IMG/VR virus record: IMGVR_UViG_3300030117_001665
Coordinates: 1 to 37,998 of that record
Source of the DNA: a virus
Length of the DNA stretch: 37,998 nt
Reading direction: 5' to 3' (one strand)
The notes beneath the pieces were generated by a model. That model saw only the letters and a list, made by a program, of their open reading frames with translations, was not told where the DNA came from and searched no databases. This document shows, in pieces, positions 1-37,998 of the stretch. The number at the start of each line of letters is the position of its first letter. The first letter of the stretch is position 1. The position numbers and the translations under genes were made by a program.

Positions 1-21
1 GTGTTTCATTTGAGTTTATAT

Positions 22-34
22 TTCACTGTGTGAA
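22..34. promoter_or_regulatory. Small palindrome, candidate operator near window start
   Basis: TTCAC-TGT-GTGAA is a perfect dyad with a 3-nt centre. It contains CACTGTG, the same heptamer that is repeated at the far right end of the window (37937-37985). If the window closes into a circle these sites form one cluster upstream of the early genes. No convincing -10/-35 pair was found in positions 1-106. Operator function is inference. Confidence 0.35.
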
Positions 35-106
35 TTTGGGTATTGCACGGACTTATATTGTCTATACGGTGCGTATTCTATTAATTCAAATAACGGAGTA
101 AATGAG

Positions 107-478
107 ATGACTAATAAACAGATTGACAATTTTAAACCTGAAGACGTTATCAGCTGGAACACTGGTAGACCTTATGACGAGCTAGGCCAGACTATGTCAG
201 CGTGGCGAGACCCAGAACTCGTAAGAAAAGGTTTTACAACCACTATATTTTTCGTTGATGGTTCACGGGGTATTAGTGAAGTTATAGACTGGGATAATGA
301 TGATGCTCCTAGACAAGATCGACGTGTCTCTCTTCAAGATCATGTTATGCGTATTTATGATATGGACACTGTTTCTAGAAGGGCCACAATGGATAACGAT
401 GGCGAGGAGTGGGTAATTCTGGATTTGATAAACGAAGTGAATCAAGAATATCGTAAATCTTTAAACGGGAGTAAGTAA
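107..478 (+). CDS. Hypothetical early protein, 123 aa
   Basis: First gene of the early block. I do not recognise the family. The protein is acidic and soluble, with no membrane segment or cysteine motif. A GGAG Shine-Dalgarno (95-98) precedes the ATG at 107, and the stop is followed directly by the next gene at 480, so the two are likely co-transcribed. Its position first after the presumed control region suggests an early-expressed phage protein, perhaps host-takeover or regulatory; this rests on position only. Confidence 0.7.
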   Translation: MTNKQIDNFKPEDVISWNTGRPYDELGQTMSAWRDPELVRKGFTTTIFFVDGSRGISEVIDWDNDDAPRQDRRVSLQDHVMRIYDMDTVSRRATMDNDGEEWVILDLINEVNQEYRKSLNGSK

Positions 479-479
479 A

Positions 480-686
480 ATGTCAGAAGATATTAAAACC
501 AAACCACATGCTTTTGATCTAGTCAAAATATCAAATAGAATTGTAATGTGGGTAATGGGGCCAGATGAACTAGAACTAATAACAATTAATAAAAGAATTG
601 CTAGGTCTCTGATTAACACCGGAACAATGCCTACATGGTATGTTGATTCCGGAGATTTAATTTTTGACTTGAAAAATTGGAGATAA
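480..686 (+). CDS. Hypothetical early protein, 68 aa
   Basis: Starts one base after the stop of the preceding gene, with a GGGAG-type ribosome site inside that gene's end. The 68-residue product has no recognisable domain. It is rich in Ile/Leu/Asn with a short tryptophan-ending C terminus. It is followed by the hairpin at 698-743, so its transcript probably ends at, or is processed at, that structure. Function unknown. Confidence 0.6.
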   Translation: MSEDIKTKPHAFDLVKISNRIVMWVMGPDELELITINKRIARSLINTGTMPTWYVDSGDLIFDLKNWR

Positions 687-697
687 TTTTTTAGGGG

Positions 698-743
698 TTG
701 ATAAAACGGATAGCATAGGAGACTGTGCTATCTATTGTATCAA
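698..743 (+). promoter_or_regulatory. Long RNA hairpin A with GAGA tetraloop, upstream of Gp88-like gene
   Basis: Positions 698-718 pair with 723-743: a 21-position stem with only two mismatches (704/737 and 707/734) and a GAGA (GNRA) loop at 719-722. A sister hairpin at 1485-1532 has the same stem length, the same C-A mismatch at pair 10 and the same G-U wobbles at pairs 11 and 19. Pairs 5, 9, 14 and 16 differ by compensatory changes, so pairing is conserved while sequence is not. This argues for a functional RNA structure. A two-turn duplex between early genes resembles RNase III processing sites of T7-like phages. It is not followed by a T-run, so it is a poor intrinsic terminator. Confidence 0.75.
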
Positions 744-767
744 CAGTGAAAAGAAGGGAACTACACA

Positions 768-1475
768 ATGCCCACCAAGACACAAATTGCCATCGATAAT
801 GGCGTATCTCTATTCAATGCCCATAAAGTCAAAAGCGTTTTAGACGGCATGGGAAAGACAGAACGTGTGATTAAAAAATCTACTAATGTCAAATTAGGTA
901 AAAAAGTCACTAAGGGTATTTTTAAAGGTATGCCTATCTATACAGTGACATTAGAAGAACGTGCTACCTGTGCTAAAACATGCGTTCATTGGTCTACGTG
1001 CTACGGAAACAATATGCCATTTGCTACACGATACGAAGCTAATGATGCCCTAACGGACACTATGGAAATAGAACTAGAAGAACTAAACCGTAAACATAAA
1101 AATGGTTTCCTTGTCCGTTTACATATTCTAGGCGATTTCTACAGTGTGGACTATGTGGAACTGTGGAATAAATGGTTATCTCAATTTGATAATCTTTACG
1201 TCTACGGATATTCTGAGCGTAAATCCGGAACTCCTATAGGCGATGCTTTAAACATCCTTAGAACACGCTGGACTAATCGCTTCATGGTCCGTGTGTCCGG
1301 TGATTTCAGTCTAACCACTATGACGGCTTTATCATTTGACGATGATATGGCGGTTTCTCAAATTGAGAATAAGCAAGCGTTCCTATGTCCAGTACAAGAA
1401 GATAAAACGGATAGCTGTGCAACGTGTGGTTTATGCTGGACCGCTAAAAAGAATGTAGTTTTTAAGACACATTAA
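768..1475 (+). CDS. Cysteine-rich phage protein resembling the Gp88 family, 235 aa
   Basis: The protein has two cysteine clusters: Cys68, Cys72 and Cys78 near a ThrCysXxxxTyrGly segment, and Cys207, Cys217, Cys220 and Cys223 at the C terminus. Between them lies a conserved-looking core with LHILGDFYS and VYGYSER-like segments. From memory this layout resembles the phage Gp88 family, whose activity is not established to my knowledge. The clusters suggest zinc or an iron-sulfur cluster (inference). AAGAAGGGA provides the ribosome site before the ATG at 768. The gene stands alone between two related RNA hairpins (698-743 and 1485-1532), so its mRNA may be released by processing or regulated separately. 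Confident as a gene, moderate on family. Confidence 0.75.
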   Translation: MPTKTQIAIDNGVSLFNAHKVKSVLDGMGKTERVIKKSTNVKLGKKVTKGIFKGMPIYTVTLEERATCAKTCVHWSTCYGNNMPFATRYEANDALTDTMEIELEELNRKHKNGFLVRLHILGDFYSVDYVELWNKWLSQFDNLYVYGYSERKSGTPIGDALNILRTRWTNRFMVRVSGDFSLTTMTALSFDDDMAVSQIENKQAFLCPVQEDKTDSCATCGLCWTAKKNVVFKTH

Positions 1476-1484
1476 AAAAAGGGG

Positions 1485-1532
1485 TTGACATATCGGAAAC
1501 CATAGTTAAACCTGTGGTTTCTAATATGTTAA
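1485..1532 (+). promoter_or_regulatory. Long RNA hairpin B, sister of hairpin A, downstream of Gp88-like gene
   Basis: Positions 1485-1505 pair with 1512-1532 with a single mismatch (C1494/A1523) around a 6-nt loop. It shares the preceding AGGGGTTGA context, stem length and mismatch position with the hairpin at 698-743, with four compensatory pair changes. It is followed by a T-rich run (TTTTAATTT), so it might also end transcription of the Gp88-like gene. It also sits just upstream of the small gene at 1556. The embedded TTGACA at 1485-1490 has no acceptable -10 at the right distance. Confidence 0.75.
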
Positions 1533-1555
1533 TTTTAATTTGAGGAGGTGATAAT

Positions 1556-1720
1556 ATGAATATTAACAAAATAAGACATGATCTCAAAACTAGTGGGGAT
1601 AGTCATCTAGTTTCATTAGAGAACATTTTAACAAATGATCAGATTGTTAAACTGTTTAGAGCGTTTAATGATACTGACGGTACACCAGACGCTGTAATTG
1701 ATTTTCTGGAAAAGGGGTAA
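1556..1720 (+). CDS. Hypothetical small protein, 54 aa
   Basis: A short open frame with a strong ribosome site: GAGGAGG at 1542-1548, then ATG at 1556. It runs 54 codons to TAA at 1718-1720, and the next gene starts at 1724. The product is slightly acidic with a helix-rich middle (LENILTNDQIVKLFRAF). Family not recognised. Its frame, ribosome site and tight packing make it a real gene despite its size. Confidence 0.7.
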   Translation: MNINKIRHDLKTSGDSHLVSLENILTNDQIVKLFRAFNDTDGTPDAVIDFLEKG

Positions 1721-1723
1721 ATT

Positions 1724-2044
1724 ATGAAAGCATATAAACTATTTAGACAGCGTAAAGACGGCTCAATAGGTCCTTTGTTCATCGGAGCCAGACAGCGTGT
1801 ACCACTAGGTGAATGGTTGCCAGCAGAAGATATACCCACTAAGGGGTTTGCTCATAGACCGGGTTGGCATGCCGGAGCGGAACCTAATGCACCACATTTG
1901 ACCGAAAATGGGCGTGTGTGGTACGAGGTAGAAATAGAAGATTTTGAGACATTTAAAAGACCTAAAAATCAGGGCGGTGAATGGCTCATAGCGAAATGGA
2001 TGAAAGTTATTGGACCCTATAAAAAAGATATTGACTTAAACTAA
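1724..2044 (+). CDS. Conserved-type hypothetical protein, 106 aa
   Basis: Soluble protein with several aromatic and basic segments (RPGWHAG, GRVWYEVE, KRPKNQGGEW). Proteins with this pattern occur, as far as I recall, in phages and prophages of Alphaproteobacteria without assigned function. The AAAGGGG sequence ahead of the ATG at 1724 lies in the end of the 54-aa gene, which indicates co-transcription. No catalytic motif is evident. Confidence 0.7.
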   Translation: MKAYKLFRQRKDGSIGPLFIGARQRVPLGEWLPAEDIPTKGFAHRPGWHAGAEPNAPHLTENGRVWYEVEIEDFETFKRPKNQGGEWLIAKWMKVIGPYKKDIDLN

Positions 2045-2060
2045 TAAACTATGCTAGGAT
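2031..2060 (+). promoter_or_regulatory. Possible sigma70 promoter
   Basis: TTGACT (2031-2036), an 18-bp spacer and TAGGAT (2055-2060) precede the gene at 2089. The -10 match is modest, and the -35 overlaps the end of the preceding coding region. Confidence 0.35.
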
Positions 2061-2088
2061 TTAAAAATTGAAACTGAGGAGAGAGAAA

Positions 2089-2355
2089 ATGACTAGTGAA
2101 TATAACTGGATTATTACTAAAGATTATATCGGAGAAGGCGAGGAAAACGGAATAACCGGACCTTGTGATAAATCAAATCATACCGACAATGAAACTGAAT
2201 TTCGTATGTATGACGATGATGGGGTTTTGTATTATGCTGGTAAAATATGGGGTGATTTTGACGGGTTTGAACCATTAGACGATTTTGGGGAACCTAATGC
2301 CGGATGCACTGAAATCCGTCTACGTGATTCAAATGGAATTTTCCGCACGTTATGA
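2089..2355 (+). CDS. Hypothetical acidic protein, 88 aa
   Basis: The ATG at 2089 is preferred over an in-frame TTG at 2068 because GAGGAGAGAG lies just ahead of it. The product is very acidic (many Asp/Glu, EFRMYDDDGVLYYAG segment), a composition common among early phage proteins that mimic DNA or bind host proteins; that role is only a possibility. No domain recognised. Possible own promoter at 2031-2060. Confidence 0.65.
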   Translation: MTSEYNWIITKDYIGEGEENGITGPCDKSNHTDNETEFRMYDDDGVLYYAGKIWGDFDGFEPLDDFGEPNAGCTEIRLRDSNGIFRTL

Positions 2356-2368
2356 TTGAATTGGAGCT

Positions 2369-2596
2369 ATGACAATGATTAATTTAAGAGAAGCTTGCGA
2401 AGAATATGTTAATCTTTTAGAGACCCCTCCGAATGGATGGGGTCAACATATTCATCCTGTCCACGGTCAATCACATAATTTACTTGCTCACCTTTATAAA
2501 AATTGGGGTGAAAAAGAAGTAAAAAAATGTATTGAAAATATTTTTCGGGATCGTAAACTTAAAATCTCTCAACCGTATAAAATTAGAAAGGACTAA
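2369..2596 (+). CDS. Hypothetical protein, 75 aa
   Basis: Follows the preceding gene by 13 nt. TTGGAG provides a ribosome site for the ATG at 2369; an ATG at 2375 is an alternative. The product is basic near its end (KKCIENIFRDRKLKISQPYKIRKD), so nucleic-acid binding is possible. No family recognised. Confidence 0.6.
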   Translation: MTMINLREACEEYVNLLETPPNGWGQHIHPVHGQSHNLLAHLYKNWGEKEVKKCIENIFRDRKLKISQPYKIRKD

Positions 2597-2601
2597 AAAC
2601 T

Positions 2602-2796
2602 ATGGCAGACTTGGAAATTATGGAGAACTACAAAGAGGAAAAAGATAAATATATCAATGAGTTATGGGAACATGAAATAAATTACTTGACAATTCCGGAA
2701 CTTGTGATATACGCTGAGACAGCATATAAAGCTAATTTAAATAAACTTTCGTATTCGGAAGTAAAGACCAAGTATAAATCAATTATAGGAGAGTAA
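2602..2796 (+). CDS. Hypothetical protein, 64 aa
   Basis: Small, highly charged, probably all-helical protein starting 6 nt after the previous stop. No recognisable motif. Part of the early run of small genes that continues at 2800. Confidence 0.6.
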   Translation: MADLEIMENYKEEKDKYINELWEHEINYLTIPELVIYAETAYKANLNKLSYSEVKTKYKSIIGE

Positions 2797-2799
2797 AAA

Positions 2800-2994
2800 A
2801 TGAAATGTAAAATATGCGATACCACTTTGACAAATAGTGAAAGTGTAACTAAAAACCGTTTGACCGGGGAATATTTAGACACTTGCTCAGTCTGTCAGAC
2901 ATTCCACTACATGACGATGGGGGAATTTTCAGTAGATGAAGTGTTTAGTATTTCACACGTTGAAATAGATAACACTTTACAGGAGGACCTTTAG
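2800..2994 (+). CDS. Small zinc-ribbon-like protein, 64 aa
   Basis: Cys3-x2-Cys6 and Cys29-x2-Cys32 form a classic four-cysteine zinc-ribbon spacing in the first half, followed by an acidic C-terminal half. Such small ribbons often bind nucleic acid or the transcription machinery. As the last gene before the middle promoter (2976-3005), which lies partly inside its 3' end, it is a plausible but unproven candidate regulator. Ribosome site AGGAGAG precedes ATG 2800. Confidence 0.65.
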   Translation: MKCKICDTTLTNSESVTKNRLTGEYLDTCSVCQTFHYMTMGEFSVDEVFSISHVEIDNTLQEDL

Positions 2995-3005
2995 AGTACT
3001 ATAAT
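2976..3005 (+). promoter_or_regulatory. Sigma70-type promoter of the middle operon
   Basis: TTTACA (2976-2981), an 18-bp spacer and a perfect TATAAT (3000-3005). Predicted start is near 3012, at the edge of the CTTAAG inverted repeat. It drives the tRNA and the replication genes downstream. Confidence 0.65.
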
Positions 3006-3006
3006 A

Positions 3007-3056
3007 TTCTTAAGAGATTAACACTTAGTTTAACACTTTGGTTAGTCTCTTAAGAA
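3007..3056. repeat. Inverted repeat at the middle promoter start
   Basis: Arms 3007-3022 and 3041-3056 are inverted copies (TTCTTAAGAGATTAAC versus its complement with one G/T difference) separated by 18 nt. The outer arms contain CTTAAG. Because transcription probably starts inside the left arm, this is more likely a DNA-level protein-binding site than an RNA hairpin. Confidence 0.55.
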
Positions 3057-3064
3057 CACTTAAG
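3029..3064 (+). promoter_or_regulatory. Shared control module (CTTAAG-AACA-CTTAAG), middle copy
   Basis: The exact 16-mer CTTAAGAACACTTAAG lies at 3049-3064. The same 16-mer occurs twice on the minus strand ahead of the late operon (37717-37702 and 37645-37630). The preceding TTTAACACTTT...TTA...TCTC (3029-3049) also matches the sequence before the 37645-37630 copy. Two CTTAAG palindromes spaced 10 bp, one helical turn, suggest a dimeric or cooperative regulator. It lies just downstream of the promoter at 2976-3005. Confidence 0.6.
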
Positions 3065-3083
3065 AAAGATACTTATGATTTAT

Positions 3084-3159
3084 CAGGTGGTGGCAGAAGT
3101 AGTTATGCACTGGACTGCAAATCCAGACTATGTGGGTGCAACTCCCACCCACCTGTCCA
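3084..3159 (+). tRNA. tRNA-Cys (anticodon GCA)
   Basis: A 76-nt cloverleaf: acceptor arm CAGGTGG/CCACCTG perfect, D stem GCA/TGC, anticodon stem CTGGA/TCCAG with loop CTGCAAA (anticodon GCA), T stem GTGGG/CCCAC, discriminator T and encoded CCA. U73 fits cysteine identity. The D loop lacks the usual GG pair, showing AG, and the T loop is TGCAACT rather than TTCGA-type, so positions 18, 55 and 57 are non-standard. It is the only tRNA seen. It sits first in the middle operon. Confidence 0.9.
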
Positions 3160-3185
3160 ATTTAAAAAGAAAGAGGAATTAAATT

Positions 3186-3380
3186 ATGTTGTTAGAAAAT
3201 CCTAAAGAGTATGCTAATATGGCTTTGTCTCTAGTCGGTAACGATATTCAACGTTGTAAAGATGCCATGATGCTTACGGTTATGGATTCCGTCTTTAGGT
3301 CCTCTGTGATTATGGAACTGGACCGGATGGAACAGGAAATTGAAATGGAAAAACTCTTTGACTTAGTGGATAAAGAGTAG
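3186..3380 (+). CDS. Hypothetical protein, 64 aa
   Basis: First protein gene of the middle operon, 26 nt after the tRNA. AGAGGAA lies before the ATG at 3186. The protein is acidic and helical (MDSVFRSSVIMELDRMEQEIEM region) with no recognised domain. Next gene begins at 3393. Confidence 0.6.
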   Translation: MLLENPKEYANMALSLVGNDIQRCKDAMMLTVMDSVFRSSVIMELDRMEQEIEMEKLFDLVDKE

Positions 3381-3392
3381 TAAGGTGTAGTT

Positions 3393-3563
3393 ATGTCTAA
3401 AAAATTTACAATCACGGTTCCTAAACAACCTAAACGTAGAAATACGATTAAAGTAGAAATGGATCGTCTAACCAGACCGTCCACGTTCAAATCACGCAAA
3501 CGTAAATTATTGGCGAGGGAAGCCGATAAGGAAATTAAAGAATATTTTCAAGGTGGAGAGTAA
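3393..3563 (+). CDS. Small basic protein, 56 aa
   Basis: A 56-codon frame from ATG 3393 to TAA 3561-3563 with AAGGTG ahead of it. The product is strongly basic with Lys/Arg clusters (KQPKRRNTIK, FKSRKRKLLAR), so nucleic-acid binding is likely by composition. The following gene starts 2 nt after its stop, which supports it as a real, coupled gene. Confidence 0.65.
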   Translation: MSKKFTITVPKQPKRRNTIKVEMDRLTRPSTFKSRKRKLLAREADKEIKEYFQGGE

Positions 3564-3565
3564 CT

Positions 3566-3772
3566 ATGTTGATTAGAAGAATTTCAGGGTTCACAGGTAA
3601 AATGCACACTATGGATATTCCGGTGACTGTGGATCAGCTAGAGGCTTGGGAGGATGGCGAATTGATACAAAACGCCATGCCTAGCCTCACTCCGGATCAA
3701 CGTGAGTTTATCATGACCGGAGTTACACCGGAAGAATGGGAAAACTCATTTATTGATATTGCAAAACTTTAA
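3566..3772 (+). CDS. Conserved small phage protein, 68 aa
   Basis: Contains a pattern I recall from many small phage proteins of unknown role: an N-terminal RRISGFTG segment, a central EQLEAWE-like helix (here VDQLEAWEDGELIQ) and a C-terminal REFIMTGVTPEEW block. Soluble, acidic, with no catalytic residues evident. Tightly packed between neighbours. Function unknown. Confidence 0.65.
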   Translation: MLIRRISGFTGKMHTMDIPVTVDQLEAWEDGELIQNAMPSLTPDQREFIMTGVTPEEWENSFIDIAKL

Positions 3773-3782
3773 GGAGAATAAA

Positions 3783-4100
3783 ATGTCTTTAGATAGCGCA
3801 CATCAGGGTCAATTAGAGGACAAATATGAGGAAATTTTAGATGTCCTTTACTTGAACATTCTTAACGATGATAAATTTGATGATATGCTTAGTAACCACA
3901 TAGACAATGCTATGGCAGAAGCCGGAAGAGCAGACGAGTGGGGTGTAATGCAAGCAGATTTATGGGACGATGCAGTAAAGGCTCTACAGAGTAAATTTAG
4001 CAGTGAATTATCGGAGATTAGACGAGAGAACGGGATGCTTAAGGACAATATTAAGTCTTTACAGGGTCAATTACAGGAAGCCTACAAAAAAATAACTTGA
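3783..4100 (+). CDS. Hypothetical protein with C-terminal coiled coil, 105 aa
   Basis: The ATG at 3783 with AAGGAG immediately upstream is preferred to an upstream in-frame start inside the preceding gene. The C-terminal third (about residues 70-105) has coiled-coil heptad character (SSELSEIRRENGMLKDNIKS). Acidic overall. Family unknown. The SSB promoter overlaps its last codons. Confidence 0.65.
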   Translation: MSLDSAHQGQLEDKYEEILDVLYLNILNDDKFDDMLSNHIDNAMAEAGRADEWGVMQADLWDDAVKALQSKFSSELSEIRRENGMLKDNIKSLQGQLQEAYKKIT

Positions 4101-4125
4101 CAAGGTTTCCTATATACATTAGAAT
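4097..4125 (+). promoter_or_regulatory. Strong sigma70 promoter ahead of SSB
   Basis: Perfect TTGACA (4097-4102), a 17-bp spacer and TAGAAT (4120-4125), 33 nt before the SSB start codon. This is the clearest host-type promoter within the replication region, so SSB, the following RNA-like region and the replication genes can be expressed separately from the middle promoter. Confidence 0.75.
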
Positions 4126-4158
4126 ACTATTAGATCAAACATTAGAGGAGAATTGCTT

Positions 4159-4533
4159 ATGATAACAGAAGGTGTAGTAGCGTTTAGTAACCTTTCGGAA
4201 ACTGAACGGTATAACGGTCAGGACACTGGTAAGTATTCCATTGTGATTACGATGGAACAGGATGAAGCCGATAAGCTCACGGCAGAGGGTGTAAACGTAA
4301 AGGAATACAAGAACCAACCTCAACGTAAGTTTGTCACCAAGTTTCCTCAGTTTTCGGTGCTTGACGCTGACGGTAATCCGGTCCCTAAGGAAATTCCGTA
4401 TGGGTCCAAGGTTAAAATTCTGTGGCAGGGTGGTAAACCCCATCCTACATACGGAGTGGCCCCTTACTTCAAAAAGATTAAGGTGCTTGAGTATGCAGAT
4501 AACATAATGGAGGACGATGACGAGGAGTTTTAA
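4159..4533 (+). CDS. Probable single-stranded DNA-binding protein, T7 gp2.5-like role, 124 aa
   Basis: Short protein with a beta-rich body and a highly acidic C-terminal tail ending EDDDEEF. The acidic tail with terminal aromatic residue is the hallmark of phage gp2.5-type and other single-stranded DNA-binding proteins, used to contact polymerase and primase-helicase. ATG 4159 is chosen over TTG 4153 because GAGGAG at 4145-4150 is properly spaced to it. It has its own strong promoter (4097-4125) and lies upstream of the replication genes, as expected for that role. The body is shorter than gp2.5, so homology is inferred from tail, size and context. Confidence 0.65.
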   Translation: MITEGVVAFSNLSETERYNGQDTGKYSIVITMEQDEADKLTAEGVNVKEYKNQPQRKFVTKFPQFSVLDADGNPVPKEIPYGSKVKILWQGGKPHPTYGVAPYFKKIKVLEYADNIMEDDDEEF

Positions 4534-4536
4534 GAA

Positions 4537-4692
4537 CGTGTCCTGTAGCAGGGACTAGTCGGCAGACCCACTGCGATGATGAGAAGTGAGGTAGCACTCA
4601 CAAACAAAGGACTCACACTGTTAAGTGTCGGTACTGGTAGCCGTGAGAGGGGCCACGATGAAATGTAAGATTTACCCTATCCATAAATAGGG
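4537..4692 (+). ncRNA. Candidate structured RNA between SSB and hydrolase
   Basis: No open frame fills 4534-4739. The stretch is GC-richer than other gaps and dense in helices. A closing stem 4537-4543 pairs with 4651-4657 with one mismatch. There are local hairpins GCAG 4562-4565/CTGC 4571-4574, GTGAG 4586-4590/CTCAC 4597-4601, and CCCTAT 4675-4680/ATAGGG 4687-4692. A second CTCAC (4612-4616) and second GTGAG (4643-4647) allow alternative pairings. Transcribed from the SSB promoter. It matches no RNA family I know. Confidence 0.4.
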
Positions 4693-4739
4693 CCTTAGAA
4701 GTGTACCCCTTAACCAATTTATTTTTAGGAGAATTTTAA

Positions 4740-5234
4740 ATGATTAAAGAATTAACTTTAGTGGGTATGTTGATGGGCGTGACCGAAGCGGAAGTAAGTT
4801 GTCTCGCTATGAATATGTACCATGAAGCTAGAAACCAATCATTCGCCGGACAATTAGCGGTTGCTAATGTGACTATGAATAGGGTCAATGACGAGAGATT
4901 TCCAGACACGATCTGCGAAGTAGTTAAACAGGGTCCCACTAGACCCTCATGGAAAGACAAAACTAAGCGTGTCCCTATTCGTAACCGTTGTCAGTTCTCA
5001 TGGTTTTGTGACGGGAAATCAGATGAACCATATGAAGTCATGGACTATGAAAATATTTATAATATCGCTATTGACATTCTCAACCAAAATATGCCATACT
5101 TAGATATAACGGACGGTGCTACACATTATCACGCTGATTATGTCCAACCGTCATGGGCCTTCAGTAAGGTCCGTACAGTAGAAATTGAGGATCATATATT
5201 TTATAGGTGGGAATATGGGACTGGCACAGACTGA
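4740..5234 (+). CDS. SleB-type cell wall hydrolase, 164 aa
   Basis: The fold signature of the Hydrolase_2 (SleB-like) family is present: CLAMNMYHEARNQ with the presumed catalytic Glu29, AGQLAVANVTMNRV, a CQFSWFCDG block and an ATHYHADYV segment near the C terminus. These enzymes cleave peptidoglycan, probably as muramidases or transglycosylases. TAGGAGAA precedes the ATG at 4740. There is no clear signal peptide. Placement among replication genes recalls T7 gp3.5 lysozyme, which also sits there. A second, unrelated lytic enzyme (M15 peptidase) is encoded at 24346-24711, so this one may act early, in release, or in regulating transcription; undecided. Confidence 0.85.
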   Translation: MIKELTLVGMLMGVTEAEVSCLAMNMYHEARNQSFAGQLAVANVTMNRVNDERFPDTICEVVKQGPTRPSWKDKTKRVPIRNRCQFSWFCDGKSDEPYEVMDYENIYNIAIDILNQNMPYLDITDGATHYHADYVQPSWAFSKVRTVEIEDHIFYRWEYGTGTD

Positions 5235-6867
5235 TACAAAAGTTACCGGAAGGGAACCATGCCCACAGTGCCGGAGTAAAGGTGAGGACAGATCGGGTGA
5301 CAATCTGGCGAGGTACGATGATGGTCATGGCTACTGTTATAAGTGTGGTTATGTTGAGTATTCCGGTGAAGTCATTAAAGTTGAATTACCAAAACCAGTA
5401 AGGGAATTTGAAATGCTAGGTACACATGGTCCAATTAAGGACAGAAGAATATCCGAAGCTATAGTGTCTAAATTCGGTGTCACTCTGGAACACGATAAAA
5501 AGGGTGGGATCACTAAACAACATTACCCGTACCATGACCGCATGAGTGGGACTGTGGTGGGGTCCAAAGTCAGAGCAATGCCGAAACAGTTTTATGCTAC
5601 TGGTACTCTGGAAAACACTGGACTATTCGGGCAGCATTTATGGCGTGAAGGTGGTAAATACGTCACTGTAACTGAAGGTGAAGCGGATGCCCTTGCCATT
5701 GCGGAAATGTTTGACGGTAAGTGGCCCGTAGTGTCGATCAAGACCGGATCAGCCGGAGCTAAACAGGACATCAAGGAGAATCTTGAGTGGCTGGAGAGCT
5801 TTGAGAATGTGGTGATCTGTTTCGATAATGATACCGCAGGGAAAAAGGCTACGGATGAAGTTTTACCTCTGTTCTCTCATAACAAAGCCAGATCGGTGAC
5901 CTTGCCCACTGGGTTTAAAGATGCCGGAGATATGCTTAAGGCCGGAAAGATCAGGGAGTTTACCTCCGCATGGTGGGACGCTAAATCCTACCGTCCTGTG
6001 GACGTAGTTAGCTTTTCTGACGAGGAATGTTGGGATGCCTTTGTAAAGAGAGGGACAGAGGAAGTTACCCCTCTCCCCCATGCCTACGGTGCTTTAAATG
6101 CCATGATGAACGGTGGAATAGCCGGAGGAGAGGTCACAGTGATCGGTGCGCTTACGTCCATAGGCAAGACCACAATGGTCTTTAATCTCCTGTACGATAT
6201 GGTCACACAGAACAACAAAAAGATCGGGGCAGTATTCCTTGAGAGTGATATAGGAGAGACTATCGAAAAAATTGTATCTCTACACAGCGGAGAGAACATA
6301 GCTTTAATCCCACAGGACCAACGGGATAACTCTCTTTACCGTGAGTTCTACGAGGATTTCGATAAGAACGATAAGGTCCATATTCTGAAACACTTAGGAA
6401 TTTCGGACGTAGATACTTTGTTTTCCAAGATGCGGTGGATGGTTAAGGGTATGGACTGTGATGTGCTTATTCTGGACCCTCTCCATGCAGCCGTGAAGTC
6501 AGACGAGAACGGCACGATAGATGCCTTTATGGATAGGTGTCTAAAGCTGGCTAAAGAAACCGGAGTGTCGATCATCATTGTCTCCCACATGAGAAAACCA
6601 GCGGTTAAGGACCCTCATGATGTCAATGAGTACGACATGAAGGGATCGGGTTCGATCAATCAGATAGCATTTAACACGATCTTATTGAGCCGTGATAAGA
6701 TGTCTGAAGATGAGTACACCCGTAACAGTACCAAGGTTCAGCTTGTTAAGTGCAGACGTACTGGACGCACCGGACACGCTGGATGGCTGTACTATGAGGA
6801 GAGAACTGGACGTATGGTAGCCGGATCACCTCCAGAAGTGAAGGCAGTAGAAGATGAAGAGTTCTGA
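5215..6867 (+). CDS. DNA primase-helicase, T7 gp4-like, 550 aa
   Basis: Bifunctional replication protein. It has an N-terminal zinc ribbon (CPQC...CYKC, about residues 17-45) for template recognition and a TOPRIM primase core with TEGEADA near residue 151 and the acidic CFDNDTAG motif. The RecA-like helicase has Walker A SIGKTT near 316, Walker B VLILDP near 415 and IVSHMRKP near 455, and there is an acidic C-terminal tail (EDEEF) like the tail that binds polymerase in T7 gp4. ATG 5215 is chosen because AGGTGG lies at 5206-5211; a TTG 30 nt upstream would add ten residues lying wholly within the hydrolase gene. Overlaps the hydrolase end by 20 nt and the HNH gene by 14 nt. Confidence 0.93.
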   Translation: MGLAQTDTKVTGREPCPQCRSKGEDRSGDNLARYDDGHGYCYKCGYVEYSGEVIKVELPKPVREFEMLGTHGPIKDRRISEAIVSKFGVTLEHDKKGGITKQHYPYHDRMSGTVVGSKVRAMPKQFYATGTLENTGLFGQHLWREGGKYVTVTEGEADALAIAEMFDGKWPVVSIKTGSAGAKQDIKENLEWLESFENVVICFDNDTAGKKATDEVLPLFSHNKARSVTLPTGFKDAGDMLKAGKIREFTSAWWDAKSYRPVDVVSFSDEECWDAFVKRGTEEVTPLPHAYGALNAMMNGGIAGGEVTVIGALTSIGKTTMVFNLLYDMVTQNNKKIGAVFLESDIGETIEKIVSLHSGENIALIPQDQRDNSLYREFYEDFDKNDKVHILKHLGISDVDTLFSKMRWMVKGMDCDVLILDPLHAAVKSDENGTIDAFMDRCLKLAKETGVSIIIVSHMRKPAVKDPHDVNEYDMKGSGSINQIAFNTILLSRDKMSEDEYTRNSTKVQLVKCRRTGRTGHAGWLYYEERTGRMVAGSPPEVKAVEDEEF

Positions 6868-7282
6868 AGAAAGTAGAAAAAACCGTAATTTAAAAACTAG
6901 GAGGAGAGGCATTTGGAATAAAGAAAAATATTTAATGAAAAGGAACGGTATGACTTGTGACGTATGTAAAGAAAGTTTTCCTAGAGAACTTTTAGAGTTT
7001 CATCATCTAGTGGAGGAGGAAAAAAATTTTAGTATGCACGTCAGTAAATTTAGAGGTATAAAAATAAGACAGGAAGTTCTTGACGAGGCAGATAAATGTG
7101 CTATACTATGTAGTAACTGCCATAGACTTGAACACGTTGCATTAAAAAATGGTGAGAGTATAATCAATGACCCGTCAGCTTATCGTAGATATAGAAACCA
7201 CAGAGTTACCCGTTACGAAAGTCTGGATGATTGGCACGATGAACGAATCGGGAGAGGTACGCAACTTTCTTTTTCCATTTAA
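6854..7282 (+). CDS. HNH endonuclease overlapping the polymerase gene, 142 aa
   Basis: HNH/beta-beta-alpha-metal nuclease: structural zinc cysteines Cys35 and Cys38 pair with Cys86 and Cys89, with His50-His51 in the first strand and CSNCH (Asn88, His90) plus His94 in the finger. Probably a free-standing homing-type nuclease wedged between primase-helicase and polymerase. The coding sequence is visibly more AT-rich than its neighbours, consistent with later arrival. The catalytic region ends near residue 95. Residues 105-142 are read out of frame from the first 116 nt of the polymerase gene, so the C-terminal tail is probably dispensable. Confidence 0.85.
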   Translation: MKSSEESRKNRNLKTRRRGIWNKEKYLMKRNGMTCDVCKESFPRELLEFHHLVEEEKNFSMHVSKFRGIKIRQEVLDEADKCAILCSNCHRLEHVALKNGESIINDPSAYRRYRNHRVTRYESLDDWHDERIGRGTQLSFSI

Positions 7283-8894
7283 CAAAGAGGAGATACAGTC
7301 ATGGTTCGATCAATACGAAGAGGTTATCGGTCACAACTTTATAGATTTCGATGCAGTTCACTTAGAAAATATTGTCGGCGTATCGTTAGCTGGTTTAAAG
7401 GTTACCGACACGTTGATCCTGTCAAAACTATATAACCCTCAACTGGAAGGCGGTCACTCCCTTAGAGCATGGGGTGATCGTCTTCATTTTCCGAAAGGTA
7501 AGCACGTTGATTTTGATAAACTTACTCCTGAAATGGTGGAGTACTGTACTCAAGACCTTAAGGTCACTAAAAAAGTTTACGATGTACTTACGGATAAGCT
7601 GGCTTCTTTTGGAGATACAAGTATCCATCTGGAGCATGAAGTTCAGAAAATCATTACGAAACAAATTCAAAACGGGTGGGAATTAGATCAACGAAAATGC
7701 CTTGATCTTTTAGCTACCCTCAAGGAACGTAGGATAGAGATAGAGGAAGAAGTCCATGATAAGTTTATCCCACTGGCATCCTTTGTCAAAGAAGTTACAC
7801 CGAAATATAAGAAAGATGGAGGGTTATCTAATGTGGGCATTAAGTTTCTTGGGGATGATTGGCGGTTTGTTGCTGGCCCTTTTTCTCGCATAGAATTTCC
7901 ACAGTTTAATCTAGGTTCGCGTCAACAGATAGGGAGGTACTTACAATATTTCGGATGGAAGCCTACGCACTTTACCGAAAAGGGTCATGTGATTGTGGAT
8001 GAGGCCATTCTGTCTAAGGTTACGGGTATTCCCGAAGCACAGCTTATAGCGGAATATCTACTGGTGCAGAAACGTACTGCTCAAATACAGTCATGGCTAG
8101 ACGCTATTGAACAGGACGGTAGGGTACATGGGTACGTAAATACGATAGGTGCGGTGACCGGGAGGATGACACATAGTAGTCCAAATATGTCTCAAGTCCC
8201 TGCTAGTTACTCACCATACGGGAGTGATTGCCGGAGTTGCTGGACGGTCCCTAAGGGAAGAAAGCTAGTAGGTGCAGACGCTTCCGGAATTGAACTGAGA
8301 ATGTTATGTCATTACATGGACGATAAGGAGTATACACATGAAGTCATCAATGGAGATGTCCACACAGCTAACCAGAAAGCTGCTGGACTTGAAACAAGAG
8401 ACAGTGCTAAAACTTTTATCTATGCTTTCCTCTATGGAGCCGGAGATGCGAAAATCGGAAGCATCGTTGGTGGTACTAAAAGAGATGGAGCTAGGCTTAA
8501 AGAGTTATTTCTCCGAAACACGCCATCTCTTAGACAGTTACGAGAAAGAGTCTCAAATGCCGCTGTTCGGGGATACCTCAAAGGACTCGACAATCGTAAA
8601 CTTATCATAAGGAGTAATCATGCTGCACTTAATACTCTCCTTCAGTCTGCTGCTTCTGTTGTTATGAAAAAGTCCTTGACAATTCTGGATGAGTACGCTA
8701 AACTACATAGTATAGACTATAAGTTTGTAGGCAATATTCACGATGAATTTCAAGCAGAAGTCAGGGAGGATCAAGCAGATAAATTTGGATGGCTAGCCGT
8801 GGAGTGCATCAAAGCGGCTGGCATTAAACTTAACCTCCGTTGCCCTTTAGACGGTGAATACAAGGTAGGGGAAACATGGGCAGATACACATTAA
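7167..8894 (+). CDS. DNA polymerase, family A (T7-like), 575 aa
   Basis: Replicative polymerase with 3'-5' proofreading. Exo I DIETT lies at the extreme N terminus, Exo II is GHNFIDFDA and Exo III YCTQDLKV. Polymerase motif A (GADASGIELR) is near residue 370, motif B (RDSAKTFIYAFLYGAG) near 411, and motif C (NIHDEF) near 524. The aromatic residue in motif B is Tyr, as in T7 polymerase, the version usually seen in virulent phages. At 575 aa it is shorter than T7 polymerase (704); no thioredoxin-binding loop is obvious. The start at 7167 is fixed by the essential exonuclease motif. Hence the 116-nt overlap with the HNH gene is real. Confidence 0.95.
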   Translation: MTRQLIVDIETTELPVTKVWMIGTMNESGEVRNFLFPFNKEEIQSWFDQYEEVIGHNFIDFDAVHLENIVGVSLAGLKVTDTLILSKLYNPQLEGGHSLRAWGDRLHFPKGKHVDFDKLTPEMVEYCTQDLKVTKKVYDVLTDKLASFGDTSIHLEHEVQKIITKQIQNGWELDQRKCLDLLATLKERRIEIEEEVHDKFIPLASFVKEVTPKYKKDGGLSNVGIKFLGDDWRFVAGPFSRIEFPQFNLGSRQQIGRYLQYFGWKPTHFTEKGHVIVDEAILSKVTGIPEAQLIAEYLLVQKRTAQIQSWLDAIEQDGRVHGYVNTIGAVTGRMTHSSPNMSQVPASYSPYGSDCRSCWTVPKGRKLVGADASGIELRMLCHYMDDKEYTHEVINGDVHTANQKAAGLETRDSAKTFIYAFLYGAGDAKIGSIVGGTKRDGARLKELFLRNTPSLRQLRERVSNAAVRGYLKGLDNRKLIIRSNHAALNTLLQSAASVVMKKSLTILDEYAKLHSIDYKFVGNIHDEFQAEVREDQADKFGWLAVECIKAAGIKLNLRCPLDGEYKVGETWADTH

Positions 8895-9094
8895 CTAAAG
8901 AAATCCGTGAACAACAATTACGGCAGATAGGCCGTCCTTTTAGATGGCTACATTCTAATTTTGTTGTAGAGGATACGATTAGAATTGCCCCTACTAAAGA
9001 CAGGTGGTGTTGGTTAGGAGCGGAGCAACATTGGTATGACTTTGATGGTGAAACATTAGAGGAAATTGTAGAGGAGTACGGACATCGTGGCTAA
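8876..9094 (+). CDS. Hypothetical protein, 72 aa
   Basis: Starts inside the end of the polymerase gene (19-nt overlap) and overlaps the next gene by 8 nt, so it is translationally coupled on both sides. Rich in Trp and charged residues (DRWCWLGAEQHWYDFDGE). No known domain. Its place between polymerase and nuclease suggests a replication accessory role, by position only. Confidence 0.65.
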   Translation: MGRYTLTKEIREQQLRQIGRPFRWLHSNFVVEDTIRIAPTKDRWCWLGAEQHWYDFDGETLEEIVEEYGHRG

Positions 9095-9956
9095 GTCATT
9101 ATCAACATTAGTTGAGGACGTTTATTCCCTTATGAAGAACCGGAATGTTCCTAAAGGTGTAAACGTGGAGGAAGAAATAGAGCGTTTTGGTGAGGCCATG
9201 AAGGACATTATGCGTAAAGAATTTCTGCCCAATAATAATTACGCTAACCGTAGAGGTCTAAGGCTATCCGCTATAGGCAGACCGGACAGAGTTCTATGGT
9301 ACAGTTTCCATAAATGGATCGGAGAGAAAATCCCGGCCTATACTTTGATTAAGTTTCTCTATGGTCATCTTATTGAGGAAATGATTTTGTTCCTCGTCCG
9401 TATGTCCGGACACAAGGTTACGGATGAACAGAAGCTATGTGAAGTCAGAGGGATTAAGGGACACATGGACTGTAAGATTGACGGAGAAGTAGTGGACGTA
9501 AAGTCCGTAAGCACATTCGGATTTAAAAAGTTTAAGGACGGTAGCCTTGCCGCTGATGATCCATTCGGATACATAGATCAAGTGAAGGCTTATGCTCATT
9601 CAGAGGGGGAACGGAAGTGGTCCTATCTAGCAATGGATAAACAGAACGGTCACTTGTGTACCTTGACTTATGATCTGGACGATACGGACCACCCTATGTA
9701 CGAGTTCTACAATGCAGACATAGAGGAGCGTGTGGAAGCCGTAAAAAAGTCCGTAAAGGCAGAAGAACGTCCCTTTCAATGCTCAAACGTCATTCCGGAT
9801 GGCAAATCGGGCAACTTAAGACTATCTACTATGTGTTCTTACTGCCAATACAAGAAGCACTGTTATCCGGACTTAAAAGCCTTTGCCTACGCAAGTGGTC
9901 CAAGGTATCTAAGTAAAGTTGTCAATTACCCCAACGTAAAGGAGATTAGATTATGA
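9087..9956 (+). CDS. PD-(D/E)XK nuclease, Cas4/RecB-like exonuclease, 289 aa
   Basis: The nuclease core is readable: GHLIEE near residues 93-98, then GHMDCKIDGEVVDVKS near 125-140 supplying the catalytic Asp and the D-x-K pair, followed by a QVKAYA helix near 165. A C-terminal Cys-x2-Cys-x5-Cys (near 250-260) resembles the iron-sulfur anchoring cysteines of Cas4/AddB-type nucleases; the fourth ligand is not obvious. It likely replaces the T7 gp6 exonuclease in genome processing and recombination. GTG start at 9087 with GAGGAG upstream, overlapping the preceding gene by 8 nt and the next by 4 nt. Confidence 0.85.
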   Translation: MAKSLSTLVEDVYSLMKNRNVPKGVNVEEEIERFGEAMKDIMRKEFLPNNNYANRRGLRLSAIGRPDRVLWYSFHKWIGEKIPAYTLIKFLYGHLIEEMILFLVRMSGHKVTDEQKLCEVRGIKGHMDCKIDGEVVDVKSVSTFGFKKFKDGSLAADDPFGYIDQVKAYAHSEGERKWSYLAMDKQNGHLCTLTYDLDDTDHPMYEFYNADIEERVEAVKKSVKAEERPFQCSNVIPDGKSGNLRLSTMCSYCQYKKHCYPDLKAFAYASGPRYLSKVVNYPNVKEIRL

Positions 9957-10162
9957 TTGTTAATGACTTGTTTTCTACGTTCTTTCAACCACAGGTTATT
10001 GTAGTTTCCGATAGCCAGATCAACGAGATTAAACGGAAGAGGCTTATGGGCGAGAAGGAATCTTTGGAAAAGACCAAGGTCAAAATAGAGGAGCGCATAG
10101 CGGAGATTAATAAGTCCGTAGGTGCTTTGGACATTAACCCTCAAGCAGAGAGTAACTCCTGA
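9953..10162 (+). CDS. Hypothetical coiled-coil protein, 69 aa
   Basis: Starts in the ATGA overlap with the nuclease gene behind a good AAAGGAG site. The central part (about residues 25-55) is a charged coiled coil (KESLEKTKVKIEERIAEINK). The hydrophobic N terminus (LFSTFFQPQVIVV) is too short and mixed to call a membrane segment. Function unknown. Confidence 0.6.
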   Translation: MIVNDLFSTFFQPQVIVVSDSQINEIKRKRLMGEKESLEKTKVKIEERIAEINKSVGALDINPQAESNS

Positions 10163-10365
10163 TGACTATTGAATATAAAGTAGTAAGTTCCTCCAGACCG
10201 GATAGGTTTGAAGAAACGGTGACCGATTTATTAAATGACGGTTGGGAATTACAAGGCTCCCCTTTTATCTCCCAGATAGGGAGCATGACACAGGCTTTGA
10301 CCCGTAGCGATACAAAGCAGCTACATAAAATATCTAAAAAGTCAAATGCCTCAGTATCGAAATAA
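10162..10365 (+). CDS. DUF1737-like small protein, 67 aa
   Basis: Residues 1-50 follow the DUF1737 pattern: YKVVSSSRPDRFEETV, then LLNDGWELQGSPF and an ALTR strand. Proteins of this family are widespread in bacteria and phages but have no assigned role. Starts on the last base of the preceding gene and overlaps endonuclease I by 20 nt, hence part of the coupled operon. Confidence 0.7.
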   Translation: MTIEYKVVSSSRPDRFEETVTDLLNDGWELQGSPFISQIGSMTQALTRSDTKQLHKISKKSNASVSK

Positions 10366-10693
10366 ATTTGAAGCGGAGGTAGGGGCAATCCTTGGTAACT
10401 CCTTTCATTATGAACGTCACAAAATCCCTTATGTTATCCATAGGAATTACATACCGGATTTTGTAAATGTCCATACTATTGTGGAGTGTAAAGGGTTCTT
10501 TAGGGAGGGTGACGTACAGAAATACAGAGCCATACGAAACTCCCTAGTCCCTCCGGATGAGTTAATCTTTGTCCTGTATAAACCCTCTAAAAAAGTCCGT
10601 AAGAACGGTAAGATAACCATGTCTGAATGGTGTGAAAAGGAAGGGTTCAAATGGTGTACTATAGAGAATATAAAAAATGTCATTACCACATAA
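10346..10693 (+). CDS. Endonuclease I, T7 gp3-like Holliday junction resolvase, 115 aa
   Basis: Aligns by eye with T7 endonuclease I along its length. The catalytic set is present: Glu9 (NKFEAEV, matching T7 Glu20), Asp38 (YIPDF), Glu47 and Lys49 (VECKG). The basic ERHKIPYVI strand and C-terminal SEWCEKEGFKW segment also match. The enzyme cuts four-way and branched DNA before packaging and helps degrade host DNA. Slightly shorter than T7 gp3 (149 aa). Overlaps both neighbours by about 17-20 nt. Confidence 0.92.
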   Translation: MPQYRNKFEAEVGAILGNSFHYERHKIPYVIHRNYIPDFVNVHTIVECKGFFREGDVQKYRAIRNSLVPPDELIFVLYKPSKKVRKNGKITMSEWCEKEGFKWCTIENIKNVITT

Positions 10694-10865
10694 ACAGTTT
10701 TTAAACAGGGTGTCTAATCTAGCTGAACCTTCCTTCTTATGTGAGGTACTTAATATCACTACGGAGGACATCATTGAAAGATTTAGTGATCTTGTGGAGG
10801 ACAACGAAGAAGAATTAAGAGAGATTTTTGATGTAGACACGGAAGGTTATCTACCTGATGAGTAA
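10677..10865 (+). CDS. Hypothetical acidic protein, 62 aa
   Basis: Overlaps endonuclease I by 17 nt and the next gene by 8 nt. Acidic C-terminal half (LVEDNEEELREIFDVDTEGYLPDE). No family recognised, although small acidic proteins next to endonuclease I are common in podoviruses. Confidence 0.6.
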   Translation: MSLPHKQFLNRVSNLAEPSFLCEVLNITTEDIIERFSDLVEDNEEELREIFDVDTEGYLPDE

Positions 10866-11070
10866 TGAGGAAGAAACTCCGGTAATAAATTTTACTCCGG
10901 AGGACCCATTAATCGGTAGGATAGAGTTAGCCCATACTCTTATAAGTGGGTTGAACAAAGCTGGAAATACAGAGGAGCAAAACGATATGTTAAGGAAAGC
11001 TATAAGTTTATTATTCCATAGTTGTTATATGGACCTGACGATTAAATATCCAGATCATCAGGTGCATTGA
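10858..11070 (+). CDS. Hypothetical protein, 70 aa
   Basis: ATG 10858 overlaps the previous stop. TGA at 11068-11070 shares a base with the MazG start codon, so coupling is likely. The protein is probably helical with no recognised motif. Confidence 0.6.
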   Translation: MSNEEETPVINFTPEDPLIGRIELAHTLISGLNKAGNTEEQNDMLRKAISLLFHSCYMDLTIKYPDHQVH

Positions 11071-11507
11071 TGCAACATACTTATGTAAGTAGAGAACAGA
11101 AAGTAGCAAGGTTTCATCGTGCTATGAATCTGGATGTAGATAGTGATCCCCGTGTCTCCGTTTTGGAACTACGGAAAAAATTACTACTAGAGGAAGTCGC
11201 AGAAGTATCAGAGGCTATAGATATTCTTTCCGTGGAATTAATCCGTGGGAAAAAGGGTACTAAAGGGCAATGGGCTAATTTTCTAAAGGAACTAGCTGAT
11301 GTTCAATATATTGTATCCGGCACTTTCATTAGTTTTAATACCTTTCCTAGTGGTTTTGATGCCCCATTTAATCGGGTTCATAATTCTAATATGTCCAAGC
11401 TTGACAATGAAGGTAATCCAATGTATAATAAAGAAGGGAAGGTGCTTAAGGGACCGAATTATAAGGAGCCTGATCTCACAGATTTAGTCGGAGGGAGTGA
11501 GTTATGA
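11070..11507 (+). CDS. MazG-like nucleotide pyrophosphohydrolase, 145 aa
   Basis: All-alpha NTP-PPase pattern: an N-terminal FHRAMN helix, the metal-binding KKLLLEEVAEVSEAI helix with the ExxE motif, then LKELADVQYIVSGTF carrying the second acidic pair. Its C-terminal extension (VHNSNMSKLDNEGNP...GKVLKGPNY) is typical of HisE/MazG-like phage enzymes. It would hydrolyse (d)NTPs or alarmone-type nucleotides. ATG 11070 (TGATG overlap with the preceding stop) is preferred over TTG 11067. It is followed closely by RNR, a pairing common in marine phages. Confidence 0.88.
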   Translation: MQHTYVSREQKVARFHRAMNLDVDSDPRVSVLELRKKLLLEEVAEVSEAIDILSVELIRGKKGTKGQWANFLKELADVQYIVSGTFISFNTFPSGFDAPFNRVHNSNMSKLDNEGNPMYNKEGKVLKGPNYKEPDLTDLVGGSEL

Positions 11508-11710
11508 AAGTTCTAGTTTTAATTTTGACAATTATGTTTCCGGACGGTAGTCTACATACCAGAGTATTCCAAGCTCCTCCGGAAGAGAATATGAAGCACT
11601 GTAAAGAAATCGTACTCCCTCAAGCTGTAGCTAAAGCTAGGACACAGCCCCATGCTGTTCAAGCCAGTGGGGTATGTTTTGAAATTCATGTAGATATGGA
11701 GAAGACTTAA
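11504..11710 (+). CDS. Hypothetical protein with hydrophobic N terminus, 68 aa
   Basis: Starts in an ATGA overlap with mazG and ends one base into the RNR start (TAATG). The first 12 residues are hydrophobic (VLVLILTIMF), and two cysteines (residues 33 and 58) follow. Possibly a small exported or strand-edge protein; no family recognised. The position between mazG and nrdJ suggests a nucleotide-metabolism context. Confidence 0.6.
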   Translation: MKVLVLILTIMFPDGSLHTRVFQAPPEENMKHCKEIVLPQAVAKARTQPHAVQASGVCFEIHVDMEKT

Positions 11711-13398
11711 TGGATTATGGGCCACAGATACCAGCGTGTGATAGTTTACATTCTCAAAAATATAGGTTACCAAATGAAGCGTTCAGTGAAGCGTGTGCGA
11801 GACAGGCAGCGGCAATGGCAGACAACGAAGAACACCGACAGAGCTACCGGAATATCCTACTTAACCAGAGGTTTATGCCAGCCGGAAGGGTCCAAGCAGC
11901 AATGGGATCGCCAAGAGATGTTACGGCATATAACTGTTTTGTCTCCGGAGTCATCGATGACTCTATGGAAAGCATTATGGAACGAGCCACACAAGCTGCC
12001 GAAACAATGCGGAGAGGTGGTGGAATTGGTTTTGACTTTAGTCGGATACGCCCTAGTGGTGACCGGATTGTTAGCCTTGATAGTTCCGCTAGTGGCCCTG
12101 TTAGTTTCATGGGCATTTTTGATGCAGTATGCCAAACAATAATGTCTGCTGGTCATCGACGGGGAGCTATGATGGCTGTACTTAGAGTGGACCATCCGGA
12201 CATTGAGGAATTCATCCGGGCTAAACGTAATGAGAACCGTCTTACTAATTTTAATATATCCGTAGGTGTTACGGATGAATTTATGGAGTGCGTAAGGGAC
12301 GATAAACCATTTACTCTAAAGTTTGACGGTAGGCAGTACAGGTCCATCAACGCCAAGGCTCTATGGGACGAGATCATGCGTAATAACTGGGATTGGGCAG
12401 AGCCGGGAGTTCTGTTTCTTGACCGGATCAACAACGATAATCCACTATGGTACTGTGAGACTATCTCCGCTACTAATCCATGTGGTGAGCAACCTTTACC
12501 ACCTTACGGAGCGTGTCTCTTAGGTTCCTTTAACCTTGTTAAGTACGTCAATGAGGTAACTAATAAGTTTGACTTTGTTAAATTTAAAGAGGATATTCCC
12601 CATGTCATCAGAGCTATGGATAATGTTATTGATCGTACTACCTATCCTCTTCCTACTCAGGAAACTGAAGCTAAGACCAAACGTAGGATGGGACTTGGAA
12701 TTACAGGATTGGCTAATTGTCTTTCTATGTGTGGGTATGAGTATGGTAGCCTTACTGGTAGACGGTTTACCCGTAAGGTTCTAAAGACCCTAATGTGTGA
12801 TGCGTTTGAAGCAAGTTCCGACTTAGCTTTAGAGAAGGGTTCCTTTCCGCTGTTTGAGACAGATAAATACTTAGAGGGTGAGTATGTGTCCAGACTACCT
12901 CAGGACCTTAAGGACAAGATTAAAAAACAGGGGATGAGAAATTCCCACTTGACAAGTATCGCTCCTACTGGTACAATAAGTTTTACAGCAGATAATATTT
13001 CAAGTGGGATAGAGCCAGTATTTCAACATGAATTGGATCGTACAGTACAGACGGAAGTGGGGCCTCAGGTTATTCGCCTACGGGATTTCGCGTATGATAG
13101 ATACGGGATTAAGGGGGAAACTACGGACGATCTTACCGTTGACGATCACCTTGATATGCAGATTGCAGTTCAGCCGTTTGTGGACAGTGCTGTATCTAAG
13201 ACTATTAATGTGGGTAGCCAAGTTACTTTTGACGAGTTCAAAGAAGTCTACCTCAAAGCGTGGAAGGGGAAACTTAAAGGGGTGACTACCTTCAGGCTTG
13301 ACGGTAAACGCTACGGTATTCTTAATAAGATCGAAGTGGAACCAGAGGGATCGGCTTGCTTTATTGATCCGGAAACGGGACAGAAAGAGTGTAGTTAA
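11710..13398 (+). CDS. nrdJ: Adenosylcobalamin-dependent (class II) ribonucleotide reductase, 562 aa
   Basis: Single-subunit reductase making deoxyribonucleotides from host ribonucleotides. Seen: the redox cysteine in YNCFVSG (about residue 75) within the nucleotide-binding region, GGGIGFDFS, the NPCGEQPL active-site loop (Asn, thiyl-radical Cys, Glu; about 255), and PTGTISFTADNISSGIEP (about 418). A short C-terminal tail with two cysteines (CFIDPETGQKEC) is suited to thioredoxin exchange. No NrdB-type small subunit, NrdG or ATP cone is present, which fits class II rather than class I or III. Compact length is usual for phage NrdJ. The host must supply B12. The TAATG junction couples it to the transporter gene. 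Confidence 0.92.
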   Translation: MDYGPQIPACDSLHSQKYRLPNEAFSEACARQAAAMADNEEHRQSYRNILLNQRFMPAGRVQAAMGSPRDVTAYNCFVSGVIDDSMESIMERATQAAETMRRGGGIGFDFSRIRPSGDRIVSLDSSASGPVSFMGIFDAVCQTIMSAGHRRGAMMAVLRVDHPDIEEFIRAKRNENRLTNFNISVGVTDEFMECVRDDKPFTLKFDGRQYRSINAKALWDEIMRNNWDWAEPGVLFLDRINNDNPLWYCETISATNPCGEQPLPPYGACLLGSFNLVKYVNEVTNKFDFVKFKEDIPHVIRAMDNVIDRTTYPLPTQETEAKTKRRMGLGITGLANCLSMCGYEYGSLTGRRFTRKVLKTLMCDAFEASSDLALEKGSFPLFETDKYLEGEYVSRLPQDLKDKIKKQGMRNSHLTSIAPTGTISFTADNISSGIEPVFQHELDRTVQTEVGPQVIRLRDFAYDRYGIKGETTDDLTVDDHLDMQIAVQPFVDSAVSKTINVGSQVTFDEFKEVYLKAWKGKLKGVTTFRLDGKRYGILNKIEVEPEGSACFIDPETGQKECS

Positions 13399-13844
13399 TG
13401 TTAAAATATTGGGATATGCCCATAGTCCAGATAAGCATAGGTCTGGTTGTATTTTACTTTGGTCTGAAAATGTTTGCTGGAGGTATGAAATCCTTAGGGA
13501 ACGTAGAACATCTGGAGTGGTTTATCCATAATCCGTACTGGATGTTCTTAGGTGGAATTGTGTGTACGTTAGCATGGCAATCCAGTTCCCTAAGTACCAC
13601 AGCTATTATAGCTTTAGTAGCCAGTGGGTTCCTACCCCTACCAAGTGCCATAGCTGCTGTTCTGGGGGCCAATATAGGGACTACAGGGACTATCTGGTTA
13701 GCAGGGTTACTAGTGTCGGACGGTATGCCTAAGGGAGATACACTTAGGATTGCCCTAGCCCACACCGGAGCCAATCTGTTGATGGCAGTAGCACTTCTAC
13801 CGTGGGTTCATCATATAGCTAGATTTATAGGGAGATACGGATGA
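13398..13844 (+). CDS. Single-repeat Na+/phosphate cotransporter-like protein, 148 aa
   Basis: Membrane protein with the signatures of the Na/Pi cotransporter family (PF02690 type): QSSS at 61-64 followed by TTAIIALVASGF, GANIGTT at 90-96, and an AHTGANLL helix near 121-128. About four hydrophobic segments are visible. Bacterial and animal relatives carry two such inverted repeats in one chain (300 aa or more). This protein has only one and so would need to dimerise, or act by modifying host uptake (inference). It starts on the RNR stop (TAATG) and ends in an ATGA overlap with the next gene. The ends are clean, so it does not look like a decayed fragment. Likely an auxiliary gene for phosphate supply. 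Confidence 0.82.
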   Translation: MLKYWDMPIVQISIGLVVFYFGLKMFAGGMKSLGNVEHLEWFIHNPYWMFLGGIVCTLAWQSSSLSTTAIIALVASGFLPLPSAIAAVLGANIGTTGTIWLAGLLVSDGMPKGDTLRIALAHTGANLLMAVALLPWVHHIARFIGRYG

Positions 13845-14059
13845 AGACTAAAGAGGACATGGTAAACAACCCCTCTCATTACAATCAAGCAGGGGTTGAA
13901 GCGATAGATGCTATACGGGCAGCTACGGGTGAGGGGTTTGAGTATTACCTACAGGGGAATATACTTAAGTACCTGTGGAGGTATCGGTACAAAAATGGTG
14001 TAGAGGATTTAAAGAAGGCTGAGTGGTATCTTAAGGTTCTGATTGAGGAGGTGGAGTAA
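13841..14059 (+). CDS. DUF3310 protein, 72 aa
   Basis: Shows the full DUF3310 pattern: NPSHYNQAGVEAIDAI, GFEYYLQGNILKYLWRY and KNGVEDLKKAEWYL. The family is widespread in tailed phages and usually lies near replication or nucleotide genes; its biochemical role is not settled. Last gene of the plus-strand unit. Its last 29 nt overlap the end of the convergent minus-strand gene at 14031-15881. Confidence 0.9.
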   Translation: MKTKEDMVNNPSHYNQAGVEAIDAIRAATGEGFEYYLQGNILKYLWRYRYKNGVEDLKKAEWYLKVLIEEVE

Positions 14060-15881
14060 ATAGACCGGAATCAGTCTGTGCAAAGGTAGCAGATAACTGT
14101 GCAGCGTTTGAAAGAGCTTGCCTATAGTGTCTTGATTCCGGAGTAAACTTCATGTCCTTCATATCTTGCCTATGTTGAGCCATTTCTTTTTTAGCTTTTC
14201 TGTTCTGCTTAGTATTTTTTGACCGCATACGGCTTTTGTCAAATTTATATTTCTTTTTAGAAGTGTGGTTTATTACTTGAGTAGGTACAGTAATTAGTAA
14301 TTGAACTGAATCTTTACCTCCCTCCATATCAAATAAATCCGCTTTATCACTTCCGGTAACGTAGGACTTTAGGTTTTTTATGTCGGTAGTAAGAAAATAA
14401 TTAACACCGCCTAACTCTTTGTTGGAAGATAAAAATGATCCGGTAGAATGTATTAAACCATCATCGGGAATAACAATATCTGCTAAATTACTGTTACTGA
14501 CTATATTTCCATTAGTGTCCTTTATTGTGGCTAATGGGTTCCCTATCTCTTCCCAAGCATTTAAATATCGTTCTTCAGTATTATTTAATTTTTTTCCTGA
14601 CTGAGATTTTTTTCTAGCTTTTAAAAGAAACTTAAAAGCATTAGTTCTCCCCGGAGTATTCTGTCCCATAGCTTCCCCTAATTTTTTTAAATTTTTATCG
14701 GATAATCCATTCATAAGTTGAGTTACTTCAATCATCCCTTTTGGGTCAACTTTACTCCCGTACACTTTTTCATATGTCTTTAATAAAGAACCGCTATTAA
14801 ACCCTCTTAAAATAGGAGCCGTAGTAGTTTTTGCTCCTACAAATTCCATTCCTATCCCGTCCCTCTCCGGTCTTTTTATTAATACATTTGTTTTTTTATT
14901 TGGATTTAAACTATGTGCGTTTCGTATGTGGTGTAGATGACGTTCAGCTATGTTGTCCGGTATTCCTTTAAATGCTGAACTTTTAATTCCTACACTATCT
15001 ACATCTATATCCATAGGTCCAGTTTTATAATAATAATCAAAAATAGGAGTTCCGGGTCCCATATGTTTAGGAAGTTTACCTGTAGTAGTTAGCTGCATAG
15101 ACAACTGCATTAACTCTGATCCTGATCTTCCTCCTTGGTTTACATTTAATTTCTGGTCCTTTAATAATGCTTTTTCTTCTGACCATGATCTCAAAGAACG
15201 TCCAGTACCTTCCCTCCTAGCTAAAGCATAAGGATTTATTGCTTCTAAAGCAGCGTAAGGTAAAGCTCCAAATGCTTCCCCTCCGGACGAGAGTAAACCG
15301 TAAGGATAAAAAGGCAGACCGGACCCTACAAATTTATTAGTTCCGGTTAAAATTTCCTTTGGAGTTCTTTGGCCCCTGACCGCATCTATTACGTCACCGA
15401 CAGGACCTCCTCTTTGTAGAGTGGGCATATTTCTAGTTATATCCGATATAAATTCCGGTCTGGATGCGGATTTTTTTATCCCTTCAGAAACAATTTGTTT
15501 AGGACTTTTACCTTCTCTAGTTGCTTTAGCCATAGCCTTTAAACCAGCGGTTCCCGATTGAGTAGCTATTCTGGCTACCGGGACAACACCTATTATATTT
15601 ACAAGCGCACCTAAATCTTTAGCTATCTCTGGATTTTCTTTAGCTAAATTCATTAAGTATTTCCCCGGCTTTGTCTCTATAGCACTACGGGCCACAGCAG
15701 CTATTCCGTCCTCTACAAACTGAGGAGTTATGGCCTCTAAAGGAACAGCCATAAGATCGCCTATACCTCCAGCGATTGCACCAGCACCCCTTAGATATGC
15801 TCTAGGGTTAGAAGGGCCTAAAGCAGCAGCTTCTCTAAACTGTCTAGCTCTATTAGTGAATAATCCGTCTTCTTCAGCCAT
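14031..15881 (-). CDS. Large internal/ejection virion protein (putative), 616 aa
   Basis: Last gene of the late unit. The N-terminal 120 residues contain two hydrophobic Gly/Ala-rich stretches (AYLRGAGAIAGGIGDLMAVPL and ALVNIIGVVPVA regions) that could insert in membranes; the C-terminal half is basic and soluble. No transglycosylase or other enzyme motif was found. Large end-of-operon proteins with this make-up are typical of podovirus core or ejection proteins. The GLFTPP motif near the C terminus recurs in the head-region protein at 31067-31651. The 3' end overlaps the DUF3310 gene on the opposite strand. Confidence 0.65.
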   Translation of the reverse strand: MAEEDGLFTNRARQFREAAALGPSNPRAYLRGAGAIAGGIGDLMAVPLEAITPQFVEDGIAAVARSAIETKPGKYLMNLAKENPEIAKDLGALVNIIGVVPVARIATQSGTAGLKAMAKATREGKSPKQIVSEGIKKSASRPEFISDITRNMPTLQRGGPVGDVIDAVRGQRTPKEILTGTNKFVGSGLPFYPYGLLSSGGEAFGALPYAALEAINPYALARREGTGRSLRSWSEEKALLKDQKLNVNQGGRSGSELMQLSMQLTTTGKLPKHMGPGTPIFDYYYKTGPMDIDVDSVGIKSSAFKGIPDNIAERHLHHIRNAHSLNPNKKTNVLIKRPERDGIGMEFVGAKTTTAPILRGFNSGSLLKTYEKVYGSKVDPKGMIEVTQLMNGLSDKNLKKLGEAMGQNTPGRTNAFKFLLKARKKSQSGKKLNNTEERYLNAWEEIGNPLATIKDTNGNIVSNSNLADIVIPDDGLIHSTGSFLSSNKELGGVNYFLTTDIKNLKSYVTGSDKADLFDMEGGKDSVQLLITVPTQVINHTSKKKYKFDKSRMRSKNTKQNRKAKKEMAQHRQDMKDMKFTPESRHYRQALSNAAQLSATFAQTDSGLFTPPPQSEP

Positions 15882-15886
15882 GTTTA

Positions 15887-17899
15887 TTACTGATTTAATT
15901 GTATGTGTTTAAGAGCATTTTGAACAGGTCTGGGCATAGCTTCTTCAGCTTTCTTTTTTAATGCTTCTCTATCTTCTTCGGGAATTTCTTTCCATACATC
16001 GTTAATTAGAACTGATGCGCTTTCCATTAATTCCTTTTTGTTAGTTTTACTTTTTAATCCTAAAAATTTATTTACTCGTCTAGGGTTAGAAACAATATAG
16101 GACAATACTTTAGGAGTATATAATATTCCTATTCCTCCGATAACTGCCGCTGGTCCTCCAGTTACAAGACCCCCACCGACAACGGCACTTCCTAAAACTG
16201 TAGCTGCCCCAATTTCTTTTCCTCGTATTGCTAAAGAAGCAAAATTAGACCCCGGAGTTTCTGATACTTTAGCTAATGTATTTACTATTGCTTTAAAACC
16301 GTTAAATTCTTTTGCTCCCAATATTTCTTTAGCTAAAGCTGCCTCATCTGGATTAGACAGACGTAAAGCCATTTTTTGAAATTCCGTAAAATCTAATTCC
16401 TCAAGATTTTTAGATTTAGGAAAAGTTTGTTCTAAATATCTTCTTCTAATTAACTGTTTAACTCCCTCCGGACTTTTAATCGCTAAAGAAGCTCTTTGAG
16501 ATTTAGGGGTTGCTTTATATGCTGCATCTAAAGATTTATACAATGCCTGTACATTTTCTACATTGTGCATTTGTGTGACCATATCTCCTAATTGATAAGC
16601 TCCATTTGGCCCTACACTCTGAATAAATGTATCGTTTATTTCCGGAAATAATCTAGTAGTTGCGGTAGCATAAGTTTTTTGTGCTTCTCTAAATTTTGCG
16701 GCTGCTTTGGGATTTGCTTTTTTTAATTCTTTATGGGCTACATGACGCATATAGTTAGATAGACCAGTTAATTCCCTAACCGCTGCCGGAGCATATGTCG
16801 CTTGTTGTTTAAAGTCACTTAAGGAACTTATTTTTTTATTTAAAGCTATGGAAAAATCAACATAGGACATTGCGGAACCTGTTTTCATTTGACCCCATTC
16901 CGATTGTAATTCTTTTAACACTCTTTGAGTCTGAGGCTCTAGTTTTGATGGTTTTATTATTGACCCGTCTACACCTACAGCTTTAGTATATTTTTTCTTT
17001 CCGTCCCACTTATTTAAAGCCTTTCCTATTTGACTAAGATCAACATTGTGATCCTTCCCAAATTCTTTACCTATTTGAGCTAAAGAGTTCCCATGAGTTT
17101 CCATTAACGCTGTTCTAGCGGTCTTTAAATTTGAATGTATAGTATCCCCTAAATGAGCAGCAGTTATCCCTGTTTGATTTGCATTAAATAAATTTTGCAT
17201 CGCACTCCTAGAAAAATCAGCAATTTTATTTAAATTATTTTTATGGGTCTGTGCGGATAAGATACCAGTAAAACTAATGCCCTCCATTATTTCATCAAGA
17301 CCACCCTTTTTCCCTGCTTGTCCTAAAGTAAGAGTACCCCCTACTGCTTGAGCTATTTCTTGAGATTGTCTTGTTGCTGCTTTAGTCCCTATATCTTCCG
17401 TTGCATCTTTAGTAAGAGACTCCACTATTTCTCTAGGATCACCACCGCCTTTTATTTTAGCGGCTATACCTCTCCAAAGTGCCGGAGGTATTTTTAAAGT
17501 AGCCAATACCGCCGCATCAATTCCGGCAGACAAAAGCATTTCTTCTCCCCATTTCCTATCTTCATCACTTGTCGCTGCATCAATCCCTGTACCTATAGCA
17601 GATGCAGCAGCAGCGGTCCAAGGACCACCAAGCATCCCTAAAACTCCTAAAGTATAGGCAAATTTATTCTCCCACAAGTGGCCACCTACATCACTAGGTA
17701 AATTTGTGTAGTCGTAATTAGCTATAGCTTCTCCGGCATCACTAGCAATATCCATAACAGTATCGCCAAAGGAAGGTTCAGATTGTATTCTAATCTGATC
17801 CTCTGCTTCGTTTGCTAAGTCTTCTGCCGTTTGACTTGTAGGATCAACGTCAGGAGGTAATGTTAATTTCTGTCCATTTGATAATGTTATAAATGCCAT
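15887..17899 (-). CDS. Large internal/ejection virion protein (putative), 670 aa
   Basis: The N-terminal region (AFITLSNGQKLTLPPDVDP) is followed by a Gly/Ala-rich hydrophobic segment (FAYTLGVLGMLGGPWTAAAA region). The middle is long and helical. A second hydrophobic stretch lies near the C terminus (GAATVLGSAVVGGGLVTGGP region, about residues 575-610). This two-ended membrane-active layout suits a protein ejected with the DNA to form a channel; that is inference. No enzymatic motif. Five nt separate it from the following gene. Confidence 0.65.
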   Translation of the reverse strand: MAFITLSNGQKLTLPPDVDPTSQTAEDLANEAEDQIRIQSEPSFGDTVMDIASDAGEAIANYDYTNLPSDVGGHLWENKFAYTLGVLGMLGGPWTAAAASAIGTGIDAATSDEDRKWGEEMLLSAGIDAAVLATLKIPPALWRGIAAKIKGGGDPREIVESLTKDATEDIGTKAATRQSQEIAQAVGGTLTLGQAGKKGGLDEIMEGISFTGILSAQTHKNNLNKIADFSRSAMQNLFNANQTGITAAHLGDTIHSNLKTARTALMETHGNSLAQIGKEFGKDHNVDLSQIGKALNKWDGKKKYTKAVGVDGSIIKPSKLEPQTQRVLKELQSEWGQMKTGSAMSYVDFSIALNKKISSLSDFKQQATYAPAAVRELTGLSNYMRHVAHKELKKANPKAAAKFREAQKTYATATTRLFPEINDTFIQSVGPNGAYQLGDMVTQMHNVENVQALYKSLDAAYKATPKSQRASLAIKSPEGVKQLIRRRYLEQTFPKSKNLEELDFTEFQKMALRLSNPDEAALAKEILGAKEFNGFKAIVNTLAKVSETPGSNFASLAIRGKEIGAATVLGSAVVGGGLVTGGPAAVIGGIGILYTPKVLSYIVSNPRRVNKFLGLKSKTNKKELMESASVLINDVWKEIPEEDREALKKKAEEAMPRPVQNALKHIQLNQ

Positions 17900-17909
17900 T
17901 TAAATATCC

Positions 17910-19238
17910 TTACCGATCTACTGTTTTAAAACCGCCCCGACCATCAGGGACTACTTTTTTCCTTTTTTTATTAGTCTTAACACTATCGGGATTAGGCACA
18001 TTAGGTTCCCCAAATAATTCCTCCCGTTTTTTACGCCACTTTTTTAAACGGTCTTCTGCTGGTATTAATATTTTGTTGTACCACCTATCTCTACTATAAT
18101 CTCCACTACCTAAATCTCTTGCTAGTTCGTATTTCCTTTCATTATGTGCCTTAAGTAATGTTAAAATCCGTAAGTTCCCTGATCTTGATTTTAACATACC
18201 CGGATTAACTTTTAAAAGAAATTTTAAATCAAAATCAGTCGGGTTCCTACCCATCATTTGTAATTGTGTAGTTACATATTCTCTAGTTTTTGCATCAAAT
18301 TCCTCAATATTTGCCGGAGTTACACCAAAGAAATCTGTAAGTTCTTTTGCATATGCAGCAAGTCCCCCAGTAGTCGGTATTTTTTCAAGCAATCCTAAAA
18401 GCGTGTCTGCTTGATTCATGTTGTATGCATAAGTAGGAGCTTTACCTATTTCTTCAAATTTTTCTTTATTCCACGCTTCTAGTTCTCTAATAGTAAGTTC
18501 ATAATCTGCTTTGTATTTTACTTTTTTCCCTGCTTCTCCTACTCGACCTTCTGATGTCATTCCCTTTTTATCAACTGAAATTGTTAGCCCTGAGACTGTA
18601 TCTGGGTCAATTTCTCGTCCAGCATCATCTAAAATATATGTCTTACTTGACCCGTCTTTAAATTTATCTACAAGAACCCTCATTCTTCTTTTTGAGTTTT
18701 TGTCTATAAAAGACTCTAATACCGTAGTAGACTTTAGACCAAATTTCCCTGACCCTCCGGCGGCAGCTTTTTTAGCATCGGCTAATCTCCTACCCTGCCA
18801 AATCTCAGCCATCTTTTTAGCTTCATCAAGATAACCTAAACTTATGAGATCATCTACAATCACTTTAGCGTCCTTGTCCGTAAAGCCATCTGCATCAGTA
18901 CCTAAAGTTTCGTACCTTTTACTGAGCATATCAAGATCAGCTTTCCTCTGTCTTGCTTTACCTAAACGTGGGTCCTCCATTCCGGCTGCTAAACGCCCTG
19001 CCGCATCTTCCTGACCCAATAGACCACCAACGGCCCTTACGCCCTTAGGGAGTAAATTGCTAAATACGTTAGCTTGTTGTTGGGCTGCATCGGCAATAAG
19101 ACCGGAGTAGTAATTACCTCCACTCTGTTTATCCAGCAACCTTGCCTGATTGACACGTTCCTGATCCTCCATACGCATCTGACGTAGTAAATCGTCCTCT
19201 GTGTCTCCAAACAGTGTCTTTATTGGGTTAGTAGCCAT
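17910..19238 (-). CDS. Internal virion protein (putative), 442 aa
   Basis: Mostly helical and charged, starting MATNPIKTLFGD. ATG 19238 follows AAGGAA, and an in-frame TTG one codon upstream is not preferred. Central Lys/Asp-rich beta region (KRRMRVLVDKFKDGSSKTYIL) and a basic C terminus (TNKKRKKVVPDGRGG). No known domain. Assigned to the virion by its place between other long structural proteins. Confidence 0.6.
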   Translation of the reverse strand: MATNPIKTLFGDTEDDLLRQMRMEDQERVNQARLLDKQSGGNYYSGLIADAAQQQANVFSNLLPKGVRAVGGLLGQEDAAGRLAAGMEDPRLGKARQRKADLDMLSKRYETLGTDADGFTDKDAKVIVDDLISLGYLDEAKKMAEIWQGRRLADAKKAAAGGSGKFGLKSTTVLESFIDKNSKRRMRVLVDKFKDGSSKTYILDDAGREIDPDTVSGLTISVDKKGMTSEGRVGEAGKKVKYKADYELTIRELEAWNKEKFEEIGKAPTYAYNMNQADTLLGLLEKIPTTGGLAAYAKELTDFFGVTPANIEEFDAKTREYVTTQLQMMGRNPTDFDLKFLLKVNPGMLKSRSGNLRILTLLKAHNERKYELARDLGSGDYSRDRWYNKILIPAEDRLKKWRKKREELFGEPNVPNPDSVKTNKKRKKVVPDGRGGFKTVDR

Positions 19239-19256
19239 CAATTTATTCCTTTTCTA

Positions 19257-20657
19257 TTATAATGGATCATCTTCACCAGTAACTCCCTCACCATGCGCTG
19301 CGGCACCATGACCATCATCATTTGGATCATATCCATCTCCTTTATCAAGCGAATGTGTACTTGCATCAAAAAGATTACTACCTTGCCCCTTTACCGGAGA
19401 ATCTACATAACCTCCTCCTTCCCTTTCGTCAAAAGCTATTTGACCAGCATCGGTAGTTGTAAGTCCTCTTAATAATAAACCATGTCTTGTGGGATCGTTA
19501 GTATTAAGTTCTGCTAAAATATTACCTCTATTATCTACTGCAAAGATTCCGTCCCCTGTTTGAGCAAAACCATGTATAGACGATACGGTACTTGGCCCAA
19601 GAGAAGAACCACCGGGATTCCAATAATCATCTGCAATTATACCCGGCATACCTAGCTGACCACCGCCTTCACTCATCATCATTTCGGCTATTTTACCTAT
19701 TCCGTATCCAGCCATGGTAGCAGGGATTGTCCCTAATCCAAGTAAACCAGCACCGTACTTTCCTATCATCCCTGCTCCTTTTGATACTAAAGTGGAAGTA
19801 TTCATATTAGCTATTTTTTCTTCTGTATATTTTTCAGGGTCATCAAAAAAACTTGTAACCTCATTAACTCCAGATTTAATAGGATTAAGAACTTCTTCTT
19901 GAATAGCTCTATCTAGCTTTTCTCCAAATGGTCCAAGTCCGGAAAATAACCCCTTTTGTTCATTCATTCTATCTAATTCTAATCCGGCTCTTGCTGCTGG
20001 ACTTAACTCACCAGACCATTTAGACTTTTGAAATTCACCTTTCATACGACCATCAGTATGATCAAATAAACCCGGACTATAATTCTCTTTATAATTTTGA
20101 TAATCTGCTTTTTGTTTATCCGTAATACCCCATTCGTCTGGGGTATATATATTTGCTGCCCAATTTTGGTCACGGTCATCACGACTACCCGGAGTAAAAA
20201 AATTGTTGTTCCATTTGTCTATATAATTATCACTCCATGATTTCCCTGCGGCTCTATTTGCAGCAATTTCCGCTTCAATACTTTCATTACTAACGTAATC
20301 CGGAAATCCAGTAGTAATTTCATTTAACCCTCTTTCAAAACCTCTAGCAATGTTTTGTGGTGCATTTTGTACGTCTGCAATAAACGAATCTAAGTATTCC
20401 CTAGATAAATCATTGGGATTAAATAACCCGTCAGTATTTCCCATACCGTCATTGTTGTTTTGTATACTAGTTTTTGGTTTAGCCTGTCTATAATAAGTTT
20501 CCCAATTAGCTACAGGCTCAGAAGTAGTTTGCTGTACAGAATCAAATAATGCAGGGTATCTCTGCCTAAACTCAGGAGATACATTTCTACCCTCTAATTT
20601 TCTTTTTAGAAAATCTATATAAGTTTCATTTGTAGGTCTAGGGCGAGGAAGAGTCAT
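19257..20657 (-). CDS. Internal virion protein (putative), 466 aa
   Basis: Hydrophilic Asn/Asp-rich N-terminal half, then a single Gly-rich hydrophobic stretch (LVSKGAGMIGKYGAGLLGLG region, about residues 290-320), and a His/Asp/Gly-rich C terminus. No enzymatic motif. The glycine-rich amphipathic segment suggests membrane interaction during ejection. Neighbours on both sides are also presumed ejection or core proteins. Confidence 0.6.
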   Translation of the reverse strand: MTLPRPRPTNETYIDFLKRKLEGRNVSPEFRQRYPALFDSVQQTTSEPVANWETYYRQAKPKTSIQNNNDGMGNTDGLFNPNDLSREYLDSFIADVQNAPQNIARGFERGLNEITTGFPDYVSNESIEAEIAANRAAGKSWSDNYIDKWNNNFFTPGSRDDRDQNWAANIYTPDEWGITDKQKADYQNYKENYSPGLFDHTDGRMKGEFQKSKWSGELSPAARAGLELDRMNEQKGLFSGLGPFGEKLDRAIQEEVLNPIKSGVNEVTSFFDDPEKYTEEKIANMNTSTLVSKGAGMIGKYGAGLLGLGTIPATMAGYGIGKIAEMMMSEGGGQLGMPGIIADDYWNPGGSSLGPSTVSSIHGFAQTGDGIFAVDNRGNILAELNTNDPTRHGLLLRGLTTTDAGQIAFDEREGGGYVDSPVKGQGSNLFDASTHSLDKGDGYDPNDDGHGAAAHGEGVTGEDDPL

Positions 20658-20662
20658 TTTAT

Positions 20663-21466
20663 TTATCTACCAAACAATGCTGTACTAGTTTTACCACTGC
20701 TTTTTATGGGTTGAGAAAATAGACCACTAATGGCACTTAGGGTCTTACCCCAAGGATCAATCGCAGACGGTTTCCCCCATATATCCGCTGCTTGATTTCT
20801 GGCCCCTAGTTGAGCTTGAGCTATACCACTCAGGTCACCTCCGATACCTCTGCCTAATTTACCGTACTGTAGCGGTATATCCAGAAGTCCGGTAGCGGTC
20901 CCTATGTCTCCACTTTCTCTACCCAATAAGGAATCAATATATGCTTGTGCCTGATTAAACGAGGATACTCTACGTTCATTTTGACCCTGTTGTATTTGTT
21001 TTTCTAACTCTCCGTACTGGTTCATACCTCCAGTGGTCCCTAAACGTCCCTGCGCTCTTAAGCGGTCTTCAGCGGCTAATCGTAGCTTTTGTTCCTCAGG
21101 TGCAATTAATTCCTGTTGCATTTGATAAAATTTATCCGCTGCTCCAAAAGGGTCCCCCATAAATTGAGCAGCTTGCGCTCCCCATAGACCACTTCGGCCT
21201 AAAGCTCCGGAATATATCTCTTGAAGTTCAGGGGAAAGCTCCATTACCCCTACTCGACCTTCAGGGTCAAAATCGGCAAATCCACCAGTACCACCAACAG
21301 CCCACGGCATTGAAGCAGCCATAGCCGCATCTGCATTTCTATTTACAGTATCGGCGTGTATCTGTGCGGCATCTAAAGCGGCATCCCTAGTCCTTTGTTG
21401 GCCCCACCAGCCTAGACCGCCTTGAATAAGATCGCCTAAGTCTAAATCAATATCCCAAAAACTCAT
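20663..21466 (-). CDS. Internal virion protein (putative), 267 aa
   Basis: The N terminus GDLIQGGLGWWGQQRTRDAA resembles small core or ejection proteins that carry one amphipathic helix followed by Ala/Gln-rich helices (DAALDAAQIHADTVNRNADAAM). The remainder is Gln- and Gly-rich. Directly follows the nozzle gene, the position of the T7 gp14-like core protein. No sequence family assigned with confidence. Confidence 0.6.
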   Translation of the reverse strand: MSFWDIDLDLGDLIQGGLGWWGQQRTRDAALDAAQIHADTVNRNADAAMAASMPWAVGGTGGFADFDPEGRVGVMELSPELQEIYSGALGRSGLWGAQAAQFMGDPFGAADKFYQMQQELIAPEEQKLRLAAEDRLRAQGRLGTTGGMNQYGELEKQIQQGQNERRVSSFNQAQAYIDSLLGRESGDIGTATGLLDIPLQYGKLGRGIGGDLSGIAQAQLGARNQAADIWGKPSAIDPWGKTLSAISGLFSQPIKSSGKTSTALFGR

Positions 21467-21475
21467 AATATACTC

Positions 21476-23302
21476 CTACCTTATCTTACCCTGTTTGGTT
21501 AATAATGTTGCATCGGTTAAACTTGAATAATGCCCTTCGACTGTCGTATCCATCTTTAATTTAATTACTTTCCCTGTTCTGCCCAGAGAAACTTTGTAGT
21601 CCTTGGGACCAGCAGAGGCCCCGTATTTAGCCGAATTATATAATGATCTTGTTCCGGCTACCAATGCCGCACCGTCACCTCCCTGTGTGTATAACGATAT
21701 GGTCACTCCGGATACAAGAGAAATAGTCTTGGAGTAAGGAGTGCCTAGTTCAAAATCTTTATAGACCGATATTGTGGAACTGGCCCCTCTTCCTCCGGTG
21801 ATTGCAAAAAGTCCGGACTTAATAATTTTAGCAAAGGTAGGTGAATTTAAATCTAACCAAGAAGTCTGAAATACATAACTGTAGTTAGAAGTCGTAGTGG
21901 TCCAACCGCCCGATCCATCGGAAGTAATGGTTGCGTCCTGATAACCTGAGTATTCAGCTACTCCCGTAGGTAAACCCATAAATAACTTACCGTCGATAGT
22001 ACCCAATCCGCATAAAGGAGCCGTAGTAAAGGGCCATGTAGTCACTCTTGGAGTAGAAGTCTGTATCTTGACATCAAATACATAAGCCTTCTTTTCGTCC
22101 GGCATGAATATAACCAACAGACCGTCTTCCGGATAATAAGCAGTTTTAATGTTTGCTACAGTAGCGGAAGATAAGATACCCACAAGATCGTTACGGACAG
22201 TTACCGATAAATCCTCTATAGGAGCCTTACCGTCCGTTTGCTGAAGTCTGCCTAAGGACATTAAACCTTCGTAACTTAGGAATAATATGTCCGTACCTAC
22301 ATAAGCTATATTGTCCTTCCCTGCTAACCCCGTACCCTTAATAATTTCTTCAAGAGACATAGAGGAAACATTATCAGCCCCGGCGTAGATTGCAATATTT
22401 TGTTTACCGAATATTACAAGTTTATCCATAATGGAAGCAAGCCCCACTACTTCATCGTTACCCCATACTGTCTTAAGATCAATAACTCCGGCTGTCCCTC
22501 CGGTAAGTTTTCCTCCTATTAAACTGTCCGAATAATAAACAACTCCGGGTGCTTCAGTAATCCCTCCGTACCACATACGTCCAAAGTCACCAAGGCCACA
22601 TGAGGGGTCAAAGGTAGTTACTCCGGCTGGTGCGGCGTATGTAGAAGTAAATGTCAACGCAACATCATTACTCAACGACTGAGCGGAAGACAGAACTAGA
22701 TTATTTTGATCAGATAAAGATGAGACAGTAACCGTTCCGGAAATACCGGAGCCAGTTACATACATCCCGGTTTCGATTGTACCTGAATTACCGTCAACTA
22801 CTAAAGTTGTCGTACTGCTTGTGGCCCCATTTACATTTGCCGTAGCTACACTGACGGGAATATCATCTCTATCGTACCAGTTTGTACCGTTATAATTTAT
22901 AACTTTATGACCTGTCTGGATACCCCATAACTCGTCATTAAAGTTTACCCATGTCCAGTTAGCGTCCGATATAGTCTGTGCGGTTCCGGAGAAAGTCTGA
23001 GCCGTAAGGGAATAGGGACTAGTGGAAGTATCTATCTTATAGATTGCGTTCCCTGCTCCGGCATAATATTCCCTAGTCCGGTTTGATTTAATGTACCCAC
23101 CTATGGACTTGACCGGACTAGCTATGGCTTTAGATACCATCTTGATACCCTTACGGGAAGCTATTCGACCCTGTAGGTCAAACACCACTCCTTCGGCCTG
23201 AGTCAGCCATTCGGGTCCCAAAGTAGAATCTTGAGCCTGAGTGTTTAGTCCGGAACTTCCCATCCCCTTAAGAGGGATAGGTGTAGTTGGTTTAGCTGGC
23301 AT
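21476..23302 (-). CDS. Tail tubular protein B / nozzle (gp12 or P22 gp10-like), 608 aa
   Basis: Begins with a proline-rich stretch, then LNTQAQDSTLGPEWLTQAEGVVFDLQGRIASRKG, the typical start of podovirus tail stabilisation or nozzle proteins, followed by repeating beta-strand segments rich in Thr/Ser/Gly suggestive of a propeller. It overlaps the adaptor gene by 11 nt, the usual adaptor-nozzle gene pair. Located at the distal end of the tail tube. Confidence 0.85.
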   Translation of the reverse strand: MPAKPTTPIPLKGMGSSGLNTQAQDSTLGPEWLTQAEGVVFDLQGRIASRKGIKMVSKAIASPVKSIGGYIKSNRTREYYAGAGNAIYKIDTSTSPYSLTAQTFSGTAQTISDANWTWVNFNDELWGIQTGHKVINYNGTNWYDRDDIPVSVATANVNGATSSTTTLVVDGNSGTIETGMYVTGSGISGTVTVSSLSDQNNLVLSSAQSLSNDVALTFTSTYAAPAGVTTFDPSCGLGDFGRMWYGGITEAPGVVYYSDSLIGGKLTGGTAGVIDLKTVWGNDEVVGLASIMDKLVIFGKQNIAIYAGADNVSSMSLEEIIKGTGLAGKDNIAYVGTDILFLSYEGLMSLGRLQQTDGKAPIEDLSVTVRNDLVGILSSATVANIKTAYYPEDGLLVIFMPDEKKAYVFDVKIQTSTPRVTTWPFTTAPLCGLGTIDGKLFMGLPTGVAEYSGYQDATITSDGSGGWTTTTSNYSYVFQTSWLDLNSPTFAKIIKSGLFAITGGRGASSTISVYKDFELGTPYSKTISLVSGVTISLYTQGGDGAALVAGTRSLYNSAKYGASAGPKDYKVSLGRTGKVIKLKMDTTVEGHYSSLTDATLLTKQGKIR

Positions 23303-23948
23303 ACCAAGTTGTCTCGTTTACAGTTCGTTGGGAATCCTGTGAAATAGCGTCAGTTAAAGCAGTTCTGAATCTGACCATTGCCTGATCGCTAGGTGTTCCT
23401 CCGTCCTCACCACGTTCAGCCAGAGCCAGTGCATAGGCTCCAAGGACTACTAAGTGTTCCTGAACGGAAAAAGTAGAGGCGGCTAATGTAAGATCATCGG
23501 GAGCATCTACGGCATGAATCTTGATTGCGTAAGTACCTCCGGGGGTGGGCCAGAAGTCGATAGTGTTATTATTTAGTCGGTAGTACACCGGGACACCATT
23601 AGAGGATGTACCTGTATACGTTACGTTATAAAAGTAGTCATCGGAAGTTTGAGTAAGTAAAGAATTGTTTGTAGAGTCAATGACCTGTAGGATACGACTA
23701 CGGTTATTTACTCCGGTTACAGTGTACTGAGATGTTCCGGAAGTAGTGCTTATGGCAATTACTGTCCTCAAGGCTCCCCAGTTCCAAGCGTCCTCTACAA
23801 TGGTCTTAGCTTCGTTTACAAACTCACCCACCAATTTATGATAGTCATCTATTGACGTAGAATCGTTAATAGCTCCGGACCAATCAGAAGTGATTGTGTC
23901 CTCTCTTAGCCTGACTAAGACTTTATTAATTGTAGATCGAAATGACAT
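23292..23948 (-). CDS. Tail tubular protein A / head-tail adaptor (gp11-like), 218 aa
   Basis: The helical N terminus (LVGEFVNEAKTIVEDAWNWGALR) followed by beta-rich segments (VIAISTTSGTSQYTVTG, YRLNNNTIDFWPTPGG) and a C-terminal helical ALALAERGED region matches podovirus tail adaptors that dock on the portal. Adjacent to the nozzle gene in the usual order. Its start overlaps the holin stop (TAATG). Confidence 0.87.
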   Translation of the reverse strand: MSFRSTINKVLVRLREDTITSDWSGAINDSTSIDDYHKLVGEFVNEAKTIVEDAWNWGALRTVIAISTTSGTSQYTVTGVNNRSRILQVIDSTNNSLLTQTSDDYFYNVTYTGTSSNGVPVYYRLNNNTIDFWPTPGGTYAIKIHAVDAPDDLTLAASTFSVQEHLVVLGAYALALAERGEDGGTPSDQAMVRFRTALTDAISQDSQRTVNETTWYAS

Positions 23949-24346
23949 TATTTTTTCTTCCCATCAATAAATGTTTTAGCACCCTTTACGACACCCTTGA
24001 CACCAAAAGATGCACCAAAGGCTATGATTAACAGTGTCCAGTATTGTTCAGGGACTTCGCTCTGGAGAATTACAAAGGCTTCCCCTATCCGTTCCACCAT
24101 TCCCCTATTGTCAAGAACAGCCGCTAAGAACATAGCGATAAATGGTGACGTTATGACTACTGTTAAATACTCATCCTTCCAACTATCCCCACTATTCCTT
24201 GCCTGTATCTCGTCCCACTTCTGATCTCCACGGATTACTGCAATTTCTTGTTCATGTTTAGCTTTTGACTTCTCTGCTTTATTGGCAAAGTATTGTTTGC
24301 CTATGTCAAATACACCGCTAACAAGTGGCCCTAAGAATGGGAGCAT
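23948..24346 (-). CDS. Holin, GTA-type three-TM family, 132 aa
   Basis: Hydrophobic N terminus (LPFLGPLVSGVFDIG), a charged linker with KHEQEIAVIRGDQKWDEIQARN and two further hydrophobic helices, about residues 60-78 and 102-120, with a basic tail. This is the pattern of the three-TM holin family first named from gene transfer agents (PF11351 type). Directly follows the M15 peptidase gene (TAATG overlap), completing a lysis cassette. Confidence 0.8.
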   Translation of the reverse strand: MLPFLGPLVSGVFDIGKQYFANKAEKSKAKHEQEIAVIRGDQKWDEIQARNSGDSWKDEYLTVVITSPFIAMFLAAVLDNRGMVERIGEAFVILQSEVPEQYWTLLIIAFGASFGVKGVVKGAKTFIDGKKK

Positions 24347-24711
24347 TACCTAAGTTCCCAATGTGGCATATCCCACTGCCATAAATCAAAACCCCAATGT
24401 AAGTTATCTACACCTACAGTTTCACAAGCCGTCTTAATGACTTCAGACAACTCTTTAAACCGCTGGAGATTATCCCAATCAATAGGATAGGGAACCACAT
24501 CCACTGCCATAGCTGGATATGAATTATGTTTTGAATTAGGGTACTGCACCTTACTTGCCCCCGACTCAAAGTATTCTTGTTGTTTTTCTTCAGTTCGATG
24601 TCCCTCCAGTACAGAAAAATCGTAATGTTTAATGGCTTCTTCAAGCACTAACTGAATCTGGGGATCACAAGTTTCTAATCTTTCTCTGCTTTTATTTCCA
24701 AAACTGGGCAT
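24346..24711 (-). CDS. Endolysin, M15-type L-alanyl-D-glutamate peptidase, 121 aa
   Basis: Zinc peptidase motifs present: SKHN (His62), AVDVVPY (Asp71) and DMPHWEL (Asp114, His117), with EGHRT upstream. This matches peptidoglycan endopeptidases of the VanY/M15 group used as phage endolysins. Compact single domain, no signal peptide, so export would need the neighbouring holin. One nt separates it from the preceding gene, and the stop overlaps the holin start. Confidence 0.9.
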   Translation of the reverse strand: MPSFGNKSRERLETCDPQIQLVLEEAIKHYDFSVLEGHRTEEKQQEYFESGASKVQYPNSKHNSYPAMAVDVVPYPIDWDNLQRFKELSEVIKTACETVGVDNLHWGFDLWQWDMPHWELR

Positions 24712-24712
24712 T

Positions 24713-25054
24713 TTATTTTCCTACTGGTGGGTGTGAACCATTGTGCATAGAATGAACTTGATCTAAATTTTTATGCACTACTCTCATTTCTGTCTTTAAT
24801 TCAGCAATACTACTACTTAATTGTTTTAAATTATCCGGAGACAAAATATTACCAAAGACTTTATTCTGATGTTTTACTACTGCTGAATCTGCTTCGGCTT
24901 TATCTAGTCTAGTATTTAAATCATGTAGTTCGGTAGATATAGTCTTTATGTCCTGTATGACCCTAGCTAACTGAGACTTTACTACAGCAAAGGCTCCGGC
25001 TAAAGAAGCCAGAAGTGTTCCAAATTGTACTAATTCTCTTATTCCAAATTCCAT
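24713..25054 (-). CDS. Membrane-anchored coiled-coil protein, possible lysis accessory, 113 aa
   Basis: One N-terminal transmembrane segment (about residues 8-26) followed by a long coiled coil (residues 30-100) and a His/Gly/Pro tail. The layout recalls XhlA/DUF2730-type or spanin-like proteins. It sits immediately before the endolysin in the late transcript, which supports a role in lysis; not proven. Confidence 0.6.
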   Translation of the reverse strand: MEFGIRELVQFGTLLASLAGAFAVVKSQLARVIQDIKTISTELHDLNTRLDKAEADSAVVKHQNKVFGNILSPDNLKQLSSSIAELKTEMRVVHKNLDQVHSMHNGSHPPVGK

Positions 25055-25594
25055 TTAACATCCCGGTCCAGTACATTTATTTGCTATAACTACCCATGCT
25101 ATGATACCAAAAAATACAAATATAACTATTAACTTTCCAAACTCTTTAAGCCAGTAGTATATTTTATCCCATTTAGCATCTGACTCTATCTGACGTTTCT
25201 TTGCTACTTCTTTAGCCTTCTTTTGATTTTCTTTTTTTACCTTTAGACGTTTCTCACGTTCATCTATTATTGTTTCCCATGTACCCATCCCCCACTTTCT
25301 ATCTATCTCTCTGGCTAGACCCTTTAAAGCTAAATCATTTTGTTTCTGAGCCAGAACGTCATTAGCTACTGCGCTTATAGCCGTATCGTCATCGTATCCT
25401 TCATCCCCTGCCCTGATTTTAAGGACTTGTTGCATACGAGTAGTGGGTTCATTCTTCTTGGGTTCTTTCTTTTCATGTTCTTCCTGATGATTAAATAAGG
25501 AATCAAGAGAATGGGTTAAGTCCTTTACATCGACACAGGTTTCGGCTATTTTTTTACAAGCGGCTATACTTAATGCAATCGTTGCAGGGTCCAT
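25055..25594 (-). CDS. Protein with C-terminal membrane anchor, 179 aa
   Basis: Cytoplasmic charged helical region, including a Lys/Glu-rich coiled coil (about residues 110-140), and a single hydrophobic helix at 154-171 (LIVIFVFFGIIAWVVIA) with a short cysteine-ending tail. Adjacent to the lysis genes, so a lysis or membrane role is likely; it could equally be a tail-associated protein. ATG 25594 is followed by TAA-coupled ATG of the next gene at 25054. Confidence 0.6.
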   Translation of the reverse strand: MDPATIALSIAACKKIAETCVDVKDLTHSLDSLFNHQEEHEKKEPKKNEPTTRMQQVLKIRAGDEGYDDDTAISAVANDVLAQKQNDLALKGLAREIDRKWGMGTWETIIDEREKRLKVKKENQKKAKEVAKKRQIESDAKWDKIYYWLKEFGKLIVIFVFFGIIAWVVIANKCTGPGC

Positions 25595-25712
25595 ATTCTC
25601 TTCTCTTTCTCATTTCAGAAGTTAAAGCTCTCCTTATGTTCCTTAGTGCCTGAAGTGCTTTTGTGTGTCCTTCTTTTGTGTTAGGGTAATGTATTTTACC
25701 GACACGAATTAT
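25554..25712 (-). other. Open frame without a standard start codon between fibre and membrane protein
   Basis: A frame of about 50 codons reads plausible protein (KIHYPNTKEGHTKALQALRN then RRALTSEMRKRREYGPC) from just past the fibre stop into the next gene, but has only ATA/ATT near its 5' end. The first in-frame ATG leaves about 20 residues. Either a rare ATT start, a frameshift from the fibre gene, an assembly error upstream, or chance. Confidence 0.3.
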
Positions 25713-28700
25713 CTTGCTCTGTTATTCAATGGAAACGGCGTACCGATAGAAATGCCGCAAGTAGTTTGACTGTTTGCTTGTCGCCAAGCTCCTAAACTAA
25801 GAGCCGCTGTAGATTTAAATCCATTTGCTGTTATAATTGCACCATCTTCTGTAAGTTCATTTGTACTGATATTATGAAGTCTTGTGTATTTAGTCCAAGG
25901 ATTGTGTGGGTTGTGCGTTCCTTTCCAAGCCAAATGCGAACCATACCCACCACCAGTTTCTGTCATTTGGCTCCATAGCATCCATTCAGGCTTGTTATTT
26001 GTTTCTACAAATATTCCAGTATCAGAGTCAGAAGCCATATTCGTATAACTGTACAACGAAATTAAATCATTCTCTGCAAATACTATATATCGGTATGTTC
26101 CAGTTGGCGCAGCACTTTTAACTACGGCGTTTGAGCTTGTTACTTCTGCATAATATTTAGAACTTTGTTGAGCTTCACTTCCACCTTGAGCCATACGAAT
26201 ATTATTGTTTGCTGTCATTGCTGGATGAAACCAAAACCAACCATCATGGCTTGATGTAGCTTCAGAACTAATTAAAATTGCAAATCTACTTGTCGAACTT
26301 GTTAATCCATGTGCTGCGCTACTATCACTGCCATTGGAATGACTAATTGTACCAGTAGCAATTCCTGTCGATGCACCAGTTGCAATAGCACAACCTGTCC
26401 AATTATTTGATCCAGATAAAGTAGGAAATGAATTTTTTCCAAGAACACCATCATCACAAAAAGGAATATAGTTTGATGAATCATCACTGGCGTAGAAAAT
26501 TCGTTGCTCACTCGCATCTCGATTGTAAAGTATACTAATCCAGTTACTAAAACTATGTGCGCCTTCTGTTGTAGATTTAATATTGGATTCGGTTGCATTG
26601 GTTGTGACAATTACATTAGAAAGTGAACCTGTAAAGCCAGAGGTTATATTTTGTGTGGTTAGTGCTTTTGCATCTGTTGGAGGTGTATGTATAAATGGTT
26701 TCTGTCCAAAATTTAAATTCCAGATAGTGTTCGCATGAGTGTTTTGTGATGTGGCAAAGCACTGAGTAGTAAATGCTGAACCACAAGTACCCTGACTAGT
26801 ACCATTTTTGTAAAATGTAACCTGACCAGCGTTTACATAAACACCGATTGTATCGCCAGAAGTATAAGTCGCAGCACCAGTATAGGTTTCCCAATCACCC
26901 GGCCCATTACTACCTAAAAATTTTGTCGAATCTGAGCCATATAACACTACAACTTTACTGCCATACTCACTTAGCTGATCTGCTTTTGCTTCTGCAACTC
27001 CAACAGCATCTTTTGAGGCCCCTGCTGTTGTTAATGTAGCTTCAAAATACCATTTACCAGTAAGTGGAATAGCCATCGTAGAAAAATTATCTTTGCCATT
27101 TCCTGACGCTGTTAGATTTCCATTGCTCAAGCCGCCTTTTCGGTTTGACGAGGCAATGGGATTAAGTGTCGCGGCGTTGCCAGTACCTATGATGGTGGAT
27201 TTCATTTCTCCAAAACCAGATGGAGGAGAATAAGTCCAATCACCAGAATATGGCTTCCAAGTTAAAGTGGCTTGAGTACCGTAACTGTGAAATGCAACCC
27301 AAAGGGGTTCATCAGTTGGTAAAGGGTTACTCCCAGATTTATAAATACCAGTAGTGGCATCAGTTGGATCACCGCTATTGTACCATGTATTATTACGACC
27401 AAACCAGAGACTTGCACCGTCCCTAGCTACTTGGTAAACATCACCGTCTGCACCACCAGCTTGATTATTAAGAGTAAAACTGGCGTCATGTACTATGATT
27501 GCGGCGGCGGTTGTGCTGGAACCGTTTCCAAGATAAAAACCCCAATCACTATTATCTGTTTGTGCGCCGGGATATGTATCACCGCCGGGATGACCACGCT
27601 TTGTAATACTAAATCCCGGTGTATGTGAGCCGCCACAATTTCCGCTTTGGTGGACTTCAAAGTACACTTTATCAGTATTAGAGATAGGCATTGTCGAGTA
27701 GTTCCATTTATTTGAACTACCACCAGAAACCCAAGTCAAATTATTATTTGATAGTGTGTTTTCTGCAACTCCCCACGGACCTACTGGATCAATAGTAGGG
27801 TGAATTGATATTTCTTTATCGGTACTATTCACTGGCCCGTCTACGACAAAGTTGTCTGCATCTATACTTGTTGGGGTAAAATGATTTCCTGCTGGTGGAT
27901 CACTAAAAGCAGAAGATGGAGCCGTAAAGTTAGCTTTATATACTGCTCGTTTACTTATTCTTAATTCATCCATCCAACCATAAAATGATCCATCTCCACT
28001 AGTTGAAGAAGTATAGTTTCCAAGGCAAACATCGTTATAGCCGCCAATAGAACCTGTGCCAAATGCTGTACTACTAGCAATAGACGTACCATCACGATAA
28101 ATATTAACTGTTCCTCCATTTCGTACTACTGCAACATGATACCAAGTATTAGTAGACCACCCACTGTTACTTCCTTGTTGCATATTAGCAGTTACACTAC
28201 CGCCAGAAACTACATAAAATCTAACTCCAATACTACTTAGCCATTCCCATTGAAGCGACCAATAATCGTTTCCACTTGTACGGTTAGTAATAAGTTGACT
28301 GTTTGCTCCAGCTTGTCCTGAAGATGTGTTAATTGCTGGAAACCTTACCCACATTTCAATAGTAAAATCACCGGGAAACGTAAAAGCTTCAGAACCATTA
28401 TTAACTGTTATGCCGTCACCAGCACCATCAAAGTAAACAGATGAGCCACTAAACTTACTTTGCGCTGTATCAATTTGAGCATTTCCAAAATAAGTCATAC
28501 TATGATTTCTTGATGAACTATCTTTTGCTGCTCTAGTAGACGCATCACCAGCCGTATGTGTGTCTCCATCGTCACCAGCAAAATGATGTAAAAAAGAAAT
28601 TGTACTTTCTTCACCAGTTGAACTAGCTTGTACATCTAAGCCGGGATATCTACCATCTGAAAAATCCAGCCAAAACCCATTATTACCAAACGTCAATCCA

Positions 28701-29305
28701 CTAGGGTCTTTTGGAACCCATATGCCTGATGAATTAGTTTCACCAAACGAATCAGCATCTAACGCTCCATCAATTCCTATGAAATCAGCAAGGTATCCTT
28801 CAAAAAACTGACTGTTGTTTCCTCGTCTACCTATATTGTGTGCGATAGACTGTTTCATCCAATCCACATTATCGCCATCGCTTGGATCATCGTGATTATC
28901 CAAATCAGCATCTTCTTGGAGAACACCATTTATCCAAAGGCGTTTACGGTTCGCCGCTGTTCCATTATCAGTATCAAACGCAACAACGACATTAGTCCAT
29001 GCTGTTGGATCACGATAAACCGCTGTAGTCGTATAATGTGTGTCGATTGTAGCGTTTAATGAAACTTCTAGTTTATCACCAGCGGTATACTGGATTTGAT
29101 CGCCATTTGACGATACATCTAAAATCCATTGGACGCTTCCAAACTTTGCTCTTTTAACCCAAAAAGATATTGTTTTATCTGTGTTACTTGATGCTGCATT
29201 AGATGGTGTCCAGCTTAAATAATCAGCAGAACCGTCAAGATACAAAGCCCCTGCTGGCTGGTAACCTCCGGCTCCACTTGGTATTCCACTAGGAAAAATA
29301 AACAT
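25709..29305 (-). CDS. Tail fibre / receptor-binding protein with two LamG-like domains, 1198 aa
   Basis: Largest gene. Near the N terminus is a concanavalin/LamG-type domain (about residues 20-180, with DKTISFWVKRAKFGS and GYLADFIGIDG). A second LamG-like domain follows (about 290-450, YFDGAGDGITV, FTIEMWVRF, YGWMDELRISKRAVY), then two SPRY-like sandwiches (VYFEVHQSG and WYFEATL starts) and a long C-terminal beta-rich part (DGWFWFHPA, NKPEWMLW). Such modules bind carbohydrates or surface polymers. Its DNA almost lacks the CCGGA/TCCGG words that are frequent in neighbouring genes, which suggests recent exchange. Probably homotrimeric. Confidence 0.8.
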   Translation of the reverse strand: MFIFPSGIPSGAGGYQPAGALYLDGSADYLSWTPSNAASSNTDKTISFWVKRAKFGSVQWILDVSSNGDQIQYTAGDKLEVSLNATIDTHYTTTAVYRDPTAWTNVVVAFDTDNGTAANRKRLWINGVLQEDADLDNHDDPSDGDNVDWMKQSIAHNIGRRGNNSQFFEGYLADFIGIDGALDADSFGETNSSGIWVPKDPSGLTFGNNGFWLDFSDGRYPGLDVQASSTGEESTISFLHHFAGDDGDTHTAGDASTRAAKDSSSRNHSMTYFGNAQIDTAQSKFSGSSVYFDGAGDGITVNNGSEAFTFPGDFTIEMWVRFPAINTSSGQAGANSQLITNRTSGNDYWSLQWEWLSSIGVRFYVVSGGSVTANMQQGSNSGWSTNTWYHVAVVRNGGTVNIYRDGTSIASSTAFGTGSIGGYNDVCLGNYTSSTSGDGSFYGWMDELRISKRAVYKANFTAPSSAFSDPPAGNHFTPTSIDADNFVVDGPVNSTDKEISIHPTIDPVGPWGVAENTLSNNNLTWVSGGSSNKWNYSTMPISNTDKVYFEVHQSGNCGGSHTPGFSITKRGHPGGDTYPGAQTDNSDWGFYLGNGSSTTAAAIIVHDASFTLNNQAGGADGDVYQVARDGASLWFGRNNTWYNSGDPTDATTGIYKSGSNPLPTDEPLWVAFHSYGTQATLTWKPYSGDWTYSPPSGFGEMKSTIIGTGNAATLNPIASSNRKGGLSNGNLTASGNGKDNFSTMAIPLTGKWYFEATLTTAGASKDAVGVAEAKADQLSEYGSKVVVLYGSDSTKFLGSNGPGDWETYTGAATYTSGDTIGVYVNAGQVTFYKNGTSQGTCGSAFTTQCFATSQNTHANTIWNLNFGQKPFIHTPPTDAKALTTQNITSGFTGSLSNVIVTTNATESNIKSTTEGAHSFSNWISILYNRDASEQRIFYASDDSSNYIPFCDDGVLGKNSFPTLSGSNNWTGCAIATGASTGIATGTISHSNGSDSSAAHGLTSSTSRFAILISSEATSSHDGWFWFHPAMTANNNIRMAQGGSEAQQSSKYYAEVTSSNAVVKSAAPTGTYRYIVFAENDLISLYSYTNMASDSDTGIFVETNNKPEWMLWSQMTETGGGYGSHLAWKGTHNPHNPWTKYTRLHNISTNELTEDGAIITANGFKSTAALSLGAWRQANSQTTCGISIGTPFPLNNRAR

Positions 29306-29308
29306 TAA

Positions 29309-30184
29309 TTACTCCCAGTTAGAGTCAGTAGCCACTACAAAGTCAAGCACAGTATCTTTATCCATTTCGGCTATCTTTGCCTCAATCTCGTCCGATTTAC
29401 TCCGGATGCTGTCTACTTTCTCCCACATATCTTTTTGGGATACCATATCGGCTTTCTCTTTATCATGTGCTTCTTTAGCTGCTTTAGCTGTAGCTTCTGC
29501 TGCTTTGGAATCTTCTTCGGCTTTGACCGCTTCCGCTTCCTTAGTCTTGGTAGTTTCTTGAGCAGTCACATAAGCTGCTTTTTGTTCATCTGTAGCACCG
29601 TCTGTCTCAGCCGTAGTCTTGGCGTTAGCTTCGGCTCCTTTAGCGTCCGTATGGGCCTTAGAAGCCGCTGTGGAGGCTTCTGCTGCTGCTGTAGCCGCTG
29701 CTGCCGTGGAAGTTTCTGCATCTGCTTTGGTCTTGTCCGAAACTTGCTGATGAAGAAAACCAAAGTTACGTTGTTTCCATTCCGGAGCTACAGCCAGTAT
29801 TCTTTTTTGAGCTTCTGCTTTTACTTGATTAATTTTAAATTCTCTAGACGAGGCTAACCTATCTGCTTCTGCTTTAGCTTTCTCTTCTTCCGTAGGTTCC
29901 TTTGGAGCTACATAATCCGGATCGTCCTCTACTGGAGCTTCTCTGGATACTGTGGTTCCGTCAAAAGTATCCACCGGATCACCTTTAGCTCTTTTGCCCA
30001 CTGGTACTCCTATTCTATTAAGGGGAAATATACCAAAGAACGGTAAGTGTCCATTAGGCAGAGCGTGTTTAGTTATAGTGTAACCAGTAAGGGGTTTAAG
30101 ATCGGGATGTCTAAAGTTACTCCCTGTCCATCTTACGGGTACATCAAAACTTCCGTCTTCCTTTTTTGTCAATAAAGCATACAT
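29309..30184 (-). CDS. Alanine-rich coiled-coil virion protein (putative fibre component), 291 aa
   Basis: The N-terminal 100 residues form a compact domain (YALLTKKEDGSFDVPVRW). Then follows a long Ala/Glu/Lys-rich helical region (residues 105-260) with AAAATAAAEASTAAS-like repeats that should form an extended coiled coil. Lies in the fibre module, so a connector or chaperone-like fibre part is likely. Family not assigned. Confidence 0.6.
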   Translation of the reverse strand: MYALLTKKEDGSFDVPVRWTGSNFRHPDLKPLTGYTITKHALPNGHLPFFGIFPLNRIGVPVGKRAKGDPVDTFDGTTVSREAPVEDDPDYVAPKEPTEEEKAKAEADRLASSREFKINQVKAEAQKRILAVAPEWKQRNFGFLHQQVSDKTKADAETSTAAAATAAAEASTAASKAHTDAKGAEANAKTTAETDGATDEQKAAYVTAQETTKTKEAEAVKAEEDSKAAEATAKAAKEAHDKEKADMVSQKDMWEKVDSIRSKSDEIEAKIAEMDKDTVLDFVVATDSNWE

Positions 30185-30750
30185 TATTTTACATCCTGTG
30201 ATTGGCCTATGAGTTCCATATTTGTACCGTCAGAACGGAATACAAACAAATCAATAGCACTTGCCGTAGCCGTAGAGGTTGGATCAGTTCCACCCGGAAA
30301 TTTAAATACAGCGTTCCAGCCACTAATTGAGTAGGGACCTGATCCGTTGTTTACCCTGAGTGTGTAGTACGAACCAGCCACTTGATTAGTAGGTGCGGAA
30401 AATGCAGTGACATTATTTGTCAAAGTCAATGTAGCGTCTTGAGCTAAATCACAATCCCAAGTCTGTGTAGCTGCAAATGTCAAAGCAGCCGTAAGGGGTC
30501 TTTGTTGTTTTGTCCATGTCTGTTCTACGCTTGTACTTGCTACATTTGCTGGTAAACCTAAATTAGTTCTGGCTGTAGAAGCACTGGCTAAATCGGAAAG
30601 GTTACTTGCCTTGTTGGATTTAGTAGCAATAGCTGTTTCAATTAATCCAAATTCCGTATGAAATTCATCGGCATCCACAACCTTCAATGCGGCACTATCG
30701 GCCAGTGCATTTTTTGTGGACCATTTATCGTCATAAGCGTAATCAGTCAT
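30184..30750 (-). CDS. Short tail fibre-like protein, 188 aa
   Basis: Carries the SNLSDLASASTARTNLGL motif (about residues 48-66) that is common at the base of phage fibres, followed by a beta-rich domain (QTWDCDLAQDATLTLTNNV, YYTLRVNNGSGPYSISGW). The start shows a NALADSAALKVVDADEFHTEF helix typical of collar or fibre N termini. It overlaps the next gene by one base. Confidence 0.65.
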   Translation of the reverse strand: MTDYAYDDKWSTKNALADSAALKVVDADEFHTEFGLIETAIATKSNKASNLSDLASASTARTNLGLPANVASTSVEQTWTKQQRPLTAALTFAATQTWDCDLAQDATLTLTNNVTAFSAPTNQVAGSYYTLRVNNGSGPYSISGWNAVFKFPGGTDPTSTATASAIDLFVFRSDGTNMELIGQSQDVK

Positions 30751-30753
30751 TTT

Positions 30754-30951
30754 TTAACTCCCTGAAGTATATCTTGCTTGTCCATATAGTGATCTATAGT
30801 CTCCGTATAATGCTGCATCATCGGAATCGAATGGTGATCTCGTATCTTGATTTTTATCGGAAAGGTACATAAATAACTTTTGTTGTTTCCAAGTATGTTG
30901 TCTGCCCTTAGGGAACGGCCTCACTAAAGGTTTAGTTGCTCCTCTCCTCAT
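30754..30951 (-). CDS. Small basic protein, 65 aa
   Basis: ATG 30951 forms an ATGA overlap with the stop of the 40-aa gene and is preferred over ATG 30975, which lies inside it. The N terminus is Arg/Lys-rich (RRGATKPLVRPFPKGRQH), with Tyr/Asp-rich C terminus. Possibly a small virion or neck protein. No family recognised. Confidence 0.6.
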   Translation of the reverse strand: MRRGATKPLVRPFPKGRQHTWKQQKLFMYLSDKNQDTRSPFDSDDAALYGDYRSLYGQARYTSGS

Positions 30952-31070
30952 GACAATCTTTTCTCCATAGACCATCTACCGATATTACGTTTACTATCTT
31001 CCTTAGAGATTGTTTTACGTTTGGGAGTCTTTCTAAATCCTCCGGCCTTTCTCATCTTTATCGGTTTCAT
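30948..31070 (-). CDS. Tiny basic protein, 40 aa
   Basis: ATG 31070 to TGA 30948, with ATGA overlaps at both ends, that is, coupled to the preceding and following genes. About one third Lys/Arg (MKPIKMRKAGGFRKTPKRK). The double coupling and fit argue that it is translated. Role unknown, perhaps nucleic-acid or capsid binding. Confidence 0.6.
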   Translation of the reverse strand: MKPIKMRKAGGFRKTPKRKTISKEDSKRNIGRWSMEKRLS

Positions 31071-31651
31071 AAAATAACCCCATGTTCTCTATTTCTTTTG
31101 GCTACTAAATCAAGTAACTTCTGGCGTTCCGCATCCCAAACAGCTTTAAGAGTTTTCTTGTCTACTTTTGGATTATCATCTATCTTACGTTTTATTGATC
31201 CCTTAGGTACAGGTAAAGCGGAAGTCTTGGGCAAACTATGTTTATCCGGAGGTGTAAATAGACCGCCTTTGGGTATCTTGAGAGCCTTAGTATTAAATTC
31301 CTTAACCTTATCGTGTGTTTTATTTTTTGGTTCTTTTCCCGTAGCTACTTCGGGTTTAGAAAATTCCTTGTCCACTATGGGATCAACCTCGTCTATTTTA
31401 AGAAGTTGATCCATAATGTTTTCCAGACTCTCTACGTCCTCATCGAACTCTTCCTTTTCCTCTCCGAAATCTATATCGTTATTGTCAAGGAAGGACTGAA
31501 TATCGCTGACAGTAGCACCCGGATTAGCTGCTTTGTAGACTTTGGTAAGCATATCTCTATAGAGGCTCTTTATTCTATTTTTGATTTTATCCAGTTCCAT
31601 ATTATACGATGAACCGGATAAAAGCTCCTCCATAGTCATTACTTTAGCCAC
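31067..31651 (-). CDS. Head-region virion protein (putative), 194 aa
   Basis: Helical, acidic N-terminal half (MDQLLKIDEVDPIVDKEF) and basic C-terminal half (KRKIDDNPKVDKKTLKAVW). It contains GGLFTPP near the middle, a motif repeated in the last ejection protein. GTG 31651 is preferred because GGAG lies 9 nt before it; an in-frame TTG at 31666 lacks a ribosome site. First gene after the capsid gene and its hairpin. No family recognised. Confidence 0.6.
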   Translation of the reverse strand: MAKVMTMEELLSGSSYNMELDKIKNRIKSLYRDMLTKVYKAANPGATVSDIQSFLDNNDIDFGEEKEEFDEDVESLENIMDQLLKIDEVDPIVDKEFSKPEVATGKEPKNKTHDKVKEFNTKALKIPKGGLFTPPDKHSLPKTSALPVPKGSIKRKIDDNPKVDKKTLKAVWDAERQKLLDLVAKRNREHGVIL

Positions 31652-31669
31652 ATTAATAAACTCCAAGTA

Positions 31670-31702
31670 AGAGGGGACCTCTAAGGATTAAAAGTCCCCT
31701 CT
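31670..31702 (-). terminator. Hairpin downstream of the capsid gene (attenuator or processing site)
   Basis: A nine-base-pair GC-rich stem, 31694-31702 with 31670-31678, and a 15-nt loop, lies 8 nt after the capsid stop. It has only weak T-content after it in the minus direction, so partial termination or 3'-end protection of the capsid mRNA fits better than full termination. T7 places its terminator at the same point, after the capsid gene. Confidence 0.55.
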
Positions 31703-31709
31703 GTTTTAC

Positions 31710-32642
31710 TTAGGCTGCTGGAACCGCGAAAGCAACTCCGGCATCGTTACGCAACTCACCGACACCATAGATCGTATCGGAAGTAAACAGGTCACCAAGG
31801 TATTCCTGTTTGTATTGCGTCTGGGAACGAACTCCCATTTGCTCCACAAGAGCAACTGCATCTTTGTGTATCATCAAACCGATACGCACAGCTACAGAGT
31901 TAGTGGTGGTTACGGCAGGGCAGTTAGTGGAGACAAATACGTCCATGCCGTAAATCTGTCCAATTTTACCCGTCTTGATAGCATTACCATCACCGATATA
32001 TGCTTGTTCAGTAAAGCGATTAAGAGCAAGCATATCGCTCATGCAGATCGGAGGGATAACCATGCACCGATTATCGGAAGGGACATCGGCGTTATCCAGA
32101 AGCAGCATCATTGCGCGGATACCTGCATCTGTAATATCGGCAGCGTTAGAAGTACCACCTACGAAATCCGTAGTACCGTCACTACCAATCTTTGCCTTCT
32201 CCCACAAAGACGTTCCGGAACCACCTACAGTACCACCCTGAAGACCCTCCATGATAGTAAAAAGATCGGTATCCACCTGTGCAGCCAGAGCATAACCAGC
32301 ATCGTCCGTATAGAAACGACGGAGTGACTGAAGTGCCTGAACTTCCACAATGTCCTCAATCACTACAGAATATTCGTAGTGCTTGTCGATGCTCAAGTTG
32401 GTTACTCCATGAGTATCACCCTGCAACGTGACTTGAGTGTTAGCGGCCTTTGCATTAGCCGACCCACGGGTAGGAGTAGGGATATGAATCGTGTCCCCTT
32501 TCTTACCGTTATGATTGATACGGGTTACGTTATTACCCAGTACCAAGTTCTTTTTGTACCCGGCTATGACCTCATCGGACCATAGTTCGGGAATAAAATT
32601 AGCAGCCGTTGTAGTGGTCTGCTGTGCCGTACCCAAAGCCAT
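31710..32642 (-). CDS. Major capsid protein, 310 aa
   Basis: Starts MALGTAQQTTTTAANFIPELWSDEVI and continues with N-arm and HK97-like segments (NNVTRINHNGKKGDTIHIPT, HYEYSVVIEDIVEVQALQSL, GYALAAQVDTDLF). The C-terminal part has capsid-like strands (LGDLFTSDTIYGVGELRNDAGVAF). The pattern matches the podovirus/N4gp56-type capsid group. It has the strongest ribosome site of the window (TAAAGGAG) and follows the scaffold gene, as expected for the most expressed late protein. Confidence 0.88.
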   Translation of the reverse strand: MALGTAQQTTTTAANFIPELWSDEVIAGYKKNLVLGNNVTRINHNGKKGDTIHIPTPTRGSANAKAANTQVTLQGDTHGVTNLSIDKHYEYSVVIEDIVEVQALQSLRRFYTDDAGYALAAQVDTDLFTIMEGLQGGTVGGSGTSLWEKAKIGSDGTTDFVGGTSNAADITDAGIRAMMLLLDNADVPSDNRCMVIPPICMSDMLALNRFTEQAYIGDGNAIKTGKIGQIYGMDVFVSTNCPAVTTTNSVAVRIGLMIHKDAVALVEQMGVRSQTQYKQEYLGDLFTSDTIYGVGELRNDAGVAFAVPAA

Positions 32643-32669
32643 TTTATTTCTCCTTTAGCTCTTTATAGG

Positions 32670-33455
32670 TTATTTGACTCGACCATCAGCGTATGCAGAT
32701 AAAATTTCGTCCTGTAAATCTTCATACCTCTGAGGGTTCGTTGTTTTAAGCCTGATTAGATCAGCCCTACGGTAGATTTTTTTACCGGCTGTGGATTCGG
32801 AAGAACCTCCGGATACGGCTTTTCCTGTCCTTAATGCCTCACTCCGCTTCATAGCTTTTTGTTCCTCTGCCTTTGCGGTGTTCGTAATTAATGATCGTTC
32901 CTTCCAATTTCCCATGAGTTCCATTGCGGAATTTAGATCATAATTATGAGCGTGGACATAAAGTTGGGTCCGTATTGGACTCTCCTTAACCCACTCCTGA
33001 AACTTAGGGTCTGCTACGACTTCTAAGTAATCGGGATGCGCTGCTTCAAGTTGACGAGTTGTAGCTTGAGCCGATTGAACTTTCTGCTGCTCCTCAAACT
33101 CCCGAAACTTTGGATGATTTTCAATGGCTTTACTAACGGCTGCGTTAGGGTCATCAAAAAAATCAACCTCTTCTTCTTCTTCAGCGGTTTCGGTTTGAGT
33201 GGTAACTTGTTGTTTCAGAATTTGATCGGTTAATTGCCGTAACTCTCCAATTTCCTGACCCTTTCGACCCAGTTCCTTTTCGAGATTTTCATAGGAAGAG
33301 ACAATTTCCGTAACTGATTTCCCTTTAAACTTATCCGGTAATTCAGGTTCTTCTGACTCAGGTTGTACCTCCGTTGGAGATGCCTCAGTAATATCTGAAT
33401 ACTGTTTAGCTTCTTCCGGTGTTTCAATTTGTTCTTCTACAACTACACTACTCAT
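32670..33455 (-). CDS. Scaffold protein, 261 aa
   Basis: Very acidic N-terminal third, helix-rich middle (YENLEKELGRKGQEIGELRQ, then EEEEEVDFFDD), basic C-terminal part with KKIYRRADLIRL near residue 230. This arrangement is typical of podovirus scaffold proteins, which bind capsid protein through a basic C-terminal helix and leave before packaging. It sits between the portal and capsid genes. Confidence 0.85.
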   Translation of the reverse strand: MSSVVVEEQIETPEEAKQYSDITEASPTEVQPESEEPELPDKFKGKSVTEIVSSYENLEKELGRKGQEIGELRQLTDQILKQQVTTQTETAEEEEEVDFFDDPNAAVSKAIENHPKFREFEEQQKVQSAQATTRQLEAAHPDYLEVVADPKFQEWVKESPIRTQLYVHAHNYDLNSAMELMGNWKERSLITNTAKAEEQKAMKRSEALRTGKAVSGGSSESTAGKKIYRRADLIRLKTTNPQRYEDLQDEILSAYADGRVK

Positions 33456-33509
33456 AATGCTAACCTCCGTCTATAAAGATTATGGAGTTGATAAAATGTT
33501 GGGATTAGA

Positions 33510-33731
33510 TTATTCTAATTGGTCCAACGCTAATTTGGTGGTTTCCTCTAAATTAATAATCATATTTAGAATATCCACCTGACCTCTTCTGAGGTATAAA
33601 GTTTTTTCGTCTTCTATAGTCTGTATGTTTTCTAAAGATTGAGCCATTTGAGTTAATTCTTCAGTAAAGAGACTCCAAGCCTCTGAAGAAAACAAGTCTA
33701 TTCGTTTTTCTAAAAACTCCCTGTCATTCAT
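33510..33731 (-). CDS. Conserved small protein upstream of scaffold, 73 aa
   Basis: Helical, acidic protein (MNDREFLEKRIDLFSSEAW, EDEKTLYLRRGQVDIL). I recall a similar small protein at this point in related marine podoviruses. Probably a small head protein or assembly factor. It starts 2 nt after the stop of the cysteine-rich gene. No function assigned. Confidence 0.65.
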   Translation of the reverse strand: MNDREFLEKRIDLFSSEAWSLFTEELTQMAQSLENIQTIEDEKTLYLRRGQVDILNMIINLEETTKLALDQLE

Positions 33732-33733
33732 AA

Positions 33734-33895
33734 TTATTCAAAGTCTTGTACTAATTGTTCCTGTGGAGGTAGGGTCTTATCGAATGAAGCATTACACTCA
33801 CAATCGGGACCGCACTCACAACCTACTCTACCACACTTAACACAGATTACAGGTTCATCCTCGTCTTCTAAAAATGGGTGACTATATGCACTCAC
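33734..33895 (-). CDS. Cysteine-rich 53-aa protein
   Basis: GTG 33895 overlaps the stop of the 21-aa gene (GTGA). The product has CVKCGRVGCECGPDCEC (residues 18-34), six closely spaced cysteines suggestive of metal binding, and acidic flanks. The frame, coupling on both sides and composition support a real gene. Unknown function. Confidence 0.55.
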   Translation of the reverse strand: MSAYSHPFLEDEDEPVICVKCGRVGCECGPDCECNASFDKTLPPQEQLVQDFE

Positions 33896-33957
33896 TTCTT
33901 TTTAGATTTCTTTTTAGATTTCTTCATCTTTTTTAGACCGTATTTACCCATTGGCAT
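33892..33957 (-). CDS. Lysine-rich 21-aa peptide
   Basis: ATG 33957 to TGA 33892. The peptide starts MPMGKYGLKK and continues with Ser-spaced lysine clusters. Small GKYG/GKGTYG-type basic peptides sit at this place in related phage genomes, as I recall. Preceded by GGAGAC and overlapping the next start. Confidence 0.5.
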   Translation of the reverse strand: MPMGKYGLKKMKKSKKKSKKK

Positions 33958-33959
33958 AT

Positions 33960-35921
33960 TTATTGTCTCCCTTGACTTTCTGCTCTAGCTTTAGCAAGAT
34001 TAAGAATTGTCTCTGATTGTAGGTGTTCCACTTCGGGAATATTCCGCATAGTTTCCGACTGTATATTTTCTGAATCGGTACGGAGTTTTTCAATTTTAGC
34101 CATTTTTTCGGCCATTTCCATTTGTTCCTTAACCAGAGTATTTTCGGAAGTCTTGTCCTGAACTTCGCTTTGGAACTTAGCTGCATGAGCAAAGTCCTTC
34201 ATAGCCGCCGCTTCGGTTTCTTTAATTTCCGCTTGAGCTTTCTGAAGTTCCATTTGCTGTGCCATCTGTTGCAACTGCTGTTGTTGCGGATCAGGTTGCA
34301 TTGTCTGTGCAATAGCCATCTTCATTTCCTCACGATTAGACAATGAACTGTTCTCAAAAATGGACATAAGCAATAAAGCAAACGGAGGGGTCCCTTGTTG
34401 TGTCATGGAGAGCAACTGGATCATTTGTGTCATCTCCAGTTCCTTTGCCATAATACCCATAGAGGAATAAGCAATAAACTTATAGTCTCCGGCAGGGTAA
34501 CGCTCCGGATAAAATTGAATGTATCTCCATGCTGCCTTTTCGATCAGAGGGATCAGAAAGTTTTCCTGAAAGTTCATTATGGTACGCTTCTGACGTTTGA
34601 TTGACGCTGCCTGAAGCATAGACATACCGGATGCGGTAGAGTTTCTTGGATTAGCAAAGTTACTGTTTGCCGAATCCATAGCTCCAGTACCCATCTGTAC
34701 CATACGCTCAAGTTCGGCTGCTTCGGTAAAGGTGCTTTGAGCAAGGGAACCAAAGTTCAAGGGCATTAATGTCTGTCTTGGATCACCATTAGTCAGGATA
34801 GTTTTCCCTGCCTTGACTTCAAACTTAACTCCCCTTGGTAGTCTCGTAGCGTCCACACCCATCATTGGATGCGTAGTGAGGGCCAGAGCGTCTATTCTTG
34901 CTCTTAGTTCGGCATCAAGAGCCTTCTGGGGATTGTACCCTTTTTCTGCAATACCTCTACCCCAGAACTTGTTCGGTACACGATCATGCTGGTAAGCTAC
35001 AAAGGGACGATCCCCCATCATATAGGGATTTCTTGCTGCCTTAAGGACTACTCCATCATTCGCTATGACCACTACGGCCTCTACGAGTTCATCCTCATCA
35101 TAATCAAACTGATCCCCTATGGATTCATCACCGTCCTCCAGAAACTTTACCGGGACCCTGCCCCAGTATTCAGTAATCTTTACCTTATCGTCGTCTGTGG
35201 AGACACTGCTATTTTCCTCATCAAATCCAAAATCTGCTTTATCATAACTTCCAATGGGTTTATCCTCATAAATACCCTCCTTAATGGCCTCCATGATTTC
35301 GTATTTAGGTTTGATTACGATCTGTGCTACGCCCAGAGCTTCGTTAATGCTTGCAGCCGTAGGGTCTATGACAAATTCTTTAGGGGTTATGGGTTCTACT
35401 TTACAGGTGATTACTTCATTTTCGTAGACTACAGTATCACTTGTCAACGTATCCGGAATCGGAGAATCCTGAGGAGATTTTACCGTTTCTTCCTTTACGT
35501 TAATTTTTGCTATACCCGTACCGAAAATTGCCGCATTGAGAAGGGACTCACAGAGAGAATCTTTAACTCTTCCACGTTCCAAGTCTTCTTGGAGATTATT
35601 TCTTACTATTGCTATGTCCTGAGGATTCTGATCGGCAATATCGTCCCTTACATCGAACCATTGTTCCCTACCAAATATAGCTTCTTCCAGTTCGGCTACA
35701 GTGGCCTCTATTGCTTGTTGTGTAGCCGGGGAAATAAGCCTACTGTTTTCCGAATGTCTAGTCTTATCTTCATTGGTCCATATGCCACGCCAGATACGGT
35801 AGTATTCGTCCCACTTTTGGAGATAGTTGGTATTCCGGTGTTCTTCCCACTGGTTTACCCTACCGATTACCCATGAACTTAGGGATCGTTTTGGATCGTT
35901 GTAACTAATATCCTGAGACAT
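33960..35921 (-). CDS. Portal (head-tail connector) protein, 653 aa
   Basis: Portal signatures of podoviruses: RLISPATQQAIEATVAELEE, AIFGTGIAKINV, FVIDPTA, RPFVAYQHDRVPNKFWGRGI and the MDSANSNFANPRNSTASGMSM block. The C terminus is a long Gln/Glu/Lys-rich coiled coil (about residues 540-650), a helical barrel or tail into the capsid. It forms the dodecameric packaging ring. Its start overlaps the TerL end by 17 nt. Confidence 0.93.
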   Translation of the reverse strand: MSQDISYNDPKRSLSSWVIGRVNQWEEHRNTNYLQKWDEYYRIWRGIWTNEDKTRHSENSRLISPATQQAIEATVAELEEAIFGREQWFDVRDDIADQNPQDIAIVRNNLQEDLERGRVKDSLCESLLNAAIFGTGIAKINVKEETVKSPQDSPIPDTLTSDTVVYENEVITCKVEPITPKEFVIDPTAASINEALGVAQIVIKPKYEIMEAIKEGIYEDKPIGSYDKADFGFDEENSSVSTDDDKVKITEYWGRVPVKFLEDGDESIGDQFDYDEDELVEAVVVIANDGVVLKAARNPYMMGDRPFVAYQHDRVPNKFWGRGIAEKGYNPQKALDAELRARIDALALTTHPMMGVDATRLPRGVKFEVKAGKTILTNGDPRQTLMPLNFGSLAQSTFTEAAELERMVQMGTGAMDSANSNFANPRNSTASGMSMLQAASIKRQKRTIMNFQENFLIPLIEKAAWRYIQFYPERYPAGDYKFIAYSSMGIMAKELEMTQMIQLLSMTQQGTPPFALLLMSIFENSSLSNREEMKMAIAQTMQPDPQQQQLQQMAQQMELQKAQAEIKETEAAAMKDFAHAAKFQSEVQDKTSENTLVKEQMEMAEKMAKIEKLRTDSENIQSETMRNIPEVEHLQSETILNLAKARAESQGRQ

Positions 35922-37182
35922 TATCTAATGGTTCCCATTCCTCTACGTCGATTGATTGAGCGAAATCCGCTACAGATACTTGGTCAATATAGGCCAGAGA
36001 GTCCAGTAAGTCATCGTGAGACAAGGGGCTTGGAAAGTCCAACATTTGAGAGATAAAACGATGATTCCAATCTGCCTTTCTTAGTTTAATCTTACCGTGT
36101 TCCATACGGCCCTGAAGTGACCAAATAATTCTGTCCTGTTTCTTTTTACCACCATGAGTAACATCGGTTATATTTATCCACCTACCCCTCATTCTCATGT
36201 AGTCTTCAAGGTAGGGCATGATGGCGTTCTTTAGAGAACCTGATTCTATACCCACTGTAGTTGCGCTGACATCTTCAGCGGAATCAAGTATCTTTTCTGC
36301 TGTCTCCTTAATGCCCCATCTCCCGTGTAGAATATCCTTAACGTACCATTCATCTTGGACAATCTTGACAATGGAGATAGCTGTTTCATCTAGTCTTGAA
36401 CTTTTGAGTCCTCGTTCTTTGTCACTTTTTTCAAACCCAGCCGGGTCAACAGATATGACATAATGACCTTGTACTTTTGATACATCTTGAAATACATCTT
36501 CTTCAGCATATTTAACCCATTCCTCTTTAAATATACCACCCGAAAAGGATTCAAAGGTGGCTTCAAATTCCTGTCGAAACGCCTGAGTGGACATTGTTCT
36601 CTTAGCCGCTTCGACTTCCTTAGGGTCAATAAAGGTATTTGCTGTGGAAGTAAACTGAAATGCTTCCCAATCCTCTTTATTTTCCTCTAGCTGTGCATCT
36701 ACCCATAATTTATGGAAATGATTTTTACCAGCCGGAGTCCCTATAAATAACGCTTCACCCTTTACGTCTGCCAGTGTGGGTCTTAAGATCATCTCCCACA
36801 CTTCCGGTTTCATTGAGGCATACTCATCAAGAACTACAAACGATAAGCCTACTCCTCGTAATGTATCCGGTCTATCTGAACCCTTGAGATATATTTTACG
36901 ATCATTAATTAATGTAATCGTAGCCGTGTTCTCATGGGTAGACTTGATCACCTCCCTTCCAATGTCCTTTAAGATGCTCCAAAGAATATCTTTAGCTTGT
37001 TGGAAAGTAGGTGCTACATAAAATACATCCTTTTCTTGAGATTGTAGTGCCTTAATTATCAGGAGCCATGCGGCTAAATAAGATTTACCAAATCTACGTC
37101 CACAGGAAGCTATCTTGAACCTCTTCGGACTTTTAAAGATTTCCATTTGTGCCGAATGAAGTGTGACATTTATATCACTCAT
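35905..37182 (-). CDS. Terminase large subunit, 425 aa
   Basis: DNA packaging motor. Walker A CGRRFGKS at 27-34, adenine/Q-like segment upstream, Walker B FVVLDEY near 118, coupling motif FIGTPAG near 150, and a RNase H-type nuclease domain with SVDPAG near 240, VGIESGSL near 300 and the terminal acidic DDLLDSL near 400. Full length for a podovirus terminase, although shorter than T7 gp19 (586 aa). Overlaps TerS by 8 nt. Confidence 0.95.
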   Translation of the reverse strand: MSDINVTLHSAQMEIFKSPKRFKIASCGRRFGKSYLAAWLLIIKALQSQEKDVFYVAPTFQQAKDILWSILKDIGREVIKSTHENTATITLINDRKIYLKGSDRPDTLRGVGLSFVVLDEYASMKPEVWEMILRPTLADVKGEALFIGTPAGKNHFHKLWVDAQLEENKEDWEAFQFTSTANTFIDPKEVEAAKRTMSTQAFRQEFEATFESFSGGIFKEEWVKYAEEDVFQDVSKVQGHYVISVDPAGFEKSDKERGLKSSRLDETAISIVKIVQDEWYVKDILHGRWGIKETAEKILDSAEDVSATTVGIESGSLKNAIMPYLEDYMRMRGRWINITDVTHGGKKKQDRIIWSLQGRMEHGKIKLRKADWNHRFISQMLDFPSPLSHDDLLDSLAYIDQVSVADFAQSIDVEEWEPLDNVSGY

Positions 37183-37576
37183 CTTTAATCCGGTTGGTAA
37201 TCTCTCCCTCTATGACTTTATATTCTTCTTCTTCCTGACGTTCTATAGCCTTTACTGATTCGACTATAATGTTTATACCTAAATCTTCATGTTCGTGTTT
37301 AATCTCTACTGCTTTAGATACCGGAATGATCCGGTCCAGACACATTTTGAGACAATGCCTATCCCCCTCCAGAGCTAGTTCTATTACTTTGTCTACTATC
37401 TCCGGTCCCTTAGAGGACATAAGTTCCCTTGACAACTTAGTGAACTTATTTACTGAACCCTTAGTTCGACCCTTAGGGTTCAGAGAGGGCATCCCTTTGT
37501 AGAAACTGGGATTGCCTCTTGGTCTTTTCACTACCGGGACTTCTTGGTTAGACATATCTACCCTATCTTTGCCCAT
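37175..37576 (-). CDS. Terminase small subunit (putative), 133 aa
   Basis: First gene of the late unit. N-terminal basic, RGNPSFYKGMPSLNPKGR and TKGSVNKF segments are typical of small packaging/terminase subunits (DUF5681-like start), followed by helices (LSRELMSSKGPEIVDKVIELAL) and an acidic C terminus. An AAGGAAA site precedes ATG 37576. A downstream in-frame ATG (MSNQEV) is possible. Function inferred from position before TerL and composition. Confidence 0.75.
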   Translation of the reverse strand: MGKDRVDMSNQEVPVVKRPRGNPSFYKGMPSLNPKGRTKGSVNKFTKLSRELMSSKGPEIVDKVIELALEGDRHCLKMCLDRIIPVSKAVEIKHEHEDLGINIIVESVKAIERQEEEEYKVIEGEITNRIKDE

Positions 37577-37629
37577 TATTTTTTTCCTTTTTTTATTTAA
37601 AAAGACAAAACAATGGAAGTCTGGATATA

Positions 37630-37673
37630 CTTAAGTGTTCTTAAGTGTTTGAGATTGTTAATTAAAGTGTAAA
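37630..37673 (-). promoter_or_regulatory. Shared control module, late copy 2
   Basis: Read on the minus strand this has TTTACACTTT (from 37673), TTAA...TCTC, then the 16-mer CTTAAGAACACTTAAG (37645-37630). The whole resembles 3029-3064 ahead of the middle genes, in the same orientation relative to transcription. It lies in the 5' leader of the late transcript, about 55 nt before the TerS start. Confidence 0.6.
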
Positions 37674-37701
37674 TATTAAAGAGGAATTTACTCTCTGGTT
37701 T

Positions 37702-37717
37702 CTTAAGTGTTCTTAAG
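37702..37717 (-). promoter_or_regulatory. CTTAAG-AACA-CTTAAG element, late copy 1
   Basis: Exact 16-mer on the minus strand, followed by AAA as in the middle copy (19 nt identical). It lies about 15-30 nt downstream of the predicted start of the promoter at 37738-37766. Confidence 0.6.
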
Positions 37718-37737
37718 TTGTAACCTTTAATACCATT

Positions 37738-37766
37738 ATTATAACATATTTTAAGACTAAAGTCAA
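37738..37766 (-). promoter_or_regulatory. Strong sigma70 promoter of the late unit, P2
   Basis: On the minus strand TTGACT (37766-37761), a 17-bp spacer with extended -10 TG, and perfect TATAAT (37743-37738). Predicted start near 37731. Confidence 0.8.
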
Positions 37767-37778
37767 CCCTCTTACCCC

Positions 37779-37807
37779 ATTATGGGCGCGAGAAACCCAT
37801 TTGTCAA
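37779..37807 (-). promoter_or_regulatory. Upstream sigma70 promoter of the late unit, P1
   Basis: TTGACA (37807-37802), a 17-bp spacer and CATAAT (37784-37779), in tandem with P2. The two -10 boxes are 41 bp apart, so P1 transcripts would run through P2. Confidence 0.65.
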
Positions 37808-37859
37808 GCTATTTTTTTACTTGACATTTATAAAACACCTATTTAGAGGTCCAAATTGC

Positions 37860-37888
37860 TTCTCATGTGTCCCTGAGTGTGTTATAAT
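37860..37888 (+). promoter_or_regulatory. Extended -10 promoter reading toward the window end (early unit if circular)
   Basis: TATAAT at 37883-37888 with TG one base upstream (extended -10). The -35 is poor (TTCTCA at 17-bp spacing). It would serve the early genes at position 107 if the window joins end to start. A CCCC-AGA-GGGG hairpin lies at 37900-37910, and a second C-run at 37912-37916 could compete for it. Confidence 0.45.
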
Positions 37889-37925
37889 AATTATTAAGCC
37901 CCCAGAGGGGTCCCCCATGCAAATT

Positions 37926-37990
37926 TTGTGACATTTTTACCACAGTGACACTTTTGCAACACTGTGGTAATTATGCAACACTGTGACATT
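37926..37990. repeat. CACTGTG / TGTGACATT repeat cluster
   Basis: TTACCACAGTG (37937-37947) is an 11-bp perfect inverted match of CACTGTGGTAA (37960-37970). TGCAACACTGTG occurs at 37955-37966 and 37974-37985, 19 bp apart. TGTGACATT occurs at 37927-37935 and 37982-37990. Iteron- or operator-like array in the gene-free right end. The same heptamer reappears at 24-30. An origin or early-promoter operator is possible. Confidence 0.55.
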
Positions 37991-37998
37991 AATACCAC

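Follow-up and report, generated by a model that had tools for sequence, protein, structure and literature searches.

The early RNase III sites of phage T7 (R0.3-R1.3) lie between cistrons of the early operon, ahead of the next gene's start, and fold into two helices of ~9-11 bp, separated by a small internal loop. In T4-like phages, the promoter-early stem-loops (PeSLs; Arbiol 2010; Comeau 2014, as cited in PMC4503421) are promoter-terminator motifs, presented in that account as dispersed intergenic hairpins, many with sigma-70-like promoters, that bound shuffled early genes. The ESAS of cluster K mycobacteriophages are intergenic imperfect inverted repeats of ~46-50 bp upstream of translation starts, with -35 and -10 hexamers 17-18 bp apart within the repeat (PMC3203893, PMC11373665), for which the authors found little support for mRNA hairpins (PMC3203893). 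Cluster O mycobacteriophages carry dispersed 17-bp dyad repeats with apparent deletions between copies (PMC4351075).

The T7 sites, the PeSLs and the ESAS each match part of the features of the hairpin family described here. Compared to the T7 sites, the sequence is unrelated, the phages belong to other lineages, a C.A/UA loop recurs, some copies contain a promoter-like core, and RNase III cleavage would be assigned by analogy. Compared to the PeSLs as summarized in PMC4503421, U-tracts are mostly absent, unlike in a stem-loop terminator of the PeSL kind, promoter-less copies are common, and the genomes are not T4-like. Among these three systems the ESAS have the most similar layout (PMC11373665), but for the present family an mRNA hairpin is backed by covariation and a G.U bias; matches to the 13-bp SAS in the DNA analyzed here were at chance level, with none at the hairpins. 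The cluster O repeats are an invariant short palindrome with no covarying long stem, unlike this family (PMC4351075). Among the papers searched, in which the PeSLs were covered through later citation, none described a covarying sense-strand hairpin together with an optional promoter core and cassette exchange.

The two window hairpins and their relatives

The window, a virus record of 37,998 bases (IMG/VR IMGVR_UViG_3300030117_001665), encodes a DnaB-like primase/helicase, a family A DNA polymerase and ribonucleotide reductase, and the nearest cultured DNA polymerases are those of Pelagibacter phages HTVC103P/104P/115P (50-52% identity). Near its left end, two long hairpins bracket a gene of the GP88 family (Table 1).

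Table 1. Positions of the hairpins and neighboring features in the window
Feature	Position	Strand	Description	Basis or remark
Upstream gene	480..686	+	68 aa	Stop codon ends 10 nt ahead of left hairpin
Left hairpin	697..744	+	22-position stem, GAGA loop	Folding, pair listing, covariance-model match (64.8 bits)
Shine-Dalgarno-like AAGAAGGGA region	752..760	+	Ahead of GP88 start	Sequence reading
GP88-family gene	768..1475	+	235 aa, PF17338 / PF23872; cargo between hairpins	Profile match, predicted fold
Right hairpin	1484..1533	+	Loop UUAAAC	Folding, pair listing, covariance-model match (53.8 bits)
Shine-Dalgarno AGGAGG of next gene	1543..1548	+	Shortly past right hairpin	Sequence reading
Downstream gene	1556..1720	+	54 aa	Kept in close relative L197; absent beside hairpin in L198

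A pair-by-pair listing placed the arms at 698-718/723-743 on the left and 1485-1505/1512-1532 on the right. Both hairpins were present as described in the first-pass annotation, with a C.A mismatch at pair 10 (707/734 and 1494/1523, respectively), G.U at pairs 11 and 19, differing loops, and compensatory changes of both partners at pairs 5 (U-A/C-G), 9 (A-U/U-A), 14 (U-A/A-U) and 16 (G-C/C-G) and nowhere else. The listing also identified features that had been overlooked, namely an A.G mismatch at pair 7 (704/737) and one extra basal pair (697-744) in the left hairpin, and G.U pairs that lengthen the right stem to 1482-1535. The folding energies were -26.5 kcal/mol (z -7.3) for the left and -28.1 kcal/mol (z -5.1) for the right hairpin, and none of 200 shuffles folded as well as either. 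These were the only family members inside the window, and at the Rfam gathering score neither matched a known family, the sole match in the window being a tRNA. The lead-in AGGGGTTGA is indeed common to both, at 693 and 1480, but as a motif it was rejected, occurring at chance level in the window once one mismatch was allowed; a scan with the lead-in pattern returned 22 loci, with hairpins confirmed only in L093 (a contig of L001). Separately, the 15-mer GATAAAACGGATAGC from the 5' arm of the left hairpin (700-714) is exactly repeated within the GP88 coding sequence at 1401-1415, and the repeat also occurs in L001/L093; GP88 mRNA at 1401-1415 could pair with the 3' arm of the left hairpin.

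As a starting set, 80 viral loci with GP88 relatives were gathered, and in several of them a long hairpin flanks the gene on one side or on both; the cultured Roseobacter phage CRP-361 (OR420750; host FZCC0042) has such a hairpin immediately after its GP88 gene, in the gap at 1583-1656. A covariance-model search of the kind proposed in the first-pass annotation, with a model built from 12 hairpins, was run together with BLAST of the hairpins and recovered related copies in other phage loci, including copies between other early genes, on the coding strand and with up to 4 per contig. Altogether, the covariance model and unbiased DNA patterns identified ~50 family copies, always in the stretch that separates a stop codon from the Shine-Dalgarno sequence following it. 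The window hairpins are thus two copies of a widespread, dispersed and rapidly evolving family of gene-boundary hairpins.

In an alignment of 45 family members, 89.9% of cells were paired, two-sided changes occurred in 11 pairs, and the covariation score was 0.302 compared to 0.135 for shuffled alignments (0 of 500 reached the score) and at most 0.075 for slid controls. The lower helix covaries as well. With the mismatch positions and the stem end omitted, G.U cells outnumbered A.C cells by 51 to 4, and by 43 to 0 in the upper helix. Such an excess is what a helix of the sense strand, in RNA or in single-stranded DNA, would produce, and it rules out a double-stranded palindrome or operator as the sole explanation. 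In a scan that handled both strands identically, the sense strand was the more stable one in 54 versus 10 GP88-side gaps and in 121 versus 31 other gaps. Covariation, the G.U/A.C asymmetry and the sense-strand bias together bear out the earlier claim that pairing rather than sequence has been kept in a selected RNA structure: the pairing is under selection, and the structure kept is that of the sense strand.

Promoter-like core, termination and proposed RNA processing

Part of the family contains a promoter-like core. Where the 5' arm holds a perfect TTGACA, a TA lies at exactly 17 nt in 26 of 28 copies, compared to 7 of 17 among the other copies (Fisher p 2.7e-4, an optimistic value since the copies are related); the layout is that of the cluster K ESAS (PMC11373665). 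In 17 copies TTGACA retains its C despite having an A as the partner of this base, as expected if a -35 box were selected. A second family (family B, L010-L014), inspected by eye, displayed the same split into two classes, with TTGACA-18-TA. All of this would suit a PeSL- or ESAS-like cassette in which an embedded sigma-70 promoter, with its -35 in the 5' arm and its -10 in the loop, is primary and the hairpin insulates it from upstream transcription or serves a repressor. We nevertheless consider such a cassette unlikely, given that approximately one-third of the family, along with the left window hairpin, lacks the -10 or the -35 but keeps the hairpin, that the GP88 hairpins of L006 are without TTGACA, and that covariation and the G.U bias indicate RNA. 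For the window itself a promoter was rejected: the left hairpin has TTGATA in its 5' arm and no -10-like TA at a spacing of 17, which places it in the promoter-less class, the right hairpin has TTGACA followed by TAAACC at a spacing of 16, and neither reaches the promoter consensus. Most TTGACA relatives do have the sigma-70-like core expected of a PeSL.

The hairpins might instead be weak intrinsic terminators, with the upper helix followed by UAUUGUAU, and one hairpin of L022 did score as terminator-like on the sense strand. This is a very improbable account of the family, as covariation extends to the lower helix, a U-tract follows only ~10% of GP88-side hairpins, and family B, L006 and CRP-361 are without one. 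No intrinsic terminator (a G+C-rich stem followed by a U-tract) was called at either window hairpin.

The anatomy of the hairpins resembles that of T7 R-type sites. Each is an imperfect sense-strand helix of ~21 bp in which a lower and an upper helix flank a small internal loop, with a conserved C.A and a UA on the 3' side, and a short loop closes the top. In GP88-side hairpins, the median lengths of the parts above and below the innermost interruption are 11 bp each, for a total of 22 (10th-90th percentile, 19-25), and these hairpins thus have the near-continuous helix of ~20 bp or more with an internal loop that characterizes an R-type RNase III site. They also occupy the same intercistronic position on the sense strand, in regions taken to be early from their gene content. 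Internal-loop shapes differ from family to family; the 2x2 internal loop seen most often in 135 sequence clusters was 5'-CU/5'-UA, in six clusters, and the C.A with UA loop recurs in other clusters, including those of the right window hairpin and of L224. When the early gaps of T7 were folded, they displayed the same succession of lower helix, internal loop and upper helix; the cut positions used for this comparison, which are not annotated in the record, we take to be those of the published T7 map.

Given the 11 + 11 bp anatomy, the scarcity of U-tracts and the T7-like folding, RNase III-type processing is, by analogy, the best reading of the hairpins. We place somewhat better than even confidence in the proposal that they serve as RNase III-type processing signals between cistrons and double as recombination joints for cassettes of early genes, GP88 being a favored cargo. 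The first-pass annotation had suggested RNase III-like excision of the GP88 mRNA; processing of this type is the mechanism best supported by anatomy and position, but excision of that one mRNA is too narrow, because the same hairpin family also separates other early genes. Under the processing proposal, the hairpins would act as RNA signals between cistrons of the early transcript, where host RNase III would cut the two-turn helix with its internal loop and release each early gene as its own mRNA, as at the T7 R sites. Most relatives that bear TTGACA also have a sigma-70-like -35/-10 pair made up by the 5' arm together with the loop, and there the element would add a promoter. Repeated similar hairpins would moreover supply homology for recombination between phages, and a unit of one gene and one hairpin that integrated into a hairpin would yield the hairpin-gene-hairpin arrangement seen around GP88.

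Cassette exchange and the association with GP88

Comparison of related loci revealed breakpoints at the hairpin edges. Homology between the window and L197 starts at 696, beside the base at which pairing in the left hairpin begins, and homology with L198 stops at 1536, at the end of the right hairpin. The difference between L012 and L014 is exactly one small gene plus one hairpin, and in L022-like phages the order of the cassettes is permuted, with the genes to their left and right staying constant. Adjacency conservation was 0.19 at hairpin junctions versus 0.50 elsewhere, figures that are confounded with the hypervariable region and derive from non-independent sequences. A test for exchange within the hairpin, by which the 5' half would track the upstream gene and the 3' half the downstream one, did not reach significance (p 0.12 and 0.25). 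These results indicate that cassettes of genes bounded by hairpins are acquired, lost and rearranged from phage to phage, with breakpoints at the hairpin margins, and that the hairpins, like PeSLs, lie at the joints of shuffled gene cassettes.

The occurrence of the hairpin-gene-hairpin unit in differing contexts, with breakpoints at its edges, would also be expected of mobile-element ends, i.e., IS200/REP-like single-strand hairpins moved by GP88. We regard this as highly implausible, however, as the GP88 sequence has neither an HxH motif nor a transposase or nuclease match, several unrelated genes are separated by hairpins, and the hairpins are always oriented with the genes and beside a Shine-Dalgarno sequence.

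The association with GP88 was also found from the hairpins alone. Two hairpin-only DNA patterns, constructed without use of GP88, matched 24 contigs in all, 23 of which have a GP88-family gene within about 2 kb; the remaining contig (L185) ends ~54 bases past its hairpin. Apparent cases of hairpins without GP88 (L187, L203-L206) were ruled out, as those contigs carry divergent GP88-family genes beside the hairpin. For an enrichment test, two further GP88 branches were gathered and gaps of 45-220 nt were scored. Strong hairpins were present in 56 of 149 GP88-side gaps (38%) compared to 119 of 788 gaps elsewhere in those loci (15%; p 1.9e-9), and, with window-like hairpins excluded, in 35 of 128 compared to 94 of 759 (p 3.6e-5), both p-values being inflated by shared ancestry. 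The enrichment spans three divergent GP88 branches. Hairpins are thus typical of these regions as a whole, and enriched but not exclusive at GP88. An element specific to GP88 was ruled out, other genes being separated by hairpins as well, and no such hairpin pair was seen at the GP88 loci L003, L008, L011 and L015. Similar two-part hairpins were observed at other gene gaps (~15% of gaps) in L322, L323, L253, L293 and further loci.

Autoregulation by the gene product, the other explanation offered at first, is not supported as a general one, as some of the junctions with hairpins do not involve GP88, although hairpins are enriched beside GP88-family genes. A wider form of the idea is that the GP88 protein or its relatives recognize the hairpins, for autoregulation or for processing or modification of their own mRNA. 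GP88 is bracketed by hairpins of differing sequence in several lineages, and both the enrichment beside three branches and the 23 of 24 pattern-found contigs are consistent with recognition. We judge it improbable all the same, in view of the other genes separated by hairpins, the many GP88 genes without them, and a common lineage and locus as a possible source of the association. Moreover, no RNA-binding domain was recognized in GP88, and its weak fold matches point to radical-SAM barrels.

The window protein matched the GP88 profile (PF17338) at 28.9 bits against a gathering score of 24.4, and also matched PF23872. In an alignment of 50 GP88 relatives, Cys68, 72, 78, 207, 217, 220 and 223 were invariant and an H-x-x-G-D-F motif was conserved. 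The predicted structure was confident, with a mean pLDDT of 88. Foldseek returned no match at E below 0.001, no usable hit came from a profile search of solved structures, and the best VIA-align matches were radical-SAM enzymes, with Z up to 6.4 (4k37), too low to be trusted alone. A radical-SAM-like Fe-S protein is offered as a lead only. We would also judge improbable the suggestion that GP88-family proteins, as possible radical-SAM-like Fe-S enzymes, form one system with the hairpins, recognizing or modifying C.A/UA-loop hairpins at their own and neighboring early genes; if true, such a system would explain why hairpins of differing sequence lie beside three divergent GP88 branches. In Sphingomonas phage Lucius, Ruegeria phage 45A6 and Rhodobacter phage RcZahn (L106, L107 and L108), GP88 is the C-terminal domain of a longer protein, annotated as helix-turn-helix in RcZahn, and these sequences suggest a domain fusion.

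The hairpin family probably marks both the cut sites of early mRNAs and past swaps of early genes between phages. If the processing-and-joint proposal is right, marine phages would possess a structure-conserved, sequence-free punctuation mark that separates early mRNAs and guides gene shuffling. It would account for the movement of GP88 and other small early genes from phage to phage without loss of their expression, and would provide a searchable model for annotating the early regions of uncultured phages. The repeated link to GP88 offers an initial way into a protein family that is widespread in phages and whose function is unknown.

Other repeats were observed in the window. A 21-nt inverted repeat at 37927-37980, near the right end, lies within a run of CACTGTG/ACCACAG repeats, and repeats resembling this run are found in L195 around 7023-7086. 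An unrelated long hairpin at 3007-3056, with 16-nt arms that are 94% complementary, is directly ahead of a tRNA-Cys gene. The segment carrying this gene (3070-3166) is missing from L197 and L198, with an overlap of ~8 bp at the joint, which suggests that it was gained or lost via short direct repeats.
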